Shown: piece after piece, positions 1-64,000 of the stretch | How positions within the stretch are numbered: the first letter of the stretch is position 1 | Layout of the letters: every line of letters begins with the position of its first letter | Assembly (NCBI GenBank): GCA_026874595.1 | Contig: CM049320.1 | Span: 22,577,714 to 22,641,713, forward strand | From: Sipunculus nudus | Lineage: Eukaryota > Annelida > Sipuncula > Golfingiida > Sipunculidae | DNA: 64,000 nucleotides | Direction: 5' to 3' | Notes under the pieces: model-generated | What the model was told of the DNA's origin: nothing | Seen by the model: only the letters and a program-made list of their open reading frames with translations | Database searches by the model: none | Made by a program: the position numbers and the translations under genes

Positions 1-640
1 TTTTGAGATTTATTATGGTTAACAGTAAACAAAACTTATCTTCATTAAAAAAAAATGAAAAATCTTATAACAGGTTACAGAAAATATGTCAGGCCAGGAG
101 GTGCCTGTAATTGCATAGAACATTTATTTTAATGGTCAATATTGTTACGGAACCTAATGACAACGGATCATGTAATCGCAACGAGCATAAATTTTGTCAT
201 GGAGATTAAAAAAAATCAGATTGTGTAACACTAGGCAGAGTGAAATGTCTAGGGGAATGAATAAAGAAGTCAGTGTTTTTTGTTAACAAATAATTAAAAT
301 TTATTCTTAAAACAATCTTAACATTACAATATACTAAATCAATACAATTACACAGTATAAAAACACAGTATAATAAATAAAGTGTACATTACCTGGATAC
401 CACCACTGTCACAGCGACAACAAGTCCTTTAAAACGTATAATCAAGATGATCAGTTCACATAAATCTTCTAGAGAATAATAGTACAATTCAATCACAAAA
501 TTAATCTGTTGTAATTCAAAAGTGAAGTTCTTGTAATAATCCCGAAAACAAACTGGAGACAGGCGCTACTTAACCTGCATAAAGTTCGTAGAATCTAGAG
601 AACATAACAATACATAATACACACGCCCAAAGAACATTAC
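1..640. other. AT-rich sequence without recognised features
   Basis: Poly-A/T runs and short AT words; no open frame with family resemblance, no clear repeat partner inside the window. Confidence 0.4.
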
Positions 641-910
641 AAGACACTCCCTAATAGAGCGCGACCAGCACAGAAAGTTCCAGATTAGTATGGCCGCTGT
701 GTTTCTACACTTCAGACCCACTCGTGGGCCGGCCAGCTGCACGTCTCCCATGGCAACGGACAATGCTAGCGTCACACAGACTCATGTAATACTGCTGCAC
801 ACAATAAAAGAGACACCTGTAACAATATGTATAACAAAATTCAAGTTGATCACTGGTTGAAGAAAAAACTTGCTAATGCTGTCCAAATGGCCATAATTGC
901 AAGTATAAAA

Positions 911-1054
911 TGGCACTCGTCTCGATGCTCTGTCGTTTTACAGATCGAGTTCAGCTCTCGATTGGCATGGCAGGGTCTTCGCTGCTGGGATTGGTGAAGG
1001 GAATGTATGCAGCTTTTGCCTTTGTGACTGTGGGTGCTGTATCTTTTCTTTAAA
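911..1054 (+). other. Unrecognised short ORF in a CpG-richer segment
   Basis: ATG at 911 opens 47 codons (MALVSMLCRFTDRVQLSIGM ... then TAA), rich in Gly and hydrophobic residues. The next 80 bases read VTGAGKTVAVSGGFLLGLVA in another frame after an acceptor-like tctttaaag. The frame then runs into a dispersed repeat near 1250. The surrounding 640-1150 is richer in CpG than the flanks, so it might be a first exon or promoter. No family assigned. Confidence 0.15.
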
Positions 1055-1249
1055 GTCACCGGTGCGGGAAAAACGGTGGCGGTCTCTGGCGGCTTTCTGC
1101 TCGGCTTGGTGGCATCACGTTTATTGGCTCTCAAAATTATGCTTAAGGGGCGTTCAGGGCTCGGGTCTTTACCACAGCAACCTGTAGCTGCTCGACAAAG
1201 CGAAAAACATTTTCAGTCAGTCAGACTGGCACTTTGGAATAACCGTAGT

Positions 1250-1414
1250 TTAAAGGGGCCCAATCACCTATCTGACCTTTACAAACTTAAGGTAATCCCT
1301 TGGAGCTTTCATAAAAATAGGCCAGAAAACGTGGATATCACTGCACACAGATTGCTTGTTTTGTTAATATCAACATGTTAATAATATGTGGGGGCCCGCC
1401 AAAATAATAAAAAA
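1250..1414 (+). repeat. Repeat C copy 1, left part
   Basis: Contains CACCTATCTGACCTTTA and ACGTGGATATCAC, matching in inverse orientation the sequence at 42841-42960. It stops exactly where element B1 begins, and its continuation is found after B1 at 4385. Confidence 0.75.
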
Positions 1415-4384
1415 ACAAGGCCTACAGGCCTAATGCGAACCTGTGCATTGGGAAAAACACCAGGTATTATGCTTCAATGCTGGACCATTACTTTTCATGT
1501 ATATGAACAATGCAGGTACTAAACATTTTGAATAAGAAACAATTACACAAACATCACTGCTGAAATTCTGGCATGGGTGCACACAACACTAAAAAGATTG
1601 TAGCTGGCACCACCAGTCTTGTATACAACGTAGCTATCAGAGATATATACATATGCCCAATTTCAGACTGATATATCAAACCCCTCCTGAGAAAAACGCA
1701 GGGACACACACTGTGCAAAAGTCATTGTAGGTGGCGACACCTATCTTGTGAGCGAGAAAGCCATCAAAGACACATAGACAGGTCAAAATATTAGGCCAAT
1801 ACATCAAGTTTACCTTGAGTCTGATGCATGGGGCTGAACAGGCTTAGTGGAGAAAGGCTGTTGCCCCGAGTGAACTGTGACAAATTGCTTGCTCAGGTTA
1901 CTGCACTGAGTGAACTCATGACCTGCACCTGGCTAGACTGAGTGAACTTTTGACCTGTACCTGGCTGCACTGAGTGAACTCTTGACCTGTTGCATAATCT
2001 GACACAGTTAACAGTCTGCCAAAGCTATAAATAGAATGCAGCTACTGCACTGAGTAAACTCTTGACCATACCTGGCTGCACTGAGTGAACTCTTGACCTG
2101 TTGCCTAATCTGATACAGTTGGCAGTCTGCCAAAGCTATAATTAGATCCAGACTGACCTCTAGCCTGTTGCCAAATCTGAAATAGTAGCCACACCATTGC
2201 ATAAACTCATGCAGGTGCCCTGCCTTGAGGGGCTTGACACCCATGAAGTGATCACATGGTGCCCATGAGGTGTTCACATGTCACCCATGAGGTGATCACA
2301 TGCCTTGTACTTGGCTGCACTGAATGGAATCTTGACCTATATCTGGCTGCACTTAACGAACTCTTGATCTGTTGCCAAATCTGAAAGAGTTGACAGTTTC
2401 TCAACCTATTTAAAGATACGGATTCAATCTTGGCCTGTTGGTATATCTGTTAACACATACTGAAAGACTTTGGCTAAAATTTTTTTATTATTCATATTTA
2501 TAAACTTTTTTTATCAAAATATCTAGAATAATAAAAGATGACCAATGACCCCCGTACAAAAAAAGATTAATATAGGTGGCACCACCAATACCTGAATTTC
2601 ATATATGACTCATGTGACCAACAATGGCAAAAAAATAGGTGATGATAGCTCCGGCCGTTTCTGAGACTGTCATTTTAGTATGCTTTTTTGGACAGACAGT
2701 TCAACTTCCTGTAACTCGGCCAAAATTCAACAAACATGAACCATTGGAACAAAATTGAGGGAGATGGTATAAAAGATTATTTCTGTGAAATATTGAACAA
2801 TTTGGCTTGAGTGTTTCGGAGGAGAAGGTTTTAAAGTTTTTTATAGCTTTTTCTCTATAAAATTTAAGAAAATGCAGAGTTTTTGAGATGGCTAATTTTT
2901 TGCATTAAATTTCATTAGCTAGCTCCAATAATTTTCAAAATAAAATAGGTTATCGTACAGAAGACAAATGCCGCCACACCATCGCATTAGCTCACAGGTC
3001 CCCTAAAAATTATTAATAATGCAAATGAATGCAAAATTGTGATACAGATACATCTCACTGATGGCAAAATCTTGAATTAATTTGACTATGGATACCAATT
3101 ATTTATAATCCATGTACAGCCGTCTTTATATACCCATAGAAAGCTATATACCTGTAATTGTAAACATTGCCTGGCATGAGGAATATCTAAAAATCATAAA
3201 TCTACATTTTTTAAAAGCTTTTAAAAAACATTCTTTTCAATATTAACCATAGATAACTTGAAATCTAAATGTCTGGTGGCATGATGTAATAAATGCTGAT
3301 AAACTGGTGCCAGTCTAGATGTATCTGCTTCACACAGCTAACATATATGGTAAAATGACTCAATTCAATCTTTATAATTCAGCCAAAATTAATTCTTTGG
3401 AACCATAAAAGACAATTATTATAAGAATTTTTCAGGGGATTATTCTTGTAAAATATTAAACAAACTGGCCTCAGTAGCGTTAGTCAAAAAATGTTTTACA
3501 GGTTTATAACTCATATGGGAAAATACAGCAAAATGGCTAAGTTAAGCTTCCCATAACTCAGCCAAAAATCACTGAACCAAAACCATTTGAACAAACTTGA
3601 ATTTACAACATCTAAGAACAATTAATTTGTGAGATTTAAGAATTTGGTCCAGTGGTTTTTGAGGAGAAGATCTTTGTAGCCACTGAGCTAAAATGGGCTG
3701 TTACAGCATATGACTAAATTTAGCTTCCCATAACTCAGCCAAAAGTCACTAAACTGAGACCATTTGAACAAACTTCAGAAAGCACTACCCTAGAATCATT
3801 TCTGTGCGATATTAAACTATTTGGCCATATGGTTTCAGAGAAGAAGTTTTTTGTAGCCATCAGTATGATACAGGCACTGATGACCCCCGTACAAAAAAGG
3901 CCGATGCAGGTGGCGCCACCAATACCTAAATTTCAGATATGTCTTATGTCAACAACATTGGCATATAATTTGGTGATGATAGCTCCAGCCATTTCTGAGA
4001 CTGTAATTTTAGTATGCTTTTTTGGACAGATGACAAAGTTTAACTTCCTGTAACTCGGCCAAAAATCACCGAACTTAAACCATTCGAACAAACTTGAGAA
4101 AGATTGTTCCAGGGATCATTTCTGTGAAATATTGGACAATTTGGCTGAACAGTTTCAGAGAAGAAGATTTTTAAAGCTTTTTTAGCTTTTTCCCTATAAA
4201 ATCTAAGAAAATGCAGTTAGCCAAAAAATAAGCAAAATCCGATATAGTTTTTTAGATGACTAATTTTTTGCATAAAATTTTGTGATGCTACCTCTTGCCG
4301 TTTTAAAGATAGTATGGGTTAACGTACAGACGACGGACGCCGGACGACGCCACACCATCGCATAAGCTCACAGGTTCGCTAAAA
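1415..4384 (+). mobile_element. Element B copy 1 (tandem-core, subterminal inverted repeats)
   Basis: Starts ACAAGG with the palindromic AGGCCTACAGGCCT at 1418-1431, then GCGAACCTGTG at 1435-1445. Its inverse CACAGGTTCGC sits at 4369-4379, followed by TAAAA. The inside holds arrays of diverged tandem units of about 180-190 bases (for example CCATAACTCAGCC at 3549 and 3727) and a short-unit array near 1860-2345. A second terminus-like sequence at about 2988-3011 suggests internal duplication. No protein-coding capacity seen. The ends look like non-autonomous Helentron/HINE ('pearl'-type) elements of bivalves. Confidence 0.7.
1860..2345 (+). repeat. Short tandem array inside element B1
   Basis: Words such as CTGCACTGAGTGAACTC and TTGACCTGT recur about ten times with irregular 30-60-base spacing. 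Most of the array is missing from the other B copy. Confidence 0.65.
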
Positions 4385-4612
4385 ATTCAACATGGGCATC
4401 TGGAAGCAAGTCAGATAATTCGGAGCTATGCAAATGGTGTTTTGCAACAAGTCACCTTTCTGCCTCGGCATATATGCAACCTACCACCTTAGGTTACATG
4501 TTTTTTTACATTTGTCAACATTGCTGTGTTTACAAACATGTTGTTGATAAACTAGTTTAGACATCCTTTACAAAGGCCTTATAAGAACTTTTTGCAACCA
4601 AAAGTACCCTTA
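4385..4612 (+). repeat. Repeat C copy 1, right part
   Basis: Continues the repeat broken by B1: TTTTGCAACAAGTCACCTTT and GTCAACATTGCTGTGTTTAC match, inverted, the intact copy at about 42562-42800. Confidence 0.75.
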
Positions 4613-4679
4613 GAACATTAATATATACACAAAAGAAGCCATAAATCACATACATTTCTTTTCTAAAAGGTAGGTGATT

Positions 4680-5875
4680 TTGCACCTTTAAGAAAAATTC
4701 AGATTATGAATTAAAATTGCTTTGTTTTCGCCAAAACAGATATATGTCTCCCCATGAGCTAAATCAAAACATAAGGGTTTAAAAATACGTTCTCCGATCA
4801 AGAATGGCTGAGATTTCGGTAGAAAGAACTGGTGTGTAATGAAGGAGAAAAAAGTATTTAATACTTCAAAAGGTACGGTGCTACTCAATAATCCTAGAAT
4901 TGCACAGATCTGACCATGAAGATCAAGGTCAAGATCATCAGTGCCCATAATACTTTGAGAACTAAGTGGAAACAACTTGTGTGTTGAATCTGGCAGCAAA
5001 ATATGCAATACTTCGTAAGTTAATGTGTTCACAAAACAATCACTATAATTCGACTTATTTGACCTTGAAAGTCCAGGTCAAGGTTGTCATATATCAAACT
5101 GTTCAGAGAACTGCATTGAAACAAGAGGTGTAACTAAATGGATGAAAAAATGTGAAATACTAAAGTTATGGGGTTCACAAAAATGTTATAAATTATCAAA
5201 TTTGACCTTGAATTAGTACGTCGTCATGAATTTTCAAACTCGTCCAAGATTTTGGTAGAAACAATTTGTTTTCAAAAGTTATCGCATTCACAAGGTATCC
5301 TACAGACAACATCGACAACATTGGATGACAGATGATGGCACTGAAAAAAACGTGTCGCCTGGTGTGTGTGTGTGTGCGTGGGAGGGGGGGGGGGACATAA
5401 TGATAAGACCATGTTCATTTGATGATGTACTACAACATACAGACTAATAGTCCAACAATCAAATTTCGCAGAAATAATATGTCTTTTGATTTTGGCTCTC
5501 GTTGTCTTTCACGCTTGATAAGCAACCAAAATTATGACGTGGAGTAAATCTTGAGGGCACATGAAAACTTAAAACAGATGGACTATGACATGTGGAGACA
5601 TCTGCAGGGGAATATTAAAACTAAAATACACTGAGAAATTTGACCAAAATTTTAGAATTTTGACCTGGAGAGAAACATTTTTCAGATAGACACTCCAAAA
5701 CCTATCCAAACCAAGGTATGTATGAGAGCAATCACTGGTCCAAATTTGAATGAAATCTGATAAAATTTAGGAACGTTATCTAACGAAAGTGAAAAAAAAA
5801 CTTGACAGACAGACAGAGGGACAGACAGACAAACCCAAATCAATGTCACCTGCATCTGTGGAGCGGGGGACAAAA
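4680..5875 (+). repeat. Dispersed repeat with ~150-base diverged tandem units and GACA-rich end
   Basis: Units containing TTGACCTTGAA / CAAGGTCAAG and 'CACAAA...' recur between about 4900 and 5270. The right end has (GACA)n (5805-5832) and then GCGGGGGACAAAAAAA. The beginning is not defined and there is no partner end in the window. Confidence 0.5.
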
Positions 5876-6924
5876 AAATGAAGTTAACTCAATCTATCAT
5901 CAGTACTTTTATTCTGAAATTGATCCATATTAACTGGCCACATTGTGAGTCCACATGATCCAACTACTTTAGCTTATTACCGAATACATAGTAGCCCCAT
6001 CTACACTCAAAATCTAAACCTCTCTAGATTCCCAAAACATGCTAGATCCAGGCCAAATGAGCTGAATTCAGTTTGGAGTGGCCTAAACTAGACCAGCTTT
6101 GTGAGATGGGTCTAGATTCTAGCATACACTAGACAGTGTTTGGAGCGCTCTGAATTTTGTGCATATACATAACTAAAGCCACATGCTAAAAACTGGAGAG
6201 ACCCATTCCAGATCCGGTGCAGTCCACCACTACTTGCTCTTTCCAAGCACGCTTAATATCAACCCAAAATTTCCTAGTGTAAACTCAATGCAAGGTTCAG
6301 ACCCATGGTCACTTGGCCAATCACAGTGTAAAAACCAGATGATATATATGGAACAAGCTAGGTTTGGTTATATTCAGCCACATCTTTCTGATGTAAATGT
6401 GCCTTTAAATGTCTCACTGATAACTCAACCTACCAGTTGTACATGTATATTATGGCCATGCAATGGGTAAAGATCCATAGTTTTTTTCTTATGCTTGTCG
6501 TGACTGTAGTTAATTTTTTCTCTATACACAGTCATCCTGCCCATTTTCTGCAACACAGAGAATCTTCCAAAATGTGTGCCTTGTCCTTGAGATTAGCTCA
6601 TGCCACATCTTTGATATTTCTTAATACACACATATCTGATATTACTAAGTCAGCTCATTACCCATAAATTAGGTCACCCTGACCTATTTTTCTTTAATTC
6701 TATGTAGGTAATAATCTCAAGAGATAAAATGTGTATATTGTCCAATAAAGTTTTGCTTCATGATCTACTGAATATATTCTCTATTTTGAAAATTCAATGC
6801 TAGACAATGCACCATTTAAATGTTTTTAAGCCAGTTGGAAGTAGATATGCAGGATGGTCATGTTTTTGGTCCTTCCCTTTCATCAATTCATCTTCTGGTT
6901 ATTCCATATAAAATATGTATATCC
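5876..6924. other. Intergenic, downstream of MRPS22
   Basis: No gene or clear repeat seen. 5990-6140 repeats CTAGA-containing words (TCTAGATT, GCTAGATC, ACTAGACC) in both orientations, a possible degraded inverted repeat. Confidence 0.4.
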
Positions 6925-6930
6925 TTTATT
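6925..6930 (-). terminator. MRPS22 polyadenylation signal AATAAA
   Basis: Minus-strand AATAAA 11 bases past the TGA stop. The 3' UTR would be very short, so a later signal may also be used. Confidence 0.5.
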
Positions 6931-6941
6931 GATGTGTCCTG

Positions 6942-7046
6942 TCACGACCCTGTCATGGCCGACCCTTCAACTGTATCTCCAGCTTTTAATGCCTGTAATG
7001 CCAGTTCAATTTTGCCCAACTGTTTGGCATCTTCATTCATAAATAC
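6942..7046 (-). CDS. MRPS22: MRPS22 exon 8 (terminal, stop codon)
   Basis: 105 nt after acceptor ttccag. Encodes VFMNEDAKQLGKIELALQAL, then KAGDTVEGSAMTGS and TGA. Corresponds to the mammalian C-terminal [24 protein letters not shown]. The phase matches exon 7, and a polyadenylation signal follows within 20 bases. It is isolated from exon 7 by a block of dispersed repeats. Confidence 0.88.
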   Translation of the reverse strand, partial: VFMNEDAKQLGKIELALQALKAGDTVEGSAMTGS

Positions 7047-10000
7047 CTGGAAAACACAGGAAAAATAAATTCAAATATAGAAACAAGGCCTTCAGGCCTA
7101 ATGCGAACCTGTGCATTGGGAAATACACCAGGTATAATGCTGCAATGCTGGACCATGACTTCTCATGTATATGAACAATGCAGGTACTAAACATTTTGAA
7201 TAAGAAACAATTACACACACATCACTGCTGAAATTCTGGCATGGGTGCACACAACACAACTAGGGACCCATGGGTCTCAACACTCAGTTGAATTTGTCTA
7301 TAAGGATATTTTGAAAGAAATTTTTCAGAATGACAGTCCTGTGACCTTAACCAATGACCCTGTGACCAAAAAATCTTAGAACTTAATATCCTTGAACTTG
7401 CAGGATTAGGATTATTGTAACAATCTTTTAAAAAGTGACCTTGACCTCTGACCAGATAACCTCTACAGGTTTCCTCACTTTGGGCAAGTAAGCCATATGA
7501 ACATTGGAAAGTTCAGGATGAAAAGTTTGATTTACAGTGCATCCACAATCTTTTTAAAGATGTGGCTTCTGTGACCTTCAACTTAGATCGCTGGACCCTG
7601 AAAATCAAAATGAATTTACATATGTGGTTGGTCATTATTAAATCAAATTTGAAGCTAGTCTGTCTATCCAAAGCAGAATTATCATCCATAAACTAATTTG
7701 AAAATGGATGGGCCCTGTGACCTTGATCTTTGACCTATGACCCAAAAATCAAACAGAATCTTCCCCTAGTGGCAGGTTAGCAATATCTTGAAGATGGAAG
7801 GTTTGCGATGAAATGTTTGGCTTCAAATGCATACACATTCCATTTAAAGAAATGGGTCCTGTGACCTTGACCTTGGACGTTGGACCCCAAAATCAACATG
7901 GTTCTTACTTTAGTGGTGGGCCATTTATAAGTTAAGTTTGAAACCAATATCAAACTTAACTGGAGTTATCATCTGGAAACTAATTTGTGTGGATGGACGG
8001 ATTGACAGACAGACAGACATACAAACAGACAGACTGACACACAGGGTCAGGGTGATTAGTATAGGGCATCCACTTGTGATCAATAAACACACCAGGTTTT
8101 GGGACACCAGTTGTAATGACAGCTGAGAAACTGACATGATTGTTGTCATTTTATAGTAAATAAATAGAAAAATATTTGTTAAAATAGGAAAACCACCATG
8201 TTTCAGGAACTGACAAAACTAGTCATGGTTAATATTCAAGGCAAGATTCATGACAAACCATGCATTAATTATCAAGATATTGGTGGTTTTGTATCAAATT
8301 TTTTACTATTCTGGGGGGTACTTTCAAGCCCCATAACTCGAAGGAAAAAGGTTGCAGTGACCTAATTTCAGGTTTCCAAGGAAATTTTTAACTGACCTCC
8401 CTGTATGTTCACTTAGAAGTTTCTAGGACCAGCTGGTATGATTTGAGGTGATCACATGGTACCCATGAGGTGTTCACATGTCATCCATGAGGGGATCTCA
8501 TGCCTTGTGCTTGGCTGCACTGACTGAACTCTTGACCTATATCTGGCTGCACTGAATGAACTCTTGATCTATTGCCAAATCTGAAACAGTTGGCAGTTTC
8601 TTAACTTATGTAAATATACAGACACAATCTTGGCCTGTTGGCAAATCTGTTTACACATACTGAAAGACTTTGGCTAAAATGCTTTTTTTCAAGCTGAAAT
8701 ATTCATAAACTTTTTATCAAAATATCTAGAAAAATAAAAGATTCAGTTCTTTCATTGTTAAAGGTTCAATAATTCTGCCAAAAATCATTAAAGTAAACTT
8801 GAACAAAGGCCACCTTAGAATATTTTTTCTGCCATGTAACAGAAGTTATAATTGAAACAATAATTTTGTAGAAGAACAGTTTTGCAGTCCTCAGTTTGAG
8901 TTAGACATAATAATGGCCATAAGACCAACTTAAGTTTTTCTGATATTATTGAAAGAACCATGTCCTACGATAATTCTTTTGAAAAATTGAACGATTCAAC
9001 TTGACAGTTTGATCATATACATTTTAAGCTGAAAGAGGCTAAAATCATGAGGTTTATTGCCCATAAAAAACAGGTCAATTTAGGTGGCACATCAAAATCT
9101 GCAACCTCAAATATGAGTCATGTGACCAACATTTGCACAATACTTGGTAATGCTAGCTTCTGTCATTTCTGAGATAACTATGTCAGTATGCTTACTTGGC
9201 CAAATGACTGTTCAAATTTGTGTAACACCACTAAAATTCATCAAATGCAAACCATTTGAACATACGGGAGAGCTTGCCTCTCGGATCATTACTGTAAAAT
9301 CTGAACAATTTGGCTGGACCGTTTACAAGAAGACTTTTAAAGGTTTTTCAGCTTTTCCCCTATAAAATCTAAGTAAATGCAGAAAAAGCAAAAAACATAA
9401 GCTGAATCCCACAACATTTGATATGTTACAGATAATTGCATAAAATCTGGGGATGGTAGCTCCTGCAATTCCTGAGAAATTATGGGTTGATATACACATG
9501 ACCAATGACCCCTGTACAAAAAAAGGTCAATGCAGGTGGCGCCACCAATACCTGAATTTCATATATGACTCATGTGACCAACACTGGCATAAAATCTGGT
9601 GATGATAGCTCCAGCCTTTTCTGAGATCGTCATTTTAGTATGCTTTTTTGGACAGATGACTAAGTTCAACTTCCTGTAATTCAGCCAAAATTCACAGAAC
9701 TTGAACCATTTGAACAAACTTGAGAGAGATGGTATAAAAGATTATTTCTGTGAAATATTGAACAAATTGGCTTGACCGTTTCAGAGGAGGAGATTTTTAA
9801 GGGTTTTTTAGCTTCTTCTCTATAAAATCTGAAAAAATGCAGATTTTTTCAGATGGCTAATTTTTTGCATTAAATTTCATGATGTTAGCTCCAATCATTT
9901 TCGAAATAGTATGGGTTAACGTATACCTGTGATTGTAAACATTGCCTGGCATGAGGAATATCTAAAATCATAAATCTACATTTTTTAAAAGTTTTAAAAA

Positions 10001-13000
10001 AACATTCTTGTCAATATTAACCAAAGATAACCTGAAATCTAAATGTCTGGAGGCATGATGTAACGGATGCTGATAAACTGGTTCCAGGCTAGATGCATCT
10101 TCTTCACACAGCTAACATATATGGTAAAATGCCTCAATTCAATCTTTATTATTCAGCCAAAATTCATTCTTTGGAACCATAAAAAAACAATTATTATAAG
10201 AATTATTCAGGGGATTATTCTTGTAAAATATTAAACAAATTGGCCTCAGTGGCGTCAGTCAAAAAGCATTTTGCAGTTTTATAACTCATATGGGAATATA
10301 AAGCAAAATGGCAAAGTTAAGCTTCCAATAACTCAGCCAAAAATCACTGAACCAAAACCATTTGAACAAACTTGAATTATCAACATCTAAGGATAATTAC
10401 TGTGTGAGATTTAAGAATGGGCCCAGTGGTTTTTGAGAAGAAGATCTTTGTAGCAACTGAGCTAAAATGGGCTGTTATGGCATATGACTAAATTCAGCTT
10501 CCCATAACTCAGCAAAAATTCACTGAACTGAGACCATTTGAACAAACTTCAGAAAGCACTATCCTAGGATCATTTCTGTGCGATATTAAACAATTTGGCC
10601 AAATGGTTTCAGAGAAGAAGTTTTTTGTAGCTGTCAGTATGATACGGGCACTGATGACCCCCATTCAGAAAAGGCCAATGCAGGTGGCGCCACCAATACC
10701 TGAATTTCAGACATGTGACCAACATTGGCATAAAATTTGGTGATGACAGCTCCAGCCGTTTCTAAGATTGTAATTTTAGTATGCTTTTTTGGACAGATGA
10801 CTAAATTCAACTAGCTGTAACTCGGCCAAAAATTACCGAACTTAAACCATTCAAACAAATTTGAGAGAGATTGTTCCAGGGATCATTTCTGTGAAATACT
10901 GGACAATTTGGCTGAATAGTTTGGGAGAAGAAGATTTTTAAAGTTTTTTTTACCTTTTTCTCTATAAAATCTAAGAAAATGCAGTTAGCCAAAAAATAAG
11001 CAAAATCCAATAGAGTGTTTGAGATGACTAATTTTTTGCAGAAAATTTCTTGATGCTAACTCTTGCTGTTTTTAAGATAGTATGGGTTAACATACAGACG
11101 CCGGACGCTGGACAACTCCACACCATCGCATAAGCTCACAGGTTCGCTAAAAAGAAAACAAGAGACCAACAGGTCATGGTGCTCAGCTGAATTTTAAAAA
11201 TTTTAGCTAATGCTTAATACATGTATACTTCTTTCTGTTGTTTTTTTATACATAAATTATCACTGTTTATATAACATCATTGTTTAATCAACTGAAGACA
11301 CTGAGATGGTAGCACAAGCTATCTAGTTCAGATCTATTCTAGTTAAAGCAGGTCTACATACCTTTCCTACCAGTACTTTTTCATTTTCATCTGCTAGTTA
11401 AACTACCACTTTCCATAAGTAAGACAAAAATTCATTATTCTGTTGGAAAGATAATAAATATTACATTCACAGTTGACTTATGTGTATTATCAATAACTAG
11501 GCTGCATTTACTTCAAAACATCTTGTCAGCAGAAACTGAGGTAGCCGAAACTGATTCAAACTGAGTTCTGGCTGACAGGGTAACCACAAGAAATTTATGT
11601 AATATTTTTTCTTCATTAATTAGCAAATAAACCATGACTATATAAGCCTATGATGCCTCTGACTGTAAACTGGAAAAGCACTTTACTTCAGTTTATTGTG
11701 CATTTTGGTCTAAGAAGACATGGGCTGTACTGCTTATAACCTATATGACATAAGCAGTATGAACGTATTTGTGTAATATTCCTGTTTTATAAGGGATATA
11801 ATTTAAACTGTGAATTTATGCAATTGCTTTACTGTAACAGAAATTTGTTTTAATTAATTGAGATATTCATGATTGTGATGGGTTTTATCCATTTACAAGA
11901 CACAGATCATATGGGGCAAAGAATCCTACCTAAGTGCATACATGGGGTGGTAACTAAAATGTACTCTCACATATATTGCAGTTGGCTCTATTGCACGCTC
12001 CATAAGCAGTGGCTACACTACCTGCTGCATTAAACGGCCGCTGTCTCAGTGGAATTCCCCCTGCGTTATATTTAACCAAACACATTGCAGATGTCACCAG
12101 CACAAACAGATGTTCTTCGAGGTAAAGTTCACTTTTGCTGTGGAAAGCACTTGGTAGCACAGACTTTTTCACCCCCATTAGAATACACATGATGCAATTG
12201 ATGCTTTCAACACAGTCTGTATACTGACTTGCCTGAGGTCAGTTATCCCCTACTGTCTGCATATTTCCTGTATTGCATGCTACGTAGGCTTGCCCCGAGC
12301 ATAGCTATGTTTGTTTATTCACTAAGCCAATCAGATTTCTTCTACCAGTTCTGCAGATTTGTTTAAATGCAGAGCCAATCAGATTTTACTTTATCCAGCG
12401 CAAACTGACTGGGTGTGCCAAACCTGAAGAATCCTGCTATTTCTCACAGCATGTGGGTGGAAGGTCACCGGGCCGGGAAGTAATGCGCTGTGTTCAGAGC
12501 GTAGCTCTATTGGTGGGGATATAATTTTGTGATTTTCATGTTTGTATAGTTTCATGAGGGTTTAATTTCCGTGACCATACTAAACAGTGGCAATGTAAAG
12601 TATAAAGGCCTAACATATTGACAAACTAACCATCAGGTGCCAAAAACCTTAATAGTTTCACATGGACTCTAGGGTAAAATCTAATAGTTTAGGACCTGGG
12701 GCAAAATCTAATAGTGGAAATTAATAATGTTTATTATTGGCAAATAATACACTAATATTTAGTTTAATTATACTGATATTAATTATGATTTTAATATTCA
12801 ATTTCAGGGGCAGATCCAGGATTTCGAAAAGGGAAGGGTCATGCCTAAGAAGACTGAAACAAAACCAAAAAAAAAAAACAAGGGACCTATGGGTCACGGC
12901 GCTCAGCTGATCGTGATTGGACTATAAATGTTTCTCCACTGTGATACTATATCAAGTTGATAAAGCTTATGAATATCATGGACATGTTGGGCTATTATAA

Positions 13001-16000
13001 AGGAATGTAATGTAATATGTGAGTAAATGATAAATAAAATTACCTGACTGATGGATTAATAGAGTCAAATATAGTGGTTTATATTTTATTTATTTAGGAG
13101 GGGTTGAAAATTGTGATATATTTGAGCAAATATGAATGCAATGACAGCAGTAATAAGCAGTAGTAGAATGATGATATGGCTATTTGTTGAAGGATCTAAA
13201 GTGTATGGTGGTCTGCAAGCTTTCAATTTGACAGATATGATGTTATGATTAACTATGCTGATGAAGTGATTTATGAATTTGTGACTGTATGACACAATAT
13301 CTCTTTAGTCTTGACAAGGTGCATAATTGTGATGCCCACTATGTCTACATATTACACAATATTGACATAATTTCTGGCATGTACATAGGTACCTATGGAC
13401 GAATAGTTTTACAAAATATTAAAGTATGAATATATCTGATTCATCTTGTTCTTGCTTACTGAGGCTGACTTTGGGATGGGGTTCGGAGAAGGGAAAAGTG
13501 AGGGCAGCACGAAGGTGGATGTAGAAATATTCTATTGTAATGTTTTTCATTTATATAAGAATATGAAAATCTAAGAGGAAAGGGCCCCTCCTACTTGGTT
13601 ATAGTAAAGTTCTAAATATATGATTGCAAACTAATACTCTGACAAGACTGTCATGAAGAAAAACAGTAAAAGTTTTGAGATACTGTGATGCATATGAAAA
13701 TTTACAGATGGACAGGCAAGTGGACAGAATGGACTAATACCTTTATTTCACTTTCAAGGGAATAATCCATTTAAGTTTATATATAATCCTATTTTTTTAA
13801 GCATATCCACTTTTTCCATTAAAAAGTTTTTATCTGAATCATTTTTTTATTTACAGGTTTCATAAATTTTTAATAAAAAAAACTGAAAATATAAGTTAGA
13901 ATTGTTGCAAAAGTTGCAATCATTATATATCCAGAGTGTAGCTCATATTGGGTCATATTATGCATACACATATATTTTATTATTTTTAAATCATAAATGT
14001 TTAAACTGAATTTAAAAGAATATAATGCCGCAACATGGCATCTACAAGAATATTCCTTAAATCACTATTAAAAAGTTTTGCACATTGGAGTTTTCAGTAC
14101 ATGCTTAATTTTATTCACCAAAATAAAATAAAAGATTCAGTAAATTTGATAAAATAAAACATCTTTTCAAATAAAGTATACACACTGTTGGTTGAATGAG
14201 GGACAAACAATATCATTGTGCTAATTACTATCCCAGTTTTAATTTATTACTGGAATTAAAAGTCAATTTCACACCTGGTGAAGTTTTTACTCTTCTGAAG
14301 TAAGGAATTACTTATCTCATGAACATCCACACTTTCATAGCAATACACCACTTTGTGGACACAATTAAATGTACACTTTAATCATTGTAACCCTAGTGGT
14401 ACAATACAAAATCTAAAATGTAGCATAGCCTAGAATAAGAATGAATCAAATACAGAAAATAATAACATTCATCTAGTTTATGCACCATGGGGGGGGGGTG
14501 TAGGGCAGAGGGGAAGCCTGCTGGTAGTGGCCAAGCTGACCCAAGGCAAGCTGCCTGGGGTGGGTTACATAATGCAAGTGAAGGCTGTACTACTAGGTGG
14601 GCTAGATGTAAACAACACTTGACATGGACTATGAAAACATGAATTAAAGCTATTCTTTCCAATCAATTTCTTTGAATTTCAGATTTTAAAAGATTAAATC
14701 CTTATGTATATATGTTGTGAAAATTAAATCAACAGTGCCAAAGTTGGACAACATTTAAGGTATTGATTTTTTATTTATGCTAATAACTTGAAAAATTTGC
14801 AAAATTCAGATCTAATTTTGGGTAAACAATTGAATCTTGATTAAATAAAGTTATATTCCTGAAAAAAAGTCTCTAGGTTCAGCAATTCTCATGTTAGGTG
14901 AGTAAATATATTTCCTGATTTTTTTAAAAATTGCATTATGTTTTGGCCCATAACTTCAAAATAATACCCAATACTGACCTAATTTTTGGTATGTTCATAG
15001 AAAATGTATGAAAGAATGTGAATACTAATTATGATCAATAACAGATCAGTGGTTTTGATATTAGGCAGCCTTGAAGTGTAACAATGGCTTTTTTTTATGG
15101 AAAACAGAGTTTTTTTTCCTTAATATCTCGAAGGAACAAAGTCTTTATGACCCAATTTTCGGTATGGTAGGAGATTTTGGGGACATCTAAAATTATGCAA
15201 ACAGCCTGGGGAGCATAGAGATGTGCACTGAATGACCTACAGTCATCAAAGTGGACTGCTTGACAATGTAAGGGAATACAACAAGAGCCTCCAAAAAAAT
15301 TCAGTAACTAGCCTAATTTTGCAGCTTTTATTTTCAAATTTCAGATTTTAACAGATTAAATCCTTATGTATACATGCTGTGAAAATTAAATCCACAGTAC
15401 TTACAGGAAAAAAACGTGCCATGGCCAAAGTTGGGCAAAATTTAAGGTACCAATTTTATATTTTTTGCCAATATTTAAAAAAAATTAACAGATTTTGATC
15501 TAATTTTTGGTATACAATGAAATTTTGATTAATTTAAGTTGTATTACTGATAAAAAGTCCCTACCTTTAACACTTTTGGTCTTAAGTGACCAAATATCTT
15601 CCTGATTTTTTTACAAAGTCCATTATGTTTGGGCCCATAACTTCTTTAAATTATAAAATACTGACACAATATCTGGCATGTACATAGGAACTATATAGAG
15701 GAATATTTATGGTAAATATGAAGAAAACCAGATGAGTGGTTTTGATATTAGGCAGTCCTGAAGTGTGAAAATAGATTTCTAATAAAAAATTGAGGTTTTT
15801 CCTTAATATCTCGAAGGAACGAAGTCCTATTGACCCAATTTTCGGCATGGTAGGAGATTTTTGGGACATCTAACTGTATGCCAAATTGCAAATTCGTAGG
15901 TCCAACGGTGTCGAAACACGCCAGTCTTATGGACGGACATCCAGACGGACGGACAGACAGACGGACGACGGACAATGGACCGCGACTATAGCTCAGATGA

Positions 16001-16955
16001 CTTATAGTCAGCTGAGCTAAAAAGTCCTCTGGTCCAGGAAGGAGGTGGTCAGGATCGCAAAATTTGGGTTTGAAACCCTAAAAAAGAGGTTGTTTTGGCT
16101 TGAAAAGGGGGGGGGGGGGGGGTAAGGACCCCATTGACCAACCCTCTTAATCTGCCACTAGATTTATGGAAACAATTAAAGATCTGTTAAAATTCATAAT
16201 ATCTTTCTTTTTGCCTTTCATTTTCAGACATCAGAGGCATGGAAAACATATATGAAATGCCAAAGAGGCAACACTAAAATTTCAGATGGGGGATCAAATT
16301 TACGATGGTTTGATTTCCACGATTATTTTACTTTCATGAATATCGTAGATTTGAAACCCTTGCAAACAAAAATACATTCACAGTATTGAACATTTTAGTT
16401 AGCCTCTCACATCTTACCTGTAGAGTGCTGATGGGGTCCTGACTTGTCTGCTGCTGCAGCTTCTTGGCTGTCTGACTGTCAGGATGGATGATACTGTACA
16501 GTCTGACAGTGGCTGCAGCATCTTCTAACCTACAATATTACCATCTTTAATATCAATATATTAATTATAAAAAAAATTGTGTGTGATACAATACCTCCTA
16601 TTAATACATGATTTTAATCATTTTTCCATTACTTATACCAATAAACATTCTATTCCATCGAAATGTTTGACACAAGCATCACTACTGCCTTCAATTATTG
16701 TAAAACTTTTTGATTAAGTTATAAGCATTAAAAATAATTAAGTTATTTTAATGCTGAGGTGTTTTGCTCAGACAACATAGGTTAATCATCATTTAAATTT
16801 TTTCAAAACTTTATTAGGATCGTAAATTTGCAGATTCTGATACCACTCTCTTCCCAAAAGTATATGTATAATCCATTATTACACATCCAATTCTACATAT
16901 GACATTTTGATTATTTATATATATATATATATATGTATTTATGTATGTATATATG

Positions 16956-17017
<62 letters not shown>

Positions 17018-20000
17018 CAATTTGGATATATTTCAGTGTGATTAGAAAAATAACTGTCTCAGAACAGATTTAAATGAATAAGTGTTTTAAATACAATTAC
17101 TAGGTCAAACATAAAGATGAAATATATAACAGTACCAAGGAAAATGTGATAAAACTTCATGTAAGATGAAATGTAGAAAATTTGAATGAAATTTAGTGAA
17201 ATGGATGGAAATGGCAACAAAGATAATGGTAAAACTAATACAACAAAAGTTACTTTTTTCCTAATTAACAGATAAGATTATGAAATTTCAACTTCATTGA
17301 AATTGCAAACAGGCTAAACTGTAAGTTTTTAAGCCTGTTAGTGTTTAAACCTGTGAGAGTTTAAACCTGTCAGTTTTTAAACATAGATGTATTTATGAAA
17401 TGTGTAAAGTGCAGTAAACCTATTGATAAAATGTAACTCGTAACAAAAAAAATATTTAAAATGTACACGTGACACACCTGTTTCGTTGTAATTGCTCTGC
17501 AAGTAGCCCATCTATTTTCTTATTCCTGACAAGGTAAAATGTCATCACACCAAAATGTCTCGTTGACCACAGCTCGTCGTAATGGCCATTTGCATCAATG
17601 TGTTCATATGTCTGATTAGTCACCTGTAACAGATAAATAACCAGAGTTATAGCCAACAAAAAATAATCTTCTAACTACATTTTAACCTTTGGGTGGAACA
17701 TATTCTGTTAAACTACAGTATACCCTTGGTGAGGAACATGTTCTGCAAAACTACATTAAACCCTTATGGTGGAACAATGTAGTGAATACATGACATAGTA
17801 GGTCTTAAAACTTGACATAAACTATACCAGGGTAATGCAATACAAAATCTATTCATCCTGTTGCATCAATATTGTGGTTAGCAGGCAATAATTTTTACAT
17901 TAGGCTACAAGTGATGAATTAACACAAAATAATACAGGAAAACTCACAAATCAAAGCAAAATCATTCTGTTTGGTAATGAGTCATTCCCTAATATGCTAA
18001 CAGTTAATGGCTTGAAAAAAATAAATAAATCCTAAACAATACATATCTTTTAATGAGTTATCTATATTGAGAAGTCACTGGTATTGACAGCTGAAAATCT
18101 TATTTACTATTGATTATTTACAAAAAAAAACACAAAACATTTTCTTCAGTTTTGAGTTCTATGACATGCATGGTCTTCATGGGAGTAAACCCTTATATAC
18201 TACTGTATTGTTGATATTAATGTGTGACATTGTGCAGGAGTTAAATATATATAAGCCATTCTTACCTTCACATATAGAGGGTCATCAGGTTCAAACTGTA
18301 AACAGGCTCTGTCTAATATATACTGGTACTTCTTGTTACTGAGGAGAAGCTGGAATAATAAAACAAATTTACATTAGTGCTGTTGATATTATAAATGTTT
18401 TATTATGATTATCATTATTATTATTATTTTACATACAAGACCAGTTTAGTTTTACCCCGATAAGACAAATGGTGCAGTGGCAGCACCTGCTGTCTGCTAA
18501 ACAGACTGCCACTGGATACAATTTTGAGGTTGAAGATAGATCCAGGACCTGAGATATCAGTGAGATAAGCAATTTGAAAAATAATTTGAAATATCTTGGG
18601 ATTCACAAGGAAATATGGAAAATTACCCCCTTAGGACACACATGGCATAGATATTGAAAGTTCCAGGATAAATACATTCATATATAATACATGTCCACAG
18701 AGGAGCTTGAACATATTAAAAATTATATTTCGTATCTAATGCATGGCCACAGAGGAGCGTGAACATATTAAAAATTATATTTCATATCTAATGCATGGCC
18801 ACAGAGGAGCTTGAACATATTAAAAATGATATTACTTTGTGGAAATACATTGAGTGTACATAGTTGTGCTGATAACATGTGGCCATTTAATACAAATTTT
18901 ATGAACCATTAATGAAAATATGAAATATTGTAAAATTCAAATATCAAGCAGCATCATTATATTTGTCTTGGATTATAAAAAATACCATGTATAAGCTATG
19001 TTAGTACAAGTACCTCTAAGTTTTCGTCTTGAAACATATCTGGTGTTTTGTACATGCGGCCTTCTCTTGGGAAGTATATATTCACCATGCGGTCCTGCTC
19101 GGCAGCAGTAGCTGTCCTCAAGGTCCCATTTGGCTCTCTTATCACACAAGTTCTCTCCTGAAATTGATAATGCAAAGAAAATTATATCATTTGAAAATGT
19201 GCTTAAAAAAAGGAATTCCCAATAAACAGCTGACACCCAGAGTTGGACAAAAGTGTCCAGAGCAATCTTTTTTAGTGACAAAGAAAAATTTTTGTTTGGT
19301 TGTAAGTAAATGCTTCCATGTTTTATTCTGTCTTAACTAATTCATAATCTAAGCACAGCTGAACCTCTCCTTACAAACACCTCTGTACCAAAGACCCCTC
19401 CTATTTATGGCCAATTATGGACAGTCCCTTGAAAGTAGGTCTGGAAATCTATTCCCCCCCCCCCTACTTAGGACACCTCTCTATTGTGGAACCCTTGGCA
19501 AAATGCCTGGTCCCTTCGGTGACCTTGATTTAGAGGTTCTACTGTATGTACATCTGCAGAGTTATAATTCAGTTTCGGACTATGTTACAGGACACAGCAC
19601 TCGCTTCATGTCATATTATTTTGTATCCTAGTGATGCCAAGCCTGGTATCTGCAACACCTGCGGACCTGGGGTGTGTAATCAACCCAATTCCTGGGTCAT
19701 AACACTGAGGGACCCCCCAAAACACAAGTTCATCTGGGAGTGTTACACAGCTGTGGGGCATAGTCTTCCCATAAAGCCTGCGTTTGGTCCAGGGTAGCTT
19801 AATTTACAGACCTATGAATAATATATATTAAACCTATATAACAAAAATCCGACATACACAATTCAAATTGAGAAAAAAAATGTTTCTTGATATCCTCTTG
19901 TTCAGAAGGCAGCAACAATTCTTTTAACACATGGCTCCAACTGCTATATTTTGTAATTTAAAATTGTTTCAACTGCTGACTGTGAACATGAGCATTTTCT

Positions 20001-23000
20001 TGTTGCATCTTAAAGTTATTTAACCTTATCATTCAGGCATTCACATTACTCCAAGGTGGCCAAATAGTGTATCTTGAACAACTACAGTTAACTGGGCAGT
20101 GCTTGCTCCCCATTGACTCCTTCAGTGGATACTGCACCCGGCTGAATGAAGGCGGTTGATGTGGTGGATTTTGGGTCAGTCTCTGATATCTACAGTGGCT
20201 GAAATGGACCTATAAATACAACTTTTTCCTTTGCTTACAATGTAATAATGTAATAATAATATTTGTTTACAAAAGGTCAGGCATTATCCCATATACTTGA
20301 TTATATAAACCTTGTGCCTAATAATACTAAGGAATGTTTAAGCTAGAATCATCAACTGCTACCCAATAAATTCCAAAACATTATTGCTCATGCCCTAAAA
20401 TCAGAAACTTCCCAGCCCTTATTACTTACCAAACGAGGTACACCATGTGAAATGTCTGTGAAAACGTAATCACAGCCACTTGGATCCCAGGATGTAATTT
20501 CTGGATCTTCTGAGAGGATCTCTGATTCATCGCTCCACGGATCTAGCACCGGGGGCATCTGGAGTCGCTTCATACCTCGTCTTATGGCATCATCTTGCAG
20601 CTATTCAAATAGATGGAGAATATTTAAGTAGGTGTGTTATAGTGCATCAAGTAAAGTATTTAATTGCAAATACTGAGCAAAACTGTAATTCACTGCAAGC
20701 CTCAAAATCAATTTGGCAAAATAGGGGACTGTTCAGGTCTTTCCTGCGCACGTATAGTTAATTTGATGATAATATTCCAGGGTTAGAACTTGTAGTGACT
20801 CAACAAGTTTAAGTAACATTTTCCATGACTAAGTCCTTCGAGGACTAGTATCTGTGTGACACTCTGGGTTGCAATCTTGGCTTCTTGTATTTGTGGCCTT
20901 GGACAATAAATCATAGTGTGACTGTCTCCAAGCTAACGGTGTGTTCTCTTAATAATACTGGCGCTGACAATCTGCAAAATCCCACACATTGTCTCTCAAC
21001 CAATAAATAATAAAAAATAAAAATCTGCCTGCTTGCAACATTTTTTAAATCTGAGAATTATTTGACTCATTTTCTGATATTTTTCTGGAATGGCCTAAGT
21101 TTATCCTATAAATGATATATAATCACCTCTTTGAACTGTTTATCAGTCAGTAGCCTGTATTTGGGTGGTTCAGACTGTCCATGTTGAGTCTTGAAGATCT
21201 TATCCAGTTTGAACCCTGTGACTTGCTTCAGAATGCTCTGTACATCAGGGTTTGTAAAGAGCAGGCCAACATCTTGCCTCCCATCACCTGCGCAGAAGAA
21301 AAAATATAGAAATACAGTACCGTAATGTCTACATCAGTTCGTATCCTTCATTAGTTCGCACACTATAAATTTTCTGAATCATATTTTTCTATATTACATA
21401 TATGAATTCGTACACCAACATACTGTGCCGATATTAGCTATTGCCGGTGACCACCGGTGGTCCGTATGAACAGAAATTGTAGCTATGATTAAAACGGCTT
21501 TGCATGCGGAGATGAATCAAATGTCTACACTGTTCACCTGATAACAACACATCTTTATGTCTTAGTGCGAGGAAGTAACATGATAATTTATCGGAACAAT
21601 TTTATCAGATTTGCAACTTCATGTATGTGAATAGGAAAAACTGTCGCTTAACTGATACCGATGGGCCATCTTTGCTTCAGACTTGTTACAGCATGAATGT
21701 GATTTGAACAATAGAACTCGAGGTAAAAAATGTGTCTTAATTGATAATATTTTGTTTACTTAATAATAAAATAAGAAGGATTTGTAAGTGGGACAAAAAT
21801 CACATTAGCTGATGATCATATACTTGTAATCCACTTGGGACAAACCTCGCACAGACCGCTGATCACAGGCATGACCTGGTGCTACAAGACATCAAAGGTT
21901 AAATGGAGATCGTCAGAGTGCTTTGAACCGCAGCTACAAAGGATATACCGCTGTCTTCAAGGGTTTTAATTTGATAAAACCCGGTTATGTCTGTGAAATA
22001 ATATATTTTTTTCCCCACTGTATAAATCTTATTAGAATCTCCCAAATAAAAACTTCCATGTAATTCGTTGGTTACTGTGGCCATTTGGTTAAAGGCGCAT
22101 GAACTGCTTCAGTGTGAACTAAGTGCCCCTGGTTCAAACCTACCAATTTTTTTCCACTTTATGTTACTCCCCCGTCCCAGGTTAAAAATATGATAAACAT
22201 ATATTTTTTTCATTTATTTCTTTCCACTGAAATTACCAAACGGGTAAAATAAACAATTTATTGAAATATATAAATAAAAAATATAATCTGCTGAGATTAC
22301 ATATTCACGGCTGTAATAAGTTCACTTGCCGCCAGGTGGCACCCCAAATAAATTTCATTAACGCCCTTAGAAAATCACCATTACCATTTTATAAGGGTGT
22401 ATTCTGCAATCCATACAAATAATGTTTGTAAATGAATTAAATGTTGTCATGAAGTATTACAAAACAATAGCCCATTTTCTTATCACTAAAGATGCTACGC
22501 ACCGCTGTAGGCCGTGAGCACAGGCGCTTGAATCGCTATTTGTGTTGAAATTGGCTTAAATCGTGTTCAATTTACCTTAACAACAATCCCCTACCGTTCA
22601 ATGAGCTGTAAACCATGTTATATCGCTTGCCGGTACTTGTTTATATAATAGATACACAAGGCCGGCATCCAAGTCTGCGGTGGGTTGGCGATAATACAAG
22701 AAATCAATTCAAATTCCCGAATATTTCAAAGATTTTCGAGGGAAGAAACTTACAGTCGTTAAATGGCCAGTTCTCCTTTCTATAAAAGCATTAACAATTC
22801 CAGTACACACAGTGTTCCACTTGTAATGAGCTCTTTTTTGTAACTAGTCTGCATCCATTAAGCAGCTGTTACCCCAAACGAGGAAATCCCCATTTATTTT
22901 GGTCAGCAGTAAGGATTCCCCCCTGGAACCTAACACCTGATTGGTTGATAACGATGGAAATAGTAATCTGGGTTAAATCTGTCTGCTCGTCGCTTAATGG

Positions 23001-23526
23001 ATACAGACTCGTCCGCAGACTTGGATGCCGGCCTTGTGTATCTATTATATAAACAAGTACCGGCAAGCGATATAACATGGTTTACAGCTCATTGAACGGT
23101 AGGGGATTGTTGTTAAGGTAAATTGAACACTATTTAAGCCAATATCAACACAAATAGCGATTCAAGCGCCTGTGCCGTGAGAGACCCCTTGCTGATGATG
23201 TTTTCCTTTCATGTCCAAACTGTGAAACACTTCGTTGCTTGTTTGTTTACCAATAATTTAATTGATGTGTAATATTAAGGTGATCAGTGACTCCTGTCAA
23301 TTTTGTTTGCACCACAGCCGTGATCAAATAAATTTGTTAACATACTAATGAGGTACAAATTTAACAGTTTGGGGTAATGAATTACTGAAGTTCTATTGCC
23401 GGTAGCTGGATTTTTGACGATCTTTATGATCTTTTGTGCCGGTCTGTGGGTTACGAATGTTAAGTTTGTTACGGCCGGCAGTACAGGCCGTCCCGGTTAC
23501 CCCCGACCGGCGCGGCTAAAACCCTG

Positions 23527-23574
<48 letters not shown>

Positions 23575-24238
23575 CCGGTTTATAAAATGCCAGTTACGGG
23601 ATAAACTGGATATCTTTTTCGTCACCAGCAGCGCTCACATATATTCCCGAACAAGTGTTAAATAATAATTAACATGAGAGTTGCCGTACATCATCTATTA
23701 TCGCCCATCGCTGGTTCTCAGGTGTCAAACGATCTTCTCTCCTGCAATATTCTAATTTTTCATATTTTACATATAATAATTCACACACTGAGAAAAATAA
23801 TTATTTTTTCCTGTACGAATTCAAGTAGACATTACGGTAAATCCTTTTATTGAGACCAACATTGAGACTGTCAGTGGCCTTACTGTTTCTCGAATCAGAC
23901 CTATCAGGTTTATAACCAGGGCTTTTAAATACTGCTTGATTGTTTTTTATATGACTGTTCATCCGTTCTAATTGTACTCTCCCCACACAGATTTTATACA
24001 CTACACCCACCTCAGATCTCCTTTCTTTTAACCACTGCTTTGTTTCTGGGTTATTTTTCCCAGGAAAAGCTAGTTTTTCCCGGACAGTGGGAAAAACCCG
24101 GGATTAATTGGGAATAACTGAGGAAAACTGGTTAGTACCGGGAATTACTGGGGAAAATGTCTGATCAAAATTTTTGAGAGAGTATAATGATGTATAGTTA
24201 ATTCATTCTGTTTAATGCTGCATGTTGAAATTATATTA

Positions 24239-24271
<33 letters not shown>

Positions 24272-25049
24272 TTATATATACACATACATATATACATATC
24301 TTGGTTTTGTGATTGAGTATGTTTGTTTAAATATACATATATATATATAAATGTGTGTGTGTGTGTGAGATGATATTTCCTTTTAATTCAGATATCTACT
24401 GGTCTCTCCTTTTATAAGATTATTAGAGGTTTTTCCCATTTTCCAAAAGGCGGTAAATATCAGATTATAATCTGCAGGTGGCACCATCAAATTTAATGAG
24501 TGTCTCATATCCAAAATGGTATATATATAATAAAATTTTATAAATATATATATCCATAAAGGCACGACTGTAGAATAACTAAGGCACCTCACTGAGGCAC
24601 AACACCTCTGTTAACAGAAAATGTTTTTATGGTCACCTGTTTGTACTTTTATTTTGCCCCTTATTTTTATCAGCCTATTACTTCTTCATAACTTGGCAAG
24701 TCCAAAGACACTTTATTCCTATTCACTCTGCTCTGACCCTTTGGAATCACACAGGTGACTTTTAATCTGGTGTCAACATAAATAATTACCTCTTCCTCGC
24801 CTTTGTTCATGGTATGAAACTTTTGATGTGTATCTTAAGCACTGTTTTAGTTTTTTTTGTATTTATTAAAGTTAACCATTGCATGGCCACTTGTACAGAT
24901 CAGGGCCACAACTTATCACAGTTGTTGATTCTGTAACAACTCCATTACATGAATCCTTAACATCATACCCTCCTTCTGTATACACTTAACCAGGTCGAAA
25001 CAGGGTGTGCTTGATCCTCCAGTCACTCTTAATCTTATTATAAATATTA

Positions 25050-25088
<39 letters not shown>

Positions 25089-25360
25089 ACATTAAAAAGT
25101 ATCAGTTTATCCGATCTAAAATCTCGAGATGTTCGGATAAACGGAGTTCCTCTGTATCAATCATTATTCAATAATTCCACTGTATAATTAAGAGGACTGG
25201 AAAACAAATAATCCTAAAGTGTACCTGATTTTCTCTCAGCATTGGATCCACTGCTGCATTTTCGGCATCCATAGCTCGTAAATGCCGTAATACTGCGGGA
25301 TATTTGACAAAATTTATGAATCTGTTGGCAGGCACGAGCTGTCAAGGGCGCTGCCATCAT
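6942..25360 (-). CDS. MRPS22: MRPS22, mitochondrial small ribosomal subunit protein mS22 (whole gene, 8 exons)
   Basis: Eight exons join in frame to 1059 nt, giving 352 residues; the human protein is about 360. Recognised from conserved blocks: KMPPVL-like RLQMPPVLDP, YVFTDISHGVPRL, REPNGTLRTA, VNIYFPREGR, LQFEPDDPLYVK, STRHFGVMTFYLVRNKKIDG and RLYSIIHPD. It is a structural protein of the mitochondrial 28S small subunit, specific to mitochondrial ribosomes. The N-terminus (about 35 residues rich in Arg, Ser and Ala, with no Asp or Glu) fits a mitochondrial targeting peptide. An in-frame TGA lies upstream of the double ATG. All seven introns have GT donors and AG acceptors, and every phase closes. 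The last intron is 9.4 kb and the first 3.8 kb, both packed with repeats. The gene is divergent from CFAP107. Confidence 0.93.
7083..11152 (+). mobile_element. Element B copy 2, in the last intron of MRPS22
   Basis: Same ends as B1: ACAAGGCCTTCAGGCCT at the start, GCGAACCTGTG at 7103-7113, CACAGGTTCGC at 11137-11147, then TAAAA. Long stretches match B1 closely (for example 9950-10700 with 3150-3900). It differs by about 750 extra bases (8744-9498), and a family-A segment replaces B1's short-unit array. It inserts only 36 bases into the intron next to the terminal exon. Confidence 0.72.
7256..8445 (+). mobile_element. Element A fragment nested in B2
   Basis: Starts with a GACCCATGGGTC palindrome and ACTCAGTTGA (family-A 5' end). 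The right part (8290-8440) matches the A copy at 60010-60165 (CTGGGGGGTACTTT...CCATAACTCGAAGGA). The family's 3' end is missing; B sequence resumes at 8446. The inside has GTGACCTTGACC-type tandem words and a (GACA)n tract at 8007-8035. Confidence 0.62.
11158..11200 (+). mobile_element. Element A 5' end abutting B2
   Basis: ACAAGAGACCAACAGGTCATGGTGCTCAGCTGA begins within 6 bases of the end of B2. No matching 3' end before the next A start at 12878, so it is truncated or shares the end at 16022. Confidence 0.55.
11200..12800. other. MRPS22 intron sequence; unassigned GC-richer stretch 11950-12500
   Basis: A minus-strand open frame of 78 codons at 11954-12190 (Cys-rich near its end, NRANCNICEST) is not recognised and has no clear splice partners. 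Probably remnant repeat. The rest is AT-rich. Confidence 0.25.
12878..16022 (+). mobile_element. Element A long copy (3.1 kb)
   Basis: Starts ACAAGGGACC with near-palindrome GACCTATGGGTC; subterminal GCTCAGCTGA at 12901-12910. Ends with hairpin AGCTCAGATGACT...AGTCAGCTGAGCT and TAAAA (TCAGCTGAGC at 16008-16017). The core has two direct copies of about 0.55 kb (14681-15235 and 15343-15900), with a third diverged piece near 13360. (GACG)n lies near the end. No coding capacity. Confidence 0.7.
14681..15900 (+). repeat. Direct duplication inside element A
   Basis: Two copies about 660 bases apart share GATTAAATCCTTATGTATA, AGTGGTTTTGATATTAGGCA and TTAATATCTCGAAGGAAC. They are diverged by scattered substitutions and small gaps. 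Confidence 0.75.
16418..16529 (-). CDS. MRPS22: MRPS22 exon 7
   Basis: 112 nt. Encodes LEDAAATVRLYSIIHPDSQT and AKKLQQQTSQDPISTLQ, like vertebrate LVQLYHVLHPDGQSA. Ends in phase 0 at gtaaga. The next exon lies 9.4 kb downstream. Confidence 0.92.
16916..17013. repeat. (AT)n/(GT)n microsatellite
   Basis: AT-rich dinucleotides from 16916, then an almost pure (TG) tract from about 16965 to 17013, in MRPS22 intron 6. Confidence 0.9.
17478..17623 (-). CDS. MRPS22: MRPS22 exon 6
   Basis: 146 nt. Encodes VTNQTYEHIDANGHYDELWS and then TRHFGVMTFYLVRNKKIDGL, the best conserved part of mS22 (vertebrate form [23 protein letters not shown]). Ends in phase 2 (AG) at a gtgtgt donor; exon 7 supplies G to complete Arg. 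Confidence 0.94.
18266..18349 (-). CDS. MRPS22: MRPS22 exon 5
   Basis: 84 nt, phase 0 on both sides. Encodes LLLSNKKYQYILDRACLQFE then PDDPLYVK. This matches the HVDVLNLCFAQFEPDS block of mammalian mS22. Donor gtaaga, acceptor ttccag. Confidence 0.92.
18674..18835 (+). repeat. 52-base tandem repeat, about 3 copies
   Basis: AGGAGCTTGAACATATTAAA recurs at 18701, 18753 and 18805 with TCTAATGCATGGCCACAG between; nearly identical units in MRPS22 intron 4. Confidence 0.85.
19014..19157 (-). CDS. MRPS22: MRPS22 exon 4
   Basis: 144 nt between acceptor tttcag and donor gtactt. Encodes ERTCVIREPNGTLRTA, DRMVNIYFPREGR and MFQDENLE, corresponding to the vertebrate VVREPSGTLRKA...VYFPKEGR block. A longer open frame overlaps this exon in another phase, but only this frame continues the flanking exons. 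Confidence 0.93.
19356..19544 (+). mobile_element. pogo/Tigger-like MITE, copy 1
   Basis: Left CAGCTGAACCTC and right GAGGTTCTACTG are inverted ends; TA follows on the right, but the left TA is changed. Body matches 27661-27844 (for example AGTCCCTTGAAAGTAGGTCT). Confidence 0.7.
20430..20600 (-). CDS. MRPS22: MRPS22 exon 3
   Basis: 171 nt, phase 0 to phase 0, donor gtaagt. Encodes LQDDAIRRGMKRLQMPPVLD and CDYVFTDISHGVPRL. The MPPVL and YVFTDIS blocks are among the most conserved in mS22. Confidence 0.93.
21127..21287 (-). CDS. MRPS22: MRPS22 exon 2
   Basis: 161 nt between a gcgcag acceptor and a gtgatt donor. Encodes DGRQDVGLLFTNPDVQSILK and, further on, PPKYRLLTDKQFKE, matching the mS22 block that starts near residue 65 in vertebrates (NEEVQDILTKMTG...). 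Ends in phase 0. Confidence 0.92.
22086..22145 (+). mobile_element. tRNA-derived SINE head (tentative)
   Basis: TGGTTAAAGGCGCATGAACT resembles a box A region, and GGTTCAAACC at 22131-22140 is a box B (Pol III promoter). The arms do not fold as a working tRNA. Confidence 0.35.
22519..23173. mobile_element. Foldback MITE with 8-base target duplication (hAT-like)
   Basis: Long inverted arms: 22519-22682 pairs with about 23010-23173, nearly perfect over about 160 bases (CACAGGCGCTTGAATCGCTA at the left, inverse at the right). GCCGTGAG flanks both ends (22511-22518 and 23174-23181). Eight-base duplications are typical of hAT elements. Interior about 330 bases, no ORF assigned. Confidence 0.82.
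23528..23571. repeat. (AT)n microsatellite
   Basis: Pure (TA)n of about 40 bases. Confidence 0.9.
24050..24165. repeat. Short imperfect repeats of GGGAA-type words
   Basis: Variants of TTTTCCCxG and ACCGGGAATTA recur in both orientations across about 110 bases, possibly the end of a degraded MITE. Confidence 0.4.
25113..25166 (-). mobile_element. pogo/Tigger-like terminal fragment
   Basis: Read on the minus strand: TACAGAGGAACTCCGTTTAT then CCGAACATCTCGAG, the common form of pogo/Tigger ends. Lies 60 bases from MRPS22 exon 1. Confidence 0.45.
25225..25360 (-). CDS. MRPS22: MRPS22 exon 1 (start codon, transit peptide)
   Basis: Starts at tandem ATG ATG (MMAAPLTARACQQ). Residues 1-45 hold several Arg/Lys and Ser/Thr and no Asp or Glu until about residue 41, as expected for mitochondrial import. 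The exon ends after AAATCAG at a gtacac donor, leaving phase 1; the G joins GT of exon 2 to make Gly. An upstream in-frame TGA, five codons before the ATG, limits the start. Confidence 0.9.
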
Positions 25361-25753
25361 GTAAACGGGAAAATATTGAGGCGTTCAAAATACGGGTGTA
25401 CTTGGATAACCAAGACTTGCTATCATTAACCGAGAAGAAAAAAGTCCCATAGCAACTGACCAGTGAAAAGATTAATGCGCTAATAAATAAACCATACATT
25501 TTCATGATAATCTGAAACCTATACGAGCGTAATCCAACTTTACCAAGAAAATATATATGTCATTGGAGAATAAGGCTTATTCTTATCCGATTAACTTCAA
25601 TTGAATATTTGAATTTATGTGAAGATCTTATACCGGAATGCGGAGGCGTACTCATTTACAAGACTTAATCCGCCCCTTGATGCGTACTGGGCAACAGACT
25701 GATTAAAACCCATTTTGGCTGTTTACTACTCAGAATTACCCTGAATTTCCAAG
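25361..25753. promoter_or_regulatory. Bidirectional promoter region between MRPS22 and CFAP107
   Basis: The 393 bases between the two start codons hold both 5' UTRs and the core promoter(s). No clear TATA box was found. Divergent spacing this short usually means a shared promoter. The proximal part (25630-25700) has several CpGs compared with the AT-rich flanks. Confidence 0.6.
25684..25695 (+). promoter_or_regulatory. Candidate X-box (RFX site) upstream of CFAP107
   Basis: GTACTGGGCAAC contains a perfect right half-site (RGYAAC as GGCAAC) and a weak left half (GTACTG against GTNRCC). It is 58 bases upstream of the CFAP107 ATG. RFX factors control many ciliary genes through such sites. Only the half-site is good, so this is tentative. 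Confidence 0.35.
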
Positions 25754-25858
25754 ATGTCACACGGAGACCCTACAAAATGGCATTTGCCCGGCTGGAGAAT
25801 TGAACAGCGTTATTCTCCGGGCGTTCTCATCGGTAACTGGGGAGAGGAGCGGTACAGT
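25754..25858 (+). CDS. CFAP107: CFAP107 exon 1
   Basis: Begins MSHGDPTKWHLPGWRIEQRY and ends at NWGEERYS before a gtgagt donor (phase 0). The W-x-I-E-x-x-Y-S and G-N-W-x-E-E-R pattern is the family's N-terminal signature. Confidence 0.88.
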
Positions 25859-28800
25859 GTGAGTTAACTTCTTCAGAAAAAGGCATCATAGTACTCAAAG
25901 GCCTATAAAAATAGGCTATTAAGTATTATTATAGGTGTGATGGAAAATTAACATTTCTGAAAACAAAAAAAATACCGTAACCATGACAGCTGAAATAATT
26001 GAATATAAATTTCAATTTGTAGGTACAGTGTAACACTGTTTTGAGGTTAATATTTTGGTTCATTCAAATGTATGAAATGAACCAGCATTCTCCCATCAAA
26101 ACAAAAGTGAAAAGAGTGCATGTTTAACGCCTGCAGTCCATCCCAGGGACAGGGCCCTTGACCGCATGTTTTATTAAGGATGTTTTGGTAAGGCAAGTAA
26201 TGGTGCATTTCGTGGGACTGAACTTCAGGGGGCTAAAACAGCAACTCAACACACATTTTCGTTTATAAAAAAAAATGATGGCTTAATGCTAACACAAAGT
26301 ATAAGGCTTCATATTTACCTTACTATCAATAATATATTAATATTTTGTAATTAGTATACAACTGAGTAATATATCAAGGAAAAATAAGCATCACTTCTTG
26401 ACTTATTACCTTGACCTGTTATGTGACATGGTTGATGGACATCATATTTACAAAACTACCAAAGTGAGTTCACTTTGCACAAAATAAATGTGGGTAAACA
26501 ATTAACTGGGTCATTTTTTACTTATTTCTCTTGACTTGATACACATGCGCAACATCAGTGACAAATATATACCAAATGTTGGTTCATCATATTTAAACAT
26601 ACATGTATGTACAAGTCAGCCAGAACATGAAATGAGCTTTCATTGTCTCACCAGAATAAGGGTTCAACATCTAATAGTCTTCTACTTTAAACTGCAGTGA
26701 TATGAATAATATATAATACTATTCTATAATTGAGATAGAACTGGGGGTTTCTCTGAGATTGATATTTCTTGCCACTTTGTGGATATTGTAAACATGGCAT
26801 CAGTGTAAGAGGTACACATAAAAGATGATTAACACAAAAACACATATTCACTAATAATTCATATATATATATATATATATGTTCTATAAATGTAGTTTTA
26901 ACACAATGGTCAGTGCAAATATGTGCCTCTGTATCAAAGTGTAGGTAAATTAGCAATACAAATGCATTAAAAACTAAAAACAAAAATGGTTATTTTCACG
27001 CCATATTGGATTAATTTGGTTGATTTATTGTCATGACAACTGGTAATTTCATTACACTGTCAAGACACACATTTCCCATATACAGCCCTTTGTTGTTATG
27101 CAATGCATGCCTAATTATTTTTATTTATTGAAGTGAAATAATTTCATTCGAAAGTAGAAGGCTGAAACACATTTGTTTTTATTATTTCATAATTTTTTTT
27201 ATGAACCACAAATAAGTGATCCCTACTATAACTGGGGTGAATGATATGTTTTAGTTTGCTTTCTAATAGGGGTGGGGGGTGTAATTTGATAAGACATTAT
27301 CTTTGAACATAACCTTTAGAAATACAGCAGCACTATTTGACTGCAATGTAATTAAATCTCAAATTATCAAAATGCATTATTTTTATGTAAGTTAATTGTT
27401 ACAGTAAAAGGGACATACCTGGGCTGGTAACATGACCTCTGTTTAAAACAGGTGACAGGTACAGCCTAAGTCTACCCTCCATTCTTTTGCACTGTTCCAA
27501 GAAAGGCTAGGGTCTAGTGTCTGTCAATTTTTTCACCGAGGTGAGAGAAAAATAGAGAAAAGTTACAATGTTTATAATTCTATTTATATTTGCTTCTTAG
27601 TTTTTGTCACTCATATTAGGATAAACCAAGCATACACCCTCAAACTGTTTTTTCTACATACAGTTGAGCCTCTGTTTATGGGCACCTCTTTACTAAGGTC
27701 ACCAGCACTTGATTGCCACTTAATTATGGGTAGTCCCTTGAAAGTAGGTCTCAGAATCTATAACCTTGCTACAAAGGGCACCTCTCTATTGCGGGGAAAA
27801 ATGTCTGGTCCTGACAATGTCTGTAATTTGGAGGTTCTACTGTATTATGAGTCTGTATATTAGTTTATATTGATATAAATAATATCAGTTTTTATTGATA
27901 TATTGATCCAACCTAGTAAGTCAAGTCTGCGTTAGAATATTTTATTTTATCTATCTAACTCGTTCATCTTTCAGTAGATTTGTACAGAATAATAACACAT
28001 GATTACATTTACATTTCAGTTTCAAAAAGGTAACCAAAGGCACAATAGCACCCACAGGACAGATTTTAAAAACTTTGGCAGTCATCGTCCAGATGTCATC
28101 ATCCGCCGCAAAGCTCAGCTTGAAAATGATGGACTGAGCAAAGATTTCCTCTTCACTCACCATGGCAACCGTTACTCTAACAACATGATCTCCTGGTATG
28201 ATGAACACTACAACAAACGAGAGCGTGACCCAGTGGACCAACTACCTGAGCTTAGACACTGGGACAGCCATCAGTTGGCGTGGGTCCCAGAACGTTCAGA
28301 TCATCCAATCCAAGGTAACTTTGAAAAGCGTGAGGTAAACACCACATACATCGCAACCTGTGAAATAGGGTTTGCCTGTTTCACCTAACACCTGGATGTA
28401 CCCTGCATTTTACCCATGTAATACCCAACTCGGGTGTAATAGGTTTTATTCAGATATTACCAATAATTCCTGAGTTTTACTCCTTAGTCCCAGTTGTTTG
28501 GAGTGATGGGCTCTGCATAGCAAAACACAAGTTAAAGTGGGAATGGTAAGTGCTTTCTTTAGACATGGGTGATGTGGTCAGTGCCACTTGACATACTATA
28601 ATATTCATTAAATTTGTGTATAACTTCTGCTGACCAATGAGAAAGACACTAAGTTTTGAGTCCTGCTTGATGTAAGGCTTTTGGGGGGGGGGCTTTGGTA
28701 ATAAACTGGGTAAAACACAAGTAAAACAAGGGTCCTTAGTCTTATCCACAGGGTTTAGTAAAATAGGCTTTACCCAGGTCAAACGTGAACCCTGCTATGA

Positions 28801-30252
28801 ACCTATCTAAGTGGTAATATTATCTTGATAGATAAGTGGGACATCTGTAAATGATCATGGCATTTTACCTTGACACTAAAATGTAGTTATAATTGCCAAT
28901 TATTTCCAGGGTTTTTTTTGTTATATATAACTTGCTCATTACTGGTTCATTATTTTGCACTAGAGGATTTTTATTCATGAATTTTATTCATAAGGTCAAT
29001 TATTTTGCACTACATTATAGATGAAATCTTGAGGAGTGCACAAAATAGTTGCATTATAATGACTGAATGCCACCCTCCTTGTATATAATATAGCTATGAG
29101 GGCTTCTCAGGTGCTTTTTTTTTTACATCTGTGCATGAAGGAGATTGTTTGTAATTTTTTTAACCTTTTTTGTACGTTTCCATAAAAATTTCACATGATC
29201 AGGGAAAGCATGATAATAACTGAATTGTTTTACTAAACAATAAAAGCACTACATATCCAAAGAAATTTTTTTCAAGACTGTATTATTTTATCTTCTTGAA
29301 AGAAATGTCCATGTGGCTGGAGCCCAGAATCATTATCAGGTCATCTACCAAATGTTATAACCAACATTTATCTACCTGGGAATGCTTATCAATAGCACTT
29401 TTATTGAATAAAGAATATAAAGATACTTATTATCAGGGGTCCCTAGCATAAAACATTCCTTTATTTTTTCTTATTGTTAATAGTATTTATACTATAATAT
29501 TAACTTCAAATTTGTCTCTCGGTCCTGACTAAATAAAAAATAACATTGAGAGTAAGCCACAATTGTTTACATTTACATTATATTTATCAGGCATAAAATA
29601 TATTTCTCAGGCCCTTTTTTTTCATAAACAAGTGTTGGATGGGTGATTTTTTTCACCTTTTAATTTTCTTAGTTTCTTTTCATAAGATTTTATATTTTAT
29701 TATTCTATTATTTGAATTTGTTAACTGGTGTCCAAGCAGCTTGAGCTTAAAATTGGTAAATTTCTTCTGAAAATAAATTTTTTTTTTATTTGGGGGAGGG
29801 GTCAAAATTTATGCACAATGCCTGAGAAACCTATCTGTGTTTTTTTTTGTTTTTTTGGGTTTTTTTTTGCTTAATGTTAAATGTGTGCCAAATCATATTC
29901 ATATACCTTTGTAATTAAATAATGTCTAAAGGGAAAAGCTATAACTGATAAATGTATATTTGTTGCAGGACGCCCCACTAACTTTAATCTCAAGAGTGCT
30001 CATGAGAAGAAATGGTCACAACAGATTGCTGATGAGACGCATGGAGACTACAACACCACATACAGAGTGTCATTTACACCCAGCGCCAATGAAGCTTTCG
30101 TTCGTATGCGCTATGCCATGCCAAAAGAACAATCAACATCTCTACACACCTTCAACAAAACAAACAAGGACTTAAACCTCCGTGGCGCCACCTTCTTTAG
30201 ATCACCAGAACAGCTGCCATCTCAAAATCCGGTGTCAGCACAAGTGAATTAA
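25754..30252 (+). CDS. CFAP107: CFAP107 (C1orf158-like), ciliary doublet-microtubule associated protein (whole gene, 3 exons)
   Basis: Three exons join in frame to 684 nt, 227 residues. Matches to vertebrate CFAP107: GWRIEQRYSPGVLIGNWGEE near residue 13, SWYDEHYNKRERDP, LPELRHWDSHQLAWVPERSD and PTNFNLKSAHEKKW. CFAP107 is a microtubule inner protein of axonemal doublets, so the product should act in cilia or sperm flagella. It is soluble and basic, with no signal peptide or membrane segment. It is somewhat longer than the mammalian protein (about 194 residues), mainly at the C-terminus. Both introns have canonical ends. Confidence 0.88.
27661..27844 (+). mobile_element. pogo/Tigger-like MITE, copy 2, in CFAP107 intron 1
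   Basis: Ends CAGTTGAGCCTC and GAGGTTCTACTG, flanked by TA at 27659-27660 and 27845-27846, giving a 184-base element with a clean TA duplication. Confidence 0.78.
28020..28314 (+). CDS. CFAP107: CFAP107 exon 2
   Basis: 295 nt after acceptor tttcag. Encodes FQKGNQRHNSTHRTDF, NMISWYDEHYNKRERD and PELRHWDSHQLAWVPERSDH. Ends in phase 1 at a gtaact donor; the leftover G joins GA of exon 3 to make Gly. Confidence 0.9.
29969..30252 (+). CDS. CFAP107: CFAP107 exon 3 (stop codon)
   Basis: 284 nt after acceptor ttgcag. Encodes RPTNFNLKSAHEKKWSQQIA, DYNTTYRVSFTP, NEAFVRMRYAMPKEQST and ends NPVSAQVN TAA. The repeated YNTTYRVSF / YAMP pattern resembles the C-terminal part of the family. Confidence 0.88.
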
Positions 30253-30853
30253 CAATTTACAGTTTTGCTCGACTGGTCCCCAATTTAGTTTGGAACATGT
30301 GACCTTATGGTCCCTGCCTGATGTATTTACAAATGGTAGTTAATTTTAAAACATATTGGAAGTATTGTTCATATGCATGTAAAGGTACAGGGTTTACAGT
30401 ATAATTGCCATATGTTTTTACCTTAGGTTTGCACCTGTGGGGTTACAATTGAAGAAGGGCCCAATCTTAAAAGTTGATAAGATTTTGCAAGAGACATTTC
30501 ATGAAATTTAGTTGTCCTGTTTAGGTTTTGCAATAGCCAAAATTTGAGTGGGTAGCCAATCAAAGATCTGGGTTATTTATTTAAGGAAAATCTTTGTACG
30601 CTCTGAAATTGCAAGATTTTATATTTTTATCTTGACAACTGCTTCTTTCTTTTCCCAGTGTTTCTGTCTTTACAAGTGTCCTGTGTTTTGATTTATTTCA
30701 TGACTAGAGATGATAAAAATTTACTTTTAGCTCCTTCATCGTGATATTCCACAGTTACATGATTGGAGATAAATTCTGATTTATTGTTATCCTTCTCTTG
30801 AGGGTAGTAAATTTTCTTAACTTGATTATTTTCTGGTTTATAAAAAAAAGAAT

Positions 30854-30859
30854 AATAAA
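30854..30859 (+). terminator. CFAP107 polyadenylation signal AATAAA
   Basis: AATAAA about 600 bases past the stop codon, followed within 30 bases by GT-rich sequence. The 3' UTR would span about 30253-30880. Confidence 0.45.
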
Positions 30860-32890
30860 AGCACCTGGTATCATTTAAGTAAGGTAATTCTGACCCTGTA
30901 TCTTGGGATGTAAAAACAAGTTATCTAACTATACATAGTAAAGTGACACAATTGTATTTTTTAATCAGTTTCGTGCCAAGTTGGCCAGCCTCTTCTAACT
31001 CCTGTGAACAGACATTTTAGAAGTTTTGGGTAATTCTCGAGATTTAATACTTAAAACTTCTACAGAAGTAGATAAGACCTAATATGTGTTAGGAGTTGCA
31101 GACTTGGTATATTTAAGTATTATAAAAAGGGTACATTTATTAAAAGAATTTGAGAACATCATGATGTTACTATGGTTCTAGAATTTTATAGCCAACATGC
31201 TAAAAAGCAAATTTTATATGGTTGACAATTATATATTTGCTAATCCTTTATTAAATGCACAGGAGTGTGTTTGAACTTTGATTTTAAGGATATATACCTT
31301 TACCATAACACTTTATTATATACATTTGTGTGTGTCTGGTTGATTTCTATGAACATTCCTTTGTCATTGGTAATCTGGTCGTTTCCAAATAACTGTGATC
31401 TGTTATATCTTTATGCATGTAGTACATTTTATGATGATCTTTACAATCTATACATTTTAAAATATATATGTCATTTAGAGAGTTGATAATTGTAACTCAG
31501 AGGAATCATTACAAGAGAAAGTAGTCCTAACTAGAGTATTACTAACATGATTACTTTTTATGTATTACTTTTTATGTATATTTTACAATACAATGAAAAG
31601 GCTACATGAGGAATAGGAAAGGCATGATATTAGAGATAAGGAATTCATTCAACACTCAGGCTTTTTGAATTATGCAAGAACCAGTATTAATAGATATCAT
31701 TATTCTTAAGATGATAAATAATTTAAAACTGAATGTTTTACATAATGAAGTCCCAAGCGACCTTCATTAAACACTCGAATCATCAAGAATATTTAACATC
31801 CTTGAATTATCAACTTGCTCAGGGTTTAGCAGCTCCCAATCAGGTCAAAGATAATTGAGTATACAATAATAATATCTTTTCTAGATATTATCTATGTTTT
31901 ATATTTACAAGAATGCTTGTATATAATAATCTGTGAAGCAACCCTCTAAAAAGGGACTTCTGCTTGGCATTCGATAACTGAACCACGTGTGGCAGGTTAT
32001 TTTATTATCTTCAACATATTACACTTCAAAGAGTGATCATATGGTAAATAAACCCTTGATTGGATCCAATACACCTTGTTTCAAAATGAAGCTAGCCCTG
32101 TCCTTGATGGCAGATGCTATAATATAATTGATTGTAACTTCTGTAAATGTATTTCCCAATATTAGCATATAATTTGAATATAATATAAACCCTCAACAAC
32201 AACTGGGCCTCTGACATAAACCCTTCTACTGAAGCTGTTTTTGTTTGAAAGGTCATATTTCATTACTGATATCACCAACTTAAGTATATACCTTTAATGG
32301 AAAACCATTTTTCCTGTTTTTAATCATACCATGTACTTATTGACGAGCTGTTTCAGTATTTAGATAATAGTTCAGTAACTTGCATTGAAAAAATGTACAT
32401 TGACATATTTCCTTACTATTTACCTTAAATATGTACCTTTTGTGTATCTTTATGTGATGTATATGGACCAGTAATTTCCTTTTTCACTTTTTCCTGCATT
32501 TATGCCACAGTATTATATACGTTTCAGGCCATAATATTTCATTGTATAAATCATGTCTTTGATAACCATGAATAATTTTACAGAGAGCAGATTATGTAAC
32601 AATGCATTTTCCTTTGGTTTTCATGTCTTAGATGTGTTAATGTATTATAGTTTAGAAATGCTTCTACAAAGCTTTATACTGTGATGTCAATCAAAGCTTT
32701 ACATGTGGTTTTAGTAGTACATTTACATTTAATCATCATGTGAGAGGTTTATCTTTACACTGACTATATATTGTATAAATGTGATATTACCATATCTCTG
32801 TGATACCAGTGTATTTCCGTTTCAGTATTTCCAGCACATTAAAAGTATTATGGTGCACAGCATCACATATGTATTGTTAACATTTCATAT
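30860..32890. other. AT-rich intergenic sequence downstream of CFAP107
   Basis: No gene or defined element. An open frame of 73 codons at 31265-31486 has low-complexity hydrophobic content and no splice context. Confidence 0.4.
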
Positions 32891-32891
32891 A

Positions 32892-33005
32892 CCGTATTTC
32901 CTTGAATAAGCCCGGGCGTTTATGTTTTTTTTTTCAGACCATGCTTTTACCCGGCGTCTAAATAAGGCAGGCTTCTATTTAAAGCCGGCGTTTATTAATT
33001 AAAAA
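32892..33005 (+). mobile_element. MITE-like fragment with GCCGGCGTTTAT ends
   Basis: ACCGTATTTCCTTGAATAAG, CCCGGGCGTTTAT, and inverse-like AAAGCCGGCGTTTATTAATT resemble common metazoan 'ACCGTATTT...AATAAGCGCC' MITE ends. Boundaries uncertain. Confidence 0.4.
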
Positions 33006-33394
33006 GCTATTTCATTATACCAAGGGCTTACCTTGATTTATCAGGTACACTGCTGATCAATTTCGTTGATTAAATATGAAGTCATTGTGTTTCTTGCGAA
33101 TGAATAAAATATATATATTACCTAATCAAATATGGTTCTGTTTGTATATACTTGAAAAAAAAAACACTGGTTGTTATTATTCAAACCAAGGTTAGGTACA
33201 CACGTGCCATGCTGAAATTACGCAGGTTCGGATCTGTCATTTCGACATCTCCTCTGCGTGGCAAGAACGCCATACAGTAATAACCCAGGAGTCGTTTCAA
33301 ATTAAACTATATAAATCACATAGATGTCTTGTGTTCTTTCTGGTGATATATGTATTGACAAAGTTTTCAATTTCCTATGCTATAGGTGCACGAT

Positions 33395-33690
33395 CTTAAA
33401 GGGACCTATTCCGATATATAACGCGTCTGTTGTCTCAAGATATTCTTCGAACCTTTTATGAAAATAGGCCCGTAAACAGGCTGTTTAATCTGTGTATATC
33501 CAGATGTTTTATAACTGGTGGGGGGATGTAAAAAATAACCCAATCACATTCAACAAGGATATCTGGCGGCAAGTAATCTTTGCAAAGATTTTTTTTTTTT
33601 GCGCAACTAATGACCTTTCAACTTTAGCACGTGCAACTAACCATCTAATGTTATGTTTTTTTTCTGTTTATCAACAATGCTATATTTACT
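33395..33690 (+). repeat. Repeat C copy 3 (diverged)
   Basis: Shares ATTCAACAAGGATATCTGGC, CTAACCATCTAATGTTA and TTTATCAACAATGCTAT with 4385-4560 and the inverse of 42650-42800. Confidence 0.55.
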
Positions 33691-33727
33691 AATAAATTAA
33701 AGAGAAGCAAGCTCATACATGCAAGAT

Positions 33728-33809
33728 CATGGACCTCTTTGTCCTATGATAAATTCTGCTGGACGTAATGTCCGTCCACCAGAAGTGTTATAGGACATAG
33801 AGGTCCATG
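33728..33809. other. 82-base hairpin (candidate microRNA precursor or tiny foldback MITE)
   Basis: CATGGACCTCT-T-TGTCCTAT pairs with its inverse at the other end (one mismatch in 20); after a 5-6-base bulge, TTCTGxTGGACG pairs again. Loop about 7 bases (TAATGTC). Stem about 37 bp in total. Confidence 0.7.
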
Positions 33810-34904
33810 TATGAACTACATCCATTACAGAGGCGTTATAAGAATTTGTTAACGACCGGTGAAAGCTAGATTGAAGCACCAAGTAGGGGCGTGTGTAATG
33901 TATACACCAGAACCTCATCTGCCACACTCTAACCACGGTTTGGAACCCTAAAAGCAGTCAAGTTATGTTCAGGGAGCATCCAGAACGGATACTGTTGACT
34001 AATGTGATACGCTTATGCAAAGTGTGACGTCACATAAAAAAATTGAGAAATGATTTTAATCTTGAAATGCATGTTCTTTTTATTTTTCCCTGAAAATTTA
34101 GGGCTGACTGTGTGAAATACTAAACCTTTGATGACAGTATGAATTTTTAGATTTCCCAGTGTGTTGCGTCACTGCCGAGTTGACAGGGCTCATAGCGGTG
34201 CCAATAGTTTTGGAACAAATCACACAACCTCATGTTTTTTTTTTTTTTTTTTTGAAAAACAATTAGAAAAAAAATGTTATATGATAATTCATTAGCATGT
34301 GACACAATTGCCTATGAAAAAAAAATATTATAATGAGATTTGGAATAGATTTGTTTGACCTATAGATGGCCACAAACATACTCATTGTAAACCAGTCTCG
34401 GTGCATGCATTATTTGACATGCCCGGGTTTATCTTTAGGACTTGCATATCTCTACAAATATCTTTATTTTTAAACAGATCGAATTCTAAATTTGAGGTAG
34501 AAGACTTATAGGTGCTGTGGGAAAACGGGGTTTTCTATAGTACAGGAAACACCTTTTTATTCTAATGAGTTGATTTGGTCTTGAAGGGACGTCTACACTC
34601 TTAAAAATCTGTACAAGTCAACAGTAAACGCATAAGTTACTCCGTATACTATTGACAAAATTAAATCACTATTCTTACATGGTAGGTCTATATGGATCCG
34701 ATGCAATCCCCTATTTCTATGTACTAGAAGCATACAGGTCAGCCCTGATACTTCATTTATTTGGGACAATTGTATTTCCGCAAACTTGAAAATATAAATT
34801 TTGGGTTTACTTGGGTTTTTTTGTGAGGACAAGTGATATAGTTGCTCCTACCTAGACGAGTTTGACATTCCTGCCAACGCTGCATGATCCCTGGACATAA
34901 TACA

Positions 34905-34931
34905 CCTGTCGCGGGGGGGGGGGGGGGGGGG
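34905..34931. repeat. Poly-G tract
   Basis: About 20 consecutive G after CGC; a likely assembly-error point. Confidence 0.85.
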
Positions 34932-35235
34932 TTCTGTTACGTGAACTAGTTGTTAATAACGCTTGCAGGTCATGGATAGTGGTTCAGGCGCTGTTAATTT
35001 TTTTTTTTTTTATATATAAACGCTACCCTTGCAAATTGTATACATATACTGAAGGTTGCTCATTTTCTTTTTAAAATATATTATCCTACGGGGTCAAGGA
35101 TGGACCCTGAACATAAGATTCGTCAAGAAAACAGCAGAGGACAGGTAACAGTGGAGATCTTTGGAAGCGGCCTTATGTGCTCAGTAGCACGAAAAGAATA
35201 AAGTAAGTAGGTAAGGCCAAAAAATAAATAAAAGT

Positions 35236-35481
35236 TATGGTTCTCAGGCACCGCCCGCGTCAAATTTAACCTCCCGCATCAAAAATTGTTATTTTAATTT
35301 TTAACTTCCAAGAAAATATTCAATACAATTTATGTAGTGCTTTTACTTGTATAGCAAACCAAATGGTTATTTTCATGCTTTTACCTGATCATATGACCCT
35401 TATTGAAACATACAAAAAAGGTCAAAAGTAAAATACCAATAGCCCGCACTGATTTATGAAAAAAAGTGCCTGAGAACCATA
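35236..35481. mobile_element. 246-base MITE with 16-base perfect inverted ends
   Basis: TATGGTTCTCAGGCAC at 35236-35251 and its exact inverse GTGCCTGAGAACCATA at 35466-35481. The interior is AT-rich with CCCGC near both ends. No clear target duplication. Confidence 0.78.
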
Positions 35482-36186
35482 CCTTTAATTTTTTGCATAA
35501 TACGCAGGAAAACATAATATTTTGTCTGTTTTCGTGTCAGATATATTGTTGGTACGCGGAGACTTGGCGAGGGTGGTGTATTGTTCTCGTGAGTCGAGAG
35601 GGAGCGACACCTGTTGCCCTGCGTTTATGCGTAGCTAACATATACACCGTGCGCCGTATGATTTTTTTTTTCAACCTGGCGGCTTGCCGTGGGTTTTCGA
35701 GACCGTACATTCACCATGTTATTTCCCCCCGTTGTTTTGCACTCACAAATCTACGGCCGAAATTGGTTGGTAAGGGGGCCGTCCGGGAACCGATATGGTG
35801 ACCGAGCGGGTTCTATGCATGAAGCTAGTACGTCGTGCGAAGGCTCCGTGCAGCCTCTTAAGGTTATTTCCTGCATTATATATTTAGCTGCTTTTTAAAC
35901 AACAGTAATTTGTTCAACATGATGCGAAAGAAGAGAAAGGAAAGAAAAGTAAATTAAGAGCAAGTCGATTAGTAAACATCGAGCTACGAAGATGTGGATA
36001 GGACGGAATCAAAACAAAATGAAACAAGAGAATCTTATCGTTGACCTGTTTGAGCGGCATTTAATAACAAGTATTGTATTATCATGCGCAGATTGTCATA
36101 AAAGATTTGAGCCTATATTCCTCGCCCTGTCTTATTTTGACATAGATAAATGAAACGGGTATAAATAGTCCTTTAACAACAATATA

Positions 36187-36331
36187 CAGTTAAACCTCAA
36201 TTAATGACCACCTCAGTAAAGCGACCACCTGAAATGACCACCTTTCCACGTTCCCAGTTCTATTAAGCTCTATATATTAGCTCTATATATATCGAGCTCC
36301 CGCCGATGGTCGTAGTTTCGAGTTTTTACTG
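36187..36331 (+). mobile_element. pogo/Tigger-like MITE, copy 3 (diverged)
   Basis: Ends CAGTTAAACCTC and GAGTTTTTACTG, flanked by TA on both sides (36185-36186, 36332-36333). The interior has 'GACCACCT' words typical of this group. Confidence 0.65.
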
Positions 36332-36477
36332 TACTATGATGATATTTTATTTTTCAGATCAATATAAATTAATTAAGGGCACTTGGATTTTTCGTTCAGA
36401 AAAATGCTGTATCTATGTATCCGACAGCTCAGATTCAGGGCACCGTGAGGACACCGCAAGGGCAAATTTTACATTGC

Positions 36478-36830
36478 AAGGGAGCCAATGGGACCCTCAC
36501 GGCAGCCATTCGACTTTTCACATATCGCACACGGCCCTTACGGGGACCGTAAGGTTATCGCGTTGTGCCCGTACGGCAACGTTAGACACCGCTGGGCGCC
36601 CGTGCGAGAAAATTACCCAGAAAATTGTACTGATGCAGCCGGTGCCCGTAAGGCGAATGTACGGGCTGTCTACGGCCTTTCTACGTTCTTACGGTGAGTT
36701 GAAAACGCCGGTAGAATTGAGCGCAACGTGCACAGCACCACGGCGCCCGTACGGCGAGTAAAAATTGAAACGGCGCCCGTGAAAATCGTCCTGTTATCTT
36801 CCGGGCACCGTGCAAATAGACAAAAATGCT
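36478..36830. repeat. GC-rich segment with recurring CCGTACGG / CCGTAAGG words
   Basis: Within AT-rich DNA, about 350 bases contain at least eight copies of CCCGTACGGC-, CCCGTAAGG-, ACGGGGACCG- or GGCGCCCGT-like words. A 151-codon open frame crosses it but has repeat-like composition. Confidence 0.55.
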
Positions 36831-37655
36831 GATTTTACTCATCGTATGCATGGTCCCCGTAGGCTACATGTGATAGCGGCTATTTGGCATTTTTGAGCTT
36901 TGTATTGACAGTAGTTTACCAATAATTTTTTATGTTTAGACAATTAGGATTTTTATTGTGGTCATAATTATGTTGATGTATGATATGTACTAAGTTATGT
37001 TTGTATATAGAATGTAATCGTCAAACATAATTGTTGGTTATTTTATTTGATTGTTATTTTGTTTAAGGTTGCACTGCTGGTAACTTGTGTCATGTTATTG
37101 TTGTGTATTAATTATAGAGGTACCAGCCACCCTTTTTTTCTACCAACTCTTCTTGGTATGGACTTGTCAACTGTCATCTATTGTATGCACACTTTTTGTG
37201 CACTACTGTAATTTGGAAGAATAAAACGTGTTTTCCTGGAAGCATGGATCCCTATTTTTGTTTGTTGTCGACCGCACCCGGTCAGAAAAATATTAACACA
37301 AGATGTTCCCTTGAAATGTAACAAATTTTGATTGTAAGTTTGGCAGTTGGCAAGTAGTCCCGGCTGTTCTACAGTGCCTACCAGGAAAAGGTTCGTTATG
37401 AGTAGAAAAGACCTCTGGTGGAAGGGTGCGAATTAGCCTGTGAATATAGGACGAATAAGTGAATCTAAACACGGTTTCTGGAATATACTTCAGTAGGAAC
37501 CCTCCTATTGACAGAGGCTTTCATTCTTTAGAATGCACATTACTGAATAATAGTATATATATGTCAGACACGAAAACTCTGGATCGCCTACAAATATAGA
37601 GTATGACATGTAATAGAACTGGATATTTACGACGTATATACATTTATCATCATGT

Positions 37656-37659
37656 GTTC

Positions 37660-37721
<62 letters not shown>
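37656..37721. repeat. (AT)n microsatellite
   Basis: About 65 bases of nearly pure AT dinucleotides. Confidence 0.9.
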
Positions 37722-37725
<4 letters not shown>

Positions 37726-38578
37726 CTTTGATACAAGACGCCTAAAACATGAACATGAACAAAATCGGTAGTTTCCTGACCTAGACACTTGATACAATGT
37801 CTTAACTGTCCCGAATAACACATGCCGCAGTGTAATAAAGGAGCCCTCTCTCTCTTTTTTATAATCGCATTGGATTTTCTTCAGGACTACGAGGATTAAA
37901 GCCTGGAAAAAAAATATAACATTATCAATCCCAGAATGCCTCAAACTGTATAGATAATATTCCAGTCCTTCATTTCGAAGCTACTAATCCAGGGCAGGGA
38001 GACCTGCGTTAATGGGCGCTGCGGTATTCAGCAGTTAAACGCAGTATATAGAATACGATATAAAATGATATGGAGCATTCACTTTGTGGGAGAGAAAACA
38101 CTGCGATATTGGCCCCGTGACGTCAAAACCTGCTATCGATCGCGGTGCATCCTGTCAACCATATATAACCAGATCCAATGAGCGCTATTTCGCGCGCGGT
38201 ATATGCACGCGGTTTTCCTTTTTACCGCATGTCTCATACCGCATCAGTGATAGTAAACACAAAAACCAGGTTTGGCAAGTTCTATCAGGAAGATTTTAAG
38301 CATAGGTTATAACCTATAAAAAAAAACATTTTTAAGGTAGATGTTTGGCACCAAAAGTGCCTAAAACATATTTTTTTGTTTAAATTTATGACTTTTTTAT
38401 TTATAAAACTACAAAAATTGCTTGGGTGATGCAATCAAAATTCTTTTCTGGGCTTCTATATGGTTTCAGGAATCACAGGTGCATGCGTCGATACTGGAAG
38501 TCTTGCTTCAACTCAACTCTCACATTTATCCTCTGTTTTGGTGGAAATGCGTTCTATTTTCAACGAACTCTAGAGTCA

Positions 38579-38789
38579 CTATAGAACGCGGGCTTCAGAG
38601 CGAATGTAGGATCACTCACGCACTGTTTCAACAAGGTTATGAGTGTATACGGACGGACGTGATGATGTTTAGGATTTATGTTATCGAGGAGAGTGTAAGT
38701 GGCTGATAAAATAAGTGCAAAATTAAGATGCAAGCAGCAGTATCCTATAGTTGTTGGGCTTAACCCGGGCTGAAGCCCGCGTTCTATAG
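38579..38789. repeat. Inverted repeat pair, 20-base perfect arms
   Basis: CTATAGAACGCGGGCTTCAG at 38579-38598 and its exact inverse at 38770-38789. May be the ends of a small MITE of about 210 bases. Confidence 0.6.
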
Positions 38790-39010
38790 TAGCACCCAGA
38801 CTTTTTAAATGAACTCCGCTAAAGAACTCAGCGCCAGGGTGAGTTTAATACCACAATATGTTACAGAAACTAAACAATTTAGATGATCATATCGCCGATT
38901 GGCGATTCAGTTGCTGTCTATTTATGGGTCCCTATTGTCACCTGGATTATCTCTTCTGACCCATTCTTACCTGAGACGCCAGTGATGCTGGCTTAGAACT
39001 CGTTCCTTGA

Positions 39011-40077
39011 TTGCCTGGCAAGAGTGACGCACTAGTTAAAGCTGCCAATCTAAACAGGGGAACCACAAACGCTTCATTGTTACAGGCCCAAAACAAACTT
39101 TGTAAACAACTAAAAACAAACTGGTCAGATCTTGTCTCAAATATGTCACACGATGAGGCGGCCACATTCACCAAATCCAAATGCCTGCAGTATATAGCCT
39201 ACGCAACAAGTTGGCATCACAAAGTCAAGTATCGCAGGACATAAATTAATGTGGCATTTGGTTTATCGCAAATGGAGTATACAGCTCGGTTCAAGAAAAG
39301 CTCAAAGAACTTAGAAAATCATCAAACAAACCATCTGCAAGTAGTCCAACCCGTGCCAAAAACTGTGAACACAAAACAGAAACTACTTACTGCTCCACAA
39401 ACTGTAAGTACAACCATAAGTACAATAACAAACATATGGTACAATGTACCCTCTGTGTCGCATGGCTTCACTGGTCATGCATTGGTCATTTCCCCACAGT
39501 GTGGACCTGCATAAAATGTCGCTTTCTTCCAAAGAACTGTTGAACTCATGAACCAAAAACTTAATAAACTCTTGCAACTACACCCTGATCTAGTAGGGGT
39601 TGTGTCAAACAAATGTTATGAGTGTGACAAACATAAAAGAGAAAATGCTCAACTCAGACAGGAACTGTTTAACATTACTCACACATCTGAAGACCTTAAT
39701 TCCTCAGTCTCCTATGTTGCGATAGACTCTGAATCACATAGTTCTAAACAGTCTGAATCTGATATTTGTGTCAAGGAGTCTTCAACCATGGAAACTGACC
39801 AAATCAGTATTTCTGACACTACTGAATATAAAGCTGACATAAAGGTATTGATTCCTCTGCATCTGATGTTGAGGATCTGAATGAATCCAAGGTTTCACCT
39901 GTCAATCATGATTCTTACAGCATACACAATACTGTCACACCTAAAGACAACCCATCCAATAAAAGACAAACACTTGGCGTTATGATACATGGTGTTTCTA
40001 TGACAAAAAGACGATGTTGCTGCACTAGAGGCAACAACAAAAATTTCTATCACCAAAAAAAACTCAAACCTACTTAA
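39011..40077 (+). pseudogene. Decayed ORF with a PHD-type zinc finger (probably mobile-element derived)
   Basis: Coding-like sequence in broken frames. 39011-39244 reads MPGKSDALVKAANLNRGTTN onward to a stop. 39262-39537 in another frame reads VQEKLKELRKSSNKPSASSP and then a zinc-finger block (39364-39537) with Cys/His spacing C-x3-C ... C-x2-C-x4-H-x2-C-x9-C-x2-C including WLHWSCIG and WTCIKCR, the PHD pattern. After a one-base shift the frame continues as LMNQKLNKLLQLHPDLVGVV (39542-39880), with acidic Ser-rich sequence beyond. At least two frameshifts make it a pseudogene. PHD fingers of this WxHxxC...WxCxxC kind occur in ORF1 of some non-LTR retrotransposons as well as in host proteins. 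No reverse transcriptase was found nearby. Confidence 0.55.
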
Positions 40078-40090
40078 TCATGTATTTTCT

Positions 40091-40590
40091 TTATTCGACA
40101 GGAAAACTGATAATTCTTCAGTTTATAATCAACCAATCAGATGCATAAACAATATGACAAAAGAAAGCTTCAGGATATGTTAAAACATTAATAATTGTAG
40201 AAGGCTAGATATGACATGTATAATCTTATTATGAACAATTGTAAAAACGATTAAGTGAATGGTGGTGACAAAAATCTACTGACTAACACATTGTACTATT
40301 TGACAGAAATACTAATAATTATTCAGGTTATGATTAGCCAATCAGATGCATATAAACATCAAGACAAAATAAAGCTCCAGGATATGTTAAAACATTCATA
40401 ATTGTAGAAGGCTTGATATGGTATGTATATTCTTATTCTGATCAATTGTAAAACCGATTAAGTGAATGATGATGACAAGAATCTACTAACTAATACATTT
40501 TATCTATTCGAAAGAAATACTGATAATTATTCAGGTCATGATTAGCCAATCAGATACATAAACATCAAGACAAAAATAAAGCTCCAGGAA
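40091..40590 (+). repeat. Tandem repeat, unit about 205-208 bases, ~2.4 copies
   Basis: TAATTATTCAGG...CCAATCAGAT and AGGATATGTTAAAACATTxA recur at about 205-base steps, beginning near 40097, 40302 and 40510. Follows the PHD pseudogene directly, possibly its 3' region. Confidence 0.8.
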
Positions 40591-41120
40591 TAAGTTTTGG
40601 CCTTTTTGCGCCTGAAAATACAAGTAGTCTGCTGTCTCCCATTTTATTTCTTCCAGGATATGAGACTTCTCAACCTTGATTGGACCAGAAAATGAGACTT
40701 CTCAACCTTGATTAGACATACATTCATTTGTAAAATATCAAATAAGGTAGCAAAAACAAAACATAATTTAAAATCAATCTAAATCTGTTTCAAAAGCATA
40801 TTAAACCCTACAAAGTAAATATCATTTTATTCCTAGTATAGAGCTCTTTCTAATGGCATCATGTGTTTTTTCTAATTTAAAAATGAATTTTTCAATTTTA
40901 ATCCAATGAAAAATGTTAATTTTTTTAAACATGAATGAAGCATGATTGAGATAAAAAAAAACGATTTTGAGATATTATCATGCAGTTTGATACGAGTCCA
41001 CAAAAAAGCAGTTTGCCTGTACTGTTTGCTTAACATTGAGCACCATTTAGAAATTTAAAATTTTCAAAAATGTTAAATTTCATATGTAAATGAATGTGAT
41101 TTTCATTTATACATATTACA

Positions 41121-41200
41121 GGGGTAGGACGTAGCCTAGTGGTTTAGTCGTTTAATTTTGGAACTGAAGGTTCCCGGTTCGAACCCCACCGATGTTTCAA
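41121..41200 (+). mobile_element. tRNA-derived SINE head
   Basis: Box A-like TAGCCTAGTGG (41134-41144) and box B GGTTCGAACC (41176-41185) in correct spacing. The T-arm and acceptor stems do not pair, so this is not a functional tRNA gene. Confidence 0.55.
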
Positions 41201-41807
41201 TGGCCTAATAGTGAAATATCACTAGAACCGCAGATATTCCGCTCTAATGTCTCAACGACAGGTTACGCCTTCTGGATTATGCTTAACCCCACGCATATAA
41301 ACACATGTAATCCAAAAGGCTTAATAATAACATTTCATCCTCATCGTATCAATTCTCATCCTCATTTAATAGACAGTGCCACTAATATACCATGGACCTA
41401 TCCTGAGATAAATGCTTTTAAATTTATTTTTTTTTTTTTTGCCAGGGATTCTATCTTAAGCCAAAGAACTAGGTACCTTGACACAAGCAACAAACAAAAA
41501 CAACCTGCGTAATTCACATGTACCCGTCAATGTGCAAGGGTGCATGTGCATCATACTATGTATTTCTTCGTGAAGAGAAAGCAAATACTTGAAGTATGTG
41601 CCTTAAATATGAAAGATGGTAAATGTAAAAATCTTTAAATAACGTCATCATTAAAAGATACACCACAGCCATTTGAGAAAGTTTGCTAGATTATAAACGA
41701 TCATTTCTCTGTTGTAGTGGTTTCGAGGAATGCATATAGAGAATGTAAAAGTCTATGTTTATTCTTCTGGAGAACTCAATATTTTTCTTTCCTACATCTC
41801 CGGCACC

Positions 41808-41831
41808 TCAGACGGATGGTGTAACCTCTTG
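41808..41831 (-). CDS. Possible 3'-terminal exon of the ankyrin gene (weak)
   Basis: After a cacttcag acceptor the phase-0 frame reads QEVTPSV then TGA, and AATAAA (minus strand, 41758-41763) follows about 45 bases later. Seven residues are too few to prove it; offered only as a candidate. Confidence 0.18.
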   Translation of the reverse strand, partial: QEVTPSV

Positions 41832-41884
41832 CTGAAGTGAAGAAAAATGTTATGAATAAAGACACGTATATAGACAATTAAAGG

Positions 41885-42100
41885 TATCAAGGTTTTCGGA
41901 CGATTATATTTAGGAAGGTATACGGACGATTAAATTTAGGAAGGTATGCGGACAATTATGGGTTGGAAGGTAAACGGACAATTATGGGTAGCAAGGTATA
42001 CGGACGATTGTAGGTAGGAAGGTATAATGAGGATTAGAGAAAGGGCGGTATACGGGCGGTTATAAATAGGAAGGTTAACTGACGATTAAAGGAAGGAAAC
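41885..42100 (+). repeat. Minisatellite, unit about 28-30 bases
   Basis: Variants of GGAAGGTATACGGACGATTA repeated about seven times with decreasing similarity to the right. Confidence 0.85.
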
Positions 42101-42561
42101 ATTGCTACGTGTTATGATTTGATGCACACGACTAAGGCTGAGTGCAAGATTAATTCGTGTAATGGAGAAGTGGTGCAGGAAAAGGAGGAGAAAGTTCTGC
42201 TTTCATCGAGAAAAGTTTGGTAAATAATGTGACAAGAGTGTGATAAAAAAAAGTGTGTAATTTCAACTTATATCACCTCTACATATATTTTGTAGGACTT
42301 CTTTAAATCAGTGCAACGTTCCATATCTGAGAAATATCAGATTCCCTATTTGAGAAGAATGATACCAGACGAGTTTTTTTTTTTTTAAATGACTAGAACA
42401 TACTGTAAATATACACGTCCATCATAGAAGATATCATAGATTATATACAGTGTGAATATTGTAACCGGAGAAGTGTGCAAGATGCAAGCGTTAAAGATGC
42501 CATTACACTTATCTTTTGAAAAAGAAGTTTATGTGATAGCTCTCCTCCTCTGTGTGTTTAT

Positions 42562-42960
42562 AAATGATCTAAGGGTAATTTTGGTTGTGAAAAGTTCTTA
42601 TGAGGCCTTTGTCAAGGATGTATGAACTTGTTTAACAGCAACATTTTTGTAAACACAGCAATGTTGACAAACGGGAAAAAGTATGTAACGTTAGGTGTCA
42701 TATATGCGGGAGTAGAAAGGCAACTTGTTGCAAAACCCAATTTGAAAAGCTCTGGCTTATCTAACATGCTGCCAGATGGCCTTGTTGAATTTGTTTTATT
42801 TTTAAAGGCCCCGCATATATTCAACAGGTTGATATAAACAAATCAAGCATCCTGTGTGCGGTGATATCCACGTTTTCTTGCCTTTTTTTATAAAAGCTCC
42901 ATTGAAAAACTTTTAGTTCATAAAGGTCAGATAGGTGATTTGGCCCCTTTAACTGTTATA
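42562..42960 (-). repeat. Repeat C copy 2, uninterrupted, inverted
   Basis: The inverse of this stretch matches 1250-1414 and then 4385-4612 without a break. It therefore shows what repeat C looked like before element B1 inserted. Confidence 0.75.
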
Positions 42961-43161
42961 CGCCAAATCACAGAGTACCTGGGGAATACACACTCGAATG
43001 TGAGAGCCTCAGAGTGTAGGCTTTAACATCATGCACCCAGCAAGGTGTGTCTGTGATATGACCGGAGCTCACAATGATAAATTTAAACTAACATTACACA
43101 ATGAAAAATCAAACATCAGGAAGACACAAAGAAGATGTATAAATATCTGAATTCAAATCAC

Positions 43162-43254
43162 CTTTTTCTTTAAGATGGCACCGTGTTCAACCAATATTTT
43201 TGCAACCCCGGTGTGACCTTCCTGCAGAGCGAACAACAGCGCAGTGAGCTCGTT
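43162..43254 (-). CDS. Ankyrin exon E25 (last recognised)
   Basis: 93 nt rather than 99. Encodes [20 protein letters not shown] ... EHGAILKKK. The repeat lacks the last two residues, as is common at the end of an array. Acceptor ttccag, donor gtgatt, so at least one more exon should lie further along the minus strand. Confidence 0.87.
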
Positions 43255-43864
43255 CTGGAAACATTAATATAAATTTATATATATATATATATAACATGAT
43301 CCGAAAGAACAAAAGACCAAAGTTTCAAGAGACTGAACATTCTGGCAATTAATGATAATAATTATAATGGCTTGTCCACTTGATATAATTTATTTATATT
43401 GATCTTTCTCTAGTCAAAGAAAGTCTCTTTTTGATATCTTGTTATTGTTATATTGTTCGTATTTCAAAGTACTATACGAAGAACCGCTTCATCAAATGAA
43501 CCCCCACCCCGATAAAAAAAAAAACAAAAACACCTTAGACCATACATGTACGTAATCTCAGACCCCAGATATAAATTACATCGGGGCACATTATTTGAGC
43601 TGTGGAAACGTAATATTGTTTTATCTCGTTGTAATTGTGTTTTACGAAGATAACGTCTTTTGGTGTAAGTTACTTACGTCTGTAGTAATACTGACGTCTG
43701 CTCCGTTCTCGCACAGGAGCCTGACGACTTCATCATGGCCGTTCTGTGCAGCGACTATCAGAGCTGTGCTCCCGGTCTGGGGAAACATGATTTTATTATT
43801 CCAAGCAAATCACTGTTACCCTCCTACTGTTTGCATATTTGAAAATAAACTTTCATGATTGAGC

Positions 43865-43918
<54 letters not shown>

Positions 43919-46900
43919 AGCTGTTTTACTATTGTTTTACTATCTCCTCATGGCATTTCGGTTAACCCAAATTTTAAGAGGTAGCTTTAAAAACAAGATC
44001 CGGGGGAAATGAATTCTGTCTTTACATACCTGGAAAAACAGGGCAACATCAATATTCTGGTATGAGAGCCCAGTGGTTTTAATAGCAAGAAGAAATTACT
44101 ATTAACCCTACGTGTTCAGTCTGAGCATTCTTGTTATTCTTCTGAATAACATACATATGGGCCGTTTAGCTTTATGGAACGGTATTTTCGATTTGCCGAG
44201 ATATATGGCAGAGAGATATAAAAATATCGGAATTCTGGTGTTTATACCGATTCCTCATCGCTGTTCGGCTGAAGGGTAAATCATACAGTGAATATGACAT
44301 GACTATATGTTTTAGTAAAATCCCGTATTCGCACTTTATCACCATTCTGTTTACAATATGAATATGAATATGAACATACACATAGGCATTTTAGCTTTAT
44401 GGAACAGTATGAACAGTATTTTCTTCAGCACTCTAACATTATTGGACGTTGATAAGAGATTAAGTATAACCGAAAACCGTAGCAATGAAAATAACAATCA
44501 TATTAATAAATCATTATAATAATATTATTATTATTATCATTATTATTATTATTATTATGTAAATGCTCAGATTCAGCAGTAAGAAAGCAGGAAACTATTC
44601 ATAAAGAGAATTGTGAAGGCCTACACTGAAACATAATTCATATTAATTGTTTAATTGTAAAAAAAAAAAAAAATTGATTCTCAGTGCATTTGCCACTGAA
44701 AAACAAATATAAGTTTTAAGTATTACTCGTTTAGAGGAAACGGAGTATTAAATGATAATTTTTTTGCAAACAATGGTACTGCTGACCACCTTTATCATCA
44801 ATATTTTCACGAGAAAACGCACATAATCATTTACTGTTAATGTATCTTTCACGACATGTTTCATTGAACGTTCAAAAGAAAGCACTGGGAACATTATTAC
44901 AGTTATACCGTTATAAAAGACATATTTCAAATCACCCACATAGCTACAAGTTTATTCTGGATTTGTCATAACTGAATTTAGCAACCAATACCTTGTCGAT
45001 TTTGTTAACATTCGCTCCGTTGTTTATCAGCGTCGCTGCTGCATCGGCATGACCTTCATATGCAGCTTGCCAAAGAGGTGTTCTACCATCCTACAGCAAA
45101 CCAAGGTTTACGTTCAGTAAACTATGAGAGTTTCTTGTGTTTATTTGTCAGATTTTGTGCAGATTATTGAAAAGTAGTATATTTGCTTCTTAATTTTTCT
45201 TTCGACACACAAATGGGTCTGGATATATAACCATTAAATCAAGAATTGAGGATATGACAATTTAGGTTTTAAACAATGCTCCTTTAGGAGTGAATTCATA
45301 AGTGAGTTGTTATTATCCCTGTCCGTTTGTTCATGTGTGTTTATTGCCCAGTATATATTTTTATTTACATTTGAGAATCAGGATGATGAGGCGGGTCCAC
45401 TAGAATTGATTTGGCTTGGCGAATGTACTGGCTAATCCAAGTTAAAGGAATGTTTAAATATGAAAAAACCGTTCGGGCTGCGTTGCTTTGATATGAATAA
45501 TTTTAACTCGATGCGAGTACGGTTAATTACTCACTACGCTTTCAGAGTCGACAGTGGCTCCTCTCTCGCACAGAATAATGATCGCGTCGTTGTGTCCGCC
45601 GTTGGCAGCCATTCCAAGTGCACACTGTCCTTTCTGTCTCATAATCCCATGATATGTATTCATGTTAGGCATACAGTAACATGAAGTAGGTATAAACAGT
45701 AACTAAAACAAAGCTGATGTATAACTATCTAAAACTCCGAAAGCGCTCAATGACAATTAGATTAATTTCCCTTATTCATATTAAGGTACTTGTGTTATTC
45801 ATTATATTTTTTTACATCCGTAAGTGATCATATTGGTTTGTAAAAGCATAAGCTTTCAGGAAGTTTAAATTGACCAATGTAACAAAACCATTTTAGTCTT
45901 ACTAACCGACGCTTTAGAGGTGATATCGGCCCCGTTGTCAAGTAGATACTTTACAAGGAAAGTGTCACCCTTTTGAGAAGCAATCAGGAGGGGGCTGACT
46001 CCATTCTGTGTAAAATAAACAAAAATGTATTTTTTTTATATTATATTTTAATCAAACCATGATACTACTATCGTAAAAGTTCATGCCAATAAGAAACCAA
46101 TGTTTTTTTAAGGGTGTGTCCATGGCCGGTTGGTGGCACCGTCTACTTAATGTTGATGAAGGTTAAATATACGATAGGAATGATATATATGTTAAATACC
46201 ATCAGAGCGAATATCTAAGGATTTAACGAGATTGCAACATTATGCCATTGAGGCACGGTTTAGAACGGAGGACCTTCCACTCCATGATCCGACTCAGGAT
46301 CTTATGAGAAAAAGCAATTATTCTTACAAGAAAAAAGTATCAAATTGTCATGAAAAGTATGAAAAGCATAAATCAGTGCCAAATGGCGCTGTATTTGTAC
46401 AATTTTACAACATGAGATATTTCTTAACAAGCTTAAGGAATTGAATTTACAGTTATGCAATGAGCTATTGCTATAATTACTCAGTATACTATATATCTAG
46501 TGATATTGTAAAACATTTGCAAGATTACTAAAAAAAATAAGACGCAAATAAATGCCACTTAATAAAAAAATTATTGACAGAGTATGTCAACTGCACTCAA
46601 TAAGTTCATGTTAACAGGCAAAAATCACAACTTGAAGATGATGATTTGAGAAAAAATTATACAGGATTGACCTCTAAAATATGAACAAAAAATAAATAAA
46701 AAGTCCCTAAAAATTGTGTTACTTTACAAAGAGTATGGAGTGGTGGCACTAAGGAACAAAAATGTATGGTGAATGTGAAAATTAATTGTGATTTTTATGA
46801 ATTGGCTATAGGCATTTGGTGGATTAGTGAAACCTAAATGAACATGAATATACCTTATCTTGTTTATTCACGTTGGCCCCGTACTCTACAAGAATTTGCA

Positions 46901-47252
46901 CTATCTCTTTGTTTCTCCGGGCAACTGCCGGCCACATGGCAGTCTGAGAATCCTGCAAACAGAGAAATGTATTTCGGTGTGGTTAAGACCCGCACTTGTC
47001 ATATGTTCATTGTCATAAAGGCCCATGAGAGACTTGAACTGAGAACATTAGGACTTGGCCATCTCCAACAGGCAAAACAAAAACAATAGATTGGAATAAA
47101 AAAGCAAGTCATGTTTGTCTTCTCGTTAATTTATCCCCAGTTTTGTTCAAGTACGAATGGGAATAGTTCCACCTTCATTTGATGCAAGCCTTTGCTCCCA
47201 AGTAAACTCCTTATAGTTTCTACGAACGTAAAAGGCCTTTACGTACACACGA

Positions 47253-47332
<80 letters not shown>

Positions 47333-49512
47333 CTAACGCATGCAACCTGATGCTTTTTCTACATCAGTACAATGTCGGTCTCTATTGGATCTAAGGGTTT
47401 ATTTATACACGATGGTCACGTACTGCCTTGACTCCTACTCACAGTGTCAATACTTCTGAGCAATTTAGGGTGAATCTCCCTTAGATCCATGCCGGTTGGA
47501 GGTGTTATATGTAATTTTTATTCAGTAAGAAAGGAGAATACGTTTGTGAGGATAGTTCTGTGAGTGAATTTGCTAGACTCATAGATAAGACTAGAAATGT
47601 GCTCAGAGAGCGCAGACCTCCGCCAAGGAAGCTCATAACCTCAATATAGCATTGTCAGAAGGTAATTAAATAACAGAATTACCTCGTCTTCATGATTCAC
47701 GTCGGCCCCATTCTGACACAGGAGTGTAACGACATCAATCCGGTCGTTGTTGATTGAAAATATGCTCCTTATTCAGACAAATGATCCATGATACTGCGCA
47801 GGAAACATTACTGTTAAGCAAAATGGAATGTATAGGTATAGATTTTGCCTTTTTTGTACTCTGCCGAAGGTAGAATATTCATGATATTATCATTCAAGTT
47901 TGATAAATGATAACCTTTGAAAAATACTTAAATGTATAAGAAATTTGTTTAAGAGTGTTATCGTTGACGCGGCAGACTAAATTTAGTTGCTCACGTGCGG
48001 GAGAGTAATTTCTTTGGAACTGCTGCAGTATCATATATAGTCTATGGAGAGCACTCTGGAGAGTACCGCTTTTGTCTGGTGAGTGATTTTATGAAAATGT
48101 ATCCTATAACAGCATTTAACATTACGGGATAAGAGAAAGCAGAAAGTGGTTAACTTGATCAATACTTACGATCGATGCTCTGTTTGGGTCTGCTCCTTTA
48201 TCCAAAAGATATTTGACTATATCTTGGTATCCTCCCTGAGACGCAACCATCAGCGGAGTACTTCCGTCCTTACAAAATAATATGACGTAAGTATTTAATA
48301 ATTTCAATGTAGTTTGCTATATGATCTCGAGGGTTTCAATAGGTTATACCTCTTTACTGTCGATCTTCATTAACAATTATAGTAATACCTTTTCTATATT
48401 TTAGGTACTCTATTGAAGTCATCTTGTGTTTCATTCAGATAAATTAATAACTTAGGGGAAGACATTGAAAGTGGATTGTTTCCTTTTTTGTTAACATGTG
48501 GAAAAATTCATTTTTAATATGAATAGCAGTATTTTCACTGCCGTGGGCTTAAGTATGATCCAGACCGTGGTTTAATTAATCATTTAAATTGTTTAATATT
48601 GGAACACTAGACGGTGCTAAAAAAAAACAAAAGGATTATTTCCGTGAATAACAATAGTCGATTTCAAAGGAAACCCATCCACGACTCTCGCAAAGGTGGA
48701 ATTATTTACCACAAAAATCAGAACCACATAAGGTAAGGTAACAGCAAATATTACCGAAGCTGGATATTCCCTTGGGTCATCAACAATTTAAAAAAATTGC
48801 ATCAAATACTTATAATGATGAGTATACCCTGTATAGATTACTGTGTGGTGATACATATAATTAAAATTTTACCTAACGCTCCGAATAAAAAAGTGTAACA
48901 CAAAACATGCAAAAAAATTAACTACCTAATGTTACGATATTACTCAATATGTTGTTTTAGTAAATAATTAATTTTTTTTATTTATATTTTACACCTGAGT
49001 CAGATGAACCTGATAATTAAAACTATTTAAAGGAGCGTTTTGCTGATCAAGTATAAAATATCTATAATAATTTTAGAATCTGACACAACATTATGTAAAC
49101 TGAGCCAGGAGATAAATATTTACCTTCGCGACATGATCTACTTTCGCGCCTTGTGCAATTAACAGTTTTGCAACCTCAAAATGACCCTCAAACGCTGCCT
49201 TCCAAAGTGGAGTACGTCCATCCTTTTGACAGAAAGAGACAGAAAACAAATATAACAAAATTAAGAAAAAAAAAATAAAAAAAAACTGGAAAAAAAATGA
49301 AAGAGAAACAATGCGGATGCACGATCAAGTCCTTTCTCAAACGTAACACATACGCTTCTTTCCTCGTTAACATCGGCTCCTCGGTCACATAGAAACTTCA
49401 CCAGATCTAAGTCACCGTTGTCTGCAGCCAAACAAACCGCCGTTCCACCATCCTGAAATATAAATAATATATATGAAAAAGAATATATTATGAAAATATA
49501 AATATATTATGA

Positions 49513-49550
<38 letters not shown>

Positions 49551-51880
49551 ACTTTATTTTCAATAAATTATGATAAGAGAGAGGCACTCATCGGTATAAA
49601 AAACGCTTGTTCAAGTGCACCCGGTCCTCAGGAACATACTGAAAAACACAGGAGTGTCGGATTTTGATCTTGGCGGGCGTGCTCTCTACAACTACACTTG
49701 TCATTAAACTCAATATAAAATATAATTGTTTCACATTTAATTACTCCACATGAAAATTATGACAGTTAAGGTGCGATAAAGTTGTGTATGGTTCCCTTCG
49801 GGATCGGGTGAGCAAGACGCACCTTTGATTTTGCCGAAACTGCGGCTCCTTTTTCGATAAGATATTTGACGATTACAGAATGTTCTTTGCCACTAGCAAC
49901 CAAGATGGCCGCAGTCCCATCCTTTCAAACCATAAAAAAAAATAATAAAAACAATTATAAAATGAGAAACTGCTCGATGGCATCTTATGTATCGATTTGA
50001 TAAAATAATCGATTATTAAATAATATTGCTTTTTAATGATTAAACATTACTGTTGTCGTTTTAATTCATATATTCATACTGACACTAAATTATAATTGGG
50101 CTATGAGACAGTGCCTAATGTTTAATATATTGCCTAAAACACTTTACTGATCAATAGAATTCAAGAAGAATAGACATCAAGCATGTTGCAAGGTATCGAC
50201 TGTTTACAAAATATTTGAATATTTGCATACAAGGTAATCAAAAGCTGGAAATTAATTCAGATGAATAGCAGATGAAACGCTTGCCTCTGTAGCATGATTC
50301 ACGTCAGCGCCATGTTCGCACAGATATTTAACGATATCAAAGTGCCCGTTCTGAGCTGATACCATCAATGGTGTGCTCCCTTGCTAGAATTAGAAAACTT
50401 TGGTCACATGTGTGTAATCAAATAATAGATACCGATTTCCTTTGCAAATAATAAGGCCATAACTTTTAATAATCCTATCCATATGGGAAACTTTACGTTA
50501 ATCAACAGATGTCAGACACAAGTGGTTATATGTATTCCATATGTTCGTGACTCAGTAATTGATATGTGGATCGTGGTCTCATGTTCCGAATTAATACATT
50601 AAAACATTACTTGGATATAAAAGGGATATTAGATTTTATTTTTTTTTGCTCGATTCGTGCAGCTCATTTTTGTAAACTATATCATGCTTTACTTACGTAT
50701 TTCAATAAATACAATATATTTTCATCAAGTAATAAAAGGATTTTGTGTGTATTCAATGTGCGTATGGGTTTAGGATTAAGGGGGGGGGGGGGATCAACAC
50801 CCCAGAATTAATATCCTGTCCGCAAACAGGCACAAAAATAAATACAAATAAAAATTATTTTTCGCAGTAAATGGAGAGGGTTATTTTCATCACAGTAAAT
50901 GGAGGACGAAGGGCTAAACATAATAAAACACTTTCAGGATTAGATTTAGAATTAGTTAGTATACGGTTTGGTGTGTTCTCGCCACCAAAACCGCTGGCCT
51001 AGGTTTTTACCACGAAGACTCACTCACAATACACGCTGAAGTGATTGTCTAATGGGCATGCATGACATAAAACTTTATTTTCAATACCCACTGACGGTTT
51101 TTATGGCTGTTGCTCACATAAAGTTTTACGTTGTTACAAGAAAAGAAATGCTCCTACCCGTGGGAAGGATTATTACCTATAGATAATGACATCAACACGG
51201 TCTTTCTGTGTTTAGAATTTTCTTTCAAGAATGAAATTGATTTCTATTAACTGAAATGAACATGAAATCCTATACAGACGTAATATTATAATATAAAAAT
51301 AAATGCGTATCGGTATGTTCAAAATGAAAATGTTCGAAATGTTTGACAGAATTTCCTGCTTAGGGGTAGCCTCATAAACATGTCAGAAAATCTGGCAATT
51401 GTGACATGGTTACAGGTGGTGGAGTTCCAGTGCCGGATACTTACATTTCGATATATCAGTGTTTTATAATTAAACATCGCTATAATGTTTGTTTCGTTAT
51501 CATAATATAAGAAAAATGATATCTAACCAAGCCTACTGCCTTATACAATAGTACCTACCATATCAGTATGGTTCACATCCGCACCATGTTCAACCAGGAG
51601 GACGGCAATTTCATAATTCCCTTCATAAGCGGCCTGCCATAATGCACTCCTGCCGATCTGAGACGATATTATTTTTAAACAATTATAGGTATAGGCGTTA
51701 TGCATTAAAAGAGAACCAACATATGGACCAATAAAATGACATGGATGTAATAAATGAAATATAAAACTAAAGCATAACTTGTTGAATGATGTCATTTACG
51801 TCATACCAATACCAGGTTGATAAGGATTTTTCTGAGAAAGTGATAAAGTAATACCAGAATTATTAAATTATAACCATAAA

Positions 51881-51915
<35 letters not shown>

Positions 51916-54900
51916 GAATAAGAATAATAATAATAATAATCTCTTGTATTGAAAAGACTATTTTAACATATATGAAAATATATAATGTACGTCTTTATGT
52001 CGCTTTTTTCAGGTCCAGATATAGTATCTTGAAAAGAAAGAAGAGTCACCCAATCAGATCAAAATAGCAGACTTCCAAAATAAAATCAAAAGTTAATATA
52101 ACACAAACTGACATTTAAAATGGAGAACATGTATGGAACAGATGTATGTTTTCTCACTTTATTTGCAGACATAACATTGGCTCCTTTCTCCAGTAGGTGT
52201 TTCGCGACGTCTAGATGACCGTTGTTCGATGCCAGCGCCAGAATAGACACACCGGACTAAAATGAAATCAATATATAGGAATATATTCAAGAGTAAAACA
52301 GAAATTCATAGAAACTTTTGTTTAATAAAACTTCATATCAGTGGACTTAAAATTAACAACATGAACCATTGGTACAAGTTTATACAAGTTTTTAACGGAA
52401 ATTAACATAATTTTTCGTCCTAAATTTATATCCATTAAAATCATTATAATGAAATTGATATTAGTACATTCGGTATACAATGGTTTTTTTTTTCAAATAA
52501 AAAGATTAAAGAAATCAGACCAATCACGTCTCGAGTCTAGTAAATAGAAAAACTTTAACTAACGTGCATACAGACTATTGACAGAATGTTCAAATTTATT
52601 TATATTGGTCCATATTGAATTCGACCCTTAATGTCCAAATAGAACGGACCTCTAATGAAATAGAACATAACATCAAAGTAAAAGACGAAAATAATTTATA
52701 TATACATGATTATGTCACATTTATATATGATTTATGTAAAGTTATTTAAATTAGAATCGGAATCGCTGTTTGAGTCGATTTATCAAAGACTCTGAAAGGT
52801 ATAATATTAGAATAGAGATTTCGTTCATGGCTGTGTAAGTTTTGTTGTATAGAAAAACACACACACAAACGATGGGGGATGAACGCATGCCGTCTTTCAG
52901 GGGCAATAATAAAATTAATTGATGTCAAATAATAAGAAATAATAAGATACAGGAAGGGTACGTTTGCTGGGTCTGCGGGCAGTACTTAATATACAGAAAA
53001 ACATGGAGCATACAATACATACTACATAATTCCTTTTGTCTTTGTCTTTTTCGCACATAATCATTTATTGTCTGGGATGCTAACCTCTTCATTCTTAATA
53101 ATTTTAAGGTAGCAGAACTGGTCCCCGAGTATGACCTGACTTTGTGTCAGATTTTACTTTATGATGAACAATCTGCTGTTTTGGAACCCCTTAAAATATA
53201 CATTTTCTGAAAGCTTAGAATATTCTCTAAATTGTTGTAAACTTAAACTTTGGTTTGATGGAACATGTTTGAACTTATAAGCGTTTTAATTGAAGTTCCA
53301 GTATTTAACAAAAAAAGCTAGCTGTAAAGTGATTGACATGTCTGTAACAGTGCAGTAGTTAGTTTACAAACTTCCCATCAACACGTACAAAATCACCGTT
53401 TCCCACAAATATGAAACCGTCGATCAAAAAGGGCTTATGTGCATTAAATTTGCCCAATATTCAAGTATATTAAGTATACAATTTTATGAATTTATCCAGT
53501 TCTGCTTCACTTATCCATCAGTTTTATTTATTCTTTGTAGGACGCGAATTACAATTTCAGCAAAGGATGTGTTTATCTGCATGTATAAATCCTTTATTAA
53601 ATATAGGGGCTATCAGCAAGCATTTATTGCTTATCTTTGTACTGATGTTGATATCTCCGCCGTGTTCCAGCAACACCCTGACAACATCAGTATTTCCCTT
53701 ACCAGCTGCCAAAGACAAAGCACTGATTCCTTTCTGAAGGTAGAGTCAACAGTTAATGCATAGTTCATCCTCCTATGAAACTGTCGAAAGTGAATGTCTA
53801 TTTTATCTTCCGAAGAACGGAAAATTTTAATTTGAACGATTAGGTAAAATCGGATGTAGATTTATTTTCTGGAAGTATCCTGAGAAGTTAATGTATATTT
53901 CATCTTCCTGTCTCAATATTCATATCATATGAGGCATGTGAAGCAAATTATGAATGCATATGTACCAAAGTTCAGGTATATTTTCCCATCGAATCACCGG
54001 ATTATTATCATACCTTTATGAAATACCGTGGCTTGAGGAGCCTTAGGTCGGTTAAGGTACTGTATGTAATGCATTTCATTTGTGGATCGGATGTATCATG
54101 CATGGTCTGTCATATATTTCTTGTAGAAATGTTCTGTCCAATTGTACCCGTAGACCGGTCAGACCAGTGTTTATCAAATTATATTTTTACATTGTTTACG
54201 CCATGATAAACCAATGATGGTCTTATGACGGTCTAACAATTCGTATTTGTAAATTGGGTTTGCCAAAAACCGTTTAATGCACTGTAATCATAGCTCAACC
54301 ATGGATTTATAATAACATTTGGTATATCGGATACACCTTGTTCTAAAAATTTGTGTTTTAATTGAACTGACTTATTTTATCTTATGATTGGCTGGTTTAT
54401 GCTCCAACATATTGTAGGTATTGATTGCTCGGACCAAGCTTTAACATTTAACATTACACATTGTTTCTCTGGATAGGATATATCACAGTCTAACAAATGG
54501 TATTTGTAAATTGGTCATGCCATGGTCTTGCGCATTGTGTTTGCTTATTGGTTGGACCAAGGTCTAATATATATATAAATGTGATTCACAGTTGGGTAGC
54601 GCTGCAACACAATGTTTGTATTCCTTGACCTAACGCAATTTTGTCTAGTATTAACCAGGAGCTCTTTATTTTGTAACATTCTATTTATTTAACTTACTTC
54701 GTCGATTGCATTCACCTCCGCTCCCTTCTGTATCAGCAGTTTTACAATCTCTACATATCCGTTCTGCGAGGCCACCATCAGGGGTGTTGACATCTCCTGA
54801 AAGTAACAGTAAAGCATTTTTTCTGGTTTCCCTATTTACTTGGATTTCACTTAATTATAACTGATGTCGTGGATTATTTAATATAGCTTATTACAAGAAC

Positions 54901-55366
54901 CACAAAAAATATAATTACAATTTCTAAGATAAGAAATTGAATATAAACATGTAGTGGGTTTCGGGTTATCACGCAAATGTAACTACAGAAAGGAGAGCGT
55001 CTATGTGATTTTCGCTTTAGTCAATACTTTCAAGACAAACTAAAAAAATAGAGAGAATAGAGAGAATATTCTTGTTTGGAGATAACTGAATAATCAAATA
55101 ACCGTTAAATCTGAAACGCTTCCATCTTCATCACTTACCTTATAAACCGCTGATTTGTATTTTTTTACAGTTCCCTTACCTTGTCTTTGGCATCGACAGT
55201 CGCTCCAGCATCAAGCAAAGCCGTAACCACATCCTGGTGTCCTTCGAATGCTGCTTGCCAGAGTGGTGCCCGTCCTTCCTTTAACGCAAAAGGTAAGGAA
55301 ATTAATTTTTTTTCCGTAATGTCTGAATATACGTATCTGACTAGACGTATCTGACCTATATCAATC

Positions 55367-55445
<79 letters not shown>

Positions 55446-58400
55446 GAAAAGTGAAAGATGACGCCCAATAATGCTATATGTTGTCCTGTGTGCTGAGATA
55501 GACCAACATGCCTGAACATCATAGAAATCATATATGTATGTATGTATATATATATATATAGATATATGTGTGTGTGTGTGTGTGTGTATAAATGTGTGTT
55601 TGGAATGTACGTGCTTACACATAAGTACGATACACCCGTTTGTATTTAATTCGAGCAAGGGAGCACACCTTTTATGCTAGGGATTGGGAATACCCATGCC
55701 CATAAAAGCAGTACTTCGGATTTCTTTAATACCAAGAAGGAACTTATTGAGTTTTTTGTTGTTATCCACCTGATCATATATACCATACCTTGTCCTTATG
55801 GTTCAGAATAGCTCCATTTTTGCACAGCAACGTTACAACTGGCGCATGCCCATTATTAGCAGCAAGTCCGAGGGCCATCACATTCATCTAACAATAAATA
55901 GCAACAATTAAACCTTAAATACTTAGTAAAGCTCAGAACGGCTAGTGCGGGTAAGCGTTTGCTGTCAAATATGATTCCCTTTGCAGACATGGTTTATTTT
56001 GAATACATTCATTTAAACAACATACAGGAAAGTTATGATAAAATAAATAAGTACGCGGATATACGCGGATACTCTTGTATGAATTTCGGTAAGAACCGCA
56101 TTTTTTTCAATATGTTCAATTAAAAAGGCTAGGTGTAAAGTCTTGCGGCATAATAACGTGTTATCGCCAGAGCGGAAAGCATTCACCAAAAAAACCGATG
56201 TCGGAATAATAGTTCGGTAAAGAGAGGTTAAGCATGCCTGCATGGTCACTGTTTAAGAAGTATAGAAAGAAGTAACACACTAAAGACCATTCCACGTGCC
56301 TTTGCGATTCTGTTGACATTAGCCCCAGCTGCTATCAAAGTTTCCACTACCTTGGTTTCGCCTTTCATTGAAGCAACCATCATAGGGGTAACTTTTTTCT
56401 GTGTAAATAACACAAATTATTTAACATATTTCAAATAAATGTATCAAAAATGTTTGCTTATAGATAATTCAGTGCAGAAGAGTAGTTGCTTACAATTTAA
56501 TATATAAGAGTCTTTTTGTTGCATATATTAAACGCATTCTCTATTTGTTGGTTTTCTTACAAGTGGTTTAAATAGTACTGATAACACACGACTGACGCAT
56601 ATTTACTTTTTGCATATATACGTCATTCCCATATAAGTAAGTAACGTAAGATATACACGATATATATCATGATTATCATATGCTAAAAATGTTTACAGCG
56701 TAAATATTTTTGTGTATAAGTGTATCCTTTTCAATGTATAAGGTCACCTCATCAGCACAGTCTATAAATGCTCCTTTCTCCAACAACAGCTTTACAATAT
56801 CGTTGTATCCACCGGCAGCGGCTGTCCAAAGTGCACTCTGCTTGTCCTGTAAAGAATATAAGACCACCCGTGGGATTGATCAGATGTAGTCTTGATGCAC
56901 CGGTTAGTCCAATTAGATAGGGCGACTATGTGAATGCTTTTGGTTCAATCAGACGAAGTCTTTATAGACAGGCGGTCTTTCAGGCAGGTTCAAATGTATG
57001 TATATATATGTGTGTGTGTGTGTTTGTGTGTATGATGTTTTGTGAGGGTGTCTATGTTTGTGTGATTGATATATGCTTAATAATTTATATAATGTGATGG
57101 TTTCACAATATAAGAAACTTCAAATAGTATACATTTCTTACAAATTTATTATATCTTCAAGTCTTATATCCGCATCAATTGCCAAACAAAGGAATTTATA
57201 ATGCTAGTGTTCAAATGATGTAATGAAGGAATTTGCTTGTTATGTTGTCGGACATTAGTCTAAAATTTATTCAGCATTAAGATATACAAATATATACTTA
57301 TTACAGACATAACTTACGCTGTCCTTGTGATCAATATTTGCTCCTTTTTCCAAGAGCAGGGTTGCAATATCTAAGTGGTTGTTATGAGCAGCAAGTATTA
57401 GTGGTGTTATTCCTTTCTGAGAAGCCAGAAAAATGCATGTCAGAACTCTCAGCACATTGGTAGTTGGAATCATATCCGATTTCAAGAATCATGAATTCAT
57501 GAGACAGAACATGAGACAGGAACCATTATATACTGTATAACTGAAGTCTTTTGAATGAAAATGAGAATAATATATACGCCTATAGTTAATAAGAGGGTTT
57601 AAGCCTCTTTTAAGTGATGATGAACAAAGTTTAATATCAATGACACAATGATGTTCTAGCGCTGATTATTAGTCGAAAGCACGATTACGTTTTAAAAGCA
57701 GCACTAAATGTAAATCTATTTATTTGTGATAGCACTAAACATCAACAGATAAAACACAGATATAAAAGATAAAATTTGGGCGTCATACTTAAAAGTAGGA
57801 AATGACAATGGGTACCCAAAGGAGATCCTAGAGATATGCCTTGGCACTAGAATATTTGCTGCTATTAAAAGTCAATATCAAGTCAGTTGTAATGTTATTG
57901 ACTGTTATTAGTGCTGTAGGTAATTTAGTAAACTGTATCAAACAGATTAAGATACATCCCAGTGTACGCATTTAGTGTAAAATGTATCTTACCTCGGTGA
58001 TTAGGTTAACATTGACAATCTGTCCAGCAAAAGGTCTACAACACCATAGTGTCCATTCTGACTTGCATTACATTACAGAGTAGTTCAACGATGACAGATA
58101 AAGAACAATAAGGAAATACTTACCAATCAACTGGCAAGATTTAATATTAACCTTATCTGGGTCTTACCTTCGTTATTTGGTTAACATTGGCTCCATTGTC
58201 CAGCAAAAGAACAACAACTCGGCAGTGTCCATTCTGGCTTCCAACACACAAGGGCGTGGTACCTTGCTGATGGGAAAAGAATAATATAGACCACTAGCGA
58301 CAATCAACCACTAGCGACAATGCGGAAACGTCCACGCAGTGAGAGACCTTGCGCATTAGGTCAAAATTAATATCAGCTTGACGTATGTCACCTCTGACTA

Positions 58401-61400
58401 TTACTTTGTCCGAAGGTTAATTTAAAACAATGGCAATATATGCAATCTAGAGCCTGCACGACTAGAAGAAAGGGGAAAAACAGAAAAGATGGAAATATAT
58501 CCGATGCTTTTCACTCAGGGGACTTTACAAAGTAAACCAGCAGAAAAGCAATATCGATATAGATATAAACTAATTAATCCCATGTAGGGGAGGATGAATA
58601 AATATATTTCACGAAGCGGTCTTACCTCGTCCTCCTTGTTGACGTCGATTCCCTTCTTTATCAGTAAAGCAGCGAAGTCGTACATACCTTCATACGAGGC
58701 CAGCCACAACAGGTTCCTACCATCCTAGAGGTGAAATATCATATGACATATATACAGAATCAATTCAGAACAGTACAAAACATCACATAAACTGGGTCAG
58801 GTCATTGCTTTCCTATAATATCTTTATTATGATCTAATGTGCAAGGACTCTTTATTATATAAATACAACACGGATTTTACGCTGGATCAATTTATTTAAA
58901 CATAACACTTCATGTTTAAACACAGTATGAAATTTATTAATGCAAGGGTTCTCTTTTTGATCTCATTTAGAGTCTCTTTATTATTATCGCCTGTGCTAGA
59001 TCTCTTTATTTAAAAAAAAACACTGAGTATACCCTGGATCCACTTATTTCAATGCAACACTTAATGTTTAAATATTGCATGGATTGTATTACCGCAATTG
59101 TTCTCTTTTCGATCTGATATAGATTCTCGCGATAACCTATGATTTTCTTGTTGGAATATTTGTCAGAAACATAATATGACATTGTATTAAACCATTGTGC
59201 AAAATTTCGTTATACCATTCAAGCATAAACTGGGAGTGTATTATATTTGAAAGAGCACAGGAATTTAAGGAATAATAAACTGAGATAAAGGGTCCAATAT
59301 AGTCCGATACTATGCTTGAAGCATATTATCAAAATAATATTAAATTTTTTATTGGCTAAAAATGTATGCAGTTTTTTTTTCTTGTCCTAATCTATGTTGT
59401 TGATTTATTCAGTCATTGGTTACTCACTGGAGAAACATGGTCAACATCCGCCCCTCTCTGACAAAGCAACATTGCGATGTCGTTATGCTTGTTGGTGACA
59501 GCCGTTCGCAGAGCGTTTGTCCCATTCTGTTTCAAGGGAGAAACTTTGTGATGAGTAAATGAATTGATACACTATTGTTAATATACACTTGTTCACTATC
59601 GTCCTTATCAGTAAAACAGTATAAGAGTTATATTAACATATCAGATTCAGTGTGAAAGGCATTGACGTGAATAGAGCAGACGGCGAAGTAATCTGGTGAA
59701 AATTCTATATAAAACAAGTGACCCATGGGTCATGACGCTCAGCTGACTGGGAAGAGATTCGCAAAAGGAAATTTTTTCATCTGAATGGTAGTATATACCC
59801 ATTCAACTGAAGCATCAAACAGATTAACCAACAGGGCAAAATTGTGTCTGTATTTTTAAAGGTCTCAAAAATAGAGAAAAAAATTCGTAAAAAATCGAAA
59901 AATACAGGTGGCGCCACCAGTCTGCAGGAACTGATGGAATATCTCATGATCAATATGTATGCAAAAAATCATGACCATCAGTGATGTAGTTAATGAGATA
60001 TTGATGTTTTTGTATGAAATTTTTTACTTTTCTGGGGGGTACTTTGGGGCCCCATAGCTCGAAGGATATGGGTAACAGAGACCTAATTTCTGGTTTCCAA
60101 GGAGATTTTCATGGACCTCTCAGAATGCCAAGTTACAAGGTTCTAGGTCCAGCGGTTACGATTTGTGCCTGGTTAACGGACGGACAGACGGACAGACGGA
60201 CGACGGACAAAGAGTGATCGCTATAGCTCAGATGACTTTCAGTCAGCTGAGCTAAAAAAGGGAAAACACAGGCTTGAGGGAGATGGCAGTTATGCCAGAC
60301 CCTGTGTCAAGAAATGATAACAACTAAGTCTTAAGTGGTCGCATGCATAAAATAAACATTTTTTTTCTGTGATGCGAGATTTCTATGCTTTGAATACTGC
60401 GATTTGTTTTATCCCATTTGATAAAGAAAGAATAATTTTATAGAAGAATAAAGATACAACCTGCGTTTAAACATTACTGTGAGGCAGGTAGAAGTGATCG
60501 CCATTTCATGCAACAATACACTAGCTGTTTTCCTGAATGGAATCGGCCTTTATGAATCAAAGTGAATAAAGGAGTACCGCAAGAATGCATAATATGCCCG
60601 TCGTAGGTACTCTATCGTTATGCATTGCTTTTGCGTAAAAAAATAATTCAGGCGAGATACTGTATTAAATTTCATTCACAATGAAACAACTTTTAGGTAG
60701 GTTATTCTGGCGTCACCATAAGGGAGTCTTTTGACCTTAGACCTTACCAGATATATGCAGATTTTGCCTATAATCCAGGTTGACTGAGACACGTTATCAA
60801 TCAATATTCACTGCGAGTTTTGTGAAAAGACATTTTTATGGTAGGTTTCAGCGATGACGCCATATTAATGTGTAGACGGCCGGTCAGATATAAGGAGGAA
60901 TGGGCAGACGCCGCCGCGCCTTAACATGACCCGTCTATAATGATATTAATCATATTGAATAAACATGTACCTTCGCCACTTTCTTCACATCAGCTCCATT
61001 GTTCAGGAGAAATTTTACAACATCTACATGACCGTTTTGGGCTGCTACTATCAAGGCCGTGCTACCTTCCTGTAAATATAGGAAAATAAAAATCATGTAC
61101 AAGAAAACATATTAGCAAATACAGGCAGGCGGTTATACACTGCTGTTATGCACCGAAATCATCCCATATTTCCTTCGTTCTAACTTTGTTCAGCAGGTTT
61201 TTCGAGGCCTCGCCATCAGGTGGCACAGGGCCAAGAATCAAACCGAAGAGAGTGGCGTGTTGCGGATTTAAACTTGGAGCTGGATGCACAAAGCAACGCC
61301 ACGCTCTCATTGGCCTGAAAACAATTCTTGCTGATGGTAAAACAAGGAGAATCTTGCTTTACAAAGCAGCGGCTAAAGCGAACGAGATCTGGATCGACTG

Positions 61401-62479
61401 CAGATCGAACCGCTATATAATGTATGTGATCAGCAAAAAATAGCTGACCTATTTCCATACCTATAATGAAAATTAATTTTTAAGAAGGTAGAAGAAAGCA
61501 TTGCATTTTTTCCCAGATTTTCACAATGCGATTTTTGTACCTAATCTCTCGGCCGCTGCTGTCTGTCTATCCAGGTACTATTTGTCTGAATTCAATAAAA
61601 TTTTTAGCTTTAGGGAATAGTTTTCCAGTTCTTTTGTGTAGTTCACATTGGGAAATGCATAAAAGTTTCATAGTTATTAATACCCTGTTTTTTTAAGATT
61701 TTATGGACTTCTGGGTTCGATTTATGAGATTTGTTGACAACTTCATTTTCAATAAAGCAAGTCTTTATTGAAAAAAAAAAATACACATGATTCGATCGAG
61801 AAAGTTTGTAACTCACGTCTAGTCTGCATTTGGTGAAAAACACATTTTAGTTTGGTTTCTTTAAATTTCAAGCGCAGCCTACGTATAGTTAAATTTCGTA
61901 TATGACATGTTAAGCGCCTCTACTTTAATCCACACCAACTTATGCATTGTGGCTCCTGTTATAGTGTTCATTGCTAACAATATAAAGTGACCATTGCTTT
62001 CATTTAGTCATGATTGTTTCAGTCAAATATTATTGTAAATTAATGAGATTCATAAAAAAAATTTTCCTTTGACATCTTCAGATGACCTATATTCGAAATG
62101 CATTACATTCTACTAAATAAACAGAAAACATTAAGATCACGTTTTGCGCTTTTATCTGAAATATTCCTTTATTATCACAGTTGTTGATTTCAGTATGTAG
62201 TTAGAACAAATTTTCAGAAAATATTTATGGTGTAATTTATGGTTTCTTGTAGTATGGGCGAATACCCCACTGATAAGCCTCGAGGAGCAAAGTTATTGCG
62301 AACTGTATAAAAGGTGTGTATACGTATATGGAACCACAAGAATAATACTTTCGGTATATTTATTGAATCTTTTCAATTACCTGGTCTGTATGGTTTACGT
62401 CTGCACCATTTTCAATCAACAATTTTACAAGGTCTGTCATGCCCTGGTAAGACGCGCTCCACAGTGGTGTTCGGCCATC
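43162..62479 (-). CDS. Large ankyrin-repeat protein gene, 25 single-repeat exons in window (partial)
   Basis: The minus strand carries 25 exons, each coding one ankyrin repeat (pattern xGxTPLxxAxxxGHxxVVxLLLxxGAxVNxxDx). Twenty-four are exactly 99 nt and the last is 93 nt; all start and end in phase 0 and have AG acceptors. Together they encode at least 823 residues with no other domain. Ankyrin repeats form stacked helix-loop-helix scaffolds for protein binding; partner and location cannot be told from sequence. The 5' end lies beyond the window, so a signal peptide, kinase, death or NACHT domain there cannot be excluded. Two decayed exons and one lost donor lie inside the array, so it could be a living gene with dead exons or an ageing copy. 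Confidence 0.85.
43678..43776 (-). CDS. Ankyrin exon E24
   Basis: Encodes [20 protein letters not shown] ... [12 protein letters not shown]. Acceptor ccccag, donor gtaagt. Confidence 0.9.
43867..43914. repeat. (AT)n microsatellite
   Basis: Pure (AT)n in the intron between ankyrin exons E23 and E24. Confidence 0.9.
44992..45090 (-). CDS. Ankyrin exon E23 (W-type)
   Basis: Encodes [20 protein letters not shown] ... [11 protein letters not shown]. Acceptor ctgtag, donor gtattg. Starts the eighth cassette; closest to the class consensus. Confidence 0.91.
45535..45633 (-). CDS. Ankyrin exon E22
   Basis: Encodes [20 protein letters not shown] ... [12 protein letters not shown]. Acceptor agacag, donor gtgagt. 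Third cassette position (ILC). Confidence 0.89.
45907..46005 (-). CDS. Ankyrin exon E21
   Basis: Encodes [20 protein letters not shown] ... [11 protein letters not shown]. Acceptor tacacag, donor gttagt. Confidence 0.89.
46854..46952 (-). CDS. Ankyrin exon E20 (W-type)
   Basis: Encodes [20 protein letters not shown] ... [11 protein letters not shown]. Acceptor tttgcag, donor gtatat. Diverged in the loop (ARRN for YEGH). Confidence 0.89.
47254..47331. repeat. (AT)n microsatellite
   Basis: About 75 bases of AT dinucleotides with one short break. Confidence 0.9.
47683..47793 (-). pseudogene. Decayed ankyrin exon between E19 and E20
   Basis: The 3' two thirds still read [23 protein letters not shown] with a good gtaatt donor. 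From the only likely acceptor (tgcgcag) the exon is 111 nt, and a TGA comes at the seventh codon in the working phase; the TPLxxA part is lost. By position it is the missing third exon of the sixth cassette. Skipping it keeps the frame, since its neighbours are phase 0. Confidence 0.75.
48170..48268 (-). CDS. Ankyrin exon E19
   Basis: Encodes [20 protein letters not shown] ... [11 protein letters not shown]. Acceptor ttgtaag, donor gtaagt. Confidence 0.9.
49124..49222 (-). CDS. Ankyrin exon E18 (W-type)
   Basis: Encodes [20 protein letters not shown] ... [11 protein letters not shown]. Acceptor caaaag, donor gtaaat. Starts the sixth cassette. Confidence 0.9.
49354..49452 (-). CDS. Ankyrin exon E17
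   Basis: Encodes [20 protein letters not shown] ... [12 protein letters not shown]. Acceptor tttcag, donor gtatgt. Last-position type with FLC. The intron to E18 is only 131 bases and A-rich. Confidence 0.9.
49823..49921 (-). CDS. Ankyrin exon E16
   Basis: Encodes [20 protein letters not shown] ... [11 protein letters not shown]. Acceptor tgaaag, donor gtgcgt. Confidence 0.88.
50285..50383 (-). CDS. Ankyrin exon E15 (GC donor)
   Basis: Encodes [20 protein letters not shown] ... [11 protein letters not shown]. Acceptor attctag. The donor is GAG then gcaagc, a typical GC-AG form (AG|GCAAG). Confidence 0.88.
51559..51657 (-). CDS. Ankyrin exon E14 (W-type)
   Basis: Encodes [20 protein letters not shown] ... 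[11 protein letters not shown]. Acceptor gtctcag, donor gtaggt. Starts the fifth cassette; nearly identical to E23 in the WQAAYEG part. Confidence 0.9.
51878..51943. repeat. (AAT)n trinucleotide repeat
   Basis: About 20 AAT/AAG units in the intron between ankyrin exons E13 and E14. Confidence 0.88.
52158..52256 (-). CDS. Ankyrin exon E13
   Basis: Encodes [20 protein letters not shown] ... [11 protein letters not shown]. Acceptor attttag, donor gtgaga. With E12 it makes this cassette four exons long. Confidence 0.89.
53635..53733 (-). CDS. Ankyrin exon E12 (splice donor lost)
   Basis: Encodes [20 protein letters not shown] ... [11 protein letters not shown] after acceptor accttcag. Where gtaagc is expected after AAG the window has ataagc, so the +1 G is A. 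Reading through would add about 25 codons and end at a TGA at 53557-53559. It does not match a U12 AT-AC donor. Options: sequence error, polymorphism, exon skipping, or truncation of the protein here. Confidence 0.8.
54698..54796 (-). CDS. Ankyrin exon E11
   Basis: Encodes [20 protein letters not shown] ... [11 protein letters not shown]. Acceptor ctttcag, donor gtaagt. Second-position type (STPLMVASQ). Confidence 0.9.
55180..55278 (-). CDS. Ankyrin exon E10 (W-type)
   Basis: Encodes [20 protein letters not shown] ... [11 protein letters not shown]. Acceptor gttaaag (an unusual AAG acceptor), donor gtaagg. Starts the fourth cassette. Confidence 0.9.
55370..55441. repeat. (CT)n then (AT)n compound microsatellite
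   Basis: About 34 bases of CT followed by about 36 of AT. A second AT/GT tract lies at 55535-55587. Confidence 0.9.
55789..55887 (-). CDS. Ankyrin exon E9
   Basis: Encodes [20 protein letters not shown] ... [12 protein letters not shown]. Acceptor ttgttag, donor gtatgg. Third cassette position with LLC. Confidence 0.9.
56300..56398 (-). CDS. Ankyrin exon E8 (GC donor)
   Basis: Encodes [20 protein letters not shown] ... [11 protein letters not shown]. At the phase-0 end the donor reads AAAG then gcacgt, so a GC-AG intron is needed to keep the 99-nt exon. The next GT, 4 bases on, would break the frame. Confidence 0.82.
56748..56846 (-). CDS. Ankyrin exon E7 (W-type)
   Basis: Encodes [20 protein letters not shown] ... 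[11 protein letters not shown]. Acceptor ttacag, donor gtgacc. Starts the third cassette. Confidence 0.9.
57318..57416 (-). CDS. Ankyrin exon E6
   Basis: Encodes [20 protein letters not shown] ... [11 protein letters not shown]. Acceptor cttctcag, donor gtaagt. Closes the second cassette. Confidence 0.9.
57993..58066 (-). pseudogene. Decayed ankyrin exon between E5 and E6
   Basis: Reads [15 protein letters not shown] and is close in DNA to E5, but the stretch that should read NGAN is shortened. This shifts the frame so that the conserved NVN falls in another phase. The 5' third of the repeat and an acceptor are not recognisable, while the gtaaga donor survives. Likely a tandem duplicate of E5 that has died. 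Confidence 0.7.
58168..58266 (-). CDS. Ankyrin exon E5
   Basis: Encodes [20 protein letters not shown] ... [11 protein letters not shown]. Acceptor ccatcag, donor gtaaga. A decayed near-copy lies just downstream at about 57993-58066. Confidence 0.9.
58626..58724 (-). CDS. Ankyrin exon E4 (W-type)
   Basis: Encodes [14 protein letters not shown] ... [11 protein letters not shown]. Acceptor cctctag, donor gtaaga. Starts the second cassette; the usual TPL is NLL. Confidence 0.9.
59428..59526 (-). CDS. Ankyrin exon E3
   Basis: Encodes [20 protein letters not shown] ... [12 protein letters not shown]. Donor gtgagt, acceptor gaaacag. Third cassette position, with the LLC motif in helix 2. Confidence 0.9.
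59714..60257 (+). mobile_element. Element A short, complete copy
   Basis: 544 bases. ACAAG, then the perfect 14-base palindrome TGACCCATGGGTCA (59719-59732), GCTCAGCTGA (59737-59746); the inverse TCAGCTGAGC at 60243-60252, then TAAAA. The 3' end folds as AGCTCAG-A-TGACT TTC AGTCA-G-CTGAGCT. Core has a (GACG)n tract at 60180-60205. Lies in the intron between ankyrin exons E2 and E3. Confidence 0.78.
60971..61069 (-). CDS. Ankyrin exon E2
   Basis: Encodes [20 protein letters not shown] ... [11 protein letters not shown]. Acceptor tttacag, donor gtacat. Second cassette position ([12 protein letters not shown] type), nearly the same as E24 in its first half. Confidence 0.9.
61216..61458 (-). other. 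Unrecognised open frame in an ankyrin intron
   Basis: 80 codons open on the minus strand ([20 protein letters not shown] ... NESVALLC), with an 85-codon frame open on the other strand. The stretch is richer in GC than the intron. No family match and no splice context; perhaps a mobile-element remnant. Confidence 0.2.
62381..62479 (-). CDS. Ankyrin exon E1 (first in window; W-type)
   Basis: Encodes [14 protein letters not shown] ... [11 protein letters not shown]. Acceptor cttgcag, donor gtaatt. First of the class with Trp after TPL, which opens each cassette. Exons further 5' must lie beyond position 64000. Confidence 0.9.
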
Positions 62480-62638
62480 CTGCAAGTAAAATAATCTTTA
62501 TTATAATTGACGGTGGTTCCATTAGGTTTTTGTCATTTTAAAGCCAGAAGAAGCGGATTCTTAGCGCGGCTTATTACAGGAAAACTTCACAAATATGTCA
62601 ATTTATTTTATAGATAAATATTTTAATTATATTTTCAT

Positions 62639-62692
62639 GGTGATTGATTGATTGATTAATTGATCGATTGATTCATTGATTCATTGATTGAT
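62639..62692. repeat. (TGAT)n tetranucleotide repeat
   Basis: About 13 units of GATT with a few changes, upstream of ankyrin exon E1. Confidence 0.88.
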
Positions 62693-62860
62693 TATATAAG
62701 ATAACCATACGAATGATATATGATAAAAGACAATGCTAGTTATGTAGTGTGGATATTATTGGGGATGATTTCATTGTTTGTTTAAATGTTAGCATTTTCG
62801 TTTGGAGAAGCTGCATTATTTATTAAAAACTGTTTTGTGTATTCCAGATGAGAAAAAACT

Positions 62861-64000
62861 AGATGTGTCGGAACGACACGAATGCCCCCGCCTGGGGCAA
62901 ATTAGAAACATTTGTTAAATTTTGTAATTCAGGAGGTGTAATATGGTCAAAAGTAGGTCAACAAGGGCAAAATACAAACTCGATCTGTAACGGATCATTA
63001 TCAAGCAACACACCAAAAATCAGGCCAGTATCTGCAGGCATTGTAAAAAAAGTCCATACATGTGCAAACATTAGGCCAGTATCTGTAAGCATTGCATTGC
63101 AAAACTAGAATATTAGCAAAACCTGATAATCAGTTATAAATTTAAATTGGAGAGGTATGTACCATGTTTCATAACAATCCACCAAATGCTTCCTGAGAAA
63201 TAAGCTCCTAAGTTTTTTTCTATATTAAGCTATGTGACCTTGAAAAGTAGGTCAAGAACACCCATCTTTGAACTTGACCAAGATTTTGTAAATATGATGC
63301 ATTAGCACTGAAGAAATGAAGTTCCTGTGTTGAATACCTATGGAGATATCCTGCACAAAAGGCCAACATTGAAAAATCTGAAAAAAATTCATTAAAAAAT
63401 CAGAAATTGTAGGTGGTGCTTCCAAAATTGTGCAGCTAGCACAGACCGTCATTTCAAATGATCATAGTAAGTTTTGTGAAAATCCACACAATGGTTCCTG
63501 AGATATAAGCTTCTGAGTGTTTTTCTATAATCAGCTCTAAAACGAAGAAAAATAGGTCAAGGTCACCCATCTTTGCACTTGACCAAGATTTTGTTGATAT
63601 ACATCTTCACTGATGAAATTAAATTCCAACGGTGAATCATTTTAGAGATATCCCGCTCACAAGGCCAAAATTGAAAAATCCGATAAAAATTTATTAAAAA
63701 ATCAGAAATTGCAGGTGGCGCCACCAAAATTGTGAAGCCCATACAGACCATCAGTCCCAATGATCATAGTAAGTTTTGTGGAAATTCACACAATGGTTCC
63801 TGAGATATAAGCTTCTGAGTGTTTTTCTATGATCAGCTCTAAAATGTAGAAAAATGGGTCAAGGTCACCCATCTTCGAACTTTACTGAGATTTTATCGAT
63901 ATACATCTTCACTGATGATATAAATTTCCAAGGGTGAATCCTTTTAGACATATCTCGCTCACAAGGTAAAAGTTAACAGACGCGGACGGACGGACGGACA
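62861..64000 (+). mobile_element. Element D, left part (runs off the window)
   Basis: Begins with hairpin GTGTCG-GAA-CGACAC (62865-62879), then CCCCCGCC. From about 63165 it carries tandem units of about 301 bases (AAGTTTTGTG at 63470 and 63771, an earlier diverged one near 63165), each with CACAATGGTTCCTGAGATAT and AGGTCAAGGTCACCC. The last bases are (GGAC)n. Its 3' end is outside the window. Confidence 0.65.

Follow-up and report, generated by a model that had tools for sequence, protein, structure and literature searches.

Helentrons and HINEs

Helentrons and HINEs are the closest described relatives of the repeats considered here, and what is said of them is taken from extracts of the papers cited. 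Helentron subterminal inverted repeats (subTIRs) lie 2-4 nt from the 5' end, a palindrome lies near the 3' end, a GSPH Rep signature serves as a Helentron mark and subfamilies are delimited by a rule of 80% over the last 60 bp; in the mite, the 3' subTIR is found at a distance of 38-60 nt (PMC4067079). In oyster HINEs, a complementary inverted repeat and a GTCY microsatellite adjoin the 5' subTIR, none of 10 autonomous Repbase Helentrons was relatable to the Cg_HINEs of Crassostrea gigas according to that study, and pearl elements, first described as MITEs, were later filed as non-autonomous Helentrons (PMC7492417). Oyster Helitron-like sequences are described, in an extract of another study, as being without the Rep motif and helicase domain (PMC7992393). 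In fungi, the corresponding extract notes OTU domains in Helentrons and reports that no fungal Helitron with an endonuclease domain was found (PMC5148889).

The two repeat families described here, A and B, come from a 64,000-nucleotide stretch of contig CM049320.1 of Sipunculus nudus (the window). They resemble Cg_HINE in having a 5' subTIR, a complementary inverted repeat, a GTCY-type microsatellite, satellite-like repeats, a 3' subTIR, a palindrome and T-rich insertion without target duplication, a likeness of layout taken from the published description; unlike the Cg_HINE case, coding elements here share both A ends and an internal array (PMC7492417). The bivalve pearl family (CvA, DTC84 and others) is also alike by description, being gene-less with short internal arrays (PMC7492417). 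Helentrons and HINEs of the mite, Culex and Drosophila, including DINE-1, are alike in having a coding partner with Rep, helicase and endonuclease (the endonuclease match in our coding element C17 is just under the cut-off), shared subTIRs, a 3' palindrome, the GSPH Rep signature, a preference for TT and HINEs that outnumber their partner, while the 3' subTIR distance here, 20-23 nt, is shorter than the 38-60 nt of the mite (PMC4067079). Helitron2/FoHeli of Fusarium oxysporum has asymmetric terminal inverted repeats and hairpins and inserts adjoining a T-run, as A and B do, but its end letters differ from theirs (PMC5148889). In later, mainly open-access literature, judged by title or the start of the abstract, no such partner of a bivalve HINE appeared among the matches listed.

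Two families with one terminal layout

The window holds four elements, all on the minus strand: a short and a long copy of family A (A-short, 59714..60257, 544 bp; A-long, 12878..16022, which sits inside another repeat) and two copies of family B (B1, 1415..4384; B2, 7083..11152, which is broken by a nested A-related piece). A solo A-type 3' end, also on the minus strand (11158..11190), lies 5 bases from the B2 5' end. Read along the forward strand, family A has the subterminal repeat GCTCAGCTGA and then its inverse TCAGCTGAGC followed by TAAAA, and family B has GCGAACCTGTG and then CACAGGTTCGC followed by TAAAA; these repeats, their inverses and the ends given for them in the preliminary description are in place in all four elements (two A, two B). 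The direction in which they had been read, from ACAAG to TAAAA, must be reversed. The elements lie on the minus strand, which the published Helentron/HINE order fits, and the plus-strand reading was ruled out, coding frames and published order both placing the hairpin 3'. The ACAAG palindrome is therefore the 3' terminal hairpin and TAAAA the 5' T-run adjoining the 5' subTIR, which gives the order 5' TTTTA-subTIR ... subTIR-hairpin-CTTGT 3'. In this sense, the subTIR begins 5 nt from the 5' end in both families, and between its inverse and the 3' end there are 23 nt in A and 20 nt in B, the order there being subTIR, 3-4 nt, palindrome and CTTGT. The outer letters TTTTAGC and CTTGT are common to A and B, and the subTIRs measure 12 bp in A-short, 11 bp in B and only 10 bp in A-long.

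In A-short, whose features are all on the minus strand except where stated, the terminus TTTTA, the end of a T-run (60253..60257), is followed by the 5' subTIR GCTCAGCTGA (60243..60252; 12 bp with its extension). Next to it are found both an inverted repeat complementary to this subTIR (60225..60237), for which the fold predicts a hairpin of -10.9 kcal/mol, and a GTCY-type microsatellite (GTCC/GTCT) adjoining the 5' end (60179..60209). Then come a single array unit (59852..60180), which occurs in tandem near the 5' end of the coding Helentrons C13 and C17 discussed below and which carries the palindromic box GGTGGCGCCACC (59907..59918, no strand assigned), the 3' subTIR TCAGCTGAGC (59737..59746), the 3' palindrome TGACCCATGGGTCA (59719..59732) and the terminus CTTGT (59714..59718). 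In the folds, the perfect palindrome at the A-short 3' end was not chosen as a hairpin, and B showed no comparably strong 5' hairpin.

Several further claims made for these elements proved partly right. A terminal palindrome, as in HINEs, with arms of at least 6 is present in A-short, B1 (AGGCCT-AC-AGGCCT, 1418..1431 on the minus strand) and B2, but A-long has a weak palindrome only. Of the supposed tandem-repeat cores, that of B has several partial repeats and that of A-long one diverged duplication (75.7% over 555 bp), whereas A-short has a single unit. The absence of genes from the cores holds when measured by frame length alone, since stop-to-stop frames reach at most 109 codons. Finally, the two families are not devoid of shared sequence, as had been thought, because the box GGTGGCGCCACC, exact or with 1 mismatch, is present in A-short and in both B copies, and a stretch of 42-43 bp is common to A-short and B in inverted orientation. 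The latter, at 59817-59860 in A-short, resembles the B interior and lies outside the part that A-short has in common with the C17 Helentron. The A-related piece nested in B2 occupies 7259-8445 (approximate limits), where B sequence is missing, and its 3' end reads ACTAG, that is, CTAGT in element sense.

The assignment to HINEs, already proposed in the preliminary description, is upheld by the order of the ends, by T-run insertion without target duplication (A-long) and by coding Helentrons with A ends. As in HINEs, subTIRs of about 11-15 bp lie near the 5' end and deeper at the 3' end, and family A copies lie in T-rich targets, in the case of A-long without duplication. A coding Helentron in the genome with at least 11 identical subTIR bp was found for A (GCTCAGCTGAC, 11 bp, in C17), whereas the same comparison for B yielded one locus, on the 3' side only, with 1 mismatch and in a number not above chance. 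Canonical Helitrons, which have 5' TC and 3' CTRR and insert between A and T, were rejected, since here the ends are TTTTAGC and CTTGT and the bases next to them are T's. That A and B belong to a known kind of element is well confirmed.

Copies and insertion sites

A scan of the genome (1.43 Gb, 153 contigs) gave 18,316 exact matches to the A 3' palindrome-end pattern, 21,190 matches to the pattern of A 5' end plus inverted repeat and 4,419 exact copies of the B 3' palindrome-end pattern, these last with varied loop letters; the reversed control gave 0 for each. Collecting the ends genome-wide, which had been suggested as a check, has brought to light thousands of further A-type and B-type palindrome ends and none of the reversed patterns. 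Within the window, three of the four elements combine the layout with palindrome arms of at least 6, a combination seen 0 times in 100 Markov-1 shuffled windows. When the palindrome is not demanded, the window has five pairs, as against 12 in all 100 Markov-1 windows, and one of the five (11158 with 16022) is the solo end joined to a neighbour, not an element. In the literature, a search with the A and B end letters gave, among the matches listed, no transposable-element paper by title.

Variation among A ends bears on the hairpin. One varied pair of the A hairpin is A-T in 83 and G-C in six of the 89 matches listed (of 5,239), with no mixed pair, in a search limited to the ACAAGTG form; the ACAAGGG form has a mixed-pair example among the matches listed. 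This pattern of letters supports a hairpin kept in family A, though it may reflect one old change.

Near-full copies of A-short are 94-100% identical (40 scored of 2894 candidates). Exact motifs located both junctions for six of the eight short A copies that were fetched, and each of the six has a T-run ahead of AGCTCAGCTGACT at its 5' junction and a T after CTTGT at its 3' junction. When the flanks of A-long were joined, 39 of the 40 scored places (917 candidates) crossed the junction, at 79-88% identity, the remaining one being the window's own right flank. At three A-long empty sites read at base level, there is an A/T run and neither an element nor a duplication; because the target is such a run, the exact insertion cut is ambiguous. 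As a side observation, CAATTTTT precedes the A 5' ends in L002, L004, L005 and L006 and the second 5' end in L047, and the same stretch occurs in the Helentron unit; judging by this sequence context, it is as if copies had entered the T-run of another copy's unit.

Coding Helentrons with A ends

An autonomous Rep-helicase element with the same ends, the partner that the preliminary description had looked forward to, was found for family A. This Helentron, C17, is about 14.9 kb long and consists, in order, of an A 5' end, a frame of 2342 codons (stop to stop) and an A 3' end, the latter lying about 1 kb past the stop. The 5' end, T-run included, is about 6.8 kb ahead of the frame, and 0.7 kb downstream of it comes another A 5' end, so that the element could also start at this inner one. 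In the two long pieces of the frame, Pfam matches over cut-off are Herpes_teg_N, DUF6570, Helitron_like_N (96.2 bits), PIF1 (82.3 bits) and Herpes_Helicase, while Exo_endo_phos (E 5.7e-5, 23.4 bits) is just under its Pfam cut-off of 24.5 and Exo_endo_phos_2 scores 22.6 bits against a cut-off of 27.4. Herpes_teg_N in C17 is presumably an OTU-like protease. The Rep motif is GSPHIH both in C17 and in a second locus, C13, with the S between G and P which, together with a helicase, distinguishes Helentrons.

Starting from the 5' end, A-short is matched by C17 at 82% over 421 bp and by C13 at 94.6% over 424 bp, and both loci continue past this match into tandem copies of the A-short unit; in the C13 array, four of ten spacings between boxes are 337 bp. 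From the exact 5' T-run, collinearity between C17 and C13 extends across array and spacer into the ORF, a stretch in which no A-type 3' end was found. On the 3' side, four other Rep loci (L052, L053, L060 and L070) are 98.3-98.7% identical to C17 over some 1118 bp, a similarity that breaks off 1-3 bases past CTTGT; the 26 kb of sequence examined for C13 yielded no A-type 3' end. Three things tie family A to coding Helentrons: its two ends, the boundaries of the copies and the tandem array. This link is new, and it is what the oyster study, in the extract cited, sought and could not make (PMC7492417).

A-short is not just a C17 element that has suffered a deletion. Once past the 5' 400 bp, it aligns with C17 solely in its last 37 bp (97%), and because of this the two represent different subfamilies, not families; sharing no more than these 37 bp on the 3' side, they fall short of the rule of 80% over 60 bp (PMC4067079). 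The array being inside coding Helentrons, the origin of HINE cores becomes testable, and the array may descend from a coding Helentron rather than having been captured by each HINE. Two side observations concern the same elements: window positions 4810-5276 resemble the coding-Helentron spacer (68-83% in pieces), and in the reverse complement of L053, a single Rep locus is followed by two A-type 3' ends (1184-1261) separated by 45 bases.

Rep loci and the partner of family B

Helitron_like_N has 143 matches in the genome, from which 21 Rep 3' flanks were chosen for varied match limits and frame lengths. An A-type end in Rep orientation was present in 12 of the 21 (13 matches, all with at most 4 substitutions) and was not found in the other nine; two A-type ends lay against the Rep orientation, and the reversed control gave 0 in 62,018 bases. 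Counting exact patterns only, six A ends in the flanks lie with and one against the orientation, 0.40 being expected in each. The GSPHxH motif occurs in 27 of 30 Rep loci, and the A-type ends accompany the GSPHIH type, whose five rows are 53-95% identical to one another and about 29-36% identical to the GSPHAH rows. Within it, the Reps of C17, C13 and L034 are 80-94% identical, and the flank of L034 (L056) has an A-type end. When four larger regions (C17, C13, F12 and F20) were scanned, the A 3' end was found in C17 only; F12 and F20, of the GSPHAH clade, had neither A nor B ends, and no convincing subTIR-hairpin pair of any kind emerged from a scan of F12.

The corresponding check for B had a mixed outcome, a decayed Rep-helicase locus with a B 3' end being found, but in a number not above chance. 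L057, one of the Rep flanks in which no A end was found, contains B-like repeats; once extended (C11), it shows a B 3' end, differing by 1 mismatch, that has the same orientation as a Rep (Helitron_like_N, 89 bits) and a fragment of PIF1 and lies 7.5 kb past them. No B 5' end with at most 4 substitutions was found between Rep/PIF1 and this 3' end; the frames are broken, the Rep motif is GSTHVH and Pfam finds no endonuclease. The C11 Rep is 49-53% identical to the GSPHIH rows and forms a clade with the five of them (100/100; the five alone 95/95) in a midpoint-rooted tree of 11 rows. However, its B 3' end is the only one in 268,463 bases of Rep-associated loci, about the chance number (0.42 exact ends expected per orientation). 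C11 was therefore withdrawn as a clear partner and is retained as a candidate whose chances are about even. Another Rep flank with B-like repeats (L065) showed no B end when extended.

How the families may move

Families A and B are very probably minus-strand HINEs, with the coding Helentron of A present in the genome, its Rep-helicase most likely recognising the A ends, and B, which has the same layout in other letters, most likely moved by a related Helentron. Nicking, unwinding and joining are the general steps of Helitron and Helentron movement. In the present case, the Helentron Rep-helicase would recognise the 5' T-run/subTIR and the 3' subTIR-hairpin-CTTGT, Rep would nick at the T/subTIR end and the helicase would unwind the DNA, one strand being peeled off; the 3' subTIR-hairpin-CTTGT would mark the end of the element, and the peeled strand would be joined into a T-run without target duplication. 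We infer that recognition, nicking and movement of the window copies are the work of C17-type proteins.

One Helentron enzyme might instead move both families, a common enzyme having been suggested in the preliminary description, reading the layout more than the letters, and this would accord with the identical layout and common outer letters (TTTTAGC and CTTGT) of A and B and with the finding that A-type ends accompany somewhat divergent Reps (F17 and L034 are 81% identical). It is nevertheless rather unlikely, because the letters of subTIR and hairpin are fully different between the families, A-type letters are kept within A-end elements, and the sole B end near a Rep accompanies a Rep that is related to, but distinct from, those with A ends, in a find not above chance. 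A more sceptical reading takes the likeness of A and B for convergence or chance, with B no Helentron derivative at all. The unsettled B partner, the want of a strong 5' hairpin in B and empty-site evidence that covers A-long only all leave room for it, but B fits the layout to within 3 nt, is flanked on each side by a T-run and has a palindrome end present in 4,419 exact copies with varied loop letters, so that we regard this reading as very unlikely.

The link between A and its coding partner could itself be questioned, in that A ends are very common and HINEs nest in related sequence, so that abundant HINEs might simply lie beside unrelated Helitron genes. An orientation bias of 13 to 2, six exact ends where 0.40 are expected, a 3' kilobase that C17 and four further loci share up to CTTGT and no further, and the collinearity of C17 and C13 from the 5' T-run into the ORF make such chance neighbourhood highly improbable. 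Still harder to believe is a cut-and-paste reading, in which A and B would be MITEs or similar elements bounded by terminal inverted repeats. Short inverted repeats do lie near both ends, and pearl was originally described as a MITE (PMC7492417, in the extract cited), but the ends are asymmetric, three empty sites have no target duplication and the coding elements encode Rep and helicase. With A and B as HINEs, there are two end types with one geometry, which makes end recognition by Helentron Rep testable by end swaps.

A palindromic box in different arrays

A palindromic box, GGTGGCGCCACC, is common to otherwise different arrays, which is a new finding. It occurs in the units of A-short and B, of a further array (63176-63966) and of the arrays in C17 and C13, its sites in the window being 59907-59918, 3909-3920, 9535-9546, 10683-10694 and 63714-63725. 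The 15-mer CAGGTGGCGCCACCA occurs 53,678 times without mismatch genome-wide and its reversed pattern only 2 times, and the flanks of 73 boxes (at most 1 mismatch) fall into clusters of 44, 20, 5, 3 and 1; the box was not found in F12 or F20, and a literature search with it gave, among the matches listed, no repeat paper by title. In the C13 array, conservation is 0.93 in the box and 0.84 in the rest of the unit, but since the box ranks only 26th of 308 windows, a special constraint on it is unsupported. Related Helentron lineages might have swapped their end letters and kept their geometry, with GGTGGCGCCACC retained in the arrays as a common element and putative protein site, a proposal that we advance tentatively and think rather unlikely, the more so in view of the chance count for C11. 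If it were true, GGTGGCGCCACC would serve the arrays in common as a site for a protein, of Helentron or host origin, aiding array formation or copying. Near the end of the window, an array of 302-bp units with the box (63064-63994) is 86% like a stretch of the C13 region.
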